This document shows positions 1 through 64,000 of a stretch of 64,000 nucleotides of DNA, in pieces; the stretch's first letter is position 1; each line of letters begins with the position of its first letter. The DNA comes from Halorubrum sp. 2020YC2. GTDB taxonomy: Archaea; Halobacteriota; Halobacteria; Halobacteriales; Haloferacaceae. The stretch is taken from NCBI RefSeq assembly GCF_018623055.1, contig NZ_CP076019.1, forward strand, positions 806,001 to 870,000, written 5' to 3'. A program made the position numbers and the translations under genes. The notes under the pieces were generated by a model. The model saw nothing but the letters and a program-made list of their open reading frames with translations, made no database searches and was not told the origin of the DNA.

Positions 1-406
1 TCCGGCGGGCGTCCTGGAACGTCCAGAAGTGGTGGATCCCGTCCGCGTCGGCGTTCTCGACCGGGAGCTGCTGGGGGGTGCCGCCGATCGCGAGCAGGAG
101 GCTGTCGTACTCGAACGTCCCTCCCTCGTGGGTGTGGACCGCGTCGTTCTCGACGTCGATGTCGACGACGACCGTGTTGAGCCGGAGGTCCACGTCGTGT
201 TCGTCGTACCAGTCCTCCTGGTGGATCGATATCGGCGCCTCGGGGAGTTTCCCCTTCGCGTACTCTTTGATCAGAATCCGGTTGTAGAGGGACTCTCCCT
301 CGTCCGTAAGAACCGTGACCTCGGCGTCGGGCGCTTCCTCGCGGAGCGTCTCGGCCGCGGACGCGCCCGCGATACCGTCACCGACGATCACGTACGAATC
401 GCTCAT
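1..406 (-). CDS. NAD(P)/FAD-dependent oxidoreductase, C-terminus outside window
   Basis: The 135 visible N-terminal residues begin with a Rossmann dinucleotide-binding motif (VIVGDGIAGASAAETL). They continue with YNRILIKEYAKGK and a second segment ending FEYDSLLLAIGG, the usual layout of pyridine nucleotide-disulfide reductases of the nitrite/rubredoxin-reductase type, which bind FAD and NAD(P)H. The start is the ATG whose complement is at 404-406, directly before the glycine-rich motif. The rest of the gene runs off the left edge, so the redox partner and substrate cannot be judged. Confidence 0.88.
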   Translation of the reverse strand, partial: MSDSYVIVGDGIAGASAAETLREEAPDAEVTVLTDEGESLYNRILIKEYAKGKLPEAPISIHQEDWYDEHDVDLRLNTVVVDIDVENDAVHTHEGGTFEYDSLLLAIGGTPQQLPVENADADGIHHFWTFQDARR

Positions 407-528
407 AACCGGCCGTTCGGATTCATGCCTAATGTGGGTTGTCATCCGCGTCTCGCGGCGTGAGAATCTCCCGCAGTCGCCGCCGAAAGCGGTTCTGCGC
501 CGGCTCCGGGGCCGGTCGCGCAGGCCGA

Positions 529-1107
529 TTAGTGGTCCGCGCCGGCCGGCTCCGCGGGGAAGTCCTTCTCGCCGGCCTCAATCGCGACGTCGAGCCAGTT
601 CTCCGTCGGGACGAGCGGGCACTCGTACGCGTGGTTGTACGCGCACGTCGGGTTGTACGCCTGATTGAAGTCCACCACCCACTCCCCGTCGACGCGGTCG
701 CGGTCGGGCTCTAAGTCGAGGTACCGGCCGGCGCCGTACGTCGCCTCGCCGCTGGTCGCGTCGCGGAACGGCACCCAGAACCGGTCGTCGCCGTCGGCGG
801 GGCGGTACGCCTGGAGCGTCGTCGACTCCCCGTCGACCTCGAACCGGAACTCGCCCCAGCGGTGGTACGTCTGCTCCCCGTCGGCGGTCGTCTCGACGGT
901 GACTGTCTCCTTCTCGTCGTGCTCGTGAAGCGGGAGGCGGAACCGGTACGCCGGGTCCGGATCGAAGTACGCCAGCCCGGGGAACGCGTCGCCCCGCATC
1001 GAGACCGGCAGCGGCGAGCGCCCCGAATCGCGGAAGTGTTCGGCCTTCGCCTGCCGCTGCGCCTCGACCTGCCCCGCCCAGTCGTCGTCGCCCTCGCTCG
1101 ATGCCAT
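529..1107 (-). CDS. DUF1684 family protein
   Basis: This 192-residue protein ends with the DUF1684 signature: FNQAYNPTCAYNHAYECP followed by PTENWLDVAIEAGEKDF. Upstream are GRYLDLEP and a segment rich in aromatic and acidic residues. DUF1684 proteins are conserved soluble proteins of unknown biochemistry. I chose the ATG at 1107 (MASSEGDDDW) over the longer reading frame because the extra 33 residues are arginine-rich and unlike haloarchaeal N-termini. The gene is divergent from the one starting at 1244. Confidence 0.85.
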   Translation of the reverse strand: MASSEGDDDWAGQVEAQRQAKAEHFRDSGRSPLPVSMRGDAFPGLAYFDPDPAYRFRLPLHEHDEKETVTVETTADGEQTYHRWGEFRFEVDGESTTLQAYRPADGDDRFWVPFRDATSGEATYGAGRYLDLEPDRDRVDGEWVVDFNQAYNPTCAYNHAYECPLVPTENWLDVAIEAGEKDFPAEPAGADH

Positions 1108-1243
1108 ATCTATCTCGGTATTGTTCGCTGAGCGCAATAACAGTTCCGCGGCGCGGTCGGTGACGCGCACGGCCACGGTGCGGGCGGCGTCGCGGCGGGC
1201 CGCCACGCCACAGATTCAAGACCGTCCCGGCCCAACTAGGCGT

Positions 1244-1840
1244 ATGAAAATCCGGCAGAACATCCGCCATTGGGCCGCGAAGAAGGCGCTGACCACGCCG
1301 GTCGTGGGCGACGTCGCCAACGACAAGCTCGTCGACCTCCACACGAGTATCTTCCTCAACAAGGCCGACGAAGACCGACGCGAGGAGCGCCGCGACCACC
1401 TCGACAGCTTCTTCGACGCGACGATGGACACGTACGTCGCCGCCTTGGAGGCCGGGTTCCCGGAGGCGGAGGCCCGCGAGATCACCCACGTTCAGGCGAA
1501 CTTCGACTTCTTCAACCACGGCTGGACGGAGATGATGGAGATCCCCGGCGACGAGCTAGAGGCCCACTACCGCCGGTACGAGTCCTTCTTCACCCGGTAC
1601 TCGATCACGATCGACGACCCGCTGGGCGAGTTCCGCCCGCCGGAGGGCGTCGTTGAGGCGCCGGAGACGGCCGAGAAACTCGACTCGCCGGAGTACGAGA
1701 ACGCGCTGGCCGGCTTCGCGGACGACGTGTACGTCGAGACCGACGAGGGCGAGACGGTCGTCGGCGGCGACACGGAGGAGCCGGACGAGGTCGACGCTGC
1801 GGCCGCGCCCGGACTCGACGAGGACGAGGCGAGCGCCTGA
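1244..1840 (+). CDS. Conserved haloarchaeal protein, probably DUF6149
   Basis: The product is a 198-residue acidic protein beginning MKIRQNIRHWAAKKALTTP. It is largely helical by inspection, with repeated aromatic positions (FFNHGWTEMMEIPGDELEAHYRRYESFFTRYS) and a disordered acidic C-terminal tail. I recall this N-terminus from a family conserved in haloarchaea and labelled DUF6149. No catalytic motif is visible and no function can be proposed. The start at 1244 is preferred because the upstream in-frame extension is arginine-rich. Confidence 0.8.
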   Translation: MKIRQNIRHWAAKKALTTPVVGDVANDKLVDLHTSIFLNKADEDRREERRDHLDSFFDATMDTYVAALEAGFPEAEAREITHVQANFDFFNHGWTEMMEIPGDELEAHYRRYESFFTRYSITIDDPLGEFRPPEGVVEAPETAEKLDSPEYENALAGFADDVYVETDEGETVVGGDTEEPDEVDAAAAPGLDEDEASA

Positions 1841-1909
1841 GCGCCCGACTCGGACCGCCATCTCCCCACCCACCGGCTTTTTCGCCCGACTCGACGGCCG
1901 GGACCGCAC

Positions 1910-2150
1910 CGTAGTGTTCAGATGAGCTGATTCCATGCGAAGGCGAACGATCTGAGCCGCTTGTTCGCGGCCTCTGCTCCGGCGTTGCTGAAACAGTTTG
2001 AAAACAGGCAGCTCCGCGAGAAACGGATCTGCGATCACGTTCGTTCCCGTCGGTTCAAGCTTTGTATGGGTAATGAGTTCTCTGTACTGACCGCGACTGG
2101 GTGAGAATATATCACTTGCTGAGAGTTTCAACAGCGCGCCAAAACCCACT
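1910..2150 (-). mobile_element. Remnant of IS6-family transposase
   Basis: Read on the minus strand, about 2067-2008 encodes HTKLEPTGTNVIADPFLAEL, which matches the conserved middle of haloarchaeal IS6-family DDE transposases. In another frame, about 2005-1918 encodes the usual C-terminus: FSNCFSNAGAEAANK, then RLRSFAFAWNQLI and a TGA stop. The coding region between them, including the last catalytic glutamate, is missing. The N-terminal half is also absent or unrecognisable. This is an internally deleted, frameshifted relic lying between two intact genes; most of the 1841-2199 gap is explained by it. Confidence 0.8.
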
Positions 2151-2167
2151 ATTACGGTTGTAAAAGC

Positions 2168-2175
2168 TATTTATC
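2168..2175 (+). promoter_or_regulatory. TATA-like box of the bat-type regulator
   Basis: TATTTATC lies about 30 nt before the first ATG (2200) and about 60 before the second (2230) in an AT-rich stretch. It abuts the IS6 remnant, so the present promoter may have been shaped by that insertion. Position and composition fit a haloarchaeal TATA element; no transcription data are available. Confidence 0.4.
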
Positions 2176-2199
2176 GCCTATTACGGCGATACTCTCAAA

Positions 2200-5100
2200 T
2201 TGGTACAGAATAGTGAGTCATACAACAAGATGAGTCCGGAACCCACGTCGCCCGACCACGGGGCCGACGCGTTCCTCGCGCGTCTGGCAATAAAATCTCC
2301 AGCACCCGTCCTCACCGCGGAGGCCACTACTGGAACCGTCGTGGCGGTAAACGAGGCTGCGACCGAGCTGTTCGGTCGCAGCCGCTCTTCGCTTATTGGG
2401 ATGCACCAGACCGAACTTCACCCTCCAGAGAGTGAGACGCGCCATCGAGAAGGATTTCAGGCAGTCCAAGACGGGCGGGAGAAACACGTCCGCGCCGACG
2501 CGGAGGAGCCGGTAACGATTCTGCGCGCCGACGGGTCGACGGTGCCCGTCGACGTGCGGTCAACGACGTTCACACACGCGGGCACCGAGTACGTCCTCGG
2601 AATCTTCCAAGACGATAGGGAGAGCATGGAGAACTTGGCCCGACTCGAACAGCAGGCGGCCGCGATGGACCTGACGACCTCCGGTATTGCGTTATTAAAC
2701 CGAGACGGTGAGTACGCATACCTCAACGACGCCCACGTCACGATGTTCGGGTACGACGACGCTGAGGAGCTGCTCGGCGGGACCTGGCGGCAGATATACG
2801 CGGACGACGTCATCGAGCGGATCGAAACCGAGGTTCTCCCGGTCGTCGAGGAGACGGGGTCGTGGGACGGAGAGTTGGTCGGCGTCAAACGGGACGGCAC
2901 GCCGATCACACAGCGCGTGTCGCTCGCACAGCTTCCCGACGGGGGAATCACCTGCGTGAACCTCGATCTCACCGAACAAGAACGCCGACTCCGCCGCCTT
3001 GAGGAGACACGCTCGCTCGCCGAAGAGCTGATGACTGCAGACGATTACGAGGAAGTGGTCGATACTGCGATCGAGGGAGTGACGGAGATTATCGATCGCC
3101 CGTTCTCTGGGTATTGGGCACACGAACCCGCTGGGACGGATACGGCGGATCCGACTGGAACTGTAGGGACCGCGACCGACGTGCTCGTTCCGGTGTCTGT
3201 CTCCAGTGGCGGAGCGTCGATTGTCGAGGCGGTACCGGAATTCCGCCCCGGTGAATCGCTCGCGTGGGAGGCGTTCGATGCTGGGACGCCGGCATACTAT
3301 CCGAATGTCGCCGGCGAGGTGGGCGTTCACAACCGGGAGACGCCGATCGGGACCGAATTTATTGTCCCTATCGACGACGATGGCGTGTTTCTCGTCGGGT
3401 CGCCGGAAACTGATAATCTCGCCGAGGACGAACGCGAGCTCATTTTGATCGTCACGCAGTATCTTCAGACGGCAATCGAACTCGTCGCGCAGCGACGTCA
3501 GCTACGTGCTGCGCGGGACCGCATAGCGTCTGAACGCAATCAGCTCGACCGCGTCATGAATACGGTCCCGCAGCTGATATTCGCGAAGAACACCGACGGC
3601 GAATTTTTGCTCGCGAACGAAGCGGTCGCTGACGCGTACGGTACAACGGTCTCGGACCTGATCGGTTCGACTGATGCGGACTACACGGCCGAGCCCGACG
3701 AAGTGGACACATTCACCGACGACGATAGACGGGTGATTGAGACCGGCGAGCCGCTCCATCGAACCGAGGAGACGCTGACCGACGCCGCAGGCAACGAACG
3801 GGTCTTGGAAACGTGGAAAATACCATTCAACCCGGCCGACAGCGATGAGGACGCGGTACTCGGCGTCGCCAACGACATCACCGATCTCACCGATGCGCGT
3901 GACGAGCTCGACCGGCAGCGCCGGTTGACGAACCTCTACGCCGTGAGCAACCGTGTATTCAAATCAACGGACCCGCAAGACGCGTTCGACGCGTGCGTCG
4001 AGGCGGTTGCCGACGTGGTGACGGCTGACGAGCTCGCGATATACGACCGCAATACGTCGAAAGGGGAGCTGGTGCGGCTTGCGACTGCGGGAGACAACGC
4101 CGAATCACGTAGCCGACAGCGAATTCACCCGGGCGAGACGGACCTCTGGCGAGCGTTCACCGAGGCGGACACGTGCTGGCTCCCGGCCGACGCCGTTATC
4201 GAGGCGGACGGCGCAGCCGAGAGGCAGGTACTCGTCTCACAGCTGGGTGAGACGAGTCTGTTGAGCGTGGTCGTCGACGAACGGGACGAGACGTTGGAAT
4301 CGTTCATCCGGGCGGTGAGCCAGCAGGTCTCGGCAGCACTCACGCAACTCCGCCAGGAGACATCGATAGCGGGGCTCTCGAACGATGTCGCCAGGACCCA
4401 GCGGCAAGCGGACCGCTACCAGAGCCTGTGGGAGGGGGTGGTTGACGCCGTTGAATCGATCGTGACTGCGGAGACGCCGGCGGCAGTGCGTGAAGCGGTT
4501 GTCGACTTCGGCGATCGTGTGGCGGAGTACGCGTTCGTTGGCACGTATGATCCGGTCACAGAGCGAATTGACCCGGTCGAAGTGCCCGAGGCGGGCGGAC
4601 CGGCGAAGCTGTACGAAAACGACGGGCAGGCGTTCCCCGCGATCACCGCTGCCTCACGAAACGAACCACAGCGTGTCGTCGACGGAGAAGAGACTGGGGG
4701 AACTCACGGCGAGTGGCTCAACCGACTGCTCCATTTCGGCTACCGGGAATCGCTCGCGGTTCCGGTGAGCCATTACGGGACCGTCCACGCCGTCGCCGAG
4801 TTCATCAGTACAGATGCCGAGCGCTTCGCCGAACCAGAACGCCAAGCGGTTGGTGCGGTTGCGGACGCCGCCGGAATGCGCCTGTCAACGCTCGAGTCCG
4901 CGAGCACGTCGAACGCACCGGTCGCCTTCGACCTCGAGTGTGGGGGCCCGTCGCCGTTTTTCCCGGGCCTCTCGACGTCCGGTACAATCGTCGTCGAACA
5001 CGTCGCGCTAACGGGCAGAGAACACTTTCACCTAACCGGTCGCGTCGACGGCTACACCGAGACCGCGTTTCGCGACTACGTCGCGGCGACGCCGGGGATC

Positions 5101-5574
5101 GAACTCGACGGTATTGACTCGATCGATAGCAGCGTCCACGAGGTTGCCGTGCGGATGAGGGATACGCCGGACCGGTCGCTAGCCTCGGTTCGCGACGTAC
5201 TCATGCGGACAGACACGCAACTGAGCAGTGTCCGTTCCCGCCCGACCGCCGACGTGTTGGAGTTCCGGACCACGGACCCGAGCGTGATCGGTCGGGTCCG
5301 CGAGGAGCTGTCCACCGTCTCCGATTCGTGTCAGCTCGTCTCGAAGCGCCATCTGTCTCGGTCGTCCGGTAGACGCGACGAGTCGGCCGGGAATACAGAC
5401 TTGACGAGCCGACAGCGGGAGATCGTCGAGACAGCGCTTCGACAGGGGTACTATGATGATCCCCGTGGTATCAACGGTGCCGACCTCGCCGATCGGTTCG
5501 ACGTGTCCTCGTCGACGCTCCACCAGCATCTGCGCGCCGCGGAGTCGAAGATCATCCGCGGATTCTTCGAGTGA
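2200..5574 (+). CDS. PAS/GAF multidomain regulator with bat-type HTH
   Basis: This 1,124-residue soluble protein reads as PAS (about 23-138), PAS (about 148-270), GAF-like (about 275-435), PAS (about 440-565), GAF (about 575-735), GAF (about 745-905), a bacterio-opsin-activator-like domain (about 910-1050) and a C-terminal HTH_10 helix-turn-helix (about 1065-1120, LTSRQREIVETALRQGYY). Proteins of this layout are cytoplasmic one-component sensors that bind DNA directly and respond to redox, light or small ligands. An alternative start is ATG 2230 (MSPEPTSPDH). The next gene follows in the same direction after 190 bp. Confidence 0.93.
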   Translation: MVQNSESYNKMSPEPTSPDHGADAFLARLAIKSPAPVLTAEATTGTVVAVNEAATELFGRSRSSLIGMHQTELHPPESETRHREGFQAVQDGREKHVRADAEEPVTILRADGSTVPVDVRSTTFTHAGTEYVLGIFQDDRESMENLARLEQQAAAMDLTTSGIALLNRDGEYAYLNDAHVTMFGYDDAEELLGGTWRQIYADDVIERIETEVLPVVEETGSWDGELVGVKRDGTPITQRVSLAQLPDGGITCVNLDLTEQERRLRRLEETRSLAEELMTADDYEEVVDTAIEGVTEIIDRPFSGYWAHEPAGTDTADPTGTVGTATDVLVPVSVSSGGASIVEAVPEFRPGESLAWEAFDAGTPAYYPNVAGEVGVHNRETPIGTEFIVPIDDDGVFLVGSPETDNLAEDERELILIVTQYLQTAIELVAQRRQLRAARDRIASERNQLDRVMNTVPQLIFAKNTDGEFLLANEAVADAYGTTVSDLIGSTDADYTAEPDEVDTFTDDDRRVIETGEPLHRTEETLTDAAGNERVLETWKIPFNPADSDEDAVLGVANDITDLTDARDELDRQRRLTNLYAVSNRVFKSTDPQDAFDACVEAVADVVTADELAIYDRNTSKGELVRLATAGDNAESRSRQRIHPGETDLWRAFTEADTCWLPADAVIEADGAAERQVLVSQLGETSLLSVVVDERDETLESFIRAVSQQVSAALTQLRQETSIAGLSNDVARTQRQADRYQSLWEGVVDAVESIVTAETPAAVREAVVDFGDRVAEYAFVGTYDPVTERIDPVEVPEAGGPAKLYENDGQAFPAITAASRNEPQRVVDGEETGGTHGEWLNRLLHFGYRESLAVPVSHYGTVHAVAEFISTDAERFAEPERQAVGAVADAAGMRLSTLESASTSNAPVAFDLECGGPSPFFPGLSTSGTIVVEHVALTGREHFHLTGRVDGYTETAFRDYVAATPGIELDGIDSIDSSVHEVAVRMRDTPDRSLASVRDVLMRTDTQLSSVRSRPTADVLEFRTTDPSVIGRVREELSTVSDSCQLVSKRHLSRSSGRRDESAGNTDLTSRQREIVETALRQGYYDDPRGINGADLADRFDVSSSTLHQHLRAAESKIIRGFFE

Positions 5575-5764
5575 CGAACGGCTGTGGACCGGTACCGAGA
5601 CACGGATATGTTTGGTATCTATTCTGACTGCCACATATCTTCGGGCGTAGAACTAGTACTGATACTGAAAGAATAGCAAGTATGATTTTGGGACGGAATG
5701 ACGCGCTGCGAATCTCGGCGAAGGGCCCTCTATACCCGATACCGACCGAAACAGGTGAGACAGA

Positions 5765-6691
5765 GTGAGTGCCCAGCCGTCTGAGTTGACCATGATGGTG
5801 TACGAGTATCTGAACCGGTTCACTGAGCCCGCCGCGACTGCGACGAGTGAAGACCGTTCGTCATGGGTCGACTCTTCCGTCTACGCCGACGACTACGGGA
5901 ACGAGCTAGTCGACCGGCTCCTCGCAGCCGAAAGGCACCCCGGTGAGGCCTTCGAAGCCGTTCTACACCCGTCTCCAGAGACGATCGCACCGGCTTTCAT
6001 CGCCGATGTTGCGGTCCGACACGACGACATCGTTGGATTCGCCGCGCCGAGCTCCCAGTTGTACGATGACCTGTTTTACGCCATGTACGCGGCGATGACC
6101 GAGACGGGCGCGGTGTTGACGACGAAGTACCCACGCCATGAGGTCCGCTCGCGGCTCTCGACGATGGACCCTCTCGTCATCGATTCCACCCCCGGTGCCG
6201 AGACAGACGGCGGCGTTGACGTCGCGACCACTGACTCCGCACCGGTCCGGTGCGGCGATCTCACCTCACTTGGTGTCGCCGCCGAACGTGCGACGACGCA
6301 ACTCGCGACGGGCGACCGAACGGGAACGTTCGCGATCGCGACGCTGACACAACTGCTGGCACACCACGACTCGACCGCACTCGATCGGTTCCTCCACGAA
6401 CTGGTCGGTCCGTGGCGAAATCAGGGCATCGGCGGGCTCATCCACCTGCCACCAGCGAGCGACATCGACGGTTCCAGCTGGTTTGGGTCGGCACACCTCG
6501 ATTACGTTATCCAGATGCGTACCGACGACGGCCAGACCGAGGCGCGAGTGTGTGGGAAGCGAGACGTTGCCTCCACGTGGCAGGTGGTCGGCTCGGCGCC
6601 GTGCTCGGATAGTGAAGCGTCGGTCCAAGCAGTGGACCGACAGTCTTCCGAGATAGTCGATGAAGACGGCGGCGAGTCTACCTCGGTGTGA
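5765..6691 (+). CDS. RecA-like signalling protein, probably DUF7504
   Basis: This 308-residue protein has a degenerate RecA/KaiC-like core without a Walker A motif. Segments such as IVGFAAPSSQLYDDLFYAMYAA and DLTSLGVAAERATTQL resemble the haloarchaeal DUF7504/HTR-like proteins that often sit beside bat-type and HalOD1 regulators. Translation starts at GTG 5765, or possibly at the ATG at 5792. It may act as a partner of the preceding regulator; that is inferred from position only. Confidence 0.65.
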   Translation: MSAQPSELTMMVYEYLNRFTEPAATATSEDRSSWVDSSVYADDYGNELVDRLLAAERHPGEAFEAVLHPSPETIAPAFIADVAVRHDDIVGFAAPSSQLYDDLFYAMYAAMTETGAVLTTKYPRHEVRSRLSTMDPLVIDSTPGAETDGGVDVATTDSAPVRCGDLTSLGVAAERATTQLATGDRTGTFAIATLTQLLAHHDSTALDRFLHELVGPWRNQGIGGLIHLPPASDIDGSSWFGSAHLDYVIQMRTDDGQTEARVCGKRDVASTWQVVGSAPCSDSEASVQAVDRQSSEIVDEDGGESTSV

Positions 6692-6702
6692 ATACGGTGA
6701 TA

Positions 6703-7236
6703 TCACCCGACGAATGTCCGGGAGCTAATACGGTCTAGTGCCGCGGCGAGTAACCCCGCCGCTCGCTCGAGAACGTCGCGGACACCGACCCCGTCCAACG
6801 CGGTCGCGAGGTCGCGGCGATCCCAGCCGACCGATAGCACACGCTCGGACTCGATCGGAACGAAAAGTTCCTGACGCGGAAGCCAGCGGGTATCGTCCGG
6901 TGCGACTGGTCCGGCCACCCCGTCGGTTCGAACCGGCGCATCAGCCGTGAAACATCGCTTGATTAGAGCTGCGTCGGGTGAAGGGGTTCGAGCCGGTCAA
7001 CCTGTACGGTGTTCGGAACTGAACACCGGTGGGGACGACTGTTCCGGCGGTTGGGCATGCTCAAGGTCGCCGTTGCGCTCGTTGCGGTTTCGCCACACGG
7101 TAATCGATGCATCCCCCAGAGTGGTACGGACCGCAGTCAGCGTCCGATCAACGGCGCCGCCGACTGTCTCCTCCGGGTCGAGGTCGACGCCGAGGTTGAA
7201 CAGCGCGTCGTCGGTCACCTCGTCACAGCTGGTCAT
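6703..7236 (-). pseudogene. GAF-like sensor gene broken by an in-frame TGA
   Basis: A single minus-strand frame runs from ATG 7236 to the stop at 6703 and is interrupted only by TGA at 6999-6997. The halves (MTSCDEVTDDALFNLGVDLD to SSEHRTG, then PARTPSPDAALIKRCFTADA to RTFVG) read as one GAF-like domain of about 177 residues. It resembles the small GAF proteins and bat-protein GAF domains of haloarchaea. The stop could arise from CGA to TGA, a single CpG transition. The ATG overlaps the end of the HalOD1 gene by 14 bp, so the two probably formed an operon. Confidence 0.7.
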
Positions 7237-7768
7237 CTATCCGTGTCGCCGGCGGTTCAGTCGAAAACGGCTGAGCGGTCAGGTCGTCAATCGATGTCTG
7301 AATGGTCCAGAGCTGCTCTACTACTGCCCAGAGCGGAGCGCCGAGTTCAGTATCCGAAGTGTCGCTAGCGGCGCTCCAGACGTATTCTTCAGCCTCAGCG
7401 AGCGCCGCTGCCGCCGCTTTGAGAGCCGCTTCGGTCGACTGCTGTTCGCGTGTGTCCGCTGACTGTCCATGGTGCGCTGACCGTGCGCGGAACGCGTCTG
7501 CGTCGACGATCTTAATCCATCCGTCATGTGTCACAGTCACGAATACATCGTCGTATCGAAACGAAAGGCTCCCCTCTTCAATACGCGTTGTCGAACTGTC
7601 TGGACCGCCAAACAGCAGGTTAATCGTATCGGAGTTGATATATCTGTCGAGACGTCGAAGCTCTTTCACATCTGTGTTTTTAAATTCGGAGACAGCAGTA
7701 AACACCGCGTCGAGTGCTGACCGAGCAGTCGTCGGATCAAACCGGGTAACTGACGAGTCCGATTTCAT
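7223..7768 (-). CDS. HalOD1 output domain protein
   Basis: The N-terminal half of this 181-residue protein matches the halobacterial output domain HalOD1. LDAVFTAVSEFKNTDVKEL is followed by a LDRYINSDTINLLFGG segment and FRYDDVFVTVTHDGWIKI. The C-terminal half is an Ala/Glu-rich helix and probably a coiled coil. HalOD1 proteins are thought to be output modules of haloarchaeal signalling. I chose ATG 7768 (MKSDSSVTRF) because the in-frame extension is basic and a TATA-like element lies just upstream (about 7780-7790). It overlaps the broken GAF-like gene downstream. Confidence 0.85.
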   Translation of the reverse strand: MKSDSSVTRFDPTTARSALDAVFTAVSEFKNTDVKELRRLDRYINSDTINLLFGGPDSSTTRIEEGSLSFRYDDVFVTVTHDGWIKIVDADAFRARSAHHGQSADTREQQSTEAALKAAAAALAEAEEYVWSAASDTSDTELGAPLWAVVEQLWTIQTSIDDLTAQPFSTEPPATRIDDQL

Positions 7769-7980
7769 AGGTCTGTGAATATACATAAATGGTGCATCAG
7801 TATGTTTCGTTTCGCGGACCACTCCGGGTCTCACAGTCCATGCCGGATATATACGTGCGCAACTCCCGACAGACATCTGCTCGTACAGTTCGGGAGACAG
7901 CCGCGATTATACGTGGCAAGGAGAACACCTGCGGCTTTAGCGCTTATGAAGGGGATGACTGGGACGAGCCCGTCGCCCAC

Positions 7981-7988
7981 GTTTATAA
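7981..7988 (+). promoter_or_regulatory. TATA-like box of the AI-2E-type permease gene
   Basis: GTTTATAAT lies about 27 nt before the ATG at 8011, the spacing expected of leaderless haloarchaeal transcripts. It also supports 8011 over the much longer open frame that begins at 7789. Confidence 0.55.
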
Positions 7989-8010
7989 TCCGACGGTTAC
8001 ACGGGGCGGT

Positions 8011-9027
8011 ATGAACCGCGGGCAATCGTTCCTCCTCCTCCTCATAGGGTCCGTCGCGCTCCTGACGCTCTTCGTCATCCTGCCGTTCGTCGAGTACGTG
8101 ATCGCCTCGGCCATCCTCGCGTTCGTCCTCTACCCCTTCCACCGGCGGCTCACCCGCTGGCTCCGGAAGCGCGTCTCGGAGCGGTTCGGCCAGATGCTGT
8201 CGGCGCTGACCCTCATCTTCTCGGCCATCGTCGCCGTAATCCTCCCGCTCGCATACATCACGTGGGTGTTCGTGCGAGACCTCACCGCCATCGCCGCCGG
8301 GGAGTCGTCGGTCGACGTCGCGGCCATCGAGGCGGAGATAGCCGCGTTCACGGGGCAGGACCCGGAGGTCGGAGAGGCGCTTCAGACCGTGGGCGAACTC
8401 CTCGTCCAGACGCTGTTCGGCGGCCTGAGCGGCGTGCTCACCACGGCGATCCGGGCGTCGGTCGGACTGTCGCTCGCGCTCTTTTTAGTGTACTACACCC
8501 TCATCGACGGGCCGGCGTTCGTGAGGTGGATCCGGGACACGAGCCCGCTGCCGCCGGGCGTCACCGCCGACCTCGTCGAGCGCGTCAACGTGATGACCCG
8601 CGGCGTCGTCATCGGGCACATCTCGGTCGCGCTCCTCCAAGCGCTCGTCGCCGGGCTCGGGCTGTGGGTCGCCGGGATCCCCAACGTGGTGTTCTGGACG
8701 TTCGTGATGGCGGTGCTGGCGCTGTTGCCGCTCATCGGCGCCTTCTTCGTGTGGGGACCGGCGGCCGCGTACCTCGTGGTCGTCGACCAGGTGACGGCCG
8801 GAGTCTTCCTCGCGGTGTACGGGGTCGCGGTGATCGCGATGGTGGACAACTACGCCCGCCCGCTCGTCATCGACCAGCAGGCGCACCTCAACCCGGCGAT
8901 CATCCTCCTCGGCGTGTTCGGCGGCATCTACTCGGTCGGGTTCACCGGCCTCTTCGTCGGTCCCATCGTGATCGGCGTGCTCGCGGCCGCGCTGGAGACG
9001 TTCCGCGAGGACTACGACTCGATCTGA
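8011..9027 (+). CDS. AI-2E family transporter (permease)
   Basis: The product is a 338-residue membrane protein with the AI-2E/PerM layout. Two N-terminal membrane segments (LLLLIGSVALLTLFVILPFV and the next) precede a soluble region around residues 95-135. A C-terminal bundle of about five hydrophobic helices follows, including LVERVNVMTRGVVIGHISVA and LNPAIILLGVFGGIYSVGFT, the best conserved part of the family. These proteins export small molecules or act as Na+/H+ antiporters; the substrate cannot be read from the sequence. The gene is leaderless from a TATA box at 7981. Confidence 0.93.
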   Translation: MNRGQSFLLLLIGSVALLTLFVILPFVEYVIASAILAFVLYPFHRRLTRWLRKRVSERFGQMLSALTLIFSAIVAVILPLAYITWVFVRDLTAIAAGESSVDVAAIEAEIAAFTGQDPEVGEALQTVGELLVQTLFGGLSGVLTTAIRASVGLSLALFLVYYTLIDGPAFVRWIRDTSPLPPGVTADLVERVNVMTRGVVIGHISVALLQALVAGLGLWVAGIPNVVFWTFVMAVLALLPLIGAFFVWGPAAAYLVVVDQVTAGVFLAVYGVAVIAMVDNYARPLVIDQQAHLNPAIILLGVFGGIYSVGFTGLFVGPIVIGVLAAALETFREDYDSI

Positions 9028-9062
9028 GCGGGGTTTAAGCCCGAGCGCGGCCCACGATACCC

Positions 9063-9575
9063 ATGGCGACGAGCGCGACCGCCCGACTCCCCAACCGACG
9101 CGACGCCCTCCTGATCGCCGCCGCGGCGGTCGCCGTCAACCTGATCGGCGCGCTCGGCGTCCCGTTCACGACCACGGAAAGCGCTTGGTTCGCGGCCCTG
9201 GAACTCCCCGGCTTCTACCCGCCGGGCTGGGCGTTCGGCGTCGTCTGGCCGATACTGTACGCGCTGTGCGGCGCCGCGGCCGCGCTCGTCTACCTCGCCG
9301 GGCGCGACGGCGGCGCGACGGCGGGACGCGTGCGGCCCGCGCTCGCGCTGTTCGGCGTCCAACTCGCGGTCAACGTCGCGTGGTCGCCGGTCTTCTGGGG
9401 ACTCGAACGCCCGGACCTCGGACTCGTCGTCCTCGCCGTCCTCCTCCCGCTGGTCGTCGCGACGGTCCGGGCCTTCGACCGCGTCGACCGACGGGCCGCG
9501 GCGCTGCTCGTCCCGTACCTCGCGTGGGTCTGTTTCGCGACCGCGCTCAACTACGCCATCTGGGCGCTCAACTAG
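9063..9575 (+). CDS. tspO: TspO/MBR family tryptophan-rich sensory protein
   Basis: The protein has 170 residues, five predicted membrane helices and the family's aromatic motifs: PGFYPPGWAFGVVWPILYAL near residue 50, NVAWSPVFWGLERPDLGL near 106-123 and CFATALNYAIWALN at the end. TspO proteins bind tetrapyrroles and modulate porphyrin or stress metabolism. It follows the permease gene by 36 bp and may be cotranscribed. Its stop overlaps the convergent GNAT gene by 4 bp. Confidence 0.95.
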   Translation: MATSATARLPNRRDALLIAAAAVAVNLIGALGVPFTTTESAWFAALELPGFYPPGWAFGVVWPILYALCGAAAALVYLAGRDGGATAGRVRPALALFGVQLAVNVAWSPVFWGLERPDLGLVVLAVLLPLVVATVRAFDRVDRRAAALLVPYLAWVCFATALNYAIWALN

Positions 9576-10210
9576 CGCCGGTCACCCCTCCCCGGCGTCG
9601 CGTCGTCCACCGACGGCGGCCCGCGGTCGAGGCGCTTCGCGACGAACCGGCGCTCCGCCCGGCTCAGCTCCCCGTCCGTCTCGCGGAACGCCGCCATCCC
9701 GTCGCGGTACCGCTCGGGGTCGACCTCCGCGGGCGCCGCGGCCGGGCGTTCGAGTTCCAGCTCCGCGAGTCCCGTCCGCGCACCCGTGTACGCGAAGCCG
9801 CACTTGTGGCACGCCTCGTACGCGAACGGGTTGTTCACGGCGATCTTCACGCGGTCGAAGCCGTCGGCGGCGAGGTCCGCGACGGTCTCGTCGATCAGGC
9901 GCGGGCCGATCCCCTCCCCGCGGCGCGCGGCGTGGACCGTGACGTACCGCAGCCGGCAGCAGTCGGGGTCGGTCCGGTCGGGTGAGAAGGAGACGGCCGC
10001 GACCACGTCCCCGTCGAACGCCTCGGGCTCGACCGTGTCCGGAAGCGGCTCGTCGGGCTCCCAGTCCGGCGCGGCCGGGCCGCCGTCCGTCGTTCGGACC
10101 ACCGACTTGCCCGGCGCGCCGACGACGAACTTGCCGGCGTACGCGAACGCCCGGTAGTCGAGCCGCAGGGCCTCCCCTTCGTCGGGGCGACACACGAGCG
10201 CGTACTCCAT
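9572..10210 (-). CDS. GNAT family N-acetyltransferase
   Basis: This 212-residue protein has the acetyl-CoA-binding segment RYVTVHAARRGEGIGPRLID, a loop of the R/Q-x-x-G-x-G/A kind, followed by KIAVNNPFAYEACHKCGFAYTG. Both are typical of GNAT acetyltransferases. The acceptor is unknown; the family modifies amines on small molecules or proteins. Cysteines at DCCRLRY and ACHKCGF are noteworthy but not arranged as a clear metal site. It is convergent with tspO and divergent from the methyltransferase gene. Confidence 0.9.
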   Translation of the reverse strand: MEYALVCRPDEGEALRLDYRAFAYAGKFVVGAPGKSVVRTTDGGPAAPDWEPDEPLPDTVEPEAFDGDVVAAVSFSPDRTDPDCCRLRYVTVHAARRGEGIGPRLIDETVADLAADGFDRVKIAVNNPFAYEACHKCGFAYTGARTGLAELELERPAAAPAEVDPERYRDGMAAFRETDGELSRAERRFVAKRLDRGPPSVDDATPGRGDRR

Positions 10211-10281
10211 GGGCGCCGTACGGCGGCGAGCCCCTAAACGGGGTCGGTGGCTCTTTGAGGCTCGCGGCGCTCATTCCGTCC

Positions 10282-10857
10282 ATGTACGGAGTCGGTGACG
10301 TGGCGTTCTTCGATCGGGTGGCGCCGCTGTACGACCTCGCGATGCCGCCGGCGGACAGGGCGGCGCTGGCCGCGGGCCTCGACCACGCGACTCGACCGAT
10401 CGAGCGCCTCATCGACGTCGGCGGCGGGTCGGGTCGCGCGGCGGCCGCGCTGACCGGTCCCGACATCGCGGTCGTCGACGCCTCCGTCGAAATGCTCTCG
10501 CGGGGGCGACGCGCCCGCGGACTCGACGGGCTCGCGGCCGACGCGGGACGGCTTCCGTTCCGGGACGCGAGCGTCGACGCGGTCACCGTCGTCGACGCGT
10601 TCCACCACCTCCCCGACCACGACGCCGCGCTCGGGGAGGCGGCGCGCGTGCTCGCGCCCGGCGGCGCGCTCGTCGTCCGCGAGTTCGACCCCGACCACCC
10701 GCTCGGACGACTGCTGGTCGCCGGCGAGCACGCGATCGGGATGGACTCGCGGTTCCGAACGCCGGCCGACCTCGCGGCCGCGATGGACGATGCCGACCTC
10801 GATCCGCGGATCGTCGACCGCGGCTTCGGCTACACGGTCGTCGGCGTTCGGCGTTGA
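10282..10857 (+). CDS. Class I SAM-dependent methyltransferase
   Basis: The product is a 191-residue UbiE/Coq5-like methyltransferase. Motif I is LIDVGGGSGRAAAAL; the acidic end of strand 2 is VVDASVEML; VDAVTVVDAFHHLPDHDAAL and RVLAPGGALVVREFDPDH give motifs II and III. The substrate is unknown. ATG 10282 is used because MYGVGDVAFFDRVAPLYDLA matches family N-termini and the upstream frame is arginine-rich. The last 30 bp, including the stop, are repeated just downstream. Confidence 0.9.
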   Translation: MYGVGDVAFFDRVAPLYDLAMPPADRAALAAGLDHATRPIERLIDVGGGSGRAAAALTGPDIAVVDASVEMLSRGRRARGLDGLAADAGRLPFRDASVDAVTVVDAFHHLPDHDAALGEAARVLAPGGALVVREFDPDHPLGRLLVAGEHAIGMDSRFRTPADLAAAMDDADLDPRIVDRGFGYTVVGVRR

Positions 10858-10901
10858 GTCGGCGGATCTGAGCTATACGGTCGTCGGCGTTCGGCGCTGA
10901 G
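10829..10901 (+). repeat. Duplicated 3' end of the methyltransferase gene
   Basis: Two 30-nt copies at 10829-10858 and 10872-10901 differ at two positions. Each encodes YTVVGVRR followed by TGA. The second copy lies outside the gene. Confidence 0.85.
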
Positions 10902-10945
10902 CCGTCGGGGTCGCGGGCGCTCCCAATCAAAAAAAGAGCCGCGCG

Positions 10946-12394
10946 TCAGTCCTGCGTCCGCCCCTGCGGCTCCGCGCCGCGGGTCGGGTCCGGCGAGTCC
11001 TCGTCGTGGCCCTCCTCGCCGTGGTCGTGGTCGCTGTGGTCGTGCTCGTCGTGGTCGTGAGCGTCGTTCGACCCCGTCTCGCCCAGCACCTCGGCGCCCT
11101 CCCCGTCGATCATGTCCATATTCTTGAGGTTGTCGCGCTCCTCGAAGTCCTCGACCGCCTCCATCACGTCCGCCTGCGTGATCGTCATCCGGTCTTCGGT
11201 GAGCGCGCCGAGGACGGCCTCCCGGAGCACCATCCGGAGGTCGGAGCCGGTGAGTCCGCTGGTCCGGTCCGCGACCTCCTGAGGGTCGAAGTCGGCTATC
11301 TTCATCTCCTTGGTCACCACACGGAGGATGTCCGCGCGCATGTCGCGGTCGGGCTTGGGGAAGTTGACGATCTCGTCGAACCGGCGCCACGCGGCGGCGT
11401 CGAGCTGGTCCGGGTGGTTCGTCGCGCCGATGAGGAGCACCTCGTCGCGGACCAGCGACACCTCGTCGATCGACTTTAGGAGGGTGTTGACCGCGCGCTT
11501 GAGGGCGGCGTGCTCGTCCGAGCGGCGGGTCTTCGCCACCGAGTCGAACTCGTCGATGAAGAGGATGCACGGGGAGAGCCGCTTGGCGACCTCGAAGCTC
11601 TTCTCGACGTTCTTCGACGTCTCACCGAGGTACTGGCTCGTGATCATCGAGAGCTTCACCTCGACGAACGGGAGGCCGAGCTCGTGGGCGAGCGCGCGAG
11701 ACACGGTCGTCTTCCCGGTCCCCGGCGGACCGACGAACAGCAGCTTCCCGATCTCGCGGAGGCCGATCTCCGCGAGGTACTCGCGGTGTTCGATCGCCTT
11801 GACGATCTTCTGGATCTCGCCCTCCTGGTCGCCGGTCAACACGAGGTCGGCCAGCGTCGTCTCGATCTCCTCGGGCGCGCGGACGTTGACGAGGTCGAGC
11901 ATCTCCCCGTCCTCGTCCTCGTCGAAGTACTCCGCGAGCAGCGCGTCGATCCAGACGCGGTCGGCTTGGACCGGTCGCACGTCCTCTCTGGCCTCCTCGC
12001 GGGTGACGGGCGCCGTCAGGTCCTCGGCGGCCGCCAGCGCGGCGACGATCGTCGGGTTCCCGCCGATCCGGTCGTCGTCCGCGTGGTCGCGGTACCACTC
12101 TAACCCCATCACCGGCTGGGTCAGCGAGATCTCGCCGGAGAACTCGGTCCGCTGGGTGAAGAGGAGGTCGGAGACCGCGTCCCACGGCCGCTCGACGCCC
12201 GTGGCGGTGCGGGCCGTCTCGTCGGTCGCCTTCAGCGGTCGCTCCACGCCGCCGGGGGCGTCCTCGGCGGCGTCGGCCGACCAGAACACCTGCCGGAACC
12301 GCGGGGGCAGGTCGTTCTCGTCGAGGTCGCGGTCCTGCGTGTAGAAGTGCGTCGTCAACACGAACTCGACGACGTCGAGCGCCGGGTTACTCAT
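10946..12394 (-). CDS. AAA+ ATPase with histidine/aspartate-rich tail
   Basis: The protein has 482 residues. An N-terminal region of about 175 residues has no recognised domain. A classical AAA module follows: Walker A GPPGTGKTT (222-230), Walker B CILFIDEFDS, an arginine-rich second region of homology with LIGATNHPDQLDAAAWRRFD, and a C-terminal lid. It resembles Cdc48/proteasome-type ATPases and presumably remodels proteins. The tail (HDHDEHDHSDHDHGEEGHDE) is unusually rich in His and Asp and may bind metal. ATG 12394 is chosen over a longer, basic extension. Confidence 0.93.
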   Translation of the reverse strand: MSNPALDVVEFVLTTHFYTQDRDLDENDLPPRFRQVFWSADAAEDAPGGVERPLKATDETARTATGVERPWDAVSDLLFTQRTEFSGEISLTQPVMGLEWYRDHADDDRIGGNPTIVAALAAAEDLTAPVTREEAREDVRPVQADRVWIDALLAEYFDEDEDGEMLDLVNVRAPEEIETTLADLVLTGDQEGEIQKIVKAIEHREYLAEIGLREIGKLLFVGPPGTGKTTVSRALAHELGLPFVEVKLSMITSQYLGETSKNVEKSFEVAKRLSPCILFIDEFDSVAKTRRSDEHAALKRAVNTLLKSIDEVSLVRDEVLLIGATNHPDQLDAAAWRRFDEIVNFPKPDRDMRADILRVVTKEMKIADFDPQEVADRTSGLTGSDLRMVLREAVLGALTEDRMTITQADVMEAVEDFEERDNLKNMDMIDGEGAEVLGETGSNDAHDHDEHDHSDHDHGEEGHDEDSPDPTRGAEPQGRTQD

Positions 12395-12425
12395 CCGCGC
12401 GAAGTAGCGCCGGGACGCGGTTAAG

Positions 12426-12470
12426 AGCGTCGAAGCGCCGCGGGCGTGGAGCGTCGAAGCGCCGCGGGCG
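12426..12470. repeat. 21-bp tandem duplication upstream of the AAA+ gene
   Basis: The 21-nt unit beginning AGCGTCGAAGCG at 12426-12446 is repeated exactly at 12450-12470, giving a 24-bp period. It lies between the divergent AAA+ and idi genes. Confidence 0.85.
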
Positions 12471-12575
12471 CGAACCGAGCGCCGGCGGGTGCGGGCGGAC
12501 GCGGGCGGCGGGAGTGCCGTCGGAACCGGACGCCGTATCGAACCCTTATTAGCCCTGGTCCGCGACGTAACGCGC

Positions 12576-13193
12576 ATGAGTTCCGAAGACGCGGCCGCGT
12601 CGGGTGACCCCGCCGGCGACGGCGCGAGCGACACGGGCAGCGGCGCGAGCGAGACCGACCACGAGAACGCGCTTCAGGACGTCATCGCCGTCGACCCCGA
12701 CGACGTCGCGCAGGGGACGGTGAACCGGCTCGACGCCCACACCGGCGACGGGATCCGCCACCGCGCGTTCACCTGCCTCGTCTTCGACGGGGACGGCCGG
12801 ATCCTGCTCGCTCAGCGCGCGCCGGACAAGCGCCTGTGGGACGGCCACTGGGACGGGACGGTCGCCTCCCACCCGGTCGAGGGACAGTCACAGGAGGACG
12901 CCACCGAGCAGCGGCTCGAAGAGGAGCTCGGCATCTCGCCCGACCAGTACGGCGACCTCCGCGTGACTGACAAGTTCGAGTACAAGCGCTACTACCCCAA
13001 CGAGGGCGTCGAGTGGGAGGTGTGCGCGGTGCTGAAGGTCACGCTCGACGACACCTCGCTCGACCCGGACGAGGAGGAGATCGGCGGCATGCTGTGGGCC
13101 GACTACGACCACCTCCACGAGAATCCGGCGCTGTACCGACAGCTCCGACTCTGCCCGTGGTTCGAGATCGCGATGCGGCGCGACTTCTCCTGA
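12576..13193 (+). CDS. idi: Isopentenyl-diphosphate delta-isomerase, type 1
   Basis: This 205-residue NUDIX-fold enzyme interconverts IPP and DMAPP, the first step toward archaeal isoprenoid lipids, carotenoids and dolichol. The active-site regions are RHRAFTCLVFDGDGRILLAQ, then LWDGHWDGTVASHP (where the usual catalytic cysteine region lies) and a NUDIX-like EEDATEQRLEEELG-type helix. The first 40 residues are a disordered acidic tail. ATG 12576 follows a TTATTAG element by about 30 nt, so the gene is probably leaderless. It is divergent from the AAA+ gene. Confidence 0.93.
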   Translation: MSSEDAAASGDPAGDGASDTGSGASETDHENALQDVIAVDPDDVAQGTVNRLDAHTGDGIRHRAFTCLVFDGDGRILLAQRAPDKRLWDGHWDGTVASHPVEGQSQEDATEQRLEEELGISPDQYGDLRVTDKFEYKRYYPNEGVEWEVCAVLKVTLDDTSLDPDEEEIGGMLWADYDHLHENPALYRQLRLCPWFEIAMRRDFS

Positions 13194-13290
13194 GCGGCCT
13201 CTCTCCCGTCTCGGTCCGGCCTGTTCTCTCGGACGCTCTCCCCTCGGACCGAAACGGCGACTTGAAGGCGCTCCCGCGCCGCGATCCGGT

Positions 13291-14046
13291 ATGACCGTCG
13301 TCGCCCTGCTGGCGAACCCGCCCCGCGAGGGGCTCGTCGGAACCGCGATCGCAGAGTCGACGCCGCTGTCCGCCGCGGAGGCGGCCGACCTCTACGAGGC
13401 GGGGTTCCGCGACGCCGTCCTCGCGGTCGACCGCTCCGGCGGCGAACTCCTCGTCAACTACCCCGACGAGGAGGACCTCCCCGCGGAGTACCGGACCGAG
13501 ACGAGTCCGGAGGCCGAACTGCGGACGCTCGTCGCGGACACCCTCGGCGGGACCGACGAGGTTCGCTTCGAGCGGCAGGTCGGCTCCACGTTCGGCGCGC
13601 GCGCCGGCAACACCGTCACGCACCTGCTGCGCGAGGAGGGCGCCGACTCGGTCGCGGTCGTCACCCCGACCGCGCCGCTGCTCTCGCGGACGAGCGTCGA
13701 CTCGGCGGCGATGAAGCTGCGGACGACGGAAGTCGTGCTCGGCCCGTCGTCGGACGGCCGGGCGTACTACGCGGGCTTTACCGAACCGATCGACTTCGAC
13801 GGCGCGTTCGAGGCGCCCGCCCTGCCGACGCTCGCGGAGCGCGGCCGCGACGCGGACCGCTCGGTCGACTTCGTCGAGCCGTCGCCCTCGCTGGAGACCG
13901 GCGAGGACCTGCTCGACGTGGTGCCCATGTTGCGGGCGCGGTTCGCCGCGGAGCGCGTGGTGCCGGACTACACGGCCGCGTTCGTCCACGAGAAGGGGCT
14001 GGACGTGGTCGTCGAGGACGGCGAGCAGCGGCTGGTTCGGGACTGA
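13291..14046 (+). CDS. DUF2064-like, glycosyltransferase A-fold protein
   Basis: The 251-residue product begins MTVVALLANPPREGL and contains VAVVTPTAPLLSRTSVDSAA and VVLGPSSDGRAYYAGF. These match the TIGR04282/DUF2064 family, which has a nucleotidyltransferase/GT-A-like fold related to cobalamin and F420 guanylyltransferases. The role is unknown. The C-terminal 60 residues look like a haloarchaeal extension. The gene stands alone before the tRNA. Confidence 0.75.
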   Translation: MTVVALLANPPREGLVGTAIAESTPLSAAEAADLYEAGFRDAVLAVDRSGGELLVNYPDEEDLPAEYRTETSPEAELRTLVADTLGGTDEVRFERQVGSTFGARAGNTVTHLLREEGADSVAVVTPTAPLLSRTSVDSAAMKLRTTEVVLGPSSDGRAYYAGFTEPIDFDGAFEAPALPTLAERGRDADRSVDFVEPSPSLETGEDLLDVVPMLRARFAAERVVPDYTAAFVHEKGLDVVVEDGEQRLVRD

Positions 14047-14112
14047 GGGAGTCGGGGTCGGCTCCGTCGGATCCGACACCACTTAGTCGGGCGACCCCCA
14101 CCGGTGACGTGT

Positions 14113-14196
14113 GGTGGGATGGCAGAGTGGCCCATTGCGCCTGCCTTGAAAGCAGGTAGCCTCACGGCTTCCTGGGTTCGAATCCCAGTCCCACCG
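14113..14196 (+). tRNA. tRNA-Ser (anticodon UGA)
   Basis: The acceptor stem GGTGGGA (14113-14119) pairs with TCCCACC (14189-14195), followed by discriminator G14196. The anticodon arm is CCTGC, loop CTTGAAA (14145-14151), GCAGG, with anticodon TGA at 14147-14149. The variable arm is long, as expected for serine. The T arm is CTGGG, TTCGAAT, CCCAG (14172-14188). No intron is present and CCA is not encoded. Confidence 0.96.
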
Positions 14197-14197
14197 C

Positions 14198-14226
14198 TTC
14201 TCCGCGAACGCTAGTGAGCGGAGAGC
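14198..14226 (+). terminator. Hairpin downstream of tRNA-Ser
   Basis: TCTCCGC pairs with GCGGAGA around a 12-nt loop directly after the tRNA. It could end the tRNA transcript or help 3' processing. There is no T tract, so the terminator call is weak. Confidence 0.35.
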
Positions 14227-14279
14227 GGTCGCTGGGAGTCGCAGCGCCCGAGTGGAACGAGGGCGACCGTCTCGCAGGC

Positions 14280-14297
14280 TTCGAATCCCAGCCCCAC
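14280..14297 (+). repeat. tRNA 3'-end-like duplicate (possible att relic)
   Basis: TTCGAATCCCAGCCCCAC matches 17 of 18 nt of the T arm and acceptor strand of the tRNA-Ser gene (14177-14194), 103 bp downstream and in the same orientation. tRNA 3' ends are common archaeal integrase targets, so this may be an old attachment-site scar. No integrase gene is present between the copies. The rest of 14298-14546 holds no gene that I can see. Confidence 0.5.
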
Positions 14298-14546
14298 GGT
14301 AAGCGCGCGGCGCACCTTCGCGCCGGACGCAGTTCGTTCGGAATATGAAACTGAATACAGTTACGCGCTCGTTTCGTCCGTCAGTCGCGGCTGACTTTCG
14401 CTCCCGCGCACTTCGTTCCGGAACCGCAACCACACCGCTGATCGCCTGACGCGGCCGGAAACACTCGCGTCCGGTGTCGCGTGGTATCACGTGACGCATT
14501 ATCTTTAACAGCGTTCCGACACATGTTCGTAATAGGTGATACAAGC

Positions 14547-15146
14547 ATGAGTTACGAACTCGATCCGCTACCGTACGATTACGACGCGCTGGAACCGCAC
14601 ATCTCCGAGCAGGTGCTCGAATGGCACCACGACACCCACCATCAGGGGTACGTCAACGGCTGGAACGCCGCCGAAGAGACGCTCGAAGGGAACCGTGAGT
14701 CCCACGACTTCTCTTCGTCCGCCGGCGCCATCCGCGACGTGACCCACAACTCCTCGGGTCACATCCTCCACGACCTGTTCTGGCAGAACATGTCGCCGGA
14801 GGGCGGCGACGAGCCCGAGGGCGCGCTCGCGGACCGCATCGCGGAGGACTTCGGCTCGTACGAGGCCTGGAAGGGCGAGTTCGAAGCCGCTGCGGGCGAC
14901 GCGAGCGGCTGGGCGCTTCTGGTGTACGACACGTTCTCGAACCAGCTTCGCAACGTCGTGGTCGACAAGCACGACCAGGGCGCGGTCTGGGGCGGTCACC
15001 CGGTCCTCGCGCTGGACGTCTGGGAGCACTCCTACTACCACGACTACGGTCCGGCTCGCGGCGAGTTCGTCGACAACTTCTTCGAGGTCGTCGACTGGGA
15101 GGAGCCGTCGGATCGCTACGAGCAGGCCGTCGAGCTGTTCGAGTAA
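14547..15146 (+). CDS. sod: Superoxide dismutase (Mn/Fe type)
   Basis: This 199-residue protein has the Mn/Fe-SOD fold. The first metal-binding helix is LEWHHDTHHQGYVNGWN, the second metal ligand region is HNSSGHILHDLFWQNM, and the C-terminal metal motif is LALDVWEHSYYHDYG. It converts superoxide to hydrogen peroxide and oxygen in the cytoplasm. ATG 14547 (MSYELDPLPYDYDALEPHIS) matches family N-termini. A TATA-like TTATCTTTAA stretch lies about 45 nt upstream. Repeat copy A follows the gene. Confidence 0.97.
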   Translation: MSYELDPLPYDYDALEPHISEQVLEWHHDTHHQGYVNGWNAAEETLEGNRESHDFSSSAGAIRDVTHNSSGHILHDLFWQNMSPEGGDEPEGALADRIAEDFGSYEAWKGEFEAAAGDASGWALLVYDTFSNQLRNVVVDKHDQGAVWGGHPVLALDVWEHSYYHDYGPARGEFVDNFFEVVDWEEPSDRYEQAVELFE

Positions 15147-15238
15147 GCGCGTCCGAGAGGGCGCGTTACGCGCGTCGAGATCCGCATTTTTTCGCAGGAC
15201 GCTGCCCGGTGAGCGACTGTTCCGTTCGGGCTGGTTGA

Positions 15239-15835
15239 TTTATAAGTGGTTACTGATGGGTCAGCGGTGAACACCTCCAAGGGCCAGCCATCTGCTTATA
15301 AATCCTCGACTACGGATCGGCGGAAAACGCCTCCAAAGCCCCAGCCGGGAGGGCGGCGCACGCTCGTTGTCGTTCGAGACGCCTTCGGCGTCTCGTGATG
15401 ACGAGAGAGCGGACCTCTCTCGAACCACGCTCCTCGCTCGTTCGCTCCGCTCACTCGCTGCGGTGCTTACCTCGTCATCAGAACGCTTCGCGTTCTGATT
15501 GGCTCACGAGAGCTTCGCTCTCGTGAACGCCTGCGCCGCCCTCCCGGCTGCCCCTTTGAGTCCCGCCCCGCACAGCACCGCACCTCTCACCTCCCCAGCC
15601 TCGTCGGTGGCCCTCCGCTTCGCTCCGGGCCACCGACTCCAGCGAGAATCGAAGATTCTCTGGCAGCCGGCGGCTTCGCCGCCGGCGACAGGGCGAGAGC
15701 GAAGCTCTCGCTTGAAACCGGACTCGTCCGGTGACAGCGAGGCGCGACGCGCCTCTGGTAGTCGGGCGAAGCCCGACGACCTCGCGCGTACTGCTCGGCC
15801 GCCGAGGGCGGCCGCTCGCAGGCACGCGCCACCGC
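15239..15835 (+). repeat. Structured intergenic element, copy A
   Basis: This is the longest of four related elements. A degenerate first promoter-like unit (TTTATAA at 15239) precedes a second TTATAAA (15296), 37 nt before CCAAAGCCCC (15333). Stem P1, 18 bp and perfect, pairs 15343-15360 with 15532-15549. Its loop holds nested hairpins, including TGATGACGAG paired with CTCGTCATCA. Conserved block 2 runs 15548-15605. Stem P2 pairs GTCGGTGGCCC (15603) with GGGCCACCGAC (15627). A mini-hairpin array occupies 15641-15780. Stem P3 (CTGC/GCAG around CGGCCGCC/GGCGGCCG) is at 15791-15821, and the copy ends GCGCCACCGC. It may be a non-coding RNA gene. Confidence 0.8.
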
Positions 15836-15910
15836 ATTCGGATCGAGTGTTGCCAGATCGATTCGAGTCGTATCGGCAGCGTTTACGGACGCGGTCGCGT
15901 ACCCTCGCGC

Positions 15911-16261
15911 ATGCCCGAACCGAAGTCGGCGTTCGACGCCACCTACCCGTGCGACTTCTACGAGCCCGCGGAGCTGTTCGAGCCGGATCAGATGTACACG
16001 ATCCCCGAGATCGGTCGCCTCCTTCAGGGGGTAGAGCCGGACGCCGAGGTCGACCCCGACACCGAGGCCGTGCTGGTCGACTGGGCGGTCCCGTGGGTGA
16101 TGGTCCACGCCGAGGACATGGTCGTCGCTGAGCCGCTACACGATGACGGCCCGGGGTACTACGGGCTGGCGACCGAGGAGGAATCGGACGCTGCGCCCGA
16201 CACCGACTCCGATCCGGACGTCGAGGGTGACGCCACCGCAGACGCCGACGAGTCGGCGTGA
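15911..16261 (+). CDS. Conserved haloarchaeal protein of unknown function
   Basis: The 116-residue acidic protein contains YEPAELFEPDQMYTIPEIGR and VDWAVPWVMVHAEDMVVAEP, a small conserved core of about 80 residues, then an Asp/Glu-rich tail. I do not recognise a characterised family. The ATG at 15911 comes 76 nt after repeat copy A. The stop overlaps the GTG of the next gene (GTGA), so the two are probably cotranslated. Confidence 0.75.
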   Translation: MPEPKSAFDATYPCDFYEPAELFEPDQMYTIPEIGRLLQGVEPDAEVDPDTEAVLVDWAVPWVMVHAEDMVVAEPLHDDGPGYYGLATEEESDAAPDTDSDPDVEGDATADADESA

Positions 16262-17172
16262 CCGGGGACGCCTCCGACCCGCCGACCTACCTCGTCGCCG
16301 GCGGCGCGCGCGTCGACGCCGGCAAGACCACCTTTTCGGCGGGGCTGGTCGCGCACCTCGCGGACCGCGCGGGCGACGTGGTCGGCGTCAAGCCCCGCGC
16401 GGGCAACGACTTCTGGTTCGACCACGACGACTACCGGATCGCGACCGATTCGGGCCGCCTGTACGGGAAGGACGCCCGGACCCTCGCGGCCGCGACCACC
16501 CGCCCGCTGGCGACGGTCGACGACGCGTCCCCGTCGCCCTCGGCGGTCGCGCCCGAGTCGATCAACCCAGTTCACCGGCTCTGGCGACCGACGCCCGGCC
16601 GGACCGGCATGCTGGGCGACGCCGACCGCACCTTCCTCTGTGACCGCGTGACGACCGCGTCCGGGACGCGGTTCGTCGTCAACGGCGCGGCCGAGGACGC
16701 GGGGCTGCTCCCCGAGGGACTGACGGAGCGCCTCCCGCTCGCGGACGCGACCCGGGTGTACGATGTCCCCGAGTTCAACGACGTGATGGCCGAGGCGCAC
16801 CTCCCGGCGGTCGGACGGCTCGCGGAACGCGTCGCGCGGACGCCGGTCCCGGTCGTCGTCGAGTCGTACGCCGACGTCGCCGGGACGCTCCCGCGCGACG
16901 GGCCGGTCGCCCCCGACGCGGTCGCCGTCGTCGACCCCGGTCGCGCGCGGGTCTACGCGGGCGACCGCTACGCGAAGGCCCGCGCGGTCGCCGCCGGCAG
17001 CCCGCGAGAGGGCACCCGCGAGGAGCACGTCGACGCGGTGACGGAGATGATCGAACCGCTCGCGACCGCCTCGCTCCCGGCGCTCGCAGGCGACGTTCGC
17101 GGGGATCCGGATCGGATCGCGTCGCGGTACGAATCGGCGTACGCGGCGCTCACCGGCGCGGTTGCGGAATAA
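16258..17172 (+). CDS. P-loop ATPase (SIMIBI-like)
   Basis: This 304-residue protein opens with YLVAGGARVDAGKTTFSAGL, a Walker A motif of the dethiobiotin synthetase/MinD type. VVGVKPRAGNDFWFD and VPVVVESYADV follow, consistent with a SIMIBI NTPase core. Substrate and partner are unknown. It starts at GTG 16258, overlapping the previous stop by 4 bp, and is convergent with the PUA/EVE-like gene. Confidence 0.8.
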   Translation: MTGDASDPPTYLVAGGARVDAGKTTFSAGLVAHLADRAGDVVGVKPRAGNDFWFDHDDYRIATDSGRLYGKDARTLAAATTRPLATVDDASPSPSAVAPESINPVHRLWRPTPGRTGMLGDADRTFLCDRVTTASGTRFVVNGAAEDAGLLPEGLTERLPLADATRVYDVPEFNDVMAEAHLPAVGRLAERVARTPVPVVVESYADVAGTLPRDGPVAPDAVAVVDPGRARVYAGDRYAKARAVAAGSPREGTREEHVDAVTEMIEPLATASLPALAGDVRGDPDRIASRYESAYAALTGAVAE

Positions 17173-17192
17173 AAGGGGGGCGTCCGGCGCGT

Positions 17193-17675
17193 TCAGGCGT
17201 TCCGTTTCGTGTAGTGTTCCAGCGCGGACTCGATTGATGAGAGGTCGGCGTTCACCCGGCTGTCCGCGACGCGCATGAACCCGGGCGTGTACGACGACGA
17301 GTAGTCGAAGATGCGGTTGACGGCGCGCTTGGGCGCGGTGACGGCGTTGAAACCGGTGACCGTGTACACCCGCGTGGTCGGGAACGCGGTCCAGAACGTG
17401 CTGCTCGCCCAGCGGTCGTCGTCCGCGAACGCCTCGCCGATGCGGCCGGTCGCGACGTACTCGTCGTCCGCGTAGAACAGCAGGAGGTCGCCGGCGCCCA
17501 TCTTCTCGAACGTCGACCCGTTGCCGCTGTCGTCGTCGACGGCCCACAGGCGGGCCTCGTCGAGGTCCGCGAGGGGCTCGGGGCGGTCCGGGTAGTCGGT
17601 GAGGTCGACGGGCGACCGGACCGTTCGGTCGAAGTTCTCCGGGTCGATCGGGACCAGGAAGACGTTCTCGCTCAT
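17193..17675 (-). CDS. EVE/PUA-like domain protein
   Basis: The 160-residue protein contains FEKMGAGDLLLFYADDEYVATGRIGEAF, a pattern of small beta-strands like that of EVE/PUA-like and ASCH domains, which bind modified bases in RNA or DNA. WASSTFWTAFPTTRVYTVTGF could supply aromatic-cage residues. Assignment rests on the overall pattern rather than a diagnostic motif. Nothing nearby points to a restriction system. Confidence 0.55.
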   Translation of the reverse strand: MSENVFLVPIDPENFDRTVRSPVDLTDYPDRPEPLADLDEARLWAVDDDSGNGSTFEKMGAGDLLLFYADDEYVATGRIGEAFADDDRWASSTFWTAFPTTRVYTVTGFNAVTAPKRAVNRIFDYSSSYTPGFMRVADSRVNADLSSIESALEHYTKRNA

Positions 17676-17741
17676 TACCCGTCGTTTCGCCGGGAGAGGT
17701 TTAAAGCCGTTCGTTGCCGTGTCGGGCCGGCGGCCGTCCGG

Positions 17742-18089
17742 TCACTCGTCGTAGTCGGCGTACAGGCGGTCCATCCGCGCCGCCATCACGAAGTCGGCCC
17801 GGGTGAGGCCGCCGACCTCGTGGCTCCATATCTCGACCCCGACCTCGCCCCACGACAGCGCGATGTCCGGGTGGTGCCACTCCCGTTCGGCCAGTTCGCC
17901 CACGTCGTTCGTGAACGCCAGCGCCGTCTCGAAGTCGGGGAACTCGTAGCTCGCCTCCAGGTGGTGGTCGTCCACGACCTCCCACGCGGGACCGAGCTCG
18001 TCGAAGTAGTCGGCGTACTCGTCGGCGTCGAGCGGCTCCGCGTCGTCGCCGGCCGTCTCGACCGGCTCGTCCGCGAGCGGTGAGGACAT
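17742..18089 (-). CDS. Pterin-4a-carbinolamine dehydratase-like protein
   Basis: The 115-residue product has the PCD/DCoH core: [40 protein letters not shown] and [19 protein letters not shown]. The EWHHPD histidines are the catalytic hallmark. The enzyme dehydrates 4a-hydroxytetrahydropterin; archaeal homologues may serve other pterins. ATG 18089 is chosen because the in-frame extension is basic. No pterin-dependent hydroxylase is nearby. Confidence 0.9.
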
Positions 18090-18163
18090 ACCCCACGTTG
18101 TGCGAGGAGCGGTTTGTACCTTCCGCGGGGAACGCCGCCCGACGGCCGGCGGGACCCGACCGG

Positions 18164-18646
18164 TCACCGGAGCCGCGAGACCGCGTCGCGGACCGCCCGC
18201 CGCAGTCGGGCGAGGCGCCCGCCCCCGCGGTCCGCCCCGCCCCGCTCGTCACCGTCCGCTCCCGTCGCTCCCGGCTCCGAGAGCTCCCACCCGGCCTTCT
18301 CGGCGGCCTCGGTCACCGGCAGGTACTCGTAGCCGGTCTCGGTCGCCACGCGCTCGTCCGCGCGGGTGGTGCCGACGAACACGTACCGCGGGGCCGTGCT
18401 CTCCTCGCGGACGTCCGCGAGCGTGCCCCACTTGTCCCAGTTCGTGAGCTCGTAGTCGTTGTCGACCCCGTGGTCGCGAACGAACGCCGCCACCCGGTCG
18501 GCCTCGTTCGCGACGATGCCGACGTGGCGGCTCCACCGCCGCGCGTCGTCGAACGCCGCGGCCGGGTCCGCGAGCGACCGCGCGGCCCCGAGCGAGAAGA
18601 CCAGCGTCACGTCCCCGTCGCCGGGCGTCGTCGCGTCGATTCCCAT
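18164..18646 (-). CDS. Conserved haloarchaeal protein, possibly DUF7124
   Basis: This 160-residue protein has [60 protein letters not shown] and [20 protein letters not shown]. It is a compact alpha/beta domain followed by a Gly/Arg-rich tail. I associate it loosely with a haloarchaeal domain of unknown function. It is divergent from the BtpA gene by 76 bp. Confidence 0.65.
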
Positions 18647-18722
18647 CTCGAACGGATCCAGACGGTCGGCGCCCTAAACGCTGTGGGGAGGCTTTTACCC
18701 GACCGTCCCGTCGCCCTCGACG

Positions 18723-19550
18723 ATGGAGTTCGAATCCACCTTCGGCACGGGCGCGCCGCTGCTCGGCATGGTCCACCTCCCGCCGCTCCCCGGCGCTCCC
18801 CGGGCGCCGGACGACGGGCGCGAGGCGATGCGCGCGGCGGTCGACCGGGCCGCGAGCGACGCGCGGGCGCTCGACCGCGGCGGCGTCGACGGGATCGTGA
18901 TCGAGAACTTCGGGGACGCGCCCTTCTACCCCGACGAGGTCCCGCCCCACGTCGTCGCGGGCGTGACCCGCGCCGCGACCGCGGTCGCCGCCGAGACGGA
19001 CCTCCCGCTCGGCGTCAACGTCCTCCGGAACGACGCCGAGGCCGCCCTCTCCGTCGCCGCCGCCGTCGACGCCCAGTTCGTCCGCGTGAACGTCCACACC
19101 GGCGCCCGCGTGACGGACCAGGGGATCGTTCAGGGGCGCGCCCACGAGACGCTCCGCCTGCGCGACCGCCTCGGCGTCGACGTCGGCGTCTTCGCCGACA
19201 CCGACGTGAAACACTCCGCGCCGCTGACCCCGGCGGGGTACACCGCCGAGTCGTTCGCGGACACCGCCGAGCGCGGCCTCGCGGACGCCGTCATCGCCTC
19301 CGGCCCCGGGACCGGCGAAGCCGTCGACGCCGACGCCCTCGAGGCGGTCGTGGCCGAGCGCGAGCGCCACGGGCTCGACACCCCCGTCCTCGTCGGGAGC
19401 GGCGTCACGCCGGAGACGGTCGGCGGTCTGCTCGGCGTCGCCGACGGCGCCATCGTCGGCACCGCGCTCAAGGAGGGCGGCGAGACGACCGCCCCGGTCG
19501 ACCCGGACCGCGTCGCGGACCTCGTCGCGGCCGCCGACGCGGTCCGGTGA
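18723..19550 (+). CDS. BtpA/SgcQ family protein
   Basis: This 275-residue TIM-barrel protein shows the BtpA signatures LLGMVHLPPLPGAP, GGVDGIVIENFGDAPFYPDE, LGVNVLRNDAEAALSVAAA, FVRVNVHTGARVTDQG and LVGSGVTPETVGGLLGVADG. The last is a phosphate-binding loop of the kind found in phosphoribosyl enzymes. BtpA influences photosystem I stability in cyanobacteria, but the chemistry in archaea is not settled. It faces the PfkB kinase/deaminase pair, which may point to a nucleoside or sugar-phosphate role (inference). Confidence 0.92.
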   Translation: MEFESTFGTGAPLLGMVHLPPLPGAPRAPDDGREAMRAAVDRAASDARALDRGGVDGIVIENFGDAPFYPDEVPPHVVAGVTRAATAVAAETDLPLGVNVLRNDAEAALSVAAAVDAQFVRVNVHTGARVTDQGIVQGRAHETLRLRDRLGVDVGVFADTDVKHSAPLTPAGYTAESFADTAERGLADAVIASGPGTGEAVDADALEAVVAERERHGLDTPVLVGSGVTPETVGGLLGVADGAIVGTALKEGGETTAPVDPDRVADLVAAADAVR

Positions 19551-19571
19551 CGCTCGTAGCCCCGACCCGCC

Positions 19572-20714
19572 TCACCGGCTCCCGTCCGGCCCGTGCCCGC
19601 GCTCCGCGAGGAACGACTCGACCTCGCTCCGCGTCGGAAGCCCCGGCTGCGTGAACCGGGCGGTGCAGTTGATCGCGGCGACCGCGGCCGCGAACCTGAC
19701 GCCGGAGGCGACCCCGTCGCCGTCGTCGCGCGGCTCCGCGGTCGGCTCCGCGCTCGCCCCGGCAGCCCGCCCCGCGATCCACCGGTCGATCAGCCCGGCG
19801 GTGAACGCGTCGCCGGCGCCGGTCGCGTCGACGGTCTCGACGTCGAACGCGTCGAACCGAGAAGCCTGGCCGCCCGCTACCGCCGTCATCCCGTCGGCGC
19901 CGCGCGTGAGGACCGCCCGGGGCCACGTCGGCCCGCGTCGCGAGCGGGACCCGGCCTTGGAGCGGGACCCGGCCTCGGAGTGAGACCCGGACCCGCCGGT
20001 CTGCGCGGCCGCGACTCGCTCGACGGCCGCCGCCGCCGAGCCGAAGAACGCGGGGGCGGCCACCCCGCCCGCGACGAACACGTCGGCCCGGTGGAGGAAC
20101 CGGTGGATCGTCTGCGGTTCGGTCCCGCGCCCGACTAGCTCCTCGACCGGCCCGGACAGATCGAAGACGAGCGCGGGCGGGTCGGCCTCCGGACTCTCCG
20201 CGGCGCGCTCTCGGAGCGACTCGACCCGGTCGAGGACCCGCCTGGCCGCGCGGTCCGGCGCGTAGGCGGTGAGGAAGACGGCGTCGGCGTCGGCCATCGC
20301 CGCGAGCGCGTCGCCGTCCGGCCGGAGCCGCCGGAAGCTCTCGCCCGCGGTGACGATGGCGCGCTCGCCGTCCGGGTCGCGGAGGATCAGCGACCGGGTG
20401 TGCGGCCCGTCACCGACCGCGACGTGGGTCGCGTCGACGCCGGTCTCCGCGAGGTGTTCCAGCGCCCGCCGCCCGTACTCGTCGTCCCCGACGCGGCTGA
20501 CGAGGCCCGCGTCGCGGCCCAGGCGGTCGAGCGCGACCGCGACGTTCGCGCCGACGCCGCCGAACGCGGACGTGACCTCGCGGGCGAACGCGCCGCCGTC
20601 CGGCTCAGGGAGGTTCGAGACCGCGTACCACTCGTCTATCGCCGCGGCGCCGACGGAGAGGACCGCGGGCGAGCGGTCCCGCTCCGCCTCGCCGGAGTCC
20701 GGTCCCCGCGTCAC
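19572..20714 (-). CDS. PfkB family carbohydrate/nucleoside kinase
   Basis: This 380-residue ribokinase-fold enzyme has PfkB motif 1 (AFGGVGANVAVALDRLGRDA) near the N-terminus and motif 2 (VDATGAGDAFTAGLIDRW) with the catalytic Asp. An internal insert around residue 250 (GSHSEAGSRSKAGSRSRRG) comes from a short tandem DNA repeat near 19938-19990 and is probably a disordered loop. GTG 20714 overlaps the stop of the deaminase gene (GTGA), so the two are translationally coupled. The substrate is probably a sugar or nucleoside. Confidence 0.9.
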   Translation of the reverse strand: MTRGPDSGEAERDRSPAVLSVGAAAIDEWYAVSNLPEPDGGAFAREVTSAFGGVGANVAVALDRLGRDAGLVSRVGDDEYGRRALEHLAETGVDATHVAVGDGPHTRSLILRDPDGERAIVTAGESFRRLRPDGDALAAMADADAVFLTAYAPDRAARRVLDRVESLRERAAESPEADPPALVFDLSGPVEELVGRGTEPQTIHRFLHRADVFVAGGVAAPAFFGSAAAAVERVAAAQTGGSGSHSEAGSRSKAGSRSRRGPTWPRAVLTRGADGMTAVAGGQASRFDAFDVETVDATGAGDAFTAGLIDRWIAGRAAGASAEPTAEPRDDGDGVASGVRFAAAVAAINCTARFTQPGLPTRSEVESFLAERGHGPDGSR

Positions 20715-21220
20715 GGCTCGCCGTAAAAGGACTCGTGGACGCGCATCGCCGCGTCGACGGCGATCGGTCCCTCGACGGTCGTCTCGCCGCCGGCGCGTCG
20801 GATCACCTCCTCGCAGGGGATCGGCACCACCCCGCCGGAGAGGTCGCCGAGCGCCTCGCCGTCGACGCCGAAGACGACCCGGTCGATCCCGGCGTAGTGG
20901 ACCGCCGTCGCGCACATGGGGCACGGCTCCGTGCTGGCGTACATCGTACAGGCCGAAAGCTCGTCGGCGTCCAGCTCGCGCGCGGCCCACCGCGCGAGCG
21001 TCAGCTCTGGGTGCGCGGCGACGTCGTCGCCGGTCCGCGTCTCGTTTCGCGCCTCGCGGACGACCTCGCCGTCGACGACGAGCAGCGCGCCGAACGGCGT
21101 GTCGCCGGCCGCGACGGCGGCCTCGGCCAAGTCGATCGCTCGGTCCACGTACTCGCGGTCGGTCGCGTCGGACGGAAGGTCGGCCGCGACCGGGTCTCCC
21201 GGCGCGTTCTCGTCTGCCAT
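20711..21220 (-). CDS. Guanine/cytidine-type zinc deaminase
   Basis: The 169-residue protein is of the cytidine deaminase superfamily. The zinc motifs are AHPELTLARWAARELD (HPE instead of the usual HAE) and STEPCPMCATAVHYAGIDRV (PCxxC). The length and the FG after VHYAGIDRVV resemble guanine deaminase and tRNA adenosine deaminase relatives; guanine or another base is the likelier substrate. ATG 21220 is preferred over 21244. Coupled translation with the PfkB kinase suggests a base or nucleoside salvage step (inference). Confidence 0.88.
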   Translation of the reverse strand: MADENAPGDPVAADLPSDATDREYVDRAIDLAEAAVAAGDTPFGALLVVDGEVVREARNETRTGDDVAAHPELTLARWAARELDADELSACTMYASTEPCPMCATAVHYAGIDRVVFGVDGEALGDLSGGVVPIPCEEVIRRAGGETTVEGPIAVDAAMRVHESFYGEP

Positions 21221-21244
21221 ACGGACACGTCCCGCTCCGGGCAC

Positions 21245-21574
21245 CTAACGCTTCCCGCGGTCACCGTCGGTCGGTCGCTCCGGGGCGCCATCGTCGTCGT
21301 CGGCCTCGCCGTTTCCGGTCTCGCCGTCCCCGTCGACCGGCGGTCCGGACTCCCGGACGTCGCGGAGGGCGTCGACCGCGTCGTCGGTGGCGGTCGCGGT
21401 CCGGGTCTCGGTGGCGGCGGCGGGGTCGAGACCCTCGGACCCGTCGTCGTCGACCGCGCTCTCGCCGCCGCCGGCCGCCTCGCTCGCTTCCGTCTCGTCG
21501 TCCGATTCCGCCGCGTCGGCCGCGTCGTCGTCCGCGCCGAAGAGCCACGCGCGGACCGCGTCGATGAGTCCCAT
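21245..21574 (-). CDS. Small acidic protein of unknown function
   Basis: The 109-residue product starts MGLIDAVRAWLFGADDD, a short amphipathic helix, and the rest is a low-complexity Asp/Glu/Ala/Thr-rich tail. The N-terminal helix could dock to membrane or a partner. It lies 16 bp after the 21590-22330 gene in the same direction and so is probably cotranscribed with it. Confidence 0.6.
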   Translation of the reverse strand: MGLIDAVRAWLFGADDDAADAAESDDETEASEAAGGGESAVDDDGSEGLDPAAATETRTATATDDAVDALRDVRESGPPVDGDGETGNGEADDDDGAPERPTDGDRGKR

Positions 21575-21589
21575 TGGTCGGTGTCGTGG

Positions 21590-22330
21590 TCAGTAGTTCT
21601 TGAACAGCAGCGCGCGCACGTCGTCTTTCGTCCGCGCCGTCTCGACGCTCCCGTCCGGGAGGTCGACCTCGTACCGCGCGTCGCCGTCGGCCTCCCGCCA
21701 CTTGTCGCCGTGGGTGTCGAGGAGGCTCATCATCGCGTCCAACTGGCCGGCGCCGCCGTCGTCGTCGTCGCCGACCGCGTCGCCGTCGTCGGACTCGCCG
21801 TCGGGTTCGGTCTCGCCGTCGGGTTCGGTCTCGCCGGCGTCGGAGTCGTCGCCGGGGGAGTCGAGGTCGTCACCGGCCGAGTCGAGGTCGAGGTCGACGC
21901 GCGCGAAGGGGTCGGCGGCGAGCCGCTCGGCCGCGTCGAGGACCGCGTCGACGAGTTCGGCCTTCGTCATCTCGCTGCGTCCCGTGACCTCGAAGGCGGC
22001 CGCGATGTCGGAGAGGTCCATCGGATCGTCAGGATCCGGATCGCTGCGCCGCCGGTTCCGCGCCGCCAGCGCCTCGCGGGCCTCGTCGCGGTCGAAGGGC
22101 GGCCCGGCGTCGGCCCGGTCGCCGGACTCCTCGTCGTCGCCCCCGTCGTCGCCGCTTACCGGGTCCGCGGCGCGGTCCGGGTCGTCGACGGCGTCCGCGA
22201 GGTCGAGCAGGTACGCGAGCGCGTCCTCGCGGTCGACGGAGGCGTACGGGCCGGCGTGGGCCGCAGCGAGCTCCCGCCGGAGCGCTTCGATCCGGTCCGC
22301 GTGGTCGTCGGTGATGTCGAGCGTTGGCAT
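21590..22330 (-). CDS. Haloarchaeal protein with SAP/Rho-N-like motif
   Basis: This 246-residue acidic protein has three parts. The N-terminal helical domain is MPTLDITDDHADRIEALRRE. The middle segment MDLSDIAAAFEVTGRSEMTK then AELVDAVLDAA resembles a SAP/Rho-N helical DNA- or RNA-binding motif. The C-terminal domain ends RTKDDVRALLFKNY. A low-complexity linker carries a tandem ETEPDG repeat. Function unknown; it is in an apparent operon with the zinc-ribbon gene upstream and the acidic protein downstream. Confidence 0.65.
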   Translation of the reverse strand: MPTLDITDDHADRIEALRRELAAAHAGPYASVDREDALAYLLDLADAVDDPDRAADPVSGDDGGDDEESGDRADAGPPFDRDEAREALAARNRRRSDPDPDDPMDLSDIAAAFEVTGRSEMTKAELVDAVLDAAERLAADPFARVDLDLDSAGDDLDSPGDDSDAGETEPDGETEPDGESDDGDAVGDDDDGGAGQLDAMMSLLDTHGDKWREADGDARYEVDLPDGSVETARTKDDVRALLFKNY

Positions 22331-22351
22331 GGTGTGGTCTCTGTCGGGCGG

Positions 22352-22540
22352 TTACTGGTCCTCCTCGAAGCGCGCGAGCGCGTCCGCCCAGCTCTCTGCG
22401 AACTCCGGCTCGCCGGAGTGGTCGGCCTCGACGTCGGCGTAGCCGCAGTCGTCGCACGCGACGGCGGTGGCGGCGCCCAGCGAGAGCGACGACAGGGCGG
22501 CGCCACAACGGGGGCAGTCGGACGACACGGATTCTCGCAT
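22352..22540 (-). CDS. Small zinc-ribbon protein
   Basis: This 62-residue protein carries CPRCGAAL and CDDCGYADVE, two CxxC knuckles that form a zinc ribbon, followed by an acidic C-terminal helix. Such proteins are abundant in haloarchaea and often affect regulation or RNA binding; the role here is unknown. The ATG at 22540 is clear because the larger open frame upstream is an antisense shadow of the next gene. It precedes the 21590-22330 gene by 21 bp. Confidence 0.8.
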   Translation of the reverse strand: MRESVSSDCPRCGAALSSLSLGAATAVACDDCGYADVEADHSGEPEFAESWADALARFEEDQ

Positions 22541-22705
22541 AGGAGGTCGTCGCCCGCCGTGAAAAACGCACGGGTCGGGGGCCCGACGGCTCCCAGGCGC
22601 CGCGCCCCCGCTCTCACCGCCGCCGGCGTCCCCACGAGCTCGCCCCCACTCCCGACCGTCGCCGCTCGGGGTAACAGTCATTACACTCGGCGGAAACGTT
22701 CGCAT

Positions 22706-23656
22706 ATGAGCGAAGCGGACGCCGACAACGTCCTCATGGAGTACTACCGGCGGTACGTCGGTGACCCGGAGCGGACGATCGACGTGTACGGCGGGTTCGG
22801 GCTGTTCTTCGCCGGCATCGCCCTCGGGGTGATCGGGGTCGTCGTGTTCCTCTACAGCGCGACGCTCGACCCGACCGCGCTCTCGACGTTCGCGGTCCGC
22901 GAGGTCGCGGCCGTCGCCGGCGCGGTCGGGCTCCCCGCGCTGCTGTTCGGCACCGTCGTCCTCCTGCCCGTCGACCGCCGAATGCTGTACCTCGCGAGCG
23001 CCGGAGTCGCGATCACCCTCGCCGGTACCGGCGCGTTCGTCTGGGCGTACCCGTACAACTGGAACGTCGTCGGCAACCCCGACTACAGCGCGCAGGTCGT
23101 CGCCGTCTACACCGTCGGGCTGGTTGCGGTCATCGGCGCGACCGGCGGCGCGCTGGTCGCCCACCGCGTCGAGCGCGCGACGGGCGGCGCGGCCGCGGGC
23201 GGTGCGAGCGCGGCCGAAGCCGGTGACGGCACCGGCGCGAGCGCCGGCGGCGAGGCGGGTTCGGGGGCGGCCGGCGGCGGCGAGGAAGTCACCGACGAGG
23301 CGGTCCGCGCCGACATCGAGCGCGAACTGGACGACGCGGAGCTGACGTGGGGCGGCGTCGAGCGCTCCGAGACGCGCCGGCTGGAGCTGAACACCAGCGC
23401 GGTCGACGACGTCGACGTCGACACCGAGAAGCTCGCGGGATCGGCCACCGAGACGCGGACGACCTCCGGGACGGTCAACGACGCCGTCTCTGAGCTGGAG
23501 GGCCTCCAGGGCGGCGAGGCGAAGACCGACAGCGGGCAGGGGACCGACGACCAGGCCGCGAAGCTCCGCGAACTGCGCGAACAGCAGCGGAAGGAGGCCG
23601 ATGAGGCCGATGAAGATGGCTCGGTCGTCGACAAGATCAAGGGGCTGTTCGGTTGA
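22706..23656 (+). CDS. Four-helix membrane protein, probably DUF7139
   Basis: The 316-residue protein has four hydrophobic segments in its first 150 residues (LFFAGIALGVIGVVVFLYSA, then three more). An Ala/Gly-rich linker and a charged cytoplasmic C-terminal half of about 150 residues follow, ending DKIKGLFG. The layout and N-terminal motif EYYRRYVGDPERTIDVYGGF match a haloarchaeal permease-like family I recall as DUF7139. Function unknown. Repeat copy B follows immediately. Confidence 0.75.
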   Translation: MSEADADNVLMEYYRRYVGDPERTIDVYGGFGLFFAGIALGVIGVVVFLYSATLDPTALSTFAVREVAAVAGAVGLPALLFGTVVLLPVDRRMLYLASAGVAITLAGTGAFVWAYPYNWNVVGNPDYSAQVVAVYTVGLVAVIGATGGALVAHRVERATGGAAAGGASAAEAGDGTGASAGGEAGSGAAGGGEEVTDEAVRADIERELDDAELTWGGVERSETRRLELNTSAVDDVDVDTEKLAGSATETRTTSGTVNDAVSELEGLQGGEAKTDSGQGTDDQAAKLRELREQQRKEADEADEDGSVVDKIKGLFG

Positions 23657-23681
23657 ATCGGGCGAATTGCGTTCGGTGTTA

Positions 23682-24014
23682 TTTATAAAGAGACGCCTCG
23701 GCGGAGGACATCGCTGAAGTTTCAGTCGCTCGCTTATAAATGAGTGATAGCGGATCGGCGGTGAACACTTCCAAAGCCCCAGCCGCGAGGGCGCCGTACG
23801 CTCGCTGCGGTCCTCGGTTGGTCGCTCGCTTCGCTCGCTCCCGCCCTGCGGTCCTTGCGTCGCCTACGGCGCCCTCGCGACTGCCCCTTTGAGTCCCGCC
23901 CCGCACAGCACCTCACACCTCCCCAGCCTCGTCGCGGCCGCTTTTAAGCGGCCGCGACTCCCTCGCGCAGTACTGCTCGGCCGCAAAGGCGGCCTCGCAG
24001 GCACGCGCCACCGC
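23682..24014 (+). repeat. Structured intergenic element, copy B
   Basis: The degenerate first unit (TTTATAA at 23682) is followed by TTATAAA at 23734, 37 nt before CCAAAGCCCC (23771). Stem P1 pairs 23781-23798 with 23865-23882 (17 of 18 bp). Block 2 runs 23881-23933. Stem P2 is 13 bp: GTCGCGGCCGCTT (23931) with AAGCGGCCGCGAC (23946). Stem P3 at 23973-24000 has CTGC/GCAG around GGCCGC/GCGGCC. The copy ends GCGCCACCGC. This compact copy lacks mini-hairpin arrays. It lies between the DUF7139-like gene and the PHP gene, whose own TATA box is at 24069. Confidence 0.8.
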
Positions 24015-24068
24015 GAGTCAATTTGCGAATGTACGCGAGTCAGTTGTCCGACGGCCGTCGTTCGCCCA

Positions 24069-24076
24069 TTTATATA
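24069..24076 (+). promoter_or_regulatory. TATA-like box of the PHP gene
   Basis: TTTATATA is centred about 27 nt before the GTG at 24099, the spacing of leaderless haloarchaeal promoters. It lies outside repeat copy B. Confidence 0.55.
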
Positions 24077-24098
24077 GCTCCCGCCGCGTAGTCCGAGC

Positions 24099-25025
24099 GT
24101 GTCCCGCGTCACCGTCAGCATCGACCCGCACGTCCACTCCGAGGGGAGCTACGACGGCCACGAGCCGGTCGAGCTGATTCTCGAACACGCGGCCGAGATC
24201 GGGCTTGACGCCGTCGTCATCACCGACCACGACGTGATCCGGGAGTCGAAACACGCCGCGGAGCTCGCCTCCGAGTACGGGCTGATCGGCATCCCCGGCG
24301 TCGAGGTGTCGACCGCGCACGGCCACCTGCTGGCGATCGGCGTCGACCGGATGCCGCCGCGCGGCCGCCCGTACGCCGAGACGGTCCGCCGGATCCACGA
24401 GCAGGGCGGCGTCGCGGTCGTCCCCCACCCGTTCCAGCGCTCGCGCCACGGCGTCCGCCAGCGCAACATTCCGACGCCCGCCCCGGCCGACGAGTCGACG
24501 AGGGGGGACCGGGAGCCCGAACCGTCCCCGGAACGGGCCGATTCGGTCGCGGAGACCGACGGCGTCGGGGAGTTCGGCGCGGTCGAGGAGGTCGACGCGA
24601 TAGAGGTGTTCAACGCCTGGCTGTTCACCGGGTACCGGAACCGGCGCGCGCGTCGGTTCGCGGCCGAGCACGGCTACCCGGGGATCGCCGCCAGCGACGC
24701 CCACCACCTCCAGTACGTCGGGCGCGCGTTCACGGAACTGGAGATAGCGGGCCGGGAGTCGGCGGCCGCGGTCACCGCCGCCGACGTGCTGACGGCGATC
24801 CGCCGCGGCACGACGACCGTCGACGGCCGGCGCGCGCCGATCCGGATGGCCGCGAAACACTACGTCGGCGCGGCCGGGCGTCGGTCGGCGTACTACGCCC
24901 GGACCGGCGCGTCTCGGGGCGCTCGGGCCACCGAGCGGACGGCCCGCGACGCGCTCACGGCCGCGAAGGTCGCGGCCCTCCAGTCGGCCCACCGCACCCG
25001 CCGGCTCCTCTCCTGGTTCGCCTGA
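24099..25025 (+). CDS. PHP domain metal-dependent phosphoesterase
   Basis: The 308-residue protein has the PHP metal motifs: DPHVHSEGSYDGH (motif 1), VVITDHDVI (motif 2), IGIPGVEVSTAHGHLLAIG (motif 3), a VVPHPF segment and AASDAHHL (last motif). These build a trinuclear metal site for phosphoester hydrolysis. A hydrophilic insert of about 35 residues follows PHPFQRS. The C-terminal 70 residues are a basic helical tail. Starts at GTG. Substrate unknown. Confidence 0.92.
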   Translation: MSRVTVSIDPHVHSEGSYDGHEPVELILEHAAEIGLDAVVITDHDVIRESKHAAELASEYGLIGIPGVEVSTAHGHLLAIGVDRMPPRGRPYAETVRRIHEQGGVAVVPHPFQRSRHGVRQRNIPTPAPADESTRGDREPEPSPERADSVAETDGVGEFGAVEEVDAIEVFNAWLFTGYRNRRARRFAAEHGYPGIAASDAHHLQYVGRAFTELEIAGRESAAAVTAADVLTAIRRGTTTVDGRRAPIRMAAKHYVGAAGRRSAYYARTGASRGARATERTARDALTAAKVAALQSAHRTRRLLSWFA

Positions 25026-25113
25026 CGGGTCGGCGGGCCTTCGAACGACGCGGATGCCGGCGACGCCGCCCGCGGAGAACGGGGTTTTTGCCCGCGGCCG
25101 CGAATTGTGGAGT

Positions 25114-26364
25114 ATGAGCCACGACAGACGCGAGTCCGGGTTCAAGCGACGGACCCGGGTCGCGGACGCGAGGGCGACGCTCCTCGACGCCGTCACGCCC
25201 CACGACCGAGAGGAATCGGTCCCGGTCGCGGCGGCCGACGGCCGCGTCGTCGCCGAACCGATCGACGCGCCCGCCCCGGTACCGGGGTACGACCGCGCCG
25301 CGATGGACGGGTACGCGGTCCGCGCGAGCGACACCTTCGGTGCGGGCGACCGCTCGCCCGCGGTCCTCGCGGCGAAGCCGGTCGAGGCGGACGCGGTCGC
25401 GCCCGGCGAGGCGGCCCGCGTCCACACCGGCAGCGCGGTGCCCGAGGGCGCGGACGCGGTCGTGATGATCGAGCAGGTCGAGTCGGTCGGAGACGACGTC
25501 GAGGTGTTCGACGCGGTCGCGGCCGGCGAGAACGTCGGCGAGGCCGGCGAGGACGTCGCGGCCGGCCAGCGGCTCTACGAGCCGGGCCACGTCCTGCGGC
25601 CGTCCGACGTCGGCCTGCTGCGCTCGGTCGGTCTCGACCGCGTCGCGGTCCGCGAGCCGCCCGAGGTCGCCGTGATCCCGACCGGCGAGGAGTTGGTCGA
25701 GTCCGACCCCGGCCCCGGCGAGGTGATCGAGACGAACGGGCTCACCGTCTCGCGGCTCGTCGAGCGCTGGGGCGGCGCGGCGCGCTACCGCGACGTCGTC
25801 ACCGACGACCCCGACGCGCTGCGCGAGGCGGTGGAGTCCGACCTCGACGCCGACGTGGTCGTCACCACCGGCGGCTCCTCCGTCGGCGAGCGGGACCTGA
25901 TCCCCGAAGTCGTCGACGGCCTCGGGGAGGTGCTCGTCCACGGCGTCGCGCTGAAGCCCGGCCACCCGGTGTGTCTCGGACGGGCGGAGGGGACGCCGAT
26001 CGTCTCGCTCCCGGGCTACCCGGTCGCGTGCATCGTCAACGCGGCGCAGTTCCTCCGCCCTGCGATGAAGCGGGCCGGTGGGACCGACGCGGAGCCGTTC
26101 CCGACGCGGCGCGCGACGCTCGCCCGGAAGGTCGCGAGCGAACCGGGCGTGCGGACGTTCGCCCGGGTGACGCTCAGTCCCCCCGACGAAGACGACGACG
26201 AGAGCAACGACGGCCTCCCGACCGCGACGCCGACCCGCGCGAGCGGCTCCGGAATCCTCTCCAGCGTCGCGCTCGCGGACGGCTGGGTCGTCGTCCCGGA
26301 GCCGCGGGAGGGGCTCGACGCGGGCGAGGCAGTCGACGTGGAGCTGTGGGAGGCAAACCGATGA
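25114..26364 (+). CDS. moeA: Molybdopterin molybdenumtransferase MoeA (first copy)
   Basis: This 416-residue protein carries the MoeA motifs PVPGYDRAAMDGYAVRASDT, HTGSAVPEGADAVVMIEQVE, VVVTTGGSSVGERDL and LPGYPVACIVNAAQFLRPA. MoeA inserts molybdate into adenylated molybdopterin to finish Moco. ATG 25114 was chosen; the stop overlaps the ATG of the next moeA (ATGA). Two coupled copies suggest one for Mo and one for W or for a different target (inference from two-copy archaea). Confidence 0.95.
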   Translation: MSHDRRESGFKRRTRVADARATLLDAVTPHDREESVPVAAADGRVVAEPIDAPAPVPGYDRAAMDGYAVRASDTFGAGDRSPAVLAAKPVEADAVAPGEAARVHTGSAVPEGADAVVMIEQVESVGDDVEVFDAVAAGENVGEAGEDVAAGQRLYEPGHVLRPSDVGLLRSVGLDRVAVREPPEVAVIPTGEELVESDPGPGEVIETNGLTVSRLVERWGGAARYRDVVTDDPDALREAVESDLDADVVVTTGGSSVGERDLIPEVVDGLGEVLVHGVALKPGHPVCLGRAEGTPIVSLPGYPVACIVNAAQFLRPAMKRAGGTDAEPFPTRRATLARKVASEPGVRTFARVTLSPPDEDDDESNDGLPTATPTRASGSGILSSVALADGWVVVPEPREGLDAGEAVDVELWEANR

Positions 26365-28370
26365 GCGACCGCAAGGAGTTCCGCGACCTCGCGACCCCCG
26401 AGGCCGCCCGCGAGGCGATCGCGTCGCTCGACCTCTCACCGGCGCCGGAGGCGGTCCCGCTGCGAGAGGCCCGCGGGCGCGTCCTCGCGGAGCGGGTCGA
26501 CGCCTCGATTGACGTGCCCGGCTTCGACCGCGCCTCGATGGACGGGTACGCCGTGCGGGCGCGCGACACCTTCGGCGCCGACGAGGCCGACCCCGTCGAA
26601 CTCGACCTCGTCGGCGCGGTCCACGCCGGCGCGGCGCCCGACGTGACCGTCGAGCCCGGGACCTGCGCGGAGATATCGACGGGCGCGGTGATGCCGGAGG
26701 GCGCGGACGCGGTCGTGATGGTCGAGCGGACGGACGAGGTCGGGGGGAGCGACGACGCCGGCGACGACCCCTCTCGCATCGCGGTCCGGACCTCGGTCGC
26801 GCCGGGCGACCACGTGATGACCGCGGGGACCGACATCGCCGCCGGCGCCCGCGCGCTCGGTCCCGGCACGCGGCTGACGCCCCGCGAGATCGGCCTGCTC
26901 TCGGCGCTCGGCGTCGACGAGGTCCCGGTCGAGGGCCGCCCGCGCGTCGGGATCGTCTCGACGGGCGACGAGCTGGTCCGGCCGGGCGAGGAGCTCGACC
27001 CGGAGCGCGGCGAGATATACGACGTGAACTCGACGACGATCGCCGCGGGCGTCGAGGAGGCGGGCGGCGAGCCCGTCCTCTACCCGCACGCCGGCGACGA
27101 CTACGACGAGATGGAGCGGCTGCTCCGCCGGGCGGCCGACGAGTGCGACCTCGTGTGCTCCTCCGGGTCGACCTCGGCCAGCGCGGTCGACGTGATCTAC
27201 CGCGTGATCGAGGCGCGCGGCGAACTGCTCCTCCACGGCGTCGCGGTCAAGCCCGGCAAGCCGATGCTCGTCGGGCGGCTCGACCGAACCGGAGATAGCG
27301 GTCCGGACGGCGATCGACCCGGCGAGTCGGCCTACATCGGCCTCCCCGGCTACCCGGTGTCCGCCCTGACCATCTTCCGGACGTTCGTCGCGCCCGCGAT
27401 CCGCGAGGCGGCCGGCCGGCCCGAGCCGGCGACGGCGACCGTCGAGGGGCGGATGGGCGTCGGTGAGCGCTACGGCGAGGGCCGCATGCGGCTGATGCCG
27501 GTCGGCTTACTCGATCTGGCTGACGGCGACCGCCCGCTCGTCTACCCGGTCGACAAGGGGTCGGGCGCGACGACGAGCCTCGTCGAGGCGGACGGCGTCG
27601 TCGCGGTCGACCCGGACACGGAGTACCTCGACGCCGGCGAGACGGTCTCCGTCGACCTGTTCTCGCCCGACGTGCGCCCGCCGACGCTGCTCGGCGTCGG
27701 AGAGGACGACCCCGCGCTCAACCGCCTGCTCGACCGGCTCGACGACCCGCGGTACCTCGCCGTCGGCTCGCGCGAGGGGCTCCGCCGGCTCCGCGACGGC
27801 GTCCCCGACGTGGCCGTCACCGCCGGTCCGACCGACCGCGACGCCGACGCCGAGGAACTCGGCGGCTGGAGCCGCGAGTGGGGCCTCGTCGTCCCGGAGG
27901 GCAACCCCGACGGGGTGACGGGGCTCGCGGATCTCGTCGACCGCGACCTCCGCTTCCGGAACCGCCCGACCGTCTCGGGGCTCCGTCGCAGCCTCGACGC
28001 GGCGCTCGACGACGTCGCGGGCGACCGCGACGCCGACCGCCGCGCGCTCGCGGAGCGGATCGACGGCTACGAGCGCACGGCGAAGGCGTTCGAGAGCCCG
28101 GTCCGCGCGGTCGTCGCCGGCGACGCGGACGCCGGGCTCGGCCTCCGCGAGACCGCGGACCGGCTCGGCTGCGGGTTCGTCTCGCTTGGCGAGCAGTCCG
28201 TCGTCGTTCGCGCCGCCTCGGACCGCGCCGACCGCGGGCCGGTCGCGGCGCTGGCGGCCGAGCTGGCCGGTGAGGGCTCTGAGGGCGACGCTCCGGACGG
28301 TCCCTCCGCCTTCTGCGCGGTCCTCGACGACCTCTCGGGCTACTCCCGGAACAGCCGGAACGACCCCTGA
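26361..28370 (+). CDS. moeA: MoeA fused to a substrate-binding (PBP-like) domain
   Basis: The product has 669 residues. Residues 1-410 are a full MoeA (FDRASMDGYAVRARDT, GAVMPEGADAVVMVERTDEV, CSSGSTSASAVDVIYRV, GLPGYPVSALTIFRTFVAPA). Residues 430-669 resemble the periplasmic-binding-protein-like domain found at the C-terminus of some archaeal MoeA and ModE-linked proteins (AVTAGPTDRDADAEELGG, GLVVPEGNPDGVTGLADLVD, DAGLGLRETADRLGCGFVSL). That domain may sense or deliver oxyanion. It is translationally coupled to the first moeA and ends overlapping the convergent thioesterase by 31 bp. Confidence 0.93.
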   Translation: MSDRKEFRDLATPEAAREAIASLDLSPAPEAVPLREARGRVLAERVDASIDVPGFDRASMDGYAVRARDTFGADEADPVELDLVGAVHAGAAPDVTVEPGTCAEISTGAVMPEGADAVVMVERTDEVGGSDDAGDDPSRIAVRTSVAPGDHVMTAGTDIAAGARALGPGTRLTPREIGLLSALGVDEVPVEGRPRVGIVSTGDELVRPGEELDPERGEIYDVNSTTIAAGVEEAGGEPVLYPHAGDDYDEMERLLRRAADECDLVCSSGSTSASAVDVIYRVIEARGELLLHGVAVKPGKPMLVGRLDRTGDSGPDGDRPGESAYIGLPGYPVSALTIFRTFVAPAIREAAGRPEPATATVEGRMGVGERYGEGRMRLMPVGLLDLADGDRPLVYPVDKGSGATTSLVEADGVVAVDPDTEYLDAGETVSVDLFSPDVRPPTLLGVGEDDPALNRLLDRLDDPRYLAVGSREGLRRLRDGVPDVAVTAGPTDRDADAEELGGWSREWGLVVPEGNPDGVTGLADLVDRDLRFRNRPTVSGLRRSLDAALDDVAGDRDADRRALAERIDGYERTAKAFESPVRAVVAGDADAGLGLRETADRLGCGFVSLGEQSVVVRAASDRADRGPVAALAAELAGEGSEGDAPDGPSAFCAVLDDLSGYSRNSRNDP

Positions 28371-28837
28371 CCGACGACGACCTCGGAGCGGGTCCCGTCG
28401 CTCCCGTCGTCTCCCTCGGCCGCCCCGCCCCCGTTCCCGGCGGTGGTGACCGTCATCTCGCTGACGCCGATCGAGCCGCCGGCCCTGACGACCTCTGCCT
28501 CCGCGCGGAGGTCGCCGTCCGCGGGCCGGAGGTAGTTCGCGTTGAGGTTCACGGTCGCCACGCCGCCGTCGAGCGGGTCCTCGAACGTCGTGCGCTGCGC
28601 GACGCCGCCGGCCGTGTCGATCAGGGTCGCCGCGACGCCGCCGTGGATCGTCCGCCCGTCGGCGTTCGTGAGCTTGTCGTCGAAGGGGATAGAGAGCACG
28701 ACGCGGCCGCGCTCGATCGTCTCGACCGACGTGTTCAGCCACGAGAGGTAGCCGTGATCGTCTTCCAGCTTCCGCTCGACGAACTCCGTCGCCGCGTCGG
28801 GGAGCGGGTCCATCGCCGCGATGTCCGTGCGGTCCAT
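28340..28837 (-). CDS. PaaI-like hotdog thioesterase
   Basis: The 165-residue hotdog-fold protein contains LTNADGRTIHGGVAATLIDT, the HGGxxxxLxD active-site motif, then ATVNLNANYLRPADGDLRAE, both hallmarks of the PaaI/YbgC group of acyl-CoA thioesterases. A Gly/Asp-rich insertion occurs near the C-terminus. Substrate unknown. The 3' end overlaps the MoeA fusion gene. Confidence 0.92.
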   Translation of the reverse strand: MDRTDIAAMDPLPDAATEFVERKLEDDHGYLSWLNTSVETIERGRVVLSIPFDDKLTNADGRTIHGGVAATLIDTAGGVAQRTTFEDPLDGGVATVNLNANYLRPADGDLRAEAEVVRAGGSIGVSEMTVTTAGNGGGAAEGDDGSDGTRSEVVVGQGSFRLFRE

Positions 28838-28950
28838 GTTCCGGGACTCGCTCTCGGACGGTTTGTAGCCCCCGGAAACGCCCGACAACCGGCGATCGAT
28901 TGTGGGGTCGACGACGGACGCCGCAGGCGTGTCGGCGCCGGAGTCGCCGG

Positions 28951-29994
28951 TCACCCGACGCCGAGGCGGACCGGATCGTCGCTCGGGACGACCGCGACCG
29001 TCACCGACTCCCCGACCGCGAACTCGCGGTCGGGACAGACTATCTTGACGCCGAACCGGTCGCCGCGCGCCGCGAACAGCGACAGCCCGACGACGCGCTC
29101 GCCGTTCGCGAGGACGTCCACGGGCGCCCACTCGACGCGGGGTGCTCCCGGCCCCACCCCCGCGCCATGGTCGGTCGCGGTTCCGATTCGAGCGCCGAAG
29201 AGGGAGAGCGGGTCGTCTGGCTTGATCGGTTCGACCGCCTCGGCCGGCTCGCCCCCCGCGACGGTCCCGCCCCCGACGCCGAACGTCCCGCCGCCCGCGT
29301 AATGCGTCACCCCGCCGTCGAGCGGGACGCCCTCGTCGCTCGCGAGCGCCGCGAACTGCGGGCCGGACTCGGACCGGCCCGGGCCCCCGCGCCGCGGCCC
29401 GTCGAGGACAACGTGCGTCGGGCCGCGCTCGACGACGGTCCCCGTCCCGTCCCACGCGACCGGCTCGACCGGGGCGTCGACGGCGACCGGGAGCGACCCG
29501 CTCGCCCTGAGCGGGTTCGCGTCCGGCGGGCGGAAGCCGAGGTGGACGTGGTCGTCGACCCACTGGCCGAAGAAGCCGGAGCGCGTCGTCGGCCCGAGCG
29601 CGTCGCCGACCGCGACCTGGTCGCCGGGTGCCACCTCGGGGATCACGTGGAGGACCCGCGCGACCGTCCCGGGCGCGACGCCGGCGCGGGCGCACCACTC
29701 GTCCGCGAGGTCGACGACGATCAGGTGGTCCTCGCCGGCCGCGTACGGGCGGTCCGGACAGCCGACAGTGCGGACCTCGCTGACGACGCCGGCGACCGGG
29801 GAGCGCCCGACGCCGTCTCCGGGGTACAGGTCCACCGCGCGGCCGCGGCGGTGGGCCGGGTACGGCGAGTTGAACCGCGAGAACTTCTCGTAGCGCTCGA
29901 TCACGTCCGCCGGGAGCGAGACCGTCGGCGCCGGCGGGTCGGGGTCGGTGGCGCCGTCACCGTCATCGTCGTCGCCGGTCGGCGCCCCCGTCAC
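28951..29994 (-). CDS. M23-like peptidase domain protein
   Basis: The 347-residue product has YPAHRRGRAVDLYPGDGVG, where H and D would be the first zinc ligands, HLIVVDLADEW and VDDHVHLGFRPPDANPL, with the HxH motif. This pattern fits the LytM/M23 fold, although haloarchaea lack peptidoglycan, so it may act on another wall polymer or be a non-peptidase. No signal peptide is visible. GTG 29994 overlaps the stop of the histidine kinase gene, so the two are coupled. Confidence 0.75.
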   Translation of the reverse strand: MTGAPTGDDDDGDGATDPDPPAPTVSLPADVIERYEKFSRFNSPYPAHRRGRAVDLYPGDGVGRSPVAGVVSEVRTVGCPDRPYAAGEDHLIVVDLADEWCARAGVAPGTVARVLHVIPEVAPGDQVAVGDALGPTTRSGFFGQWVDDHVHLGFRPPDANPLRASGSLPVAVDAPVEPVAWDGTGTVVERGPTHVVLDGPRRGGPGRSESGPQFAALASDEGVPLDGGVTHYAGGGTFGVGGGTVAGGEPAEAVEPIKPDDPLSLFGARIGTATDHGAGVGPGAPRVEWAPVDVLANGERVVGLSLFAARGDRFGVKIVCPDREFAVGESVTVAVVPSDDPVRLGVG

Positions 29995-31667
29995 GGCTCC
30001 GCCGCCTCCATTCCCTCGATCACGAACCGCGCGCCGCCCGCGTCGGACTCGACGACCGAGAGGCCCCAGCCGTGGGCCTCGACGATGTCGCCGACGATCG
30101 CCAGCCCCAGGCCGGTGCCGCCGCCGAGCGACACGCCGCGCTCGGTGACGCGCTCGCGCTCCGCCGGCGGGATCCCCGGGCCGTCGTCCCCGACCGCGAG
30201 CGTCACCTCGCCGCCGCCGACCGTGACGGTGACTGTGACCGCGACGTCGTCGCTCGCGTGGTCGATCGCGTTGCGGAACAGGTTCGAGATCAGCTGTTCG
30301 AGTCGGTCGCGGTCGGCCAGCGCGGTCGCGTCGCCCTCGACGGCCAGCGTCGCGTCCGCGGTCTCCAGCCGCGACCAGACGCGCCTGACCGTCCCGTCGA
30401 GCGAGACGCGGTCGAGGTCGTCGACCGTCTCCCCCGCCGTCGCCAGCGCGAGCAACCCCTCGATCATGTCGTCCATCCGGTCGTGGGCGTTCGCGGCCCG
30501 CTCTAAGGCGCCGTCCGGGTCGTCGCCGCGCTGACGGGCCAACTCGACGGCCGCTGACGCGGCGGCGAGGGGGTTCCGCAGGTCGTGCGAGACCACGCCG
30601 GCGAACTCCTCTAACCGCTCGTTCTGCCGCTCCAGCTCCGCCTCTCGGCGTTCGAGCTCCGTCTGTCGCCGCTCCCGTTCGGTCACGTCGCGGAGCAGGA
30701 AGACGTGGCCGCGGTCGGTCCCGCGCGGGTCGGTTATCGGGTTCTCTTGGATGTCGAACCGGCGGTCCCCGACGACCACCGGGTGTTCGGCGCCGTCCTC
30801 CAGCCGCGGGAACGCCTCGGACAGCGACGAGCCGACCGCGTCCGGCGAGAGGAGCGCCTCGGCGGCCGGGTTGAGGTCGCGGATCCGGCCGTCCGAACCG
30901 GAGACGATCACCGGGTCCTGCATCACCTCGACGGCGGTGTCGCGCGCGACGACCGCCGCGTCGAGGGTGCCGAGCCAGAAGACGGTGCCGTAGAGGAACA
31001 CGCCGTGGATCACGAACGCGGTCGGCAGCCACGAGAGGTGCGCGTAGCTCCCGAGGTCGACGAACGTCGCCACGCCGGCCAGGAACGGGAACAGCGTGCC
31101 GAGCAGCACCACGAACGTCTGAAGCCGGTACCGGTTCCCGGTCCGCTCGTAGAGGTCCACGACGAGGAGCGCGCCCGCGACGCACAGCGCGTACGCGAGG
31201 AGGACGTACGCGCCCCCGACCGGGCCCAGCCCGTAGCCGAGCAGCGTGAACGGCCCGTCGGTGACGGGGGTCACCGCGTCCCGTGCCAGCCCGTGGGTCC
31301 CGCTCGACCACGCGAGCAGCACCCAGACGAAGGCGGGCGTCGCGAGCGCGACGATCCGGTTCTCCGTCCGCCAGCGGTCGTGGCCCGTGAATGCGAAGGC
31401 GAAGAGGGTCCAGAGCACGGGCAGCGCGCCGACCAGCGGCGTCGCCAGGTTGAGCGCGACCGTCATCGCGACCTCCCCGGGCGCGGCGATGCGGAGGGCG
31501 TACAGGAGGGAGATGCCGCCGCCGCACAGCAGGTAGAGCGCGACCTCGATCCCGCCCGGCTCGTCGCGCTCCCGCCACGCGACCCGGCCGAGCCAGAGTC
31601 CGACGCCCCCCGCCAGCAGGCAGGCGGTCAGGTACGCTTGGACCGGCAGCGCGCCGAGGTCGCTCAT
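29991..31667 (-). CDS. Membrane sensor histidine kinase
   Basis: The 558-residue protein starts with about seven hydrophobic helices (histidine-kinase N-terminal 7TM type, residues 1-230). A PAS domain follows (about 235-345), then HisKA with the phosphoacceptor H in GVVSHDLRNPLAAASAAVEL, and a HATPase with N box LISNLFRNAIDHASDDV and G boxes VGDDGPGIP and GGGTGLGLAIV. It senses something at or in the membrane and passes phosphate to an unknown regulator; no receiver-domain gene is adjacent. ATG 31667 (MSDLGALPVQ) is preferred over 31697. It is coupled to the M23-like gene. Confidence 0.92.
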   Translation of the reverse strand: MSDLGALPVQAYLTACLLAGGVGLWLGRVAWRERDEPGGIEVALYLLCGGGISLLYALRIAAPGEVAMTVALNLATPLVGALPVLWTLFAFAFTGHDRWRTENRIVALATPAFVWVLLAWSSGTHGLARDAVTPVTDGPFTLLGYGLGPVGGAYVLLAYALCVAGALLVVDLYERTGNRYRLQTFVVLLGTLFPFLAGVATFVDLGSYAHLSWLPTAFVIHGVFLYGTVFWLGTLDAAVVARDTAVEVMQDPVIVSGSDGRIRDLNPAAEALLSPDAVGSSLSEAFPRLEDGAEHPVVVGDRRFDIQENPITDPRGTDRGHVFLLRDVTERERRQTELERREAELERQNERLEEFAGVVSHDLRNPLAAASAAVELARQRGDDPDGALERAANAHDRMDDMIEGLLALATAGETVDDLDRVSLDGTVRRVWSRLETADATLAVEGDATALADRDRLEQLISNLFRNAIDHASDDVAVTVTVTVGGGEVTLAVGDDGPGIPPAERERVTERGVSLGGGTGLGLAIVGDIVEAHGWGLSVVESDAGGARFVIEGMEAAEP

Positions 31668-31798
31668 CGGTATCCGTACCACTCTCAGCGCGGACAAAAC
31701 TGTTGTGTCACGCGGCGACGAGCGCGCTCCGGACCGGGGGACCGCGACCGCCCCGCTCGGCGCAAACGGCTTGTGCGCTCCCGCCGTCAGTCCCGTCC

Positions 31799-32527
31799 AT
31801 GCGCGTGTACAGGGGCGAGTTCGCCACGCCCGCCGCGGACCGGAAGCCGACCGCAGACCTGCTCGCCTCGGCCGCGGACGGGGTTCCGGCCGTGCGCGTC
31901 ACCGCGCCACCCCGGCAGGTCGCGTTCGGTCGTCGAGACGCCCGCGAGTCCGGATTCGAGCGGGCGAAGCGGGCGGCTCGCGACGCCGGATTCCCCGCCG
32001 TCGAGCGCGACGTCGGCGGCCGGGCGGTCGCGTACACCGGGGCGACGCTCTCGTTCGGCGTCGCGGTGCCGACCGGGGACGGGCGCGGGTCGATCGACTC
32101 GCGGTACGAGGTCGCGACCGAGGCGCTGCGCGGCGCGCTCCGGGGGCTCGGCGCCGACGTGGTCCGGGGAGAGCCGCCGGCCGCGTTCTGTCCCGGCGAC
32201 CACTCGCTCCGGGTCGCGGGCGAAGCGAACGCAACGGACGACGGCAAGATAGCGGGGCTCGCCCAGCGCGTCCGCGCCGACGCGGCGCTCGTCGCGGGCG
32301 TCCTCGTCGTCTCGGCGGACGACCCCGGCCCGATAGCGCGGGTCACCGACCCCGTCTACGACGCGCTCGACGTCCCCTTCGACCCCGACTCGGTCGGGAG
32401 CGTCGCGGACGCGGGCGGTCCGGGCGACCCGGACGCCGTCGCTCGCGCGGTCGAGGACGCGTTCGTCGAGGGCGCGTGGGGCGACGGCGAGCGGGAGATC
32501 GTGCGCGTCGACGGGGGAGACGCCTGA
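31799..32527 (+). CDS. Lipoate-protein ligase A-like protein
   Basis: The 242-residue BPL/LplA catalytic-fold protein has RDVGGRAVAYTGATLSFGVA, matching the RRxxGGGxVYHxxxxL consensus. FCPGDHSLRVAGEAN and DGKIAGLAQRVRADAALVAG follow, where the lysine is the usual active-site residue. It may transfer lipoate or octanoate to E2 or GcvH, or load a related cofactor. The substrate is not certain. No lipoyl domain gene is nearby. Confidence 0.85.
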   Translation: MRVYRGEFATPAADRKPTADLLASAADGVPAVRVTAPPRQVAFGRRDARESGFERAKRAARDAGFPAVERDVGGRAVAYTGATLSFGVAVPTGDGRGSIDSRYEVATEALRGALRGLGADVVRGEPPAAFCPGDHSLRVAGEANATDDGKIAGLAQRVRADAALVAGVLVVSADDPGPIARVTDPVYDALDVPFDPDSVGSVADAGGPGDPDAVARAVEDAFVEGAWGDGEREIVRVDGGDA

Positions 32528-32593
32528 GCGCGGCGCGGCCCGCGGTTCCGACGTTTCGACGTGCTTTTTATGCGCGGGGGACTGGGTTCGCGC

Positions 32594-32995
32594 ATGGCCG
32601 AATTCAAAGTCGTCGTCGCCGACCCCGAGACCGGCGAGACGTTCCAGCGAGAGGTCGACGGACAGGACGCCAACCGATTCCTCGGTCGCGAACTCGGCGA
32701 CGAGATCGGCGGCGACGCCGTCGGGCTCTCAGAGCACACGATCGAACTCACTGGCGGCTCCGACGAGACCGGGCGCCCGATGCGCGAGGACGTCTCCGGC
32801 ACCCGCCTGAAGGAGCTCCTCCTCGAAGGCGGCGTCGGCTTCGAGCCGTCCCGCGAGGGCGAGCGCAAGCGCATCACCGTCCGCGGCCGCGAGGTCGACG
32901 ACGATGTCGCGCAGATCAACGCGAGCGTCGTCGACGGCGACGGCGACGTGGCGGCCGCGTTCGGCGAGGGCGACGCGGACGACGCCGACGAGTAA
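32594..32995 (+). CDS. rps6e: 30S ribosomal protein S6e
   Basis: The 133-residue protein has the S6e core: [62 protein letters not shown] and [20 protein letters not shown]. It is a small-subunit ribosomal protein of Archaea and eukaryotes; the archaeal form ends soon after the conserved core with an acidic tail. ATG 32594. The next gene follows within 8 bp. Confidence 0.97.
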
Positions 32996-33002
32996 GGGTC
33001 CG

Positions 33003-33470
33003 ATGCCTCGCGTCCCCTCCGACGGCGAGGACGTTTCCTCGGTTCGCGTCTCCCTTGCGCGGAGCGGCAGCACTCGCCGCCCCTGCGTCAGGCTCCCAGA
33101 CGACGACGCGCTCGACGGGCGCGTCGAGTCCGGAAGCTGTGACGAACTCGGCGTGAGCGCGGGCGATATCGTTCGCGTCGCGATCGACCGCGAGGAGCAC
33201 CACGCGCGGGTCGCGAGCGACTCCAAGGGACGGCTCCTCCGCGGCGCGTTCGACAACCGGCGGCTCGCCCGCGAGGGCGGCGAGGGGGCGAACCGCCTCG
33301 TCGAGTGGATCGACGCGAACGGCCGGGAGCCGGGCGAGGGCGTCGTCCTCGACGTGGTCGTGCCCGGCGAACTGTACGGGCTTCGAATTCCGGGCGAGCG
33401 GACCGTCTACGACGCGAACCGCGGGCCGCGGTCGTCGCTCGCGGACATCGCCCGCGACGTCGACGAGTAG
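33003..33470 (+). CDS. Conserved haloarchaeal protein next to S6e, possibly DUF7112
   Basis: The 155-residue product contains VRVSLARSGSTRRPCVRLPD, DELGVSAGDIVRVAIDREEH and GVVLDVVVPGELYGLRIPGE. It reads as a small beta-rich domain, perhaps beta-barrel. I recall a haloarchaeal family DUF7112 at this position. Its place 8 bp after rps6e suggests a translation-linked role, but this is inference. Confidence 0.7.
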   Translation: MPRVPSDGEDVSSVRVSLARSGSTRRPCVRLPDDDALDGRVESGSCDELGVSAGDIVRVAIDREEHHARVASDSKGRLLRGAFDNRRLAREGGEGANRLVEWIDANGREPGEGVVLDVVVPGELYGLRIPGERTVYDANRGPRSSLADIARDVDE

Positions 33471-33577
33471 CGCCGCTCCCCGATCGACCGGCCGACCGAT
33501 CCCGTTTGAAGCGGCGCGGCGCGAGCCCGCCGGATCAGGTCGGATCGCTTATTCTCGCTCGGTCCCGACATCAGTTT

Positions 33578-34663
33578 ATGCAAGAGGTCGACGCGGATCT
33601 GACGGCGCTCGACCGCGCGATCATCAACGCGTTCCAGGGCGGCTTCCCGGTCGCGGAGCGCCCCTTCGACGCGGCGGCGGCCGCGCTCCGCGAGCGCGGC
33701 GTCGACGTGACGGGCCCGGAGCTCTGCGAGCGCGTGCGCGAACTCGACGAGGAGGGAATCCTCTCGCGGTTCGGCGCGCTCGTCAACGCGGAGGAGATCG
33801 GCGGGGCGGCGTCGCTCGTGGCGATGCACGCGCCCGAGGACCGCTACGAGGAGGTCGCGGAGACGGTCAACGAGTTCACCGCGGTCGCGCACAACTACGA
33901 GCGGGAACACCCCCATCTCAACATGTGGTTCGTGGTGAGCGTCGCGGACCACCCGGACCCGGACAAAGACGGGAGCGACCGCGTCGAGGAGGTGCTCGAA
34001 GAGATCGAGGCCACGACCGGGCAAGAGACGTACAACCTCCCGAAGCTCCGCGAGTTCCACGTCGGCGCGAAGTTCCTCGTCGACGGGCCGGTCCCCGAGG
34101 GAGACGTGGACCTCTCGGACCTCGGTCCCGAGGTGACGCCGAGCGACCGCGGGACGCTCACGCCCGACGAGCGCGACCTCGTGGTCGAAATTCAGGGCGG
34201 GCTGCCGGTGACGGAGACGCCGTACGCGGACGTGGCGGCCGCGATCGGCGCCGACGTCGACTGGGTTATCGAGACGGTGAAGCGGTTCGAGCGGGAGGGG
34301 AAGGTGCGCCGCGTCGGCGTCATCCCGAACCACTACGCGCTCGGCTACACGGAGAACGGGATGACGGTCTGGGACGTCCCCGAGGACGCGCTCGACGAGG
34401 TGGGTCCCGCGGTGGCGGGGCTGGACTTCGTCACCCACTGCTACGAGCGCCCGCGACACGCGGGCGTCTGGGAGTACAACTTCTTCGCGATGACGCACGG
34501 CCGCACGGAGGCGGAGAGCGAGCGCCGGATCGCGGAGGTGCGGGAGCTGATGGACGAGCACTGGGACGTCGGCGCCGACGACTGGGACACCCTGTTCTCG
34601 ACGCGCATCCTGAAGAAGACCGGTATCCGCATCGCGGACCGGGCGGACAGCAACACGGCGTGA
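33578..34663 (+). CDS. ahbAB: Siroheme decarboxylase, fused AhbA-AhbB
   Basis: The 361-residue protein consists of two Lrp/AsnC-like halves. The first has TALDRAIINAFQGGFPVAER and YEREHPHLNMWFVVSV; the second has PDERDLVVEIQGGLPVTETP, RVGVIPNHYALGYTENGM and CYERPRHAGVWEYNFFAMTH. This is the AhbA/AhbB (NirDLGH) arrangement that decarboxylates siroheme to didecarboxysiroheme in the alternative haem pathway. The histidine and tyrosine positions in the second half are conserved in the family. It leads a tetrapyrrole operon. Confidence 0.92.
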   Translation: MQEVDADLTALDRAIINAFQGGFPVAERPFDAAAAALRERGVDVTGPELCERVRELDEEGILSRFGALVNAEEIGGAASLVAMHAPEDRYEEVAETVNEFTAVAHNYEREHPHLNMWFVVSVADHPDPDKDGSDRVEEVLEEIEATTGQETYNLPKLREFHVGAKFLVDGPVPEGDVDLSDLGPEVTPSDRGTLTPDERDLVVEIQGGLPVTETPYADVAAAIGADVDWVIETVKRFEREGKVRRVGVIPNHYALGYTENGMTVWDVPEDALDEVGPAVAGLDFVTHCYERPRHAGVWEYNFFAMTHGRTEAESERRIAEVRELMDEHWDVGADDWDTLFSTRILKKTGIRIADRADSNTA

Positions 34664-34694
34664 CCAGCCGAACCGAGTCGCCCGGGGGTGCGCC

Positions 34695-35366
34695 GTGACG
34701 CCGCTGTACCACGACCTCTCGGGCGAGACGGTGGTCGTCTTCGGCGGCGGCGCCGTCGGCTCGCGGAAGGCGCGCGGGCTCGACGAGGCCGTGCGCGTCG
34801 TCGTCGTCAGCCCCGAGTTCGACGAACGGTTGCGCCCGGCTGACGACGGTACGAGCGAGTCCGACGGACCGATCGAACTGGTCCGCGCCGCGCCGGACGC
34901 CGACGCGGTCTCGGAGTGGATCGAGCGGTTCGACCCGGCGCTCGCGGTCGCCGCGACGGACGACGCGGCGGTCAACGCCGCGGTCGAGTCGGCCGCGCTC
35001 GACCGGGGGATCCTGGTCAACCGGACGGACGTCTCGGGCGGCCGCGACCCCGGGAGCGTCGTGGTGCCGGCGACCGTCGAGGACGACCCCGTGACCGTGG
35101 CGCTCTCGACGGGGGGGACCAGCCCCGCGCTCGCGAAGGCGCTCCGGGAGCGGATCGAAGGCGAGATCGAGGGGGCCGGCGAGATGGCGGCGCTCTCGGG
35201 GGAGATCCGCGAGGAGCTGAAATCGGCGGGTATCGCCCCAGAGAAGCGCCGAGAGGCGGTCCGGCGCGTCGTCAGATCGCGGGGGGTTTGGAAGGGTTTA
35301 CAAAAGGGGAGATCCAACGGACGGCAAGAGGCCGACACCGTGATCGAGGAGGTACTCAATCGATGA
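34695..35366 (+). CDS. Precorrin-2 dehydrogenase (CysG N-terminal/Met8p type)
   Basis: The 223-residue protein opens with TVVVFGGGAVGSRKARGLDE, an NAD-binding motif. LAVAATDDAAVNAAVESAAL, GILVNRTDVSGGRDPGSVVV and VTVALSTGGTSPALAKALRE follow as in siroheme synthase N-domains. It oxidises precorrin-2 to sirohydrochlorin and may insert iron. It starts at GTG and overlaps hemA by 4 bp (ATGA), so the order ahbAB-dehydrogenase-hemA forms a coherent haem pathway. Confidence 0.92.
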   Translation: MTPLYHDLSGETVVVFGGGAVGSRKARGLDEAVRVVVVSPEFDERLRPADDGTSESDGPIELVRAAPDADAVSEWIERFDPALAVAATDDAAVNAAVESAALDRGILVNRTDVSGGRDPGSVVVPATVEDDPVTVALSTGGTSPALAKALRERIEGEIEGAGEMAALSGEIREELKSAGIAPEKRREAVRRVVRSRGVWKGLQKGRSNGRQEADTVIEEVLNR

Positions 35367-36694
35367 GAGAGACGGGTGCGATCGCCGGCGCGAGCGTCGC
35401 TCACGGCGACGCGACCGTCGACGAGATCGAGGCCGCCGGCGGCGACGGCGTCCGCGCGACCGTCTCCGACCTGCTCGCTCGCGAAGGGGTCGAAGAGGCG
35501 TTCGCGGTGCAGACGTGTAACCGCTCGGAGGCGTACGTCGTCACCGACCGCACGGTCGACGGCGCGACGGCGCTGTCGACGTTCGCGCCGGAGGTGCGCG
35601 GCGGCGCGGTCCGTCGCCTCGACCACGAGGAGAGCTTGGAGCACCTCATGAGAGTCGCCTCCGGGCTGGAGTCGCTCGTGCTCGGGGAAGACCAGATCAT
35701 CGGCCAGTTGCGCGAGGCCTACGAGGAGTCGAAGTCCGCCGGCGGGATCGGTCCCGTCCTCAAGGACGCCGTGACGAAGGCGCTCCACGTCGGAGAACGC
35801 GCGCGGACGGAGACCGAGATCAACGAGGGCGTCGTCTCGCTCGGCTCCGCGGCGGTCCGGCTGGCGGCGAGCGAGATAGACCTCACCGACGGGTCGGCCG
35901 TCGTTGTCGGCGCCGGCGAGATGGGCACGCTCGCGGCGCGCACGCTCGACGACACCGCGGTCTCCGAGATAACCGTCGCGAACCGCACCGTCCCGAACGC
36001 GGAGTTCGTCGCGGAGGAGGTCGACACCCCCGCGGAGGCGGTGTCGCTCGCTGACCTCCCGGCGATCATCCCCGACGCCGACCTCGTCGTCACCGCGACG
36101 GGCAGCCCGGACCTGATCGTCCACCCGTCGTACGTCGACGGGGCCGGTCGGCTCGTCTGTATCGACATCGCGCAGCCGCGCGACGTCGACCCCGCGGCCG
36201 GCGCCCGCGAGGGCGTCACCGTCTACGACATCGACGACCTCGAAGACGTCACCCGCCGGACCCGCGAGAGCCGCGCGCAGGAGGCCCGCGACGTTGAGGC
36301 GATCATCGACGACGAGCTGGACCGCATCCTCGAGGCGTACAAGCGCAAGCGCGCGGACGACGCCATCTCGTCGATGTACGCGGGCGCCGATCAGGTGAAG
36401 GCGCGCGAGCTCGACCGCGCGATGTCGAAGCTGGAGGCGCAGGGCGGCCTGACCGACGAGCAGCGCGAGACGGTCGAGGACCTGGCGGACGCGCTGGTCG
36501 GCCAGCTGCTCGCGGCCCCGACGCGCTCGCTCCGGGACGCCGCCGGCGAGGACGACTGGGAGACGATCCGGACCGCGCTCCGCCTGTTCGACCCCGATTT
36601 CACGTCGCAGGTGGAGGAGACGGACATGACTGACGCCGCGGCCGGCGGTCCCGACGCGGCCCCGGACTCCGTGGCTGAAGAACTCGACGATTAA
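35363..36694 (+). CDS. hemA: Glutamyl-tRNA reductase
   Basis: The 443-residue protein has the catalytic cysteine region EEAFAVQTCNRSEAYVVTD, SGLESLVLGEDQIIGQLREA, the NADPH-binding motif AVVVGAGEMGTLAARTLDDT and the C-terminal dimerisation helix. It makes glutamate-1-semialdehyde, committing to tetrapyrrole synthesis. The last about 25 residues are a disordered acidic tail. Repeat copy C begins 9 nt after the stop. Confidence 0.96.
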   Translation: MRETGAIAGASVAHGDATVDEIEAAGGDGVRATVSDLLAREGVEEAFAVQTCNRSEAYVVTDRTVDGATALSTFAPEVRGGAVRRLDHEESLEHLMRVASGLESLVLGEDQIIGQLREAYEESKSAGGIGPVLKDAVTKALHVGERARTETEINEGVVSLGSAAVRLAASEIDLTDGSAVVVGAGEMGTLAARTLDDTAVSEITVANRTVPNAEFVAEEVDTPAEAVSLADLPAIIPDADLVVTATGSPDLIVHPSYVDGAGRLVCIDIAQPRDVDPAAGAREGVTVYDIDDLEDVTRRTRESRAQEARDVEAIIDDELDRILEAYKRKRADDAISSMYAGADQVKARELDRAMSKLEAQGGLTDEQRETVEDLADALVGQLLAAPTRSLRDAAGEDDWETIRTALRLFDPDFTSQVEETDMTDAAAGGPDAAPDSVAEELDD

Positions 36695-36702
36695 AAGTGT
36701 CG

Positions 36703-37035
36703 TTTATAAGTGGTTGACGACGAGTCGGTGAGGAACTCTCTTGAGTCCCCGGCCGCTCGTTTATAAACGGTTGCTTACTGATCGGTGAAGAACTCCTCCA
36801 AAGCCCCAGCCGGGAGGCCGGCGCAGGCGACGCAAGGACCGCAGGAACGAGCGAAGCGAGTGACGAGGAGCGCAGCGAGCGTGCGCCGGCCTCCCGGCTG
36901 CCCCTTCGAGTCCCGTCCCGACCACAGCCTCACACCTCCCAGCCTCGTCAGTCGCCGTCGCTTCGCTCCGGCGACTGACTCCCTCGCGCGTGCGGTTCGC
37001 GCCGCGGTGCGGCGCTCACCGGCACGCGCCACCGC
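36703..37035 (+). repeat. Structured intergenic element, copy C
   Basis: Promoter-like units begin at TTTATAA 36703 (degenerate) and 36760; the second lies 37 nt before CCAAAGCCCC (36798). Stem P1 is a perfect 18 bp: 36808-36825 with 36882-36899. Its loop is inverted relative to copy B. Block 2 runs about 36898-36949. Stem P2 pairs GTCAGTCGCCG (36947) with CGGCGACTGAC (36969). Stem P3 uses CGGT/ACCG around GCGCCGC/GCGGCGC (36993-37021). The copy ends GCGCCACCGC. Another TTTATAA follows at 37043. Confidence 0.8.
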
Positions 37036-37148
37036 CGCGTTCATTTATAAATCGTTGGCTGCGAGGGCCGTGGATTGGCGGCGACTACGGTCGGATCCGA
37101 TCTCGACGGACCGCCGCGCTTTATTCCCCGGCCGGTCCACGGTCCGGT

Positions 37149-37924
37149 ATGAAGCTCTCCGAGTACGTCGACCGACTCGACGACGAACTCGACACGGCCG
37201 CGTACGCCGACGTCGACGCGAGCGCGAACGGATTACAGGTGGGGCCGGACGACGCCGACGTGGAGCGCGTCGCGTTCGCGGTCGACGCCGCACAGGCGAC
37301 CATCGAAGCCGCCGCGGACGCGGGCGCCGACGTCCTCGTCGTCCACCACGGGATCTCGTGGGGCGGCATCGAGCGCGTCACGGGGCGCGCGCACGACCGG
37401 ATCGCGGCCCTGATCGAGAACGACCTCGCCTTATACGTCTCCCACCTCCCGCTCGACGGGCATCGGGAGCGAGGCAACGCCGCCGGCGTCGCGGACGCGG
37501 TCGGCCTCTCGGACCGGAAGCCGTTCGGGGAGATGGGGCCGGTGACGATCGGGACGATGGGGGAGACGGCGTCGCCGCAGTCGGCACGGGAGATCCGCGA
37601 GACGCTCGACGGGTTCGAGGGGCAGCCCGCGGACGAGACCGCGCCCACGCGGGTGCTCGACTTCGGTCCCGACGAGATCGAGCGGATCGCGGTCGTCACC
37701 GGGTCCGGCGTCGACTGGCTCGACGAGGCGGTCGCGGCCGACGCGGACGCGCTGATCACGGGCGAGGGGAAAGGGAAGGTCTACCACGAGGCCCGAGGGC
37801 CGGACTCACCGTGTTCCTCGCCGGCCACTACGCCACCGAGACGTTCGGCGTCCGCGCGCTGGAGTCGCTGACCGACGACTGGGGCGTCGAGACCACATAC
37901 GTGTCGCACCCGACCGGGCTGTAG
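37149..37924 (+). pseudogene. Nif3-like dinuclear metal centre protein, frameshifted
   Basis: The first part carries family motifs DASANGLQVGPDDADVERVA, VLVVHHGISWGG, LALYVSHLPLDGHRERGN and ITGEGKGKVYHEAR. The frame is lost near 37790: the C-terminal motif AGLTVFLAGHYATETFGVRA and the tail [11 protein letters not shown] lie in the next frame. A single missing base in the GCCCGAGGGCC tract would account for this. The Nif3/YbgI family binds two metals and may hydrolyse GTP or modify tRNA-related substrates. It could be a sequencing error. Confidence 0.85.
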
Positions 37925-38006
37925 CCGGCCCCTCGCGCCCGGGGCGACCGAGACCCGCGTCGCCGCCGAACGCAACCCTTACCGCTCGCGTCCGCGCAGT
38001 CGGGGT

Positions 38007-39484
38007 ATGCGCGATCACTTCGAGATCCGGGACCACGACGCAGCCGGGCGGATCGGCCGGCTGGAGGTCCCCCGCGCCGACGTCACGGTCGAGACGCCGG
38101 CGCTCCTGCCCGTGGTCAACCCCAACGTGCTCACGATCGAGCCGGAGCGGCTCGAATCGGAGTTCGGCGCGGAGATGCTGATCACGAACTCCTACATCAT
38201 CCGCAGCACCGACCGGATCCGCGACCGCGCGGTCGAGGAGGGGCTCCACGACTTTTTGGGTTCGACGGCGCGATCATGACCGACTCCGGCTCCTTCCAGC
38301 TGGCCGAGTACGGCGACATCGACGTGACGACCGAAGAGATCATCGAGTTCCAGCGGCAGATCGGCAGCGACGTGGCGACCCCCGTTGACGTGCCCACGCC
38401 GCCCGACGCCGACCGCGAGCGCGCCGAGCGCGAACTGGCGGCGACGAAGCGGGCGCTCGCGGACGCCGAGGCCGCCGACACCGGCGAGATGCTCGTCAAC
38501 GCGCCGGTACAGGGGTCGACGTACGCCGACCTGCGCGAGGAGGCGGGGCGGCACGCGGCGGGGACCGGCCTCGACGTGTTCCCGGTCGGCGCGATGGTCC
38601 CGCTGCTCAACTCCTACCGCTACGCCGAGACGGTCGAGGCGGTGCGCGCGGCGAAGCGCGGCCTCGGCCCCGGCGCGCCGGTCCACCTGTTTGGCGCCGG
38701 CCACCCGATGATGCTGGCGCTCGCGGTTGCGGCCGGCTGCGATCTCTTCGACTCGGCCGCCTACGCGCTGATGGCGCGCGACGGGCGGTATCTCACCGTC
38801 TCGGGCACGGAACACCTCGAAGCCCTCGACTACTTCCCCTGCTCGTGTCCGGTGTGTGCGGACCACTCGCCCGCCGACCTCCGCGGCCTCGACGACGGCG
38901 AGGCGGAGCGGCTGCTGGCCGAGCACAACCTCCACGTCACCTTCGAGGAACTGCGCCGCGTGAAGGAGGCAATCCGCTCCGGGAACCTGCTCGAACTCGT
39001 CGACCGCCGCGCCCGCGGCCACCCGGCGATGCTCGACGGCTACCGCGCGCTCTTAGACCACGCCGACGAGTTAGAGCGCACCGACCCCGGCTCGAAGGAC
39101 GCGTTCTTCTACGCTTCTCACGAGGCGGCCCGCCGCCCGGAGGTGGAGCGCCACCAGAGTCGCCTCGCCCGGCTGGCGGCGCCCGAGAAGCTCCTGCTCA
39201 CCGAGTCGAAGGCCCCCTCGGACCACGAGTACGACGCGGTGTGGCGCGTGAAACCCCCGTTCGGCCCGTACCCGCCCGCGCTCTCGGAGACGTACCCGCT
39301 CACCGCGGAGGTTCCCGAGCGGACCGACGACGCGGCGCAGGTCGCGGCCGCGGAGGGGGTCGTCGCGCTGGCGACGGCCAACCCCGAAACGACGCTGACG
39401 CTCGGCCACGACGCGTGGTGCGATCGGGCGCTCGACCGAATTCCCGACCGCGTCGAGACGGAAAATCTGCGAACGCTCGGGTGA
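38007..39484 (+). pseudogene. tgtA: Archaeosine tRNA-guanine transglycosylase, frameshifted
   Basis: The first frame encodes [20 protein letters not shown] and [20 protein letters not shown] up to GLHDFLG. The second frame continues with [13 protein letters not shown], carrying the catalytic Asp, then [40 protein letters not shown] and the zinc motif CSCPVCADH. One base is missing near 38261-38265 (GGGTTCGAC, where a family member would read GGTTTCGAC or GGCTTCGAC). The combined length, about 491 residues, is normal for arcTGT, which swaps G15 for preQ0. Sequencing error is likely, since loss of archaeosine would be costly. Confidence 0.88.
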
Positions 39485-39575
39485 CGAGCGGGGGGCTCAC
39501 AGGGCCCAGCGTCCGTAGGAGCGAAAACCGCAGCCGTGACCGCGCTGAACGCCGGTTCGGGGCGGCGACGGTCGC

Positions 39576-39908
39576 TCAGTCCCGTCGGTGACCGAGCGGC
39601 TTCTTCTGGTCGACCTCGACTTCGACGTGGATCGAGTCGGGGAAGTCGCGGCCGACGACGTCGCGCGCGATGTCGTCGGCGCCGTGGATCTCCATCGAAC
39701 GCCGGTACACGTCGTAGCGCCACGGCGAGAACTCGTCGCCGGGCGAGAGGTTCTTGTACAGCGGGACGGTGGCGCGCTCGGAGGGGGTCGCGTGCGGCCC
39801 CTTACACTCGGCGCCCTTGCGTTCGAGCGTCTCCTTGAGTTCCTGGACGGTCTCGACGAGCACGTCGCGGTCGCCGGACGCGAAGTCGAGTTTCGTGACG
39901 AAGGTCAT
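39576..39908 (-). CDS. uS10-like ribosomal-family protein
   Basis: The 110-residue protein has MTFVTKLDFASGDRDVLVET, ELKETLERKGAECKGPHATP and WRYDVYRRSMEIHGADDIAR, which resemble the uS10/mL48 fold. I take it as a haloarchaeal paralogue of uS10; the main rpsJ gene normally lies in an elongation factor operon. Function is uncertain. It is convergent with tgtA. Confidence 0.8.
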   Translation of the reverse strand: MTFVTKLDFASGDRDVLVETVQELKETLERKGAECKGPHATPSERATVPLYKNLSPGDEFSPWRYDVYRRSMEIHGADDIARDVVGRDFPDSIHVEVEVDQKKPLGHRRD

Positions 39909-40081
39909 GGCTGGGGGTCGTCCGCCAATGACCGCCCGAGCGGTAAAAACGCATCTACCCGCGGTCGACGGCGTCGATCGGCCCGCGAATCTCGTCCGCA
40001 GACCGGTCGACGCCGTCGAGTCGCCCGGGTCTGTTCGGGAGTCCGACACGCTCTTTAGGGGTGATCGCTTACCTGCGGCCA

Positions 40082-40528
40082 ATGACGGTCGAAGCGACCA
40101 GCGCCGGAGCCATCCTCTTCCGCGATACCCGCGGCGAACGGGAGTACCTGCTCCTGAAGAGCCGACCGGGGGACTGGGAGTTCCCCAAGGGCGGGGTCGA
40201 GGGGGACGAGGAGCTCCAGCAGACGGCGATACGGGAAGTCGGCGAGGAGGCCGGAATCGAGGATTTCCGGCTGATCGACGGGTTCCGCGAGGAGTACGAC
40301 TACGTGTTCGAGGCGAACGGCAAGACCATCCACAAGACGGTCCACCTGTTCATCGCCCGCTCGTTCGAGGCGAGCGCCGAACTCTCGAAGGAACACCGCG
40401 ACCTCCAGTGGCGCGACTACGACCAGGCCCTCAACACGATCACGCAGGACGGCCCCCGCGACATCTTAGAGGAGGCCCACGAGTACCTCAACGAGCGGAA
40501 AGACGAGGAGAGCGGGAAGTACGTCTAG
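40082..40528 (+). CDS. NUDIX hydrolase, Ap4A hydrolase type
   Basis: The 148-residue protein has the NUDIX box (about 37-60): FPKGGVEGDEELQQTAIREV followed by GEEAG, giving GX5EX7REUXEEXG. It begins VEATSAGAILFRDTRGEREY. The overall pattern is that of asymmetrical bis(5'-nucleosyl)-tetraphosphatase. It probably clears Ap4A-like nucleotides, a housekeeping or stress role. ATG 40082 is preferred over 40061. Confidence 0.9.
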   Translation: MTVEATSAGAILFRDTRGEREYLLLKSRPGDWEFPKGGVEGDEELQQTAIREVGEEAGIEDFRLIDGFREEYDYVFEANGKTIHKTVHLFIARSFEASAELSKEHRDLQWRDYDQALNTITQDGPRDILEEAHEYLNERKDEESGKYV

Positions 40529-40579
40529 CTCGGCTCCCGAGCGGGCCCCTTTTGTCTGCCCCGCTCGACGGAGCGAGTA

Positions 40580-41587
40580 GTGACGCCCGACGCCGAGTTC
40601 GGCTACGAGCTTCTCGTCTGCCGGTACGCCGAGCTGGTCTGGCACCCGAGCGAGGGCCCCCGACCGGCGATCGTCTCCCGGCAACTGGGCACGAAGGAGC
40701 GCCGCTGGGACACGGTCGTGATCGAGGTCGACCCCGAGGCGTTCGGACGCCGGCGCGCGTTCGGTGACCGGACCATCGGCTCCGACCTCCTCCACGTCGT
40801 CCGGGGCGCGCCCGCCGAGTGGGCGTGGTACCGCGACGCGCTGCCCGACCCCGGCTACCCGTGGCGCTACGTCCGGCAGGCGGTCCACCGCGCCGCGGGC
40901 CGAGACCTGATCGAGAAGCGCCGCGACGGCAACCGGATCGAGATCCGCCGGGTGCGACCCTATCCGGACTGGGTCGAGCGGATCGTCGCGGTCGAGAACA
41001 AGCCGGACCTGGACCGCTCCGCGGCCGACCGGCTCGCTTCCCAACTCGAACACGACATCGGGACCGCGCTCGCCGACGAGGCGTGGCTGGCGACCGAGAC
41101 GACCGGCGAGCGCGTCGAGCCGGCCCTGCTCCGCGAGATGCCCGTCGAGGCCGGCATCCTCGCGACCGACTTCGAGGGCGGGGTCGACGCCAACGCGGCC
41201 GACGTGGCGTGGCACCCGAGCGATCTGTCGCCGGGCGCCGCGGGCGATGCGGACGCGCGTCGCGACCCCGAGACCGAGACGCTCCGGCTCGAAATCGCCG
41301 AGCGCGCCTACGGGAAGGGGTGGCGCTCGTACCACGACACGATGCGGCCCGACTGCCGGCACTTCGAACTCCGGCGCGAGGGCCGCGGGCTCGTCCCGTA
41401 CTGCGCGGCGAAGGGGAAGGTCCCGACCGCGCGGGAGTGTTCCGGCTCCTGCGCGGAGTTCTCGCCGGAGCCGCCGCAGTGGCGCACGAAGGGGTGGCCG
41501 ATCGAGGGCGGTCCCGGGAAGGGGTTCAAACGGGTGTTGGCGCGGCGGCGGGAGCGCGAGCAAGACCGGGTTGAGGGTGGCGACTAA
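40580..41587 (+). CDS. Conserved haloarchaeal protein, possibly DUF5787
   Basis: This 335-residue product starts at GTG and has two parts. Residues 1-200 contain FGYELLVCRYAELVWHPSEG and IVAVENKPDLDRSAADRLAS, reminiscent of a nuclease-like ExK pattern (VENK). The C-terminal region has CRHFELRREGRGLVPYCAAK then CSGSCAEFSP, four cysteines that could hold zinc or an Fe-S cluster. I recall DUF5787 for this family. A PD-(D/E)XK-like fold is an inference from VENKPD and the flanking pattern. Confidence 0.65.
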   Translation: MTPDAEFGYELLVCRYAELVWHPSEGPRPAIVSRQLGTKERRWDTVVIEVDPEAFGRRRAFGDRTIGSDLLHVVRGAPAEWAWYRDALPDPGYPWRYVRQAVHRAAGRDLIEKRRDGNRIEIRRVRPYPDWVERIVAVENKPDLDRSAADRLASQLEHDIGTALADEAWLATETTGERVEPALLREMPVEAGILATDFEGGVDANAADVAWHPSDLSPGAAGDADARRDPETETLRLEIAERAYGKGWRSYHDTMRPDCRHFELRREGRGLVPYCAAKGKVPTARECSGSCAEFSPEPPQWRTKGWPIEGGPGKGFKRVLARRREREQDRVEGGD

Positions 41588-41643
41588 CTTGATCGACAGC
41601 GGGAGTATGTGTCGTACGTCGCTCAGCGTGATGGCGTGGTTGC

Positions 41644-42053
41644 TTATAAACCGGGTCGCGGTGTTGCTGGCGGGTATGTATAACTGATCGACGCTGTAGC
41701 GGTGAACGGCTTCAAAGCCCCAGTTGCGACGGCTCGCGCACCTTGTTGCGCGCCTCGCTCGGTCGCAGTCGCTCCCTCGCTGCGGTGCTTACTGCGGCGA
41801 GCTTCGCCCTCGCGACAGCGTGGCGCTACGCGCCACGGGCAGCGAGGGACTCCGTCCCTCTGGCAACCGGGCTTCGCCCGGTGACAGCCGGCGGCCTCGC
41901 CGCCGGTGACTGCCCCTTTGATTCCCGCCCCGCACCGCTCCGCACAGCACCTCACGCCTCCCCAACCTCGTCGCTGGCGGCGGTCGCCGCCAGCGACTCC
42001 CTCGCACCGGCGGTTCGCGGCCCTTCGGGCCGCTCACCGGGGCGCGCCACCGC
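41644..42053 (+). repeat. Structured intergenic element, copy D
   Basis: TATA-like boxes lie at 41644 and about 41677; the block TTCAAAGCCCCAG follows (41711). The P1 arm has diverged: GTTGCGA at 41722 pairs (with one G-T) with TCGCGAC near 41811-41817, and a mini-hairpin array occupies 41818-41909 before block 2 (41910-41972). Stem P2 pairs GTCGCTGGCGGC (41970) with GCCGCCAGCGAC (41986). Stem P3 has CGGT/ACCG around GCGGCCC/GGGCCGC (42011-42039). The copy ends GCGCCACCGC, followed by TTTATAA near 42060. It stands just before the TnpB element. Confidence 0.78.
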
Positions 42054-42159
42054 CTGCCATTTATAAGCACTCGTCGCCGTCGCTCACGGTTATTTAACTA
42101 CCACATCGCGGCCGCCGATCTGCGACACCCACTCCCGCTATCTTTCGTCGAGGAGAGAA

Positions 42160-42179
42160 TCCCGGCGTTTACGCCGGGA
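42160..42179 (+). other. GTTTAC hairpin upstream of tnpB
   Basis: TCCCGGCG-TTTA-CGCCGGGA (42160-42179) forms an 8-bp hairpin preceded by GAGAGAA and followed by GTGAATCCGAC. It resembles the 3' terminal hairpin of TnpB omegaRNAs and may be the left end of this element or a relic of another TnpB right end. Confidence 0.5.
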
Positions 42180-42277
42180 GTGAATCCGACAACTCCTACC
42201 CAATCCACCGCCGATGGCAGACCGGATATTCCACGCTCATCCACACCATTAAGTAGGATTCTCTACATAGACTATGT

Positions 42278-43528
42278 ATGGCGATTCAGGCCACTCGTAC
42301 CTACGTTGGTTCCATTCGGAACCACCGACAGGTTTGCGATGGCCTTGATTCGCTCGGTGATTCTGCCTCGAAGATTTGGAACGTCGCACGATGGACAGCC
42401 GACCGTATCTGGGACGCAACCGGCGAGATCCCGAACGGTAGTGTGCTGAAATCGTATATGAAGACCCAGTCCTGCTGGAAAGATTTGAACGCACAATCCA
42501 GTCAGAAAGTCATCGAAGAACTTTCTGACGCTTTCCAGTCGTGGTTCGATCTGCGACACAAAGATGAGAAGGCGAACCCGCCCGGCTACCGCAAGCGCGG
42601 AGATACTCGACCACGTTCCACGGTCACATTCAAAGAAGACGGGTTCAAACACGACCCTGAGAACAACCGCGTCCGACTCTCAAAAGGCTCGAATCTGAAA
42701 GAACACTTCTCAGACTTCCTGCTTTGCGAGTACCAGACTCGCCCGGACGTTGATCTCTCGGAAGTCAACCGCGTACAGAACGTTCGTACCGTCTGGAACG
42801 GTGACGAATGGGAAGTTCACTTCGTCTGTAAGGTCGAGCTCGAAACAGCGGATTCGGCTGGCGACGGCGTGGCAGGGATCGACCTCGGCATCACAAACAT
42901 CGCCACGGTCGCGTTCCCGGACGAATACGTCCTGTACCCCGGCAACTTGCTCAAAGAAGACAAACACTACTTCACCAGAGCTGAGTACGACACCGAGGGA
43001 GAGAACGGCCTGTCAGAGCAGTCGAAGTGGGCACGTCGGAAGCTCTCCGAACGTGAGACACACTTCTACCACACGCTAACGGACGCCATCGTCACGGAGT
43101 GTGTGGAACGCGGTGTTGGCACGCTCGCGGTGAGTTGGCCTGAAGACGTCCGAGAGTCAGACTGGGGTAAAACGGGGAATAAGAAGCTCCACTCGTGGGC
43201 GTTCGACCGCATCTACCAGTACCTCGAATACAAAGGCGAGATGCGGGGTGTGGAGGTGCTGAAAGAGAACGAATGGAACACCTCGAAAACGTGTTCCCGA
43301 TGCGGAGACGACACGAAATCGAACCGTGTCGAACGTGGCTTGTACGTCTGCTCGTCGTGTGAGTTGGTAGCCAACGCAGACTGTAACGGGGCAGAGAATA
43401 TGCGTCAGAAGATAACTCCGAGTCCTCACGGCGAGGATAGGAGTAACGGCTGTGTGGCACAGCCATCGACACACTTGTTCGACCGCGAGAGCGGGACGTT
43501 TCACACGAGAGAACAGGTCGTGTCGTAG
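42278..43528 (+). CDS. tnpB: TnpB, IS200/IS605-type RNA-guided nuclease
   Basis: The 416-residue protein has an N-terminal OrfB helical domain, a RuvC-I motif GIDLGITNIATVAF (Asp near 200), a region LAVSWPEDVRESDWGKTGNK that should hold the RuvC-II acid, a zinc ribbon (TCSRCGDD then LYVCSSCE) and a RuvC-III motif ANADCNGAENM. TnpB uses an omegaRNA from the 3' end of the element to cut DNA next to a TAM. No TnpA transposase is present. The frame is intact and looks functional. Confidence 0.96.
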   Translation: MAIQATRTYVGSIRNHRQVCDGLDSLGDSASKIWNVARWTADRIWDATGEIPNGSVLKSYMKTQSCWKDLNAQSSQKVIEELSDAFQSWFDLRHKDEKANPPGYRKRGDTRPRSTVTFKEDGFKHDPENNRVRLSKGSNLKEHFSDFLLCEYQTRPDVDLSEVNRVQNVRTVWNGDEWEVHFVCKVELETADSAGDGVAGIDLGITNIATVAFPDEYVLYPGNLLKEDKHYFTRAEYDTEGENGLSEQSKWARRKLSERETHFYHTLTDAIVTECVERGVGTLAVSWPEDVRESDWGKTGNKKLHSWAFDRIYQYLEYKGEMRGVEVLKENEWNTSKTCSRCGDDTKSNRVERGLYVCSSCELVANADCNGAENMRQKITPSPHGEDRSNGCVAQPSTHLFDRESGTFHTREQVVS

Positions 43529-43589
43529 ACCAGCAAATATCCCACCTGCGGGACGGGAAGCCCCGTCGTTTACAACGGGGAGGATGTCA
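43529..43589 (+). ncRNA. TnpB right end / omegaRNA 3' end
   Basis: After the stop comes GGACGGGAAGCCCCGTCG then TTTACAACGGGG, a stem-loop near 43561-43580, ending AGGATGTCA at 43589. In haloarchaeal IS1341-type elements this sequence marks the right end and the scaffold end of the omegaRNA. The guide would be the adjacent host sequence starting CCAACTGTTTACCGG. The 5' end of the RNA cannot be placed. Confidence 0.65.
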
Positions 43590-43696
43590 CCAACTGTTTA
43601 CCGGACCTGTGTTGACCGAAGGCTTGTGCCTCTCTGTTTTTGAGAACTGCTCCTCGTCCGGTTCACGTGAGAGAGTCCCGCGCTCGAATTGACCGC

Positions 43697-46600
43697 CTAC
43701 GCCAGCGCCGCCGCCAGCTTCTCGATCGGGTGCGCCGGCTCCGGCACCTCGCCCGGGCCCTCCTCCAACTGCGTCCGGCAGGAGGTGCCGGGCGCGACGA
43801 GGGCGTCGCCGGCGCTGGCGTCCACCTGCTCGAACAGGGTCTCGCCGATCGCCTTGCTCATCGAGTAGTGCTCGGCCTCGTAGCCGAACGAGCCGGCCAT
43901 CCCGCAACAGGAGGAGTCGAGCGGGTCGACGCCGTACCCGGCGCGCCGCAGCACGCCGACGGCGTGGTGGTCCTTCTTCGTCGCCTTCTGGTGACAGTGG
44001 CCGTGGTAGGTGAGCGACTCGGTCGGCGCGTCGAGCGAGAGGTCCTCGTCGAGGCGGCGGACGTCGACGTACTCCATGACGCCGTAGGCGCTCTCGGAGA
44101 CGGCCGCCACGTCGGCGTCGGGCACGTCGCTCGCGCCGCCGTCGAGCAGGTCGTGGTAGTCGGACTGGAGCATGACGGCGTCGGAGGGTTCGACGACGAC
44201 CACGTCCCACCCGTCGCGCACGTCGGGCGCGAGCGTCTCGACGGCGTCTCTCGCCGTGGCGCGGGAGACGTCGAGCATCCCCTTCGAGTGGGGCGGGCGC
44301 CCGCTGCCGTCGACGTCCGGAATCTCGACGTGGCAGTTCGCCGCCTCCAGCACGCGCACCGCGGCCTTGCCCGCGCCGGGGTTCGTGTAGGTGGTGTACA
44401 CGTCGGGGAATAAGAGCACGTCGCGGGCGGCCTCCTCGCGCGGGACGCCCGCGCCGCCGCGCGCCTCGAACCAGTCGACGAGCGTCTCCGAGCGGAAGGT
44501 GGGGAGGTCCCGCTCCCTCGCGATCCCGAGCGCCTTCTCCGCGAGGAGGCCGCTCCCCGGAATCTTGTTCGGGAGGTTCGACAGCGGCGCGAACTTCGAG
44601 GCGAGCGGCGCCAGCGACTCGAAGTGACCGAGCAGCCGCGTGCGCAGGTCGACCCCGTGTTCCTCGTGGTGGGCGTGCTCCACTTCGGCCTTCAGCTTCG
44701 CCATGTCGACGCCGCTCGGGCAGTCCACCTTACAGCCCTTACAGCCGACACAGAGGTCCATCACCTCGGTGACGAACTCGTCGTCGGTCGGGTCGTCGGG
44801 GAGCTCGCCGGAGATGGCCCCGCGGAGGGCGTTCGCCCGGCCGCGGGTCGACTGGATCTCCTCGTCGGAGGCGCGGTAGGTCGGACACATCACGCCGCCG
44901 GTCGTCTCCTGCGGGCCGCGACACCCGCCGCAGCCGTGGCAGAGTTCGACCATCCCCTGCATCCCGTTGTCGACCGCCCACTCCATCGCGGGGTCGAAGC
45001 CGGCGTCGTACTCGTAGTCGGCGTCGAACCGCAGGTTCTCGCTCATGTCGGAGTCGCCGCAGACGTTCCCGGGGTTGAGCAGCCAGTCGGGGTCGAACGC
45101 GGTCTTGAGGTCGCGGAACGCCTCCCAGAGGTCGTCGCCGTACAGCTTCCGGTTCCACTGGGTGCGCGCGCGGCCGTCGCCGTGTTCCCCGGACACCGAC
45201 CCGCCGAGCCGGACCACCGCGTCGGTGACGCGGTCCGCGATGTCGACCATCGCGTCGACGTCGTCGACCTGCTTCGTGTTGATCAGCGGGCGGATGTGTA
45301 ACACGCCCGGCCCGGCGTGCGCGTAGAAGGTGGCGAACGTGTCGTTGTCCTCGAGGATCTGCTGGAACTCGCGGGTGTACTCGGGGAGGTGTTCCGGCGG
45401 GATGGCGCAGTCCTCGATGAAGGAGATGTGCTTCTCGTCGGTGGTGCGCGAGAGCAGGATCGGGAGGCCCGCCTTGCGCATCTTCCAGAACCGGTCGCGC
45501 TTCGCGGGGTCGTGCGCCTCCATCGCGTGAGCCGCCCGCCGGGGATGGCTCGTCGTCTCCGCGGCGCCGTCGCTCGGGTCGGCCGCGGTGTCGACGGCCG
45601 CGCCGTCCCCGTCGGCGGCCCCGCCGTTGGCGGCGGCGCCCACCCGGTCCGCGATCAGGTCCGCGACCTTCCGTTTCCCTTCGGCGTCGCTCTCGGCGTA
45701 GAACTCGACGAGCAGCACGGAGTCGGTGCCGTCGGGTAACATGCCGACCACGTCCTCGAACTCCGGCGTGTCGGCCGCCAGCCCGAGCAGGACGTCGTCC
45801 ATCACCTCGACGGCGGCGGGGTCGTGTTCCAGACACGCCGCCACGTCCTCCATCGCGTCGAGGAGGTCGTCGTAGGTGAGCAGCGCGACCGCCTTCGTCT
45901 CGGGGATCTCGACGAGCGAGACGGTCGCTTCCGTGACGGTCGCGAGGGTCCCCTCGCTGCCGGCCATCAGGCGGCCGAGGTTGACGACGCCCTCCTCGCC
46001 GTACTCGCCGCGGTGCTCCGCGAGCAGGCGGTCGAGGTTGTAGCCCGAGACGTTCCGCTTCAGCTCCGGGAAGCGATCGTCGATCTCGTCTGCCTCCTCG
46101 TCGAGGACCCGGACGACCTCGGCGTAGATTCGGGGCAGCAGGTCGTCGGCTTCGGGGTCCGCCGACTCCCGCAGGTCCGCGACCGCGACCTCGCCGAACG
46201 TCGTCACGGTCCCGTCCGCGAGGACGACCTCCAGCTCCTCGACGTAGTGGTCGGTCTTGCCGTACTTCAGCGAGTGCGAGCCGGTGGAGTTGTTCCCGAT
46301 CGCGCCGCCGACGGCGGACTTGTCGCGCCACGCCGGGTCGGGGGCGAACTTCAGGCCGGCGTCCTCGACCGCGGCGTTGAGGTCGCCGACGTACGCGCCG
46401 GCCTGAACGCGGGCGGTCCGGGCGTCGGGATCGGTCGAACGGACCCCGTCCATCTCGCCGGTCAGGTCGAGGACGACCGCCTCGTTGACGGTCTGTCCCG
46501 CGAGCGAGGTGCCGCCGCCGCGGGGGAGGACCGGAATCTCCTCCTCGAAGCAGTACTCGTGGACGGCCGCGACGTCCGCGGTCGACTCCGGGATCACGAC

Positions 46601-46789
46601 CCCGATCGGGGTGACCTCGTACGCCGAGGCGTCGGTCGCGTACAGCCGCCTCGAGTAGTCGTCGAACCGCACGTCGCCGTCGACGCGGCGGTCGAGCGCG
46701 TCGACGAGGTCCGGCCGTTCCACCGCGCCGCCAGTGTAGTCGAAGTCCCCGCCGTCCGTCGGCTCCGGGTCCGGGGTGTTAGTCGCCAT
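43697..46789 (-). CDS. FAD-linked oxidase fused to Fe-S/CCG domains (D-lactate/glycolate dehydrogenase type)
   Basis: This 1,030-residue fusion begins with an FAD_binding_4 domain (PRGGGTSLAGQTVNEAVVLD and SAVGGAIGNNSTGSHSLKYG), then an FAD-oxidase C domain. A 4Fe-4S region follows (CHGCGGCRGPQETTGGVMCP and CVGCKGCKVDCPSGVDMAKL), then a C-terminal CCG segment (SYHGHCHQKA-type and DSSCCGMAGSFGYEAEHYSM). This is the GlcD-GlcF or Dld layout that oxidises D-lactate or glycolate and passes electrons to quinone or a carrier. It is divergent from lutC. Confidence 0.93.
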   Translation of the reverse strand: MATNTPDPEPTDGGDFDYTGGAVERPDLVDALDRRVDGDVRFDDYSRRLYATDASAYEVTPIGVVIPESTADVAAVHEYCFEEEIPVLPRGGGTSLAGQTVNEAVVLDLTGEMDGVRSTDPDARTARVQAGAYVGDLNAAVEDAGLKFAPDPAWRDKSAVGGAIGNNSTGSHSLKYGKTDHYVEELEVVLADGTVTTFGEVAVADLRESADPEADDLLPRIYAEVVRVLDEEADEIDDRFPELKRNVSGYNLDRLLAEHRGEYGEEGVVNLGRLMAGSEGTLATVTEATVSLVEIPETKAVALLTYDDLLDAMEDVAACLEHDPAAVEVMDDVLLGLAADTPEFEDVVGMLPDGTDSVLLVEFYAESDAEGKRKVADLIADRVGAAANGGAADGDGAAVDTAADPSDGAAETTSHPRRAAHAMEAHDPAKRDRFWKMRKAGLPILLSRTTDEKHISFIEDCAIPPEHLPEYTREFQQILEDNDTFATFYAHAGPGVLHIRPLINTKQVDDVDAMVDIADRVTDAVVRLGGSVSGEHGDGRARTQWNRKLYGDDLWEAFRDLKTAFDPDWLLNPGNVCGDSDMSENLRFDADYEYDAGFDPAMEWAVDNGMQGMVELCHGCGGCRGPQETTGGVMCPTYRASDEEIQSTRGRANALRGAISGELPDDPTDDEFVTEVMDLCVGCKGCKVDCPSGVDMAKLKAEVEHAHHEEHGVDLRTRLLGHFESLAPLASKFAPLSNLPNKIPGSGLLAEKALGIARERDLPTFRSETLVDWFEARGGAGVPREEAARDVLLFPDVYTTYTNPGAGKAAVRVLEAANCHVEIPDVDGSGRPPHSKGMLDVSRATARDAVETLAPDVRDGWDVVVVEPSDAVMLQSDYHDLLDGGASDVPDADVAAVSESAYGVMEYVDVRRLDEDLSLDAPTESLTYHGHCHQKATKKDHHAVGVLRRAGYGVDPLDSSCCGMAGSFGYEAEHYSMSKAIGETLFEQVDASAGDALVAPGTSCRTQLEEGPGEVPEPAHPIEKLAAALA

Positions 46790-46947
46790 GAGAACTACTC
46801 ACGGTCGAGCGATGAAAAAGCTCCTGCCGTCCGCGCCTCGCGGGAACTCGGTGGTTCGAGACGCGCCGCCGACGGCCCCCTCGGGCGACGGTTCTGCGCC
46901 CCGAGAACGGCCGCAACACCCATATGCCGTCCGGCGAACAATCGTTC

Positions 46948-47505
46948 ATGACACTCGCAGACACGTCGGCGTTCACCGGTCGGCTCGACGACCTCGGCGT
47001 CGCGGTCTCCGCGGGGCCGCCGGCGGAGTGCGCGGCCATGATCGACGCGGCCGCCGGCGAGCCGGCGGTCGGGGTTCCCCTCGCGCGCTCGGGACCGGAC
47101 GGGTTCGTCGACTCGCCCGCGGCGCTGCCGGACCGAGTGGAGACGGACCCGACGACCGCCGCCCTCCGGGCGGCCCACACCGGCGTCACGGCGGCGTCGC
47201 TCGGCGTGGCCGAGTACGGCAGCGTCGCGCTGGAGGCCGACCCGGCCGGGACGGAGCCGGTGAGCCTCTTCGTCGACCGCCACGTCGTCGTCCTCCGCGA
47301 GCGCGACCTCGTCCCGGACATGCCCGACGCCTTCGAGTGGCTCGGCCCGCGGGCGCGCGACGAGTCGGTCGACGTGGTGTTCGCGACCGGGCCGAGCGCC
47401 ACCGCGGACATGGGCGGCCTCGTCCACGGCGCGCACGGGCCGAAGGAGGTCCACGTGGTGCTGTTGCGGGACGATTTCGACGACGAGGCGGAGGTAGACC
47501 GATGA
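46948..47505 (+). CDS. lutC: LUD-domain protein, LutC type
   Basis: The 185-residue LUD domain protein shows TGVTAASLGVAEYGSVALEA, VDRHVVVLRERDLVPDMPDA and FATGPSATADMGGLVHGAHG then PKEVHVVLL, the LutC/YkgG signature. LutC is a subunit of L-lactate oxidation. ATG 46948 is preferred; an in-frame ATG at 46924 would add 8 residues. It overlaps the next gene (ATGA) and is divergent from the FAD/Fe-S dehydrogenase. Confidence 0.88.
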   Translation: MTLADTSAFTGRLDDLGVAVSAGPPAECAAMIDAAAGEPAVGVPLARSGPDGFVDSPAALPDRVETDPTTAALRAAHTGVTAASLGVAEYGSVALEADPAGTEPVSLFVDRHVVVLRERDLVPDMPDAFEWLGPRARDESVDVVFATGPSATADMGGLVHGAHGPKEVHVVLLRDDFDDEAEVDR

Positions 47506-49793
47506 GCAGCGACGCCGACCCCGGCGGTCCCGCCGACCGCGCCGGCGCCGCGGAGGCGGACGCCCTCGACCGCGAGACGAAGGCCGAGCGCATCCGCGGG
47601 CTGCTGGCGACCGAGGGCGACGCGGTCGCGGCCAACACCCGCGGGTTCAACGAGGGGCGCTACGAGTCGACCGGTCGCCTCGACGGCTACGAGGCGCTGA
47701 AAGACGAGGCGCGCTCCATCAAGGAGGACGCGATCGAGCGGCTCCCGGAGCTCATTGACGAGGTGAGAGAGACGGTCGAGGCGAACGGCGGGACCGTCTA
47801 CCTCGCGGACGACGCGGCCGACGCGAACCGGTACATCCGCGAGGTCGCGGCCGAGCGCGGCGCGGAGCGCGCGGTGAAATCGAAGTCGATGACCTCCGAG
47901 GAGATCGAGGTGAACGACGCGCTCGCGGGCGACGGCGTGGAGGTCGTCGAGACCGACCTCGGGGAGTGGGTGCTCCAGCTGGCCGACGAGGAGCCGTCGC
48001 ACATCGTCGCCCCGGCGATCCACAAGTCCCGTGAGGGGATTTCGGAGCTGTTCGCGGAGCGGTTCGACCTCGACGACCCGCCCGAGACCGCCGAGGAGCT
48101 CACGATGTTCGCCCGCGAGCGGCTGGGCGACCTCGTGGAGGACGCCGACCTCGGGATGACCGGTGCGAACTTCGTCGCGGCCGACTCCGGAACGATGCTT
48201 CTGGTCACCAGCGAGGGCAACGCCCGGAAGACGGTGACCGCGACCGACACCCACGTCGCGGTCGCGGGCGTCGAGAAGCTCGTCCCGACCGTCGAGGACT
48301 TTTCCCCCTTCGTCGAGCTGATCGGGCGGTCGGGGACGGGGCAGGACGTGACCTCCTACATCTCGACGCTCACGCCGCCCGTGAACTCGCCCGTGCCCGA
48401 CTTCGCGGACGACGGGGCGCCGCTGGCCGACGGCTCGGAGTCCGACCGCGAGTTCCACCTCGTCTTAATCGACAACGGGCGCATGGCGATGCGCGACGAC
48501 GAGGAGCTGAAGGAGACGCTGTACTGTATCCGGTGTTCGGCCTGCTCGAACGCCTGCGGGAACTTCCAGAGCGTCGGCGGCCACGCGTTCGGCGGCGAGA
48601 CGTACTCCGGCGGCATCGCCACGGGCTGGGAGGCGGGAATCGAGGGGCTCGACACCGCCGCCGAGTTCAACGACCTCTGTACCGGCTGCTCGCGGTGCGT
48701 CCCGGCGTGTCCGGTCGGCATCGATATCCCGTGGATCAACACCGCGGTCCGCGACCGGATCAACCGCGGCGAGGCCGACCCGAGCCAGCTCGACTGGGCG
48801 TTCGAGGAGCTGGTCCCCGACGAGGAGCCGGGCGGCCTCGATCTGGCCACCCGACTGGTCGGCAACTACGCGACGCTCGCGGAGTGGGGGCACAGGACCG
48901 CACCGGTCGCGAACCGGCTCGCGAACGCCGGCCCGCTGCGCGCGCTCGCGGAGCGGGTCGCCGGGATCGACCGCCGCCGCGACCTCCCCGAGTTCGCGCG
49001 CGAGTCGCTCGTCGAGTGGTTCGAGGCCCGCGGCGGCCCGGCGGTCCCGGCCGACGAGACGACCCGCGAGGCGGTCGTCTACCCCGACACCGCGACGAAC
49101 TACGTCGACGTCGAGCGCGGGAAGGCGACCGTCCGGGCGCTGGAGGCGCTCGGCGTCCGCGTCGCGGTTCCGGACCTCCCCGGGAGCGGTCGCCCGCCGC
49201 TCTCGCAGGGGATGATCGCGACCGCCGAGTCGGCCGCCGAGGACGTGTACGCCGGGCTGGCGAGCCACGTCGACGCCGGGCGCGACGTGGTGGTGATCGA
49301 GCCGAGCGACCTCGCGACGTTCCGCCGCGAGTACGAGCGGTTCCTCCCGCGCGAGTCGTACGAGCGGCTCGCGGACGCGAGCTACGACGTGATGGAGTAC
49401 GTCTTCGGCCTGCTGGAGAACGGCGGCGACCCGGCGGCGCTGCGCGCGCCGAGCGAGGGCACCGGCCCGGTGGCCGCCGGGAAGCGGATCGCGTACCACC
49501 CGCACTGTCAGGCCCGCACGGTCGAAGTGAGCGAGTACGCGACCGCGACCTTCGAGCGGCTCGGCTACGACGTGCGCGTCTCCGACACGGAGTGTTGCGG
49601 GATGGCCGGCTCGTTCGGCTACAAGAGCGACTACTACGAGCTGAGCATGGACGTCGGGGAGCCGCTCCGCGAGCAGTTCGGGGACACCGACCGCACCGTC
49701 GTCGCGCCGGGCACGTCCTGTACCGAACAGCTCGACGCGCTGCTGGACTCGTCCCCGCGACACCCGATCGAAGTCGTGGCGCCGCGGGAGTGA
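47502..49793 (+). CDS. lutB: LutB-LutA fusion (L-lactate oxidation Fe-S protein)
   Basis: The 763-residue protein has an N-terminal LUD/LutB domain (SKSMTSEEIEVNDALAGDGV, TGANFVAADSGTMLLVTSEG). Two 4Fe-4S motifs follow (CIRCSACSNACGNFQSVGGH, CTGCSRCVPACPVGIDIPWI). The C-terminal LutA/CCG-like half ends with DTECCGMAGSFGYKSDYYEL and VAPGTSCTEQLDALLDSSPR. LutA and LutB are separate in most bacteria; the fusion puts the electron path in one chain. It is coupled to lutC and lies beside a D-lactate-type dehydrogenase, so the locus may oxidise both lactate isomers. Confidence 0.92.
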   Translation: MSSDADPGGPADRAGAAEADALDRETKAERIRGLLATEGDAVAANTRGFNEGRYESTGRLDGYEALKDEARSIKEDAIERLPELIDEVRETVEANGGTVYLADDAADANRYIREVAAERGAERAVKSKSMTSEEIEVNDALAGDGVEVVETDLGEWVLQLADEEPSHIVAPAIHKSREGISELFAERFDLDDPPETAEELTMFARERLGDLVEDADLGMTGANFVAADSGTMLLVTSEGNARKTVTATDTHVAVAGVEKLVPTVEDFSPFVELIGRSGTGQDVTSYISTLTPPVNSPVPDFADDGAPLADGSESDREFHLVLIDNGRMAMRDDEELKETLYCIRCSACSNACGNFQSVGGHAFGGETYSGGIATGWEAGIEGLDTAAEFNDLCTGCSRCVPACPVGIDIPWINTAVRDRINRGEADPSQLDWAFEELVPDEEPGGLDLATRLVGNYATLAEWGHRTAPVANRLANAGPLRALAERVAGIDRRRDLPEFARESLVEWFEARGGPAVPADETTREAVVYPDTATNYVDVERGKATVRALEALGVRVAVPDLPGSGRPPLSQGMIATAESAAEDVYAGLASHVDAGRDVVVIEPSDLATFRREYERFLPRESYERLADASYDVMEYVFGLLENGGDPAALRAPSEGTGPVAAGKRIAYHPHCQARTVEVSEYATATFERLGYDVRVSDTECCGMAGSFGYKSDYYELSMDVGEPLREQFGDTDRTVVAPGTSCTEQLDALLDSSPRHPIEVVAPRE

Positions 49794-49919
49794 GGCGGCG
49801 GAGCTGGAGCGATCGACCCGCGGGAGCGAGATGGCGGCCGACCCGCGGGAGCGGAGGTTGTCCGACGCGCGTCGTTCGACAACGAACGCTTATTACGCGC
49901 GCTCGTGACCGTATCGAGT

Positions 49920-50234
49920 ATGAACGCAGCCCCCGAAGAGATCACGTCGCTCGTCGGCCGCGAGGTGTACTCCAGCAACGGCGTCTTCGTCGGCGAAGTC
50001 GAGGACATCCAGCTGGATCTGGACGCCCGCACAGTCACCGGCCTCGCGCTGGCCGAACTCAACCACGAGCTGTTCGCCGGACAGGTCGGCGGCTCCACCG
50101 GCGTCATCGTCCCGTACCGCTGGGTTCGCGCCGTCGGAGACGTCGTCTTAGTCAACGACGTCATCGAGCGCTACGACGCCGGGGAGTCGGAAGAAGAGTC
50201 GGGCGAAATAGAGGCCCGCACGGAGAGTCGCTGA
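49920..50234 (+). CDS. PRC-barrel domain protein
   Basis: The 104-residue protein contains ITSLVGREVYSSNGVFVGEV, DIQLDLDARTVTGLALAELN and VIVPYRWVRAVGDVVLVNDV, the PRC-barrel pattern. Archaeal PRC-barrel proteins act in RNA processing, cell division (CdpB-type) or as docking modules; which one this is cannot be told here. It has a Glu-rich C-terminus. AACGCTTATTA at about 49883 looks like a promoter element. Confidence 0.88.
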   Translation: MNAAPEEITSLVGREVYSSNGVFVGEVEDIQLDLDARTVTGLALAELNHELFAGQVGGSTGVIVPYRWVRAVGDVVLVNDVIERYDAGESEEESGEIEARTESR

Positions 50235-50287
50235 GGGGGCGGACCGGACTCGCTGCCGCGCGTTCTCGCCGTCACCGACGGTCCCGA

Positions 50288-50614
50288 TCAGAACGGTAAC
50301 GCGTCGCGGAGGCTGGCGATCACGCCCCGCTCCTCGCGGCGCGCCTCGTCGAACACCGGGTAGAGCGCGTCCAGCAGCGCGGTCTCGTTTTCGAACTCCC
50401 GCTTGGAGACGCGGTCGAGCGCGTCCGAGAGCGCGAGAGAGCGCCCCTGTGCGTCGTACGGGACCTCCTCGTCTCCGAGCGCGTCGCGTAGCTCCGCGGC
50501 CGTCGCGGGAAACGACACCTCCGCCTCGTCGAGCCGCGCGTCGAGCGCCGCGATGCCGAACTCGATCGCCTCCGGCTCCTTCGTATCGCCGCCGCCCGGT
50601 GGCCGTGCTGCCAT
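50288..50614 (-). CDS. Small haloarchaeal protein, probably DUF5789
   Basis: The 108-residue product contains EFGIAALDARLDEAEVSFPA, TAAELRDALGDEEVPYDAQG and SLALSDALDRVSKREFENET, a small helical domain I recall as DUF5789. No catalytic residues are visible and function is unknown. Convergent with the PRC-barrel gene. Confidence 0.7.
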   Translation of the reverse strand: MAARPPGGGDTKEPEAIEFGIAALDARLDEAEVSFPATAAELRDALGDEEVPYDAQGRSLALSDALDRVSKREFENETALLDALYPVFDEARREERGVIASLRDALPF

Positions 50615-50701
50615 CGCCGCGGTGTATTCCCTCCGGCGGCTTGAAACCCCTGTTCTCCGCGCCTCGGGACGCTCCGGGGACTCGCTCGCGGCCGGATCGG
50701 C

Positions 50702-51118
50702 TCACTCCGGGACGGACTCGGTCGGCGGGGCCGCGTCGACGACGGCGAGTTCGAGACCGTCTCCGGACCGATCGAAGGCGGCGACGGAGTCGTCGTCGTA
50801 CGGCGGGACGGCGACGATCACCACGGCCGCGAGGTCGTCGGTCCGCGACACGCCGAGGAACCCGTCCGGGTGCGAGAGGAACCGCGCGCCCCCCTCGCCG
50901 GCCGGCGTCCCCAGGTCGACGCCGAACACGGAGTTGACCGAGCCACCCACGGACGGGAGCGTGAAGTGGGTCACCACCGGCGTCTCCGGGTCGAGTCCGA
51001 GGTCGGCCTCGAACTCGCCGGCGGCCGTCGCGGAGAGGCGGACGTTCACCTCGTCGGGGTCCTCGCTGGCGGCGCGCTCACGGAGCACGGTCAACAGGTC
51101 GCGGGTGACGTGTATCAC
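50702..51118 (-). CDS. MPN/JAB-like haloarchaeal protein
   Basis: The 138-residue protein has VTRDLLTVLRERAA at its start, then ETPVVTHFTLPSVGGSVNSV, GGARFLSHPDGFLGVSRTDD and AAVVIVAVPPYDDDSVAAFD. The pattern recalls a Mov34/MPN-like fold found in haloarchaea, though the JAMM motif ExnHxHx10D is not present, so it may be a non-catalytic relative. Confidence 0.55.
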   Translation of the reverse strand: MIHVTRDLLTVLRERAASEDPDEVNVRLSATAAGEFEADLGLDPETPVVTHFTLPSVGGSVNSVFGVDLGTPAGEGGARFLSHPDGFLGVSRTDDLAAVVIVAVPPYDDDSVAAFDRSGDGLELAVVDAAPPTESVPE

Positions 51119-51208
51119 TATTCGACCGTCGATAGGGCCCGGGGGGTCAAAAGGTCACGCACGGTTCGACCGCCGGGTTCGGCGGCCGTCTCCGGCCCCT
51201 GCCCGCGC

Positions 51209-51910
51209 TCAGAACGGTAGCGCCGACGTGAGCGTCTTCGCGTACAGTCCGGGGGCCTTCCGGCGCGAGTCGGAGAGGGCGTCCTCAAGCGCGACGGCCG
51301 CGCGCTCGTGGACGCCCACGCCGTGGCCGACCAGGACGCGCTCGGGGTCGAGTCCAGAGAGCGCCGCCGTCGGCGGCGTGAGCCGGAGCATCGGGTGGAC
51401 GCCGAGGCGCTCGCGGTCGCCGCGGAAGTAGGAGGCGTTACCGAGCGATTCGGGGACGATCAGCGTCTCCCCGTCGAAGAGCCCGACCTCCTGCCACGGC
51501 GGGAGCGAGGAGTCCCGGATCCGGACCGCCTCGAAGCCGGTGTCCGCGAGCCGCGAGCCGAACCGCTCGACCTCGACGTCGGGTCCCAACTCCTCCGCGA
51601 CTCCCGTCATCCACTCGGGGACGTACACCGGGGCGTCGTGGCGGGCGGCGAGTTCCCCGCTGTCGCGCACGTGGCGGTCCAGCCCGACCACGACGCCCGC
51701 GACCGTTCCGAGTTCGTCCAGCAGGTCGTCGACGCCGGGCGCGTCGACCGGGTCGACCACCCACACCTCGTCTTCGCCCGTCTCGTCGTTCCCGACCGCG
51801 AACGCGTGGCTCGCGCGCTCCATCGTCTCGTCGGGATACGCGATCCAGCCGACGCCACCGTCGTAGCGGTCGATCTCGTGGAGGTCCGGCTCGTCGCCTT
51901 TCATGCTCAT
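51209..51910 (-). CDS. Metallo-beta-lactamase-fold-like protein
   Basis: The 233-residue protein includes VWVVDPVDAPGVDDLLDELG, VVVGLDRHVRDSGELAARHD and APVYVPEWM, then FDGETLIVPESLGNASYFRG and RVLVGHGVGVHERAAVALED. Strand order and the HVRDSGELA helix are like an MBL fold, but the canonical HxHxDH is replaced by LDRHVRDS, so hydrolase activity is doubtful. It is conserved in haloarchaea. Confidence 0.6.
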   Translation of the reverse strand: MSMKGDEPDLHEIDRYDGGVGWIAYPDETMERASHAFAVGNDETGEDEVWVVDPVDAPGVDDLLDELGTVAGVVVGLDRHVRDSGELAARHDAPVYVPEWMTGVAEELGPDVEVERFGSRLADTGFEAVRIRDSSLPPWQEVGLFDGETLIVPESLGNASYFRGDRERLGVHPMLRLTPPTAALSGLDPERVLVGHGVGVHERAAVALEDALSDSRRKAPGLYAKTLTSALPF

Positions 51911-52000
51911 ACCATCCGTTCGGTCCGGACCCTTGTTAAGCCGTCTCTGTGGGAACGCCGATTCGGTGTCGGCGCCCCGGGCGGGCGACCGAGCGGCGAA

Positions 52001-52561
52001 TCAGGCGTCCGGCCACTTGATTGAGCAGCCCCGAGAGGGTCGGTCAGGAATCTCGACCTCGTCGCCCGCGAGCACAGCGTCGGCTGCGTCGCGAATATAG
52101 AACTCTGTCGGCTCGTCGTCGGGGTTGAGCGCGTCGTCGAGGCGCCCGTGGTAGCGCAGGCGCCACTCGCCGTCTTCGCGGCCGAAGAGGAACGGGTCGG
52201 GGGTACAGACCGCGTCGTAAGCGGCCGCGACCTCGCCGGCCTCGTCGCGGAGGTACGCGTCGTACGCGACGGTGCCGTCCGCGACCGCCTCGCGCATCGC
52301 CTCGAAGGAGTCCGCGGGGTACTCGTCCGCGTCGTTGGGGTTGATCCCGACGACCGCGAGGTCGTCGTACTCGGCAGCGAGGTCGTTCAGGAGGCCGATC
52401 TTCGCTTTCGCGTACGGGCAGTGGTTACACGTGAAGACGACGAGCAGCGCGTCCGTCGTGAAGTCGTCGAGCGCGTGCGTCTCCCCGTCCGCGCCGGGCA
52501 GTTCGAAGTCGGGCGCGGCGTCGCCGCGGTCGAGCGCCGAGTCGGATTCCATCTGGACCAT
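52001..52561 (-). CDS. Peroxiredoxin/thioredoxin-fold protein
   Basis: This 186-residue AhpC/TSA-like protein has APDFELPGADGETHALDDFT, LLVVFTCNHCPYAKAKIGLL (a CxxC with N-H between the cysteines), VVGINPNDADEYPADSFEAM and CTPDPFLFG. It is the family often annotated thioredoxin-like peroxiredoxin; it reduces peroxides or disulfides in the cytoplasm. Start at 52561 or, with equal reason, 52552. The C-terminal RPSRGCSIKWPDA is a family tail. Confidence 0.9.
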   Translation of the reverse strand: MVQMESDSALDRGDAAPDFELPGADGETHALDDFTTDALLVVFTCNHCPYAKAKIGLLNDLAAEYDDLAVVGINPNDADEYPADSFEAMREAVADGTVAYDAYLRDEAGEVAAAYDAVCTPDPFLFGREDGEWRLRYHGRLDDALNPDDEPTEFYIRDAADAVLAGDEVEIPDRPSRGCSIKWPDA

Positions 52562-52622
52562 ACGCGACCGTACGCCCGGGAGCCGAAAAGGCGTTGCGAG
52601 CCATATGGGCCGACCCGGTCGG

Positions 52623-53084
52623 TCAGGCCGTTGCGGGTTCTTCGCCGGTGTCGCTCCCGGTGAGTTCGACGTCGAGGCGGATGCGCTCGTATGGGAGGTA
52701 CGGCTGCTTCGCACGGCCGTCATCCTCGACGAGGAACACGATACCGTACTTCGCTAAGAGGGTGACGTCGTCGTGAACAGTCTTATAGTCGCGGTCGAGC
52801 GACTCTGCGAGCGCGCTGATGCTCTCTGCGGCGCCGTCGGTATCCATCAGCGCCTGAAGGAGACCGATCCGCCGGTCGGTGAGAATCTTCCGCAGCTCGC
52901 CGACCGTCGCGAACGATACTACCGCAGGCCGGGGCTCTCCGTCGGCGACCGCGTCGACCGCGTCCCGCGTGTCCTCGAACGCCTCGTCGAACGACTCGAC
53001 CGTGACGCGGAGCACGTCGGGATGCGGCCGCTCGCGAGGGTCGCTGTACTTGTCAGGCCAGCCGTCGTGGTCGGGGTCACTCAT
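52623..53084 (-). CDS. Winged-helix antitoxin-like regulator (TumA/HVO_A0114 type)
   Basis: The 153-residue protein has a central winged-helix: LRKILTDRRIGLLQALMDTD, SISALAESLDRDYKTVHDDV and TLLAKYGIVFLVEDDGRAKQ. It matches the HVO_A0114-like DNA-binding family, which pairs with TumE toxins. The 5' end overlaps the TumE-like gene by 8 bp, so both are cotranscribed with the toxin first. It probably represses its own promoter. Confidence 0.82.
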   Translation of the reverse strand: MSDPDHDGWPDKYSDPRERPHPDVLRVTVESFDEAFEDTRDAVDAVADGEPRPAVVSFATVGELRKILTDRRIGLLQALMDTDGAAESISALAESLDRDYKTVHDDVTLLAKYGIVFLVEDDGRAKQPYLPYERIRLDVELTGSDTGEEPATA

Positions 53085-53328
53085 GGGTGGTCTTCATGTC
53101 CGCCATCGTCGCGATTTCGTTCAGAAACCGAGTCACGTGTGCTGCGAGTCCGTGGAACCCGATCTGTGTGTCTTCACCGAATCGAACGTGTCGGTGATGC
53201 CAGCCGAGATCGTCGTCATCGTGCGCGTCGTCGTACCGGAGCAGCTCGCCCGTCTCCGGGTGGTAGTACTGGGACCCGTAGAACCACCCGTCGGGACACT
53301 CTTCGTCACGGACCGCGAATATCACCAC
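53077..53328 (-). CDS. TumE (DUF6516)-like toxin
   Basis: This 83-residue product contains GWFYGSQYYHPETGELLRYD, DAHDDDDLGWHHRHVRFGED and AAHVTRFLNEIATMAD. The combination of RYDxAHDDxxxxxHHRH and a C-terminal helix is typical of TumE-like proteins. The start is the GTG at 53328 (an in-frame GTG precedes it at 53331). Toxicity and mechanism of archaeal members are not established. It directly precedes its presumed antitoxin. Confidence 0.7.
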   Translation of the reverse strand: MVIFAVRDEECPDGWFYGSQYYHPETGELLRYDDAHDDDDLGWHHRHVRFGEDTQIGFHGLAAHVTRFLNEIATMADMKTTHE

Positions 53329-53444
53329 ACGGGACAGCGCGGTTCAACTCGATCGGCTGCGGAGCCGGCATTCCCCTGTACTATGAGTCATGGCCACATA
53401 GAACATAACTCCACGGGAAAATCTACAGGCGGAGCGGGCCGAGT

Positions 53445-53467
53445 GCCCCGGGGCTTGACCCCGAGGC
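53445..53467 (+). other. GC-rich hairpin of TnpB-right-end type
   Basis: GCCCCGGGGCTTGACCCCGAGGC folds into GGGG/CCCC and GCC/GGC stems and is followed by AGTTCACTC. I recall similar hairpins at the right ends of haloarchaeal TnpB elements. No tnpB is present here, so it may be a relic. The rest of 53329-53586 is not obviously coding. Confidence 0.35.
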
Positions 53468-53586
53468 AGTTCACTCGAACAATAGGAACTCAACAGCACC
53501 GAACCGCCCGATTTCAGTCGCGACATACGCTCGGCGACCGATCGCGCCAGCAAAGAATAAAGGCCACTACGCCGGTAGCTGTCGGT

Positions 53587-53892
53587 ATGTCGAGGCAGAT
53601 GAACGCCGTCGTCTCGGGTTCTGAGTCCGGAATACACGACGAGCCGCACATTCGAGACCGGCGAATCACCGTGCGCCACATCCACGCGCTGGTGGAGGAT
53701 CGCGGCCTTGACGCGCAGACGGTCGCGGACCGCTTCGACCTCACCGTCTCGAAGGTCTACCACGCGCTCGCGTACTACCACGACCACCCGGAGGAGATGC
53801 GAGGGGTCGAAGAACGCCGCCGGGAGCTGCGCGAAGCCGCAGGAGACGACCCGCATATCGTCACCGGTCCCGCAGATCTGCCGGGCCGGTAG
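53587..53892 (+). CDS. DUF433 domain protein (antitoxin type), solitary
   Basis: This 101-residue protein has HIRDRRITVRHIHALVEDRG, DAQTVADRFDLTVSKVYHAL and AYYHDHPEEMRGVEERRREL, the DUF433 signature, a helix-turn-helix of VapB-like antitoxins. It is usually followed by a DUF5615 PIN-like toxin gene; here the downstream gene is convergent and no such partner is seen. An AAAGAATAAAGG element lies near 53555. Confidence 0.85.
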   Translation: MSRQMNAVVSGSESGIHDEPHIRDRRITVRHIHALVEDRGLDAQTVADRFDLTVSKVYHALAYYHDHPEEMRGVEERRRELREAAGDDPHIVTGPADLPGR

Positions 53893-53935
53893 CGCATCGT
53901 CACTTTCCTCGCGTGGTTGCGATTGAGTCTGCCTG

Positions 53936-54880
53936 TTAGTACTCGATAGCGGCGGAGTAGCGATTCAACGCCAGCACGACGCCGGCGCCGACGAGCGCCG
54001 CGAGCGCGAACCGTGGCGCGGCCGCCCGCCACGACTCGCCGGTCTCGACCAGCGTGCCCGTCGTCTCGACGAGGGGCGCGCGGAGCGCGCCGACGACGAG
54101 GCTCACGAGGAACGCCATCGTCGCGGCGCGGGCGCGGGAGAGCGCGTACCGGACGGCGTGCGCGATGGTGACCAGTCCGACGACGCCGCCGGCGCAGAAC
54201 GCGGCGACGACCGGCGCGGTCTCGACGACCCCGCCCGCGCCCCGGCCCAGCGCGAGCGCGACGACGCCGTCGACGAACCGCCCCACTGTCCCCGCCATGT
54301 AGTCGTACTGGCCGAGGACGATGAGCAGCAGCGAACCGGAGATGCCGGGGAGGATCATCGCGCTGACCGCCACCGCGCCCGCGACGGCGACGACGGGCAG
54401 CGAGCTCGCGACCGCGGCGGAGGCGTAGCCGGACGCGAGGAACGCGGCCGCGAACCCGCCGAACGCGGCCGCCTTCCGGCGCGGCGTCGAGAGGTCGACG
54501 TCCGCGAGGAGCACGGCCGCGCTCGCGGCGATCAGTCCGAAGAAGAAGCCGTAGGTCGCGACCGGGCGGGTCGCGAGCAGGTAGTCGACGCCGCTCAACA
54601 CCGCGACGACCGCGGTGGCGATCCCCGCGCCCAGCGCGAGCAGGAAGCCGGCGTCGAGCTCGCGGACCGCGGTCAGCGCGTCCGCGCGGTCCGCCGAGCG
54701 AACTCCCGCGAGTATCCGCCGGAGCCGCGAGGGGGTCGCGGCCGTGATCGCGGCCACGAGCCGCTCGTAGACACCGACGATGAGCGCGATGGTGCCGCCG
54801 GAGACGCCCGGCACGGCGTCGGCGCTCCCCATCGCCACGCCCTTCAGGTACAGTGTCGCCCACTCGCGGAGTTCGGCCAT
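53936..54880 (-). CDS. popT: DUF368 polyprenyl-phosphate transporter (PopT family)
   Basis: The 314-residue membrane protein starts LKGVAMGSADAVPGVSGGTI, the family hallmark, with about ten hydrophobic segments and a second copy of the motif, MILPGISGSLLLIVLGQYDY. DUF368 proteins in bacteria flip undecaprenyl phosphate back across the membrane. Here it is next to aglB, and the likely lipid is dolichyl phosphate recycled after N-glycosylation (inference). It is cotranscribed or at least codirectional with aglB. Confidence 0.9.
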   Translation of the reverse strand: MAELREWATLYLKGVAMGSADAVPGVSGGTIALIVGVYERLVAAITAATPSRLRRILAGVRSADRADALTAVRELDAGFLLALGAGIATAVVAVLSGVDYLLATRPVATYGFFFGLIAASAAVLLADVDLSTPRRKAAAFGGFAAAFLASGYASAAVASSLPVVAVAGAVAVSAMILPGISGSLLLIVLGQYDYMAGTVGRFVDGVVALALGRGAGGVVETAPVVAAFCAGGVVGLVTIAHAVRYALSRARAATMAFLVSLVVGALRAPLVETTGTLVETGESWRAAAPRFALAALVGAGVVLALNRYSAAIEY

Positions 54881-54947
54881 CTGCTCGCACGAAGCGCAGC
54901 CGCGGTAAAGAAGGGTGGGATCGCGCGACTGCGTCGACCGCGGGTCG

Positions 54948-54985
54948 GCGCCCGCGTCAGTTCGGTGCGCCCGCGTCAGTTCGGT
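54948..54985. repeat. 19-bp tandem duplication across the aglB stop
   Basis: The 19-nt unit beginning GCGCCCGCGTCAG occurs at 54948-54966 and exactly again at 54967-54985. On the minus strand it includes the last codons and TGA of aglB, so the stop is duplicated downstream. Confidence 0.9.
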
Positions 54986-57900
54986 GCGGTCGCGGTCGTC
55001 GCCGTCGCCTCGGACGGTTCGACTCCGATTAGCGACCCCGCCGTGTCGGTCGTGTTCGTGCTATTACCGCCCTCGCTCCCGCCGTCGTCGACGGGACACG
55101 CGGGGTCGCCGCTCGGACAGTCGACGACCCGCTCTTCGAGTTCGACGGTCGCCGCCGAGCCGTCGGTGCCGACGACCTGACCCTCTGTCACCTCGACCTG
55201 ACCGAACCGCTCGGTCGTGTACAGGTCGTCGCCGGTCGTCCGCTCGGTGGTGACGTTGTACGGCCCGGTCGCGCGGACGCTCGTGTTCGTGTACCCGTTC
55301 TCCGGCCCAAACTCGTCGTAGCCCGCCGTCGAGTACGGGAGCGTGAGCTCGAAGCTCCCGTCGTCGTCCGCGGTCGCGTACTGCGTGTACTCGAACGTCT
55401 GTCCGTTCGGCTTCTCCATCTCGACGGTCGCCTCGACCTCCTGACCGGGTTCGGCGCCCGACCCCTCGACGGTCGCGCCCGGCACCCGCTCGAACGTCTT
55501 GACGAAGTCGTCGCTGAACGCCCCGAACAGCGACTCGCCGAACGTCGCCTGGAGGTCGACGTCGAACCGCTGGGCGAGGATCTGCGCCTGCTGGGCGTAC
55601 GGCGACCGACCGGCCGACTGCGTGGCGTGGACCAGTCGGTAGTGTTCGAGCGCGTCGACGCGCTCCGAGGGAACCCCCATGACGCCGCCGACCTGCGCCG
55701 AGCCGTCCTCCTCGACGTACGACCGCGCGGCCGAGAGGTTTTCGAACCGACGGACCTGCTCGCCCTCGCTCGGCAGGACCTTGATGTCGACCTGGTCGCC
55801 AGATTGGGTCTGTGCCGTCTGCGGCTCCCAGTCGAGCACGACGGGGTCCGGCTCGACCGCGCTGCCGTAGTGCTGGTAGAGCCGGATCATCTGGCTCTCG
55901 TGGTAGCGCTGCGTGCGCGTCTGGAGGGCGGGTCGGAGGCCGCCCTGCTGCCCGTTCTGCCCCTCGACGCGCTCGTACAGCAGCTCGTTGAAGTCGCGAG
56001 CCGTCTCGTTGCCGCTGTAGAAGGTGACCGGGGCGTTGAACTTGGAGTTCGGCGACGCCATCTGCCAGTCGACCATCACGTAGCGGGTGTCGTTGCCCTC
56101 GGTGCTCTGGCTCGCGAGCACCTCCGCGGCCTCCTCCTCGCTCGGCGCGAGCAGGTAGTCCGCGGCCGTGCCGGCGTTCTGCTGGAACGGGTTGGCGTTC
56201 GGGATGCGCTCGGCGCGCGTGGTGATCCAGTGGCCGTAGTCCCACCACGACTGGACGCCGTACGCGCCCTCCGGGTACTCGAAGTCGCCGTTGGCGGGGC
56301 GCTCGTAGGTGCCGTATAACTCCATGGGGTTGTCCGCGCCCTCGAGTTCGCCCGGCTGGGGCGTCTCGTCGTTCATCCACTGGAGGCTCTCGTCCCACTG
56401 GACGACGCTGCCGGGGTTGCTGTCGTTGCCCGCCTGCCAGACGGGCGTGGCGACGCCGACGAGGGGAACGAGGAGCACGGCGAGCACCGCGACCACCGTG
56501 ATCACCTGCCAGCCCTCGATATCGCGGACGGCGTCGAGCGAGGCAAGATCCAAGGCGTCGAGCGCGACCTGAAGGAAGTACGCCGTCCCGACCGCGACGA
56601 TGACCGCGAGGTAGTAGTTGAAGCGTGTCTGGGTGAACGCGGCGCTCCCGATGAACGCCGCCCAGACGACGAAGTACAGCTCCTGGGTGTCGTACTCGAC
56701 GAGGAACGTCGCGCCGACGAGGAACGCAGCGGCGATGAGCAGGCCGATCACCTGCCAGTCGACGCCGACCACGCCGCCGACCGCGCCGTACGCCTGCGGG
56801 ACCGCGTAGACGGAGCCGACGACCGCGAGCGCGGCCGGGATGTACAGCGTGTGGTTGGTGTCGTCGGAGCGGTAGAGCGGGCGCGCAAGGATGTAAAGAA
56901 TCGCGGCGAGTGCGAGGAAGAAGGCGAACCCGTACTGTCCGAGGACGAAGTCGGTGAACGCGGCCTCTTGGAGCGGGGGCTGGGCCTCGCCGATGGTGCG
57001 GGTGCTAGCGCTTGCCGAGAAGCCGACGGTGTTGAGGAGATTCCCGACGAGCGTCGACCACAGCGACGGAATCGTGAGCCAGACGACGCCCGCGGACGCG
57101 AGGATGAGTCCACCAACCGCGGGCGGATAGGTCGTCGCGTCGAGGTCGCGCGACTCCCACTCGCGGGCGAGCCACGCGAGGAAGACGGCGCCGACGGCGA
57201 CGCCGAGCGGGAGGACCACCTGCGTGAGCGAGTAGCTGGTGACCCCGAAATCAAACTTGTTGAGCGGGATCACCTGCATGAGACCGGCGACGCCCATCGA
57301 CACCGCGCCAGCGAAGGCGATCGGCTCGGGACTCGTCCCGTGGCGCACGTCGCTCGTGATCTTTATCGCGAGGAAGATGCCGGTGAACCCGACCATGAGC
57401 ACGCCGGGCTGCCACGTCCACATGTAGAGGCCGAGCGCGACGCCCGCGGCGGCCGCGTACGCGGTCGGGCGCTTGAGCGCGTTCCAGTCCCGATCGACGA
57501 CGAGTTCCCACACCGGCTTCTCGCGCTCCGCGACGCCGAACGCGACGAGGAACGCGAGGACGGCGGTGCTCTGGAAGAGGACCTCGGCCGCGCTGTGGTC
57601 GGGGAAGCCGACGAGCGAGTACCGGAGGAAGGTGCCCGAGAACAGCGCCAGCGTCGCCGCGCCCGCGAGCGCGGGGACGCGATCGGTGAACTGACGCGCG
57701 ATGAAGTACGTCGGAATCGCGACGAGCGCACCGGCAATCGGGGCCATGATGAGCATGACTTCCTCGGTGCTCCCCATGACCGGGCGGGCGATCCAGACGC
57801 CGACGGCCATGATGTGGTCCCACAGCGTCCCGAACTGGCCGGCCGACCGGCCGAACGGGAAGCCGGTCCAGACGTCGAAGGGGAGGGTGTTCGGCCAGTT

Positions 57901-58113
57901 TTCGAGGAGGTAACTCGTCTCGCGGAAGTGATACCACGCGTCGTTGCCGCGGAAGTACACCTCGCCGTTGCGGACGAAGTTCCCGTACGATCGGAGGCGA
58001 GTCCACAACATGAACACGACGGCCCCGAGGAGGATCGGGACGTGGTACCACCGTTGGAGGACGTCGAGGGGAGATCCCTCGTCTCCCCCGACGGCGTCGG
58101 TTTGCTCGCTCAT
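54976..58113 (-). CDS. aglB: Oligosaccharyltransferase AglB (STT3)
   Basis: The 1,045-residue membrane protein has about 13 N-terminal transmembrane helices, then a soluble globular domain that begins with the catalytic WWDYGHW motif near residue 623. An early acidic DxD-like motif is in FRGNDAWYHFRE. AglB transfers a lipid-linked glycan from dolichyl phosphate to Asn in N-X-S/T of S-layer and other surface proteins. The C-terminal region is beta-rich and typical of haloarchaeal AglB. It heads the surface-glycan region and is divergent from a GT2 gene. Confidence 0.97.
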   Translation of the reverse strand: MSEQTDAVGGDEGSPLDVLQRWYHVPILLGAVVFMLWTRLRSYGNFVRNGEVYFRGNDAWYHFRETSYLLENWPNTLPFDVWTGFPFGRSAGQFGTLWDHIMAVGVWIARPVMGSTEEVMLIMAPIAGALVAIPTYFIARQFTDRVPALAGAATLALFSGTFLRYSLVGFPDHSAAEVLFQSTAVLAFLVAFGVAEREKPVWELVVDRDWNALKRPTAYAAAAGVALGLYMWTWQPGVLMVGFTGIFLAIKITSDVRHGTSPEPIAFAGAVSMGVAGLMQVIPLNKFDFGVTSYSLTQVVLPLGVAVGAVFLAWLAREWESRDLDATTYPPAVGGLILASAGVVWLTIPSLWSTLVGNLLNTVGFSASASTRTIGEAQPPLQEAAFTDFVLGQYGFAFFLALAAILYILARPLYRSDDTNHTLYIPAALAVVGSVYAVPQAYGAVGGVVGVDWQVIGLLIAAAFLVGATFLVEYDTQELYFVVWAAFIGSAAFTQTRFNYYLAVIVAVGTAYFLQVALDALDLASLDAVRDIEGWQVITVVAVLAVLLVPLVGVATPVWQAGNDSNPGSVVQWDESLQWMNDETPQPGELEGADNPMELYGTYERPANGDFEYPEGAYGVQSWWDYGHWITTRAERIPNANPFQQNAGTAADYLLAPSEEEAAEVLASQSTEGNDTRYVMVDWQMASPNSKFNAPVTFYSGNETARDFNELLYERVEGQNGQQGGLRPALQTRTQRYHESQMIRLYQHYGSAVEPDPVVLDWEPQTAQTQSGDQVDIKVLPSEGEQVRRFENLSAARSYVEEDGSAQVGGVMGVPSERVDALEHYRLVHATQSAGRSPYAQQAQILAQRFDVDLQATFGESLFGAFSDDFVKTFERVPGATVEGSGAEPGQEVEATVEMEKPNGQTFEYTQYATADDDGSFELTLPYSTAGYDEFGPENGYTNTSVRATGPYNVTTERTTGDDLYTTERFGQVEVTEGQVVGTDGSAATVELEERVVDCPSGDPACPVDDGGSEGGNSTNTTDTAGSLIGVEPSEATATTATAPN

Positions 58114-58210
58114 TACACGGTGTCACTCGCAAAACGTCCATAAGGCTTGTTATACCCGGCCGGCGGTCGGTTCAGAATCCTTATTGATCCGGACGGGAAA
58201 CGCGGAGTCG

Positions 58211-59149
58211 ATGAAGGTCTCCGTCGTCGTCTGTACGTACACGATGGACCGCTACGACGTCTTCACGGAGGCCGTCGAGAGCGCCCTCGCACAGACCTAC
58301 GACCCGGTCGAGGTCGTGCTCGTGATCGACGGTAACCCCGAGGTGTACGAGCGGGCGGTCGCGGACTTCGGCGACCGTGAGAACGTCGTGATCTCCGATA
58401 ACGACGAGAATCAGGGGATCTCCTACAGTCGGACGCGGGGCGCGGAGCTGGCGTCCGGAGAGGTCGTCGCGTTCATCGACGACGACGGCGTAGCCGAGGC
58501 GGACTGGATCGCGAGCCTCGTCGACGTGTACGAGGAGACGGACGCGATCGCGGCCGGCGGCGACGTACGCCCGAACTGGCAGGGGGAGCGGCCCGATTTC
58601 TTCCCCGAGGAGTTCTACTGGCTCGTGGGATGCGTCGAGCCGGACTTCGCCGAGGACGGCGAGGAGGTCCGGAACACGTACGGATCGAACATCTCCTACC
58701 GGCGAGCGGCGTTTCTGGAGGTCGGTGGGTACGACCCGAACACGGGTCGGAAGGGCGATAAACACCTACAGGCCCACGAGGCGCCGGTCGGGATTCGGCT
58801 GCTGGAGGAGTTCGGACGGGGAATGGTGTACACGGAGGACGCCGTCGTCCATCACACCCTGTTCGAGTACCGCGGGGAGTTCCGGTGGCTGGTGTCGCGA
58901 TCGTTCTGGCAGGGGTACTCCAAACGCGTGATGGATCTCCTGTATCCTGAGGCGCCCGATGCTAAAGGTGATTACCTGAAGTGGTTGCTGACGGACCGCG
59001 TGCCGCGCCGGCTGGAGGGGCTCGTTCGGTCGCCGTCGACCGCGGCGGTGACTCAGCTCGGCGCGATCGGAGCGTTCACCGCGGCCGTCGGGTTGGGGTA
59101 TCTGTACGCGATGGTAACGCCGGATCTGGTGGAGAAGGCGAACCAGTAG
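58211..59149 (+). CDS. GT2 glycosyltransferase (AglG/AglI-like)
   Basis: The 312-residue protein begins with GT-A motifs VVVCTYTMDRYDVFTEAVES, VLVIDGNPEVYER and AFIDDDGVAEADWI, where the DDD is the metal/nucleotide site. The C-terminus has two hydrophobic segments, giving membrane anchoring. It resembles haloarchaeal hexuronic-acid or glucosyl transferases of the AglG type that extend dolichol-linked glycan. It lies next to aglB; the sugar cannot be read from sequence. Confidence 0.9.
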   Translation: MKVSVVVCTYTMDRYDVFTEAVESALAQTYDPVEVVLVIDGNPEVYERAVADFGDRENVVISDNDENQGISYSRTRGAELASGEVVAFIDDDGVAEADWIASLVDVYEETDAIAAGGDVRPNWQGERPDFFPEEFYWLVGCVEPDFAEDGEEVRNTYGSNISYRRAAFLEVGGYDPNTGRKGDKHLQAHEAPVGIRLLEEFGRGMVYTEDAVVHHTLFEYRGEFRWLVSRSFWQGYSKRVMDLLYPEAPDAKGDYLKWLLTDRVPRRLEGLVRSPSTAAVTQLGAIGAFTAAVGLGYLYAMVTPDLVEKANQ

Positions 59150-60319
59150 CTATCGGTACTGGTCGTACCAGTCCGGAACCGTTTGGGACCGCTCGACCGC
59201 CTCGGTGACCGTATCCTTCATTCTCTCGTGAAACGTCGAAACGGAAAATCGGTCCGCGAACGACGCTATTTCGCCGGGCGACCACTCGACTCCCTCGCTT
59301 TCGAACCGCGTGATCGACTCGGCTATCGACCGGCCGTCGGACTCGCGCGAGTGCCGATGCCCGTTCTTCCCCGGAACGACCTGATATCGCGTCATGCCCT
59401 CGTCGATCCCCAAAAGCGGCGTTCCGGCGGCGAGCGCCTCGACGGGGGCGATACCGAAATCCTCGTCGCGCCCGTTGAACACGAACGCCTTCGCGCCCGC
59501 GAGCAGTTCACGCTTCCGCTCCTCCGAGACGAACCCGGCGAACTCGACGTTCTCTCCCGCCATCCTCTCTAGCGATTCACGCTCGGGACCGTCGCCGGCT
59601 ACTATCAATCGCTGATCCAGGCCGTCGAACGCTTCGATGATGCCGTCGATGTCCTTGTGCCAGTCGAGACGCGAGAGCGTGAGGTAGTAGTCCCCGGTCT
59701 CGGCGTCATCCGGAGAATACGCGGCCGTCTCGACGGGCGGGTACACGACCCGGATGCGCTCCTCGTCGACGCCCCAGTACCGAACGACGCGCCGCTTCAC
59801 GACCTCGGAGTTGACGACGAACAGGTCCGGTTTGTGCGTGTTGTGGTCGTACGCGACGCGGATCGCGTAGTAGAGGAGCAGCTTCAGCGACGCGAACCGC
59901 GCCGACGCGACCTCGTCGATCTGGTCCGACTGTCGCCGGTTCGTGTGGTGGATATACGCCACCCACGTCTGGTCGTCCGGCGGGACGTAGAACAGCGGTT
60001 CGTTCCCGCTGGTGACGAGGACGTCGTACTCTCGGAGCGGTTCCGCCACCTGCCAGCCGAGCAGGTGCGCGAACTGTCGCGCGAGGCCGCCGCGTTCCAG
60101 CGCGCGCTTGAGAAATCGGCCGTCGATGAGTTGTTCCGCGTCGACGTCGTCGGGTTCGACCGTCGGATCGCGCCAGCCGACGAAGAAGGGAGCGTCTTCG
60201 AACACGCGCGAGAGTTCCCAGGCGAGGCGGTCACCGCCGCCGTTCGCGTGTTCGCCCCAGTGGGCGAGGACAAGGTTCGGATCAGACAATTTGGATGAAC
60301 GCTCTCCTTCGTCACTCAT
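59150..60319 (-). CDS. GT4 family glycosyltransferase
   Basis: This 389-residue GT-B protein has an N-terminal LAHWGEHANGGGDRLAWELS, a C-terminal donor domain with SRLDWHKDIDGIIEAF, VAGDGPERESLERMAGENVE and the catalytic E-x7-E region DEDFGIAPVEALAAGTPLLG. It transfers a sugar from a nucleotide donor for surface glycan. Its stop abuts the GT2 stop, so the two are convergent. Confidence 0.93.
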   Translation of the reverse strand: MSDEGERSSKLSDPNLVLAHWGEHANGGGDRLAWELSRVFEDAPFFVGWRDPTVEPDDVDAEQLIDGRFLKRALERGGLARQFAHLLGWQVAEPLREYDVLVTSGNEPLFYVPPDDQTWVAYIHHTNRRQSDQIDEVASARFASLKLLLYYAIRVAYDHNTHKPDLFVVNSEVVKRRVVRYWGVDEERIRVVYPPVETAAYSPDDAETGDYYLTLSRLDWHKDIDGIIEAFDGLDQRLIVAGDGPERESLERMAGENVEFAGFVSEERKRELLAGAKAFVFNGRDEDFGIAPVEALAAGTPLLGIDEGMTRYQVVPGKNGHRHSRESDGRSIAESITRFESEGVEWSPGEIASFADRFSVSTFHERMKDTVTEAVERSQTVPDWYDQYR

Positions 60320-60393
60320 TGCTCACCTTATGACTGTCTGGGTTAATATCGTTCATATCCTATCAAGTAGCGTCGAGCTGTAGCACAGAAACA

Positions 60394-61518
60394 TCAATTG
60401 TTTTGGACTCGATCGTACACTCTACCAAACTGCGGGACAACCGTATCGGGGTGGTATCGGTCTCTCACGAATCGCTTATTCTCTGCTCCGATGCGATCCC
60501 TATCCTTATCGGCTCGCTCAATACACTCGGCCAGTTCGACTGCGTTTCCGGGTTCGCATAATAGGCTTTCCTGCGGAACGGTTTCGGCAGGACCGCCGAT
60601 TTCGGTCGCAACGACCGGGAGCCCAGCTTGCATCGCTTCCAATATCGTCCGGCCGAACGGCTCCGGCCAGACACCGGGATGTACGAACACGTCTGCGTTC
60701 ACGTACGCCTGGGTGACCTGTTCATACGGAACACTACCTGTTAGATCGATTCGATCCCGACCCGAACTCTCGGCCGCGCGCTTTCCGAGGGCGTCTTTCT
60801 CGGGTCCGTCGCCGACGATCGTTAGTTCAAACGTTACAGGGAGGTGTTCCATCGCGTCAACGAGGAATCTGACCCCTTTCGAGTCACGAAGATAGCCGAC
60901 GTAGAGGACCCGAGTTCTCTTCGTATCCCTCTCGTTGCGCTCGGGGATCTCGAAGGAATCGTCCAGCATGTTCGGTATCACCTCGTAATCCATCTCGGCG
61001 AACCCGTGATCGCGGTACACTCGCTCGACAGCCCTACTTAGCGGAAGAAAGACGTCGATATTTCGCATCTGATGTTTCAGGCGGGGACGCTCAAGACGGA
61101 GCAGAGTCCGTTCGTACGCCTTCCGCTGGATCGATGGTGTAACCCCGATATCTGCCCAGTTGATTAGCGGATACGCGTTGAGAGTCGCAACGGCCGGCGT
61201 GTCGAGTCGTCGTGAGAGACGCCCCACCGCGGGATGGAGGTGCATGTTGTAGGCGTGGAACACGTCACAGTCCGGCTCCGCTTCGCGTAACTTTCTGTAT
61301 GCGATTTCGTTCGGGAGCGTGTAGGGGTACTGAGGGACATCGAAGAGCCGTCGCACCTCTACCCCGCCTACCGTTTCCTCCGTCTCGCCGTCGAACGAGT
61401 AGACTGTCACGTCTGCGAGACCCCGCTGCTGGAGCTGTTCCGCGAGGAGTCGAGCGCTGACCTCGCCACCGCCGGCGTGCGTCGGCGGATAACGCGGTGT
61501 TACGAGTGCGAGTCGCAC
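60394..61518 (-). CDS. GT4 family glycosyltransferase
   Basis: The 374-residue GT-B protein starts ALVTPRYPPTHAGGGEVSAR and has VGYLRDSKGVRFLVDAMEHL, IVGDGPEKDALGKRAA and PGVWPEPFGRTILEAMQAGL then PVVATEIGG, the E-x7-E donor site. It begins at GTG 61518 and overlaps the FkbM gene's stop by 1 bp (TAGTG). It is probably part of a glycan assembly operon with it. Confidence 0.93.
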   Translation of the reverse strand: MRLALVTPRYPPTHAGGGEVSARLLAEQLQQRGLADVTVYSFDGETEETVGGVEVRRLFDVPQYPYTLPNEIAYRKLREAEPDCDVFHAYNMHLHPAVGRLSRRLDTPAVATLNAYPLINWADIGVTPSIQRKAYERTLLRLERPRLKHQMRNIDVFLPLSRAVERVYRDHGFAEMDYEVIPNMLDDSFEIPERNERDTKRTRVLYVGYLRDSKGVRFLVDAMEHLPVTFELTIVGDGPEKDALGKRAAESSGRDRIDLTGSVPYEQVTQAYVNADVFVHPGVWPEPFGRTILEAMQAGLPVVATEIGGPAETVPQESLLCEPGNAVELAECIERADKDRDRIGAENKRFVRDRYHPDTVVPQFGRVYDRVQNN

Positions 61519-62324
61519 TAACTAACCTCCCGTGTTGCATCTACGAAGTAATTTGCCCGTCGGTCACCGAGATATTCAAGTTTGAAACCAAGGTCATCAA
61601 GAAGATCTTCAACGGCATCCGCTGATCCAGCAATCTCTTGGATTTTATCAGTGTGTATTTCGCAAAAGATCCGACGACAATCTGATTCAGCCAATGTTTT
61701 TTTGAACCCCTTTAGCGCGAGATACTCCGCGCCTTCAATATCGATTTTACAGATGTCTGGAGGTTTGATCTCTTGGTCTTCTATGAGGTCATCAGCACGC
61801 CGTGTCTCGATCTCGAGTGTCCCATCACTCTCTGAGAATTGATGGCCTGTCTGTCCGCGTACCGACATACTGGTAGATCCATTTCTATCTGACAACGCAA
61901 TTTTGAATAGTTTAGCGTTGACATCGTTTCGATCGACGTTTCGCTTCAGTATCTCGAACGTTTCGGGTATTGGTTCAAAAGCGCTAACGTTCCCTGAATC
62001 TAACTGACTGGCGACCAAGCAAGTATATATCCCGACATTTGCTCCGATATCATAAAACACGTCATCTTGTCTGACAGATGATAATATTCGTCGTATGAGC
62101 TTTTCCTCAGATCTGATATCATCAACGAAATCGTGCTTTCCTAGCCGTCGACGAGACATGTTAAACTCCGCGCTTGCGGGTCTAACCGAGTATCGTTTAT
62201 ACTGTGGCTTTACTTGTTGATATACTGGATCAATGTATCCAAGTGCCTTCCTTTTACCACCAGTAATGAGTGCCTCGATACCTTCCTCCTGAAATAACTG
62301 ATATGCGCGATGAGGTAGGCTCAT
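61518..62324 (-). CDS. FkbM family methyltransferase
   Basis: The 268-residue protein has motif I VFYDIGANVGIYTCLVASQL, VSAFEPIPETFEILKRNVDR, KIDIEGAEYLALKGF and CEIHTDKIQEI. FkbM enzymes O-methylate sugars or small molecules. It lies in the glycan region and presumably caps or decorates the glycan. Base composition is clearly lower in GC than the genes before 61 kb. Confidence 0.92.
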   Translation of the reverse strand: MSLPHRAYQLFQEEGIEALITGGKRKALGYIDPVYQQVKPQYKRYSVRPASAEFNMSRRRLGKHDFVDDIRSEEKLIRRILSSVRQDDVFYDIGANVGIYTCLVASQLDSGNVSAFEPIPETFEILKRNVDRNDVNAKLFKIALSDRNGSTSMSVRGQTGHQFSESDGTLEIETRRADDLIEDQEIKPPDICKIDIEGAEYLALKGFKKTLAESDCRRIFCEIHTDKIQEIAGSADAVEDLLDDLGFKLEYLGDRRANYFVDATREVS

Positions 62325-62429
62325 AAGTTAAATAAAGCTATTCGCTGTATCATAAGTAGTTACTGCTTTGAGCGAAAAATTACAAATTGTTGATCGGTTC
62401 GTATTGACTTTTTGAACTATTTAACCTTA

Positions 62430-63365
62430 TTATTTATAACCAAGCGAACGTAACCTTTCCTCAACGACCTCGGATCCCCCACGATCAAATGTAATGGGAG
62501 GATCACTCTTCACTTCACGGCGCTCATCTGCTGGTATCTCTAGCCATGGAACTCGATACAAGATCTCATTCCGAATGTACTCATCGGAGTGGCCGAATTT
62601 GGGTTTGGTGGCTGGGATGATCTTCTCACCCAACATTTCTCCATGATCAGCAGAAACCACCGTCTTTCCAGATAGGCTATTGATCAATGTCTCTACCTGT
62701 TCTAAAACGATATCAAGCGTCTCTTCATAGGCTTTTCGAGCCTTTCTTATCGAGATCTCGCCGTTTTCGATCAGCGTTGAAAAAGAAGCAGTATCCGATG
62801 TTTCATTACCGTACGCGAGATTTCGATTAAAACCGCTAATATTGTGGTCTTGCTGTAGTTCCTTTGCGGTCTCTCCAAGGTAAGGACGGTGTGGTTGCAT
62901 GAAGTGAACGATTAGCCGCTTATCAGGAAACTCCTCATACGCATCTAAGGCAGCGTCAACCACTTGTTCCGGAAGTACCGTTTCGTGCTCCTCATCCCAA
63001 GCGTTAAGATATAAGGGATCGATAGCGTGGAAAAGGTCGTCAGAGAGCTTTCCAGTATGAGGATTTCCAGTTACATACACAGTATCGTGGAATTCCTGGC
63101 CGACAAAATTACCCTGCATAAACTCCCAGCTTGACCCTCCATGAGAGATAACTGATGAGAGGTCACCGCGGATCTCGTTATGTTTCTCAAAATAGTCGAA
63201 TCGACACGCGTCAACGACGATCAAGTTGTCCCAGTCCTTTTTCATTACGTCAATAGCATTGCCCGAGTACTTTAGGTCGAACAGTAATCTTTGGATTTCC
63301 CAGCCGATATATCCTGGATTATTAAACAGCTTTTTTAAATTCCCAATTGTGTAGCGCTCTAGCAT
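62430..63365 (-). CDS. Sulfatase/alkaline-phosphatase-fold enzyme
   Basis: The 311-residue protein has NLIVVDACRFDYFEKHNEIR (metal-binding Asp and nucleophile region), GGSSWEFMQG, VHFMQPHRPYLGE and TVVSADHGEMLGEKI, the DHG metal motif of the superfamily. It is shorter than typical sulfatases. No signal peptide is seen. A modification or phosphoglycerol-type transfer role in surface glycan is plausible. A homologous gene is divergent from it. Confidence 0.88.
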   Translation of the reverse strand: MLERYTIGNLKKLFNNPGYIGWEIQRLLFDLKYSGNAIDVMKKDWDNLIVVDACRFDYFEKHNEIRGDLSSVISHGGSSWEFMQGNFVGQEFHDTVYVTGNPHTGKLSDDLFHAIDPLYLNAWDEEHETVLPEQVVDAALDAYEEFPDKRLIVHFMQPHRPYLGETAKELQQDHNISGFNRNLAYGNETSDTASFSTLIENGEISIRKARKAYEETLDIVLEQVETLINSLSGKTVVSADHGEMLGEKIIPATKPKFGHSDEYIRNEILYRVPWLEIPADERREVKSDPPITFDRGGSEVVEERLRSLGYK

Positions 63366-63477
63366 CTGTTGATGATAACTGGAGAATTAAAGCGGGAAAA
63401 TCTTATGTTGTTATCCTCATTTAATGTAGGGTTTGTATGTTTTGAGGACATCATGAACAGATAGAGCGACCGGCGCG

Positions 63478-63487
63478 CTTTTATAAA
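63478..63487 (+). promoter_or_regulatory. TATA-like box of the second sulfatase-like gene
   Basis: TTTTATAAAT lies about 25 nt before ATG 63507. A closer ATG at 63489 would leave only a couple of nucleotides between box and start, so 63507 (MTSHELTLEN) is the more likely start on a leaderless transcript. Confidence 0.5.
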
Positions 63488-63506
63488 TATGGTATCTAAA
63501 CAAAAT

Positions 63507-64000
63507 ATGACCAGTCATGAACTCACACTTGAGAATATAAAAAAGGGGATCAAGAACCCGACACGCGTTCTGGACGAAATCATTCTTGACTATTTATACC
63601 GAACTCCTATGGTTGGTTTAAACAGCATTCGAACATTTGGAACGAATGTTTTTGATCAAGAGTGGGATGTTCTAGTTGTGTTAGACACTGCGCGTGTTGA
63701 CGCACTCCAACTGGTTTCAGACGAGTACGATTTTATTCAAGAGGTAGGAAGTATATGGTCTGTTGGAGGTGCATCTGCGGAGTGGCTCGCACGGACGTTT
63801 GACGAGTCACACGAGAAAGAGATTCAGAACACGGCCTTCTTGTCGGCACAGAGCCACGTTCAGGAAATTCTTGACAGTAAAATACAATATTCTGGAGAAA
63901 ACAGGCCACTTCCACTCAAGACACTAAGATTAATGCCGACAGTTGACATTGATGATCTTGGAAAGGCCGAATATCTGTTTAATTTTGAGACGATTGGTGA
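63507..64000 (+). CDS. Sulfatase-like protein, C-terminus outside window
   Basis: The visible 164 residues begin MTSHELTLENIKKGIKNPTR and contain WDVLVVLDTARVDALQLVSD and GSIWSVGGASAEWLARTFDE. These align with NLIVVDACRFDYFE and VISHGGSSWEFMQGNF of the divergent gene, so both belong to the same alkaline-phosphatase-fold family. It is low in GC. The DHG motif would lie beyond the window. Confidence 0.8.
   Translation, partial: MTSHELTLENIKKGIKNPTRVLDEIILDYLYRTPMVGLNSIRTFGTNVFDQEWDVLVVLDTARVDALQLVSDEYDFIQEVGSIWSVGGASAEWLARTFDESHEKEIQNTAFLSAQSHVQEILDSKIQYSGENRPLPLKTLRLMPTVDIDDLGKAEYLFNFETIG

What the first reader, a model, noticed from the sequence alone, without database searches (positions are those of the whole stretch)
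42053..43589. Intact solitary TnpB with GTTTAC hairpins on both sides, beside element copy D
TnpB has complete RuvC and zinc-ribbon motifs but no TnpA. The right end GGGGAGGATGTCA defines a likely omegaRNA with guide CCAACTGTTTACCGG. A second hairpin, TCCCGGCG-TTTA-CGCCGGGA, upstream at 42160 resembles an omegaRNA end, so there could be two nested TnpB right ends. The element begins about 100 nt after repeat copy D.
Basis: partly seen in the sequence, partly recalled or inferred. Interest (0 to 1): 0.5.

Follow-up and report, generated by a model that had tools for sequence, protein, structure and literature searches.

The report
TnpB transposon with known guide RNA
This is an ordinary mobile DNA element of salt-loving archaea that carries a likely guide-RNA-directed DNA cutter; the more interesting point is that shorter relatives in the same genome have lost the cutter gene but kept the guide-RNA sequence.

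Summary
The window holds a complete IS200/IS605-family element of the tnpB-only (IS1341) type in a Halorubrum genome: 42142-43590 (1,449 bp), behind target/TAM CTAT (42138-42141). TnpB (42278-43528, 416 aa) is intact, but its RuvC-II glutamate is not at the canonical place (S286); the published alternative glutamate (E332) is present. The omegaRNA belongs to a known family: 43410-43581 passes Rfam RF02656 (sot0042). The upstream hairpin is the left end of the same element; "two nested right ends" is rejected. The element lies in the CTAT at the end of repeat copy D. An empty site was found for three sibling elements, not for the window copy. New here: the genome carries nine tnpB-less loci (seven with both ends recognised) that keep the omegaRNA. 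One such lineage, with a compensated pseudoknot, occurs in 50 of 392 genomes searched; 0 of 29 informative loci fetched has a linked tnpB. These may be guide-RNA-only elements that borrow TnpA and TnpB. No RNA or activity was tested.

The parts
41590..42137 (.). Repeat copy D (flank, not part of the element); other copies run on as ...CACTCCCGCTATC
   Evidence: blastn of 41590-42141 against held loci: L173, L181, L182, L183 end in CACTCCCGCTATC; other copies shown differ after CCCG or earlier
42138..42141 (+). CTAT, target site and presumed TAM
   Evidence: empty sites of sibling elements CTAT|TCGATCTCC (L158) and CTAT|TTGCGGCCC (L154), CCGT|CAACGGTCG (L156)
42142..43590 (+). complete IS1341-type element (1,449 bp)
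   Evidence: boundaries from sibling copies and empty sites
42160..42179 (+). left-end hairpin TCCCGGCG-TTTA-CGCCGGGA
   Evidence: conserved at the left end of sibling loci
42278..43528 (+). tnpB, 416 aa
   Evidence: fold like Cas12f/TnpB
42881..42883 (+). codon of D202 (RuvC-I)
   Evidence: D in 80 of 80 aligned sequences
43133..43135 (+). codon of S286, place of the canonical RuvC-II glutamate
   Evidence: aligned with E of 8j3r
43271..43273 (+). codon of E332, alternative RuvC-II glutamate (ExxxxxxCxxC)
   Evidence: E in 79 of 80 aligned sequences; pattern of PMC10711439
43379..43381 (+). codon of D368 (RuvC-III)
   Evidence: D in 80 of 80 aligned sequences
43410..43590 (+). omegaRNA scaffold (5' end not known; Rfam match 43410-43581)
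   Evidence: RF02656 sot0042, 92.8 bits; pair counts
43448..43464 (+). omegaRNA hairpin 2, its loop holding GUGGCA (43454-43459)
   Evidence: sequence; T-A to G-C change on both sides in tnpB-less relatives
43561..43580 (+). right-end hairpin CCCCGTCG-TTTA-CAACGGGG
   Evidence: sequence; pair counts
43585..43590 (+). tail UGUCAC, pairs with the loop GUGGCA (pseudoknot)
   Evidence: 88 omegaRNAs
43591..43606 (+). presumed 16-nt guide CAACTGTTTACCGGAC (flanking DNA)
   Evidence: first base after the right end; length by analogy with ISDra2 (PMC8612924, passages)

Best explanation
The feature is one complete IS1341-type (tnpB-only) member of the IS200/IS605 family. Shown by sequence: its two ends with one subterminal hairpin each, the CTAT target, an intact TnpB with a rearranged D202/E332/D368 site, and a sot0042-type omegaRNA scaffold that ends in a co-varying pseudoknot. 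Inferred: a Y1 transposase supplied in trans, a candidate being the tnpA of the element at 2123k that has like ends, moves it into CTAT sites without target duplication; TnpB, guided by the RNA with CAACTGTTTACCGGAC at its 3' end, cuts the CTAT-flanked empty site left by excision and so favours copying the element back. Also inferred: the same TnpB may serve the omegaRNAs of tnpB-less relatives.
For: TnpB family models and fold: 7wju Z 23.6, ISDra2 TnpB 8h1j Z 21.0. Rfam RF02656 over its gathering score. Right-end boundary 77 of 77, left-end hairpin 65 of 77, empty sites for three sibling elements without duplication. Pseudoknot 98.5% of cells paired in 88 omegaRNAs against a shuffled mean of 92.6% and maximum of 94.5% in 2,000 shuffles. 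E332 in 79 of 80, at the place defined by PMC10711439. TnpA element with like ends and the same CTAT. A second copy, 92% identical with an intact TnpB, elsewhere in the genome.
Against: No empty allele could be shown for the window copy. No expression or activity data. The TnpA frame at 2123k has an unclear start (111 aa from a GTG; one search counts a 133-codon open frame). The two window-genome full-length copies differ by 8%, so recent movement of this very element is not shown. Model confidence is moderate (pLDDT 72.5, pTM 0.54).
Confidence: 0.88

Rival explanations
1. Two nested TnpB right ends: the hairpin at 42160 is the omegaRNA end of a second, upstream TnpB.
For: Its stem-TTTA-stem form resembles the right-end hairpin.
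Against: It recurs at a near-fixed distance before tnpB in siblings, behind CTATC; it has no GTCAC tail, and the only sot match in 41500-44000 is at the true right end; no tnpB ORF ends before it.
Confidence: 0.02
2. The TnpB is nuclease-dead and acts as an RNA-guided DNA-binding regulator, because the canonical RuvC-II glutamate is lost.
For: S286 in place of the glutamate; sister families have G there.
Against: D202 and D368 are invariant and E332 is kept in 79 of 80 sequences; the exception, the TnpB of the 2123k element, has the canonical E and P at 332; this swap is a published active-site arrangement (PMC10711439, passages).
Confidence: 0.06
3. The tnpB-less relatives are plain decay products; their omegaRNA has no function beyond ancestry and only the end hairpins matter for TnpA.
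For: Deletion derivatives of IS605-type elements are known in haloarchaea (PMC3119063, passages). No RNA data for these copies. Within tnpB-less elements the number of pairs with both-side changes is not exceptional (5, reached by 61 of 500 shuffles; 6, reached by 54 of 500). Some copies break pseudoknot pairs (4 of 24 with a tail) or carry a 56-nt insertion in hairpin 2. The stretch just before the omegaRNA is equally well kept (0.86).
Against: Both-side changes in the internal stem 3, which is no transposon end: cells changed on both sides 19 against 7.2 shuffled and 20 against 7.1, 0 of 500 each; a compensated pseudoknot and hairpin 2 relative to tnpB-linked RNAs; identity 0.81-0.90 in omegaRNA segments against 0.63-0.77 over positions 1-160 (13 elements); wide spread without a linked tnpB.
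Confidence: 0.4

Closest known systems
IS1341-type (tnpB-only) elements of the IS200/IS605 family, with ISDra2 and IS608 as studied relatives (PMC8612924, passages)
   Same: one subterminal hairpin at each end, insertion 3' of a short target without duplication, TnpB with RuvC and zinc ribbon, right-end RNA with flanking guide
   Different: no tnpA of its own; target CTAT instead of TTGAT or TTAC; alternative RuvC-II glutamate
sotRNA / omegaRNA of Halobacterium salinarum, Rfam RF02656 sot0042 (PMC12558985, abstract, section 3.3.3 and passages)
   Same: overlaps the 3' end of tnpB and the right end; second-hairpin-loop pseudoknot with the end motif; passes the gathering score
   Different: loop/tail letters GUGGCA/UGUCAC, while the best-scoring sot0042 match of this genome (2841k) has UUGGCA/UGUCAA
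TnpBs and Fanzors with the alternative RuvC2 glutamate (PMC10711439, passages)
   Same: E six residues before the first CxxC
   Different: RuvC-I motif is DLG, not the DPG of Fanzors and pro-Fanzors
PATEs of Haloquadratum (PMC3119063, passages) and of virus HRTV-DL1, whose end is highly transcribed (PMC10544981, passages): for the tnpB-less relatives
   Same: IS605-type palindromic ends, no target duplication, no transposase gene; [quoted passage not shown]
   Different: here the kept core is a sot0042-type omegaRNA with compensated pseudoknot and, for 2 copies, a matching empty site; the two HRTV loci I read gave no sot match

Membership tests
IS200/IS605 family, IS1341 (tnpB-only) type | subterminal hairpin at each end | tested here: met
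   42160-42179 and 43561-43580; left-end hairpin in 65 of 77 siblings
IS200/IS605 family, IS1341 (tnpB-only) type | insertion 3' of a short target, no duplication | tested here: met
   met for three sibling elements; no empty site found for the window copy
IS200/IS605 family, IS1341 (tnpB-only) type | tnpB present, tnpA absent | tested here: met
IS200/IS605 family, IS1341 (tnpB-only) type | mobilised by a Y1 TnpA | not testable with these tools
   only a candidate TnpA with like ends in the genome
TnpB RNA-guided nuclease | profile match above curated cut-off | tested here: met
   NF040570 184 bits against 100
TnpB RNA-guided nuclease | D-E-D triad with canonical RuvC-II glutamate | tested here: not met
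   S286 at that place; sister families G
TnpB RNA-guided nuclease, alternative-glutamate type | ExxxxxxCxxC glutamate with the two aspartates | tested here: met
   E332, D202, D368; definition PMC10711439
TnpB RNA-guided nuclease | RNA-guided cutting of TAM-flanked DNA | not testable with these tools
   needs a bench assay
sot0042 omegaRNA (RF02656) | score over the gathering threshold | tested here: met
   92.8 against 88 bits
sot0042 omegaRNA (RF02656) | pseudoknot of hairpin-2 loop with the end motif | tested here: met
   six pairs in the window copy; covariation in 88 RNAs
sot0042 omegaRNA (RF02656) | expressed as an RNA | not testable with these tools
   no RNA data here; known for H. salinarum members (PMC12558985)
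nuclease-dead TnpB-like regulator | loss of the catalytic site | tested here: not met
   alternative triad kept
second (nested) omegaRNA end at 42160 | scaffold and GTCA tail beside the hairpin | tested here: not met
   no sot match there; sequence
PATE (the tnpB-less copies, not the window element) | near-terminal palindromes, no duplication, too short for a transposase | tested here: met
   371- and 431-bp copies; empty sites for 2422k and 1106k; no TnpB frame in nine of nine tnpB-less own-genome loci; for 1667k and 1974k the left end was not recognised by the motif

The most novel reading that the evidence does not exclude
A tnpB-less lineage of IS605-type elements lives on as guide-RNA-only elements: it has kept and co-evolved a naturally trimmed omegaRNA (distal stem 3 missing, pseudoknot re-paired as GUGGCC/GGUCAC), has spread through many haloarchaeal genera, and borrows TnpB from elements like the window's, and TnpA from others, to cut its own empty sites; at least one copy (1106k) thereby carries a guide against a rival tnpB gene.
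Probability: 0.5. Interest if true: 0.65.

Novelty: new member of a known kind. Interest (0 to 1): 0.4.

Why it matters
The window element itself is ordinary. It serves as a well-bounded reference (ends, target CTAT, guide start, pseudoknot, rearranged active site) that let the small palindromic repeats of this genome be recognised as carriers of an omegaRNA scaffold. If those RNAs load TnpB in trans, a genome has many more guides than TnpB genes, and small non-coding repeats gain a means of persistence. Their trimmed stem 3 recalls the engineered removal of stem 3b (Trim2) that raised ISDra2 TnpB editing (PMC10097598, passages).

Tried and rejected
Nested right ends and a nuclease-dead TnpB: see rivals.

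Empty site of the window copy: sought with joined flanks (only 5 candidate regions per genome were scored there, so misses mean little), through the neighbouring gene and with the pattern CTATCAACTGTTTACCGG, up to 2 mismatches (none in the own genome; one 2-mismatch match each in 2 of 52 genomes, not followed). Not found.

1784k empty sites (L155, L157, L159, L160, L162-L166, L175, L176): the flanks align but the CTAT stretch is too diverged to call the junction; not counted as proof. 2755k, 1469k, 1492k and the window copy gave no aligned junction; 1572k has a half-aligned relative in the listing that was not fetched.

Virus copies: blastn of the 371-bp element against the phage collection gave only 41- and 34-base left-end pieces in two Halorubrum tailed viruses; the loci had no sot match, so the transcribed HRTV-DL1 PATE of PMC10544981 was not shown to be of this lineage.

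A tnpB-linked parent of the GUGGCC-type RNA: pattern search, then one locus from each of 30 of the 50 matching genomes; 0 of 30 with TnpB motifs upstream, one of them (L282) starting at a contig edge and so uninformative; the same test finds 71 of 75 tnpB loci. The other matches were not fetched.

A first pseudoknot tally used a faulty pattern and is replaced. Alignment A5 holds 17 of the 25 tnpB-less RNAs; the eight with insertions were left out. One search used the 13 of 23 tried elements whose ends my pattern found. The 80 sequences include loci fetched twice under different ids. My notebook (and after) says S285; the right number is S286.

Literature: searches turned up no paper that describes PATEs as omegaRNA carriers, apart from the passages of PMC3119063 and PMC10544981 quoted; only listings were seen for the other papers. 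A PNAS 2023 paper on rearranged TnpB catalytic sites is recalled and not held. Work on PATEs in Geobacillus and on stand-alone omegaRNAs of IscB is recalled only, unread. The names HUH/Y1 motif, IS1341 and TldR-type regulator are used from general knowledge.

Full report
What is there. The window lies at 806001-870000 of a single-contig 3.06-Mb genome. The closest named TnpB relatives are Halorubrum and other haloarchaea; that the genome is a Halorubrum is inferred from them. An ORF at 42278-43528 encodes a 416-aa TnpB. An AlphaFold2 model (mean pLDDT 72.5, pTM 0.54) aligns best with Cas12f and TnpB structures: 7wju Z 23.6, ISDra2 TnpB 8h1j Z 21.0. The genome holds a second full copy at 2866129-2867581 (92% DNA identity, open frame), a more distant intact TnpB at 2841k (56% protein identity) and a fragment at 1997k.

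Boundaries. Of the 80 TnpB relatives fetched, 77 have a right end found by GGAGGATGTCA; in all 77 the next base is C and the base after it is mixed, so the element ends in GTCAC at 43590. On the left, 77 loci have upstream sequence. An automatic finder called a left-end hairpin in 65, behind CTATC in 53 and TTATC in 1, without such a motif in 11; 49 of the 53 distances listed lie at 134-144 nt between CTAT and the ATG. Of the 12 without a called hairpin, 7 show a recognisable left end on reading. Empty sites in relatives of three sibling elements of this genome read CTAT|TCGATCTCC (2123k element, L158), CTAT|TTGCGGCCC (2422k, L154) and CCGT|CAACGGTCG (1106k, L156), without duplication.

Setting. 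Copies of repeat D in L173, L181, L182 and L183 run on as CACTCCCGCTATC; other copies shown differ after CCCG or earlier. The element thus sits in a CTAT at the end of a repeat-D copy. Its two neighbouring genes are adjacent in 25 of 29 relatives inspected (of 51 that have the oxidase gene), with about 30-550 bp between them instead of 2,110 bp. The repeat-D part of the left flank has no match there, and most of the right spacer is not conserved. No empty allele could be shown for the window copy.

The upstream hairpin. It is the left-end hairpin: it follows the target motif and recurs in siblings, in the tnpA-tnpB element at 2123k and in tnpB-less elements. The only sot match in 41500-44000 is at the right end. 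Nested right ends are rejected.

omegaRNA. Window 43410-43581 matches RF02656 (sot0042) with 92.8 bits, gathering score 88. These RNAs were found in Halobacterium salinarum as sense-overlapping transcripts, and a pseudoknot of the second hairpin loop with the end motif has been described (PMC12558985, section 3.3.3 and passages). Here the loop GUGGCA (43454-43459) pairs with the tail UGUCAC (43585-43590). Among 88 distinct omegaRNAs in held loci that my pattern recognised, 98.5% of cells pair, against 92.6% on average and at most 94.5% in 2,000 shuffles. Five loop/tail classes are fully paired (GTGGCA/TGTCAC 65, TTGGCA/TGTCAA 7, GTGGCC/GGTCAC 6, TTGGCG/CGTCAA 1, TTGGCC/GGTCAA 1) and eight RNAs have one mismatch. 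On 21 chosen sequences, 14 tnpB-linked and 7 tnpB-less, 97.5% of cells pair and 10 pairs change on both sides against 5.4 in shuffles, 0 of 500. Relatedness of sequences inflates such numbers.

Active site. S286 aligns with the RuvC-II glutamate of 8j3r. Among 80 aligned sequences, some of them one locus under two ids, D202 and D368 are invariant and E332 is E in 79; the exception is the TnpB of the 2123k element, which has MEDL at the canonical place and P at 332. E332-WNTSKT-C339 is the alternative-glutamate pattern of PMC10711439 (passages). In the model S286 lies in strand 280-287 and E332 directly behind strand 326-331. The protein is probably an active nuclease of the rearranged type; this was not tested.

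How it probably works (inferred). TnpA supplied in trans moves the element into CTAT. A candidate is the Y1 gene at 2123170 (E 1.5e-40), whose element has like ends and the same CTAT; its start codon is unclear and its own tnpB is interrupted. TnpB with the omegaRNA then cuts the CTAT-flanked empty site, as proposed for ISDra2 (PMC8612924, passages). No CTAT-flanked copy of the first 14 guide bases occurs in the own genome with up to two mismatches.

tnpB-less relatives. The own genome has 17 sot0042 matches at E up to 1. Three lie behind an open TnpB frame (window, 2866k, 2841k). 1997k has a fragment. Nine have no TnpB frame upstream by motif: five 371-bp copies (2422k, 1106k, 1469k, 1492k, 1572k), two 431-bp copies (1784k, 2755k), 1667k and 1974k; for the last two the motif did not recognise a left end. 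Of the remaining four, one is the tail of the tnpA element and the others are weak. Four of the five 371-bp copies are identical to each other and to one in G039, which suggests recent movement. Their RNA lacks the distal part of stem 3 and pairs GUGGCC with GGUCAC, a change on both sides relative to the window RNA. Within tnpB-less RNAs alone, 96.2% (14 sequences) and 95.2% (17 of 25 sequences, those with insertions left out) of cells pair. Cells changed on both sides are 19 against 7.2 and 20 against 7.1 in shuffles (0 of 500 each), but the number of such pairs, 5 and 6, is reached by 61 and 54 of 500 shuffles. Identity is 0.81-0.90 in omegaRNA segments, 0.86 just before them and 0.63-0.77 over positions 1-160 (13 elements). 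The hairpin-2 sequence of this type, up to 2 mismatches, occurs in 50 of 392 genomes of the order and 32 of 95 genera, with 0 for the reversed control. In one locus from each of 30 of these genomes, 0 show TnpB motifs upstream (29 informative), 24 have a recognised tail, and the pseudoknot is fully paired in 20 of the 24 and lacks one pair in 4; the same TnpB test finds 71 of 75 tnpB loci. One copy (1106k) interrupts another tnpB, whose intact counterpart is in L156.

Comparison. [quoted passage not shown] The searches named in Tried and rejected showed no paper that identifies PATEs as omegaRNA carriers. Removal of stem 3b of the ISDra2 omegaRNA raised editing (PMC10097598, passages), so the natural truncation is compatible with function.

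Verdict. The finding as given is a new member of a known kind with corrected anatomy. The part worth following is the tnpB-less omegaRNA carriers.

Noticed in passing
G000 1106516-1106886 (L010, L188); counterpart L156 1246-2508: A 371-bp tnpB-less element is inserted in another, canonical-type tnpB gene, intact in G049; its guide would match the empty allele of that gene.
   Followed up: partly
L204, L265, L270, L283, L187; RE of L061, L079, L083, L084, L096: A 47-bp two-hairpin insert (CGTCGTCGGGC...CTGCCTGAGGGA...) sits in the right-end hairpin of several tnpB and tnpB-less elements; it recalls the SMR-A elements said to target IS605 palindromes in Haloquadratum. 9 of 72 listed right ends lie 110-113 instead of about 65 nt behind tnpB.
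   Followed up: partly
L008, L014, L205, L212, L213, L228 (G000 1784k, 2755k and relatives): About 56 nt forming two hairpins are inserted in the 3' arm of omegaRNA hairpin 2 in these tnpB-less copies.
   Followed up: no
window 41590-42137: Repeat D is a multi-copy repeat of Halorubrum genomes that often ends in CTATC, and so offers ready target sites for CTAT-specific elements.
   Followed up: partly
G000 2122994-2124899 (L034): tnpA-tnpB element with the same ends as the window element; its tnpB is interrupted by an in-frame stop and is of the canonical-glutamate type.
   Followed up: partly
OP630574.1 25251-25291 (L293) and OP630575.1 63053-63086 (L294): Two Halorubrum tailed viruses carry 41- and 34-base stretches 97.6% and 100% identical to the left end of the tnpB-less element; no sot match there.
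   Followed up: partly

Follow-up and report, generated by a model that had tools for sequence, protein, structure and literature searches.

In haloarchaea, the gene for the oligosaccharyltransferase AglB is usually followed on the same strand by popT, which encodes a polyprenyl-phosphate transporter homologue of the DUF368 (PF04018) family, and we consider it probable that the two genes constitute an ancestral haloarchaeal operon coupling the use of a lipid carrier to its recovery. The pair was analysed in a 64,000-nucleotide stretch of the Halorubrum sp. 2020YC2 genome (the window), where a sequence-only reading had placed a DUF368-type gene beside that of AglB. The coordinates bear this out: aglB (54976..58113, minus strand) comes first and popT (53936..54880, minus strand) lies downstream across a spacer of 95 bp (54881..54975, minus strand, from the gene coordinates). 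The 1045-residue AglB matches the TIGR04154 model over its full length (residues 25–982; 902 bits against a cutoff of 450; 4e-271), contains the GND, TIGE and WWDYG motifs, the last at residue 623, and has further STT3, AglB_core-like and AglB_L1 domains in profile searches. On the other side, an aglG-type glucosyl-dolichyl-phosphate glucuronosyltransferase gene (58211..59149, plus strand; NF041394, 500 bits against a cutoff of 440) diverges from aglB, and the intergenic region common to both (58114..58210) is presumed to hold their promoters. Its likely ATG is at about 58211; the open reading frame list gives a longer version starting at 57944, and the NF041394 match begins at residue 6 of 58196–59149. 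This neighbour was absent from the sequence-only reading.

PopT is a 314-residue protein whose sole matched domain, PF04018 (residues 17–270; 198 bits against a cutoff of 26; 2.4e-58), covers positions 1–229 of the 246 in the profile, a full-length match, and is described by Pfam as ‘undecaprenyl phosphate translocase-like’. No other gene in the 3.06-Mb genome carries this domain, and PopT lacks the VTT domain (PF09335). Two NCBIfam PopT models scored 169 and 95 bits, both under their equivalog cutoffs of 400, and on these scores PopT is classed as a DUF368 family member, not as an equivalog of the named bacterial PopT or VCA0040-type transporters. Two repeat motifs, DAVPGVSGGT (residues 21–30; 54791..54820, minus strand) and LPGISG (residues 177–182; 54335..54352, minus strand), contain D21, P24-G25-x-S27-G28, T30 and P178-G179-x-S181-G182, none of which varies across 87 archaeal PopTs; two bacterial DUF368 proteins have all of these residues as well. 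Alignment of the N-terminal half of PopT with its C-terminal half scored 78, compared with 48 ± 8 for shuffled sequences (0/300 shuffles as high), a similarity that would fit, as expected, a transporter with an internal repeat. An AlphaFold2 model of PopT is all-helical with a mean pLDDT of 93.9. Sequence searches returned no relatives of solved structure and a Foldseek comparison of the model with the PDB gave noise only (best E 0.24, TM about 0.2), and we take from the predicted structure just that it is confident and helical. Matches among plasmid and phage sequences were partial and nearly all bacterial.

The sequence-only reading had described DUF368 as a recently recognised bacterial undecaprenyl-phosphate flippase, which agrees with its publication as a candidate undecaprenyl phosphate (C55-P) translocase family (PMC9876793). 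Loss of DUF368 in bacteria leads to more C55-P at the surface, and Haloferax volcanii HVO_RS12060 at least partly complements Vibrio cholerae lacking VCA0040 (PMC9876793). The window's PopT shares its domain and repeat motifs with HVO_RS12060 and with the bacterial proteins VCA0040 and SAOUHSC_00846 (Staphylococcus aureus), and is about 34% identical over the alignment to two bacterial members. One difference is in the host of the window, whose carrier is dolichyl phosphate (DolP) rather than undecaprenyl phosphate; another is that popT, unlike the genes of the named DUF368/PopT relatives, sits in an operon-like pair with an oligosaccharyltransferase gene. The DedA/UptA (PF09335) undecaprenyl-phosphate flippases have the same proposed job and occur in the same genomes, yet belong to a different Pfam family.

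We surveyed the genomes of 194 species of the class by profile searches for DUF368 and AglB (TIGR04154). DUF368 was found in 192/194 genomes and AglB in 193/194, and in 191 species both genes had usable coordinates. In 133 of these (70%), popT follows aglB on its strand, at a distance of less than 1 kb in 125 species and of 1.8–3.2 kb in 8, whereas no other arrangement placing the two genes near each other was seen in any of the 191. The check on adjacency in other haloarchaea that the sequence-only reading had proposed was thus passed strongly, and the adjacency is far beyond chance. In 31 of the 58 unlinked species the distance between the genes exceeds 5 kb, and in the other 27 they are on separate contigs; where such an assembly is a draft, they may still be linked. 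Linkage by family was 64/69 (f1), 13/13 (f2), 18/40 (f3), 19/48 (f4), 5/6 (f6), 6/6 (f7), 5/5 (f8), 2/2 (f9) and 1/2 (f10); linked taxa include Halorubrum, other Haloferacaceae and, among the Natrialbaceae, Haloterrigena. Three genomes are exceptional. G021 has AglB and DedA/VTT proteins without PopT, G117 has an unlinked type of PopT (PopT-B, below) without a TIGR04154-grade AglB, and G186 lacks both AglB and PopT, perhaps through a single assembly gap, since the two genes are neighbours.

The junctions were then examined base by base in 82 loci, with start codons taken from the longest open reading frame. The genes overlap in 15 loci and are separated by 0–10 nt in 32, by 11–100 nt in 24, by 101–160 nt in 7 and by more than 1 kb in 4. 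Long overlaps (−17, −95 and −116) are probably start-site artefacts of the longest-frame choice; clean overlaps of 4 nt (ATGA, GTGA) and 1 nt (TAATG, TGATG) occur in many genera. Overlapping or near-touching genes in most loci make it likely that the pair is an operon, that is, one transcript, the window itself having a spacer of 95 bp. A survey of neighbours in 68 aglB regions, about one per genus and with crude GC3-based gene calling, identified popT as the commonest neighbour of aglB (46/68 regions, always on the same strand and at position +1 in 42). A divergent AglG-type gene was near aglB in at least 34/68 regions, a lower bound because the gene calling missed the window's own aglG, and sulfatase-like proteins were near aglB in 24/68. 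In loci L092 and L095 the gene between aglB and popT encodes a UDP-glucose dehydrogenase of the AglM type. A DUF368–AglB fusion was considered and rejected: G133 and G120 have long open frames around their popT genes, in a frame other than that of aglB.

To follow the history of the pair we used a PopT tree of 92 rows rooted on other classes, obtained by a quick search with SH-aLRT support only. The deep branches within the class carry linked copies, and 23 unlinked copies from families f3 and f4 group as a single clade, PopT-B (SH-aLRT 95), placed inside the same larger clade as the family of the window. The remaining unlinked rows are scattered single separations, and a linked copy and PopT-B coexist in some genomes of f4, G005 and G025 among them. 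On this tree the linked state is ancestral and most unlinked copies belong to the one derived clade, PopT-B, restricted to two families. The simplest reading starts from a single ancestral pair that came apart now and then, with PopT-B replacing or joining the original copy in two families. The order aglB–popT is therefore inherited rather than repeatedly invented, and it has persisted even as the PopT sequences drifted apart to about 41% identity. Pairing of PopT-B with an AglB paralogue was rejected, since coordinates in a few genomes show none.

The published agl clusters of H. volcanii, Halorubrum lacusprofundi and Halobacterium salinarum likewise have glycosyltransferase and sulfatase-like genes to one side of aglB, and their limits are drawn from aglB to aglJ, or from Hlac_1062 (aglB) to Hlac_1075, so that a gene just beyond aglB falls outside. 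No mention of DUF368 was found in the published agl cluster papers; popT may have been passed over because the clusters border at aglB and run the other way. None of the open-access papers searched joins ‘DUF368’ with ‘oligosaccharyltransferase’, a scope that leaves priority for the link uncertain.

The distribution also sets the breadth of the claim. Among about 133 sampled genomes from the other classes of the phylum, just 22 have DUF368, and in none of these 22 does an STT3/AglB gene lie within 5 kb of it. Within the haloarchaea, 30% of species are unlinked, and DedA/VTT-domain proteins were present in all 40 genomes examined (1–5 copies each). The suggestion of the sequence-only reading that PopT supplies a missing step in archaeal N-glycosylation is therefore too wide: PopT is not a general archaeal solution, and our claim concerns haloarchaea, within the one phylum surveyed. 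Family f29 was not counted as having a cluster: there popT and the STT3 gene are separated by 12–14 kb, and popT has genes for uracil salvage next to it.

How might such an operon work? The carrier of haloarchaeal N-glycans is DolP, AglB transfers the glycans outside the cell, and outward flipping has been assigned to AglR and Agl15 in H. volcanii and to Agl29 in Hbt. salinarum (PMC3871713, PMC11980604). N-glycans are assembled on DolP, flipped outward and moved to protein by AglB. Since the glycan sits on DolP and AglB acts outside, the transfer must strand bare DolP in the outer leaflet; this lipid is linked through a single phosphate and can be re-used with no phosphatase step. PopT would return this DolP to the cytoplasmic leaflet, where AglJ/AglG-type glycosyltransferases would reload it. 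A monophosphate carrier was the source of those archaeal glycans that had been characterised before 2015 (PMC4476749). We infer co-transcription, DolP as the substrate, an inward direction and N-glycosylation as the main client; inward return of DolP by PopT would fit the linkage, the protein family and its near-universal presence in the class. We counted against the recycling model the 58/191 unlinked species, the exceptions G021 and G117, the DedA/VTT proteins in 40/40 genomes, and the non-independence of the species, whose linkage derives from one ancestor.

The cited pathway papers name outward flippases and no carrier that brings DolP back once it has been released across the membrane, which leaves a gap in the account of N-glycosylation. 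The conserved pair provides a named candidate and a simple prediction in genetically tractable haloarchaea, making the carrier-recycling step of haloarchaeal protein glycosylation directly testable. It also ties a bacterial polyprenyl-phosphate transporter family, already suspected of working across domains, to a dolichol-based pathway with a specific client enzyme. A stricter form of the proposal is that AglB and PopT are a dedicated module, made in a coupled manner and perhaps in a complex, with the freed DolP handed to a DolP-specific PopT. We advance this form tentatively and find it rather doubtful, but if true PopT would be the first return carrier for dolichyl phosphate to be identified in an archaeal N-glycosylation pathway.

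A real possibility, though not our preferred reading, is that PopT recycles polyprenyl phosphate for every DolP pathway (N-glycans, DolP-mannose and exopolysaccharide), with AglB merely the main consumer and no dedicated pairing. The transport mechanism would be the same as in the preferred explanation and the clientele alone would differ. Many species of two families are served by the unlinked PopT-B, G117 has a PopT but no TIGR04154-grade AglB, and in bacteria the family supports many envelope polymers (PMC9876793). An exopolysaccharide pathway that uses DolP has been published for Haloarcula (PMC9943897). However, the pairing is specific, ancestral and translationally close with aglB and not with other DolP users.

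That DedA-type proteins return DolP in haloarchaea, with PopT a back-up for particular conditions such as alkaline pH or high sodium, on the bacterial model, is unlikely. In bacteria, DUF368 and DedA proteins can stand in for each other depending on pH and sodium (PMC9876793), the DedA/VTT domain was in every one of the 40 genomes, and G021 lives with AglB and such proteins and lacks PopT. Retention of PopT in 192/194 species would nevertheless be unusual for a dispensable back-up, and many DedA subfamilies do not flip polyprenyl phosphate (PMC10127716), the haloarchaeal DedAs being assigned here at the level of the domain.

The adjacency could in principle be a relic, an ancestral order kept by chance and functionally meaningless, given that a single arrangement seems to have been passed down to every linked species and the 133 are therefore not independent observations. 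We regard this as very improbable. The rest of the aglB neighbourhood has been shuffled far more, and the unlinked PopT-B, our yardstick for fluid gene order, has its best neighbour kept in only 7/23 regions within just two families; the aglB–popT junctions include 4-nt and 1-nt overlaps, and AglB and PopT fit each other biochemically. Least credible of all is that PopT is an outward flippase for glycan-charged DolP instead of a return carrier for bare DolP: PopT sits in the membrane, is encoded at a glycosylation locus and has a sequence that does not show direction, but the outward steps are assigned to AglR, Agl15 and Agl29, a Wzx/MATE-like multi-pass protein (cluster 6; family judged from sequence) recurs near aglB in 17/68 regions, and the phenotype of DUF368 loss in bacteria is the build-up of bare C55-P outside the cell (PMC9876793).

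A single genome in the 194-species haloarchaeal survey, G021 (locus L103), encodes AglB yet lacks any DUF368 protein. This 1.9-Mb genome, its family's sole representative in the survey, retains two DedA/VTT proteins, members of the other known polyprenyl-phosphate flippase family, and would therefore be a natural test case for that rival. One derived clade of PopT copies unlinked to aglB, PopT-B, occurs in two haloarchaeal families (loci L146-L148, L150-L160, L162-L165 and L167-L171); in six Natrialbaceae-type regions they adjoin a divergent family-2 glycosyltransferase, with a methyltransferase close by.

When aglB neighbourhoods were compared across haloarchaea, about one per genus, proteins of the sulfatase/alkaline-phosphatase fold (cluster 1 of the comparison) were found to adjoin aglB in 24 of the 68 regions. 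Since genes of this type have been demonstrated to be N-glycan sulfotransferases in Hbt. salinarum (PMC11980604), the weak sulfatase-like ORF within the window (62430-63365) may have the same function. Downstream of the aglB-popT pair lies a LutB-type iron-sulfur protein ORF (46776-49793); at locus L105 a LUD-domain protein, too, is encoded directly downstream of aglB, and glycerol-metabolism genes occupy the position downstream of aglB in many other genomes.

At the aglB-popT junction, two tandem copies of a 19-bp unit, GCCCGCGTCAGTTCGGTGC (plus-strand reading; 54950-54987), exactly span the aglB stop codon, a doubling that accounts for both the two potential aglB stops and a spacer longer than in many relatives.

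Partial DUF368 matches also occur in the Staphylococcus phage records OR850095, PV200784 and OR844991, possibly as host DNA within those records.
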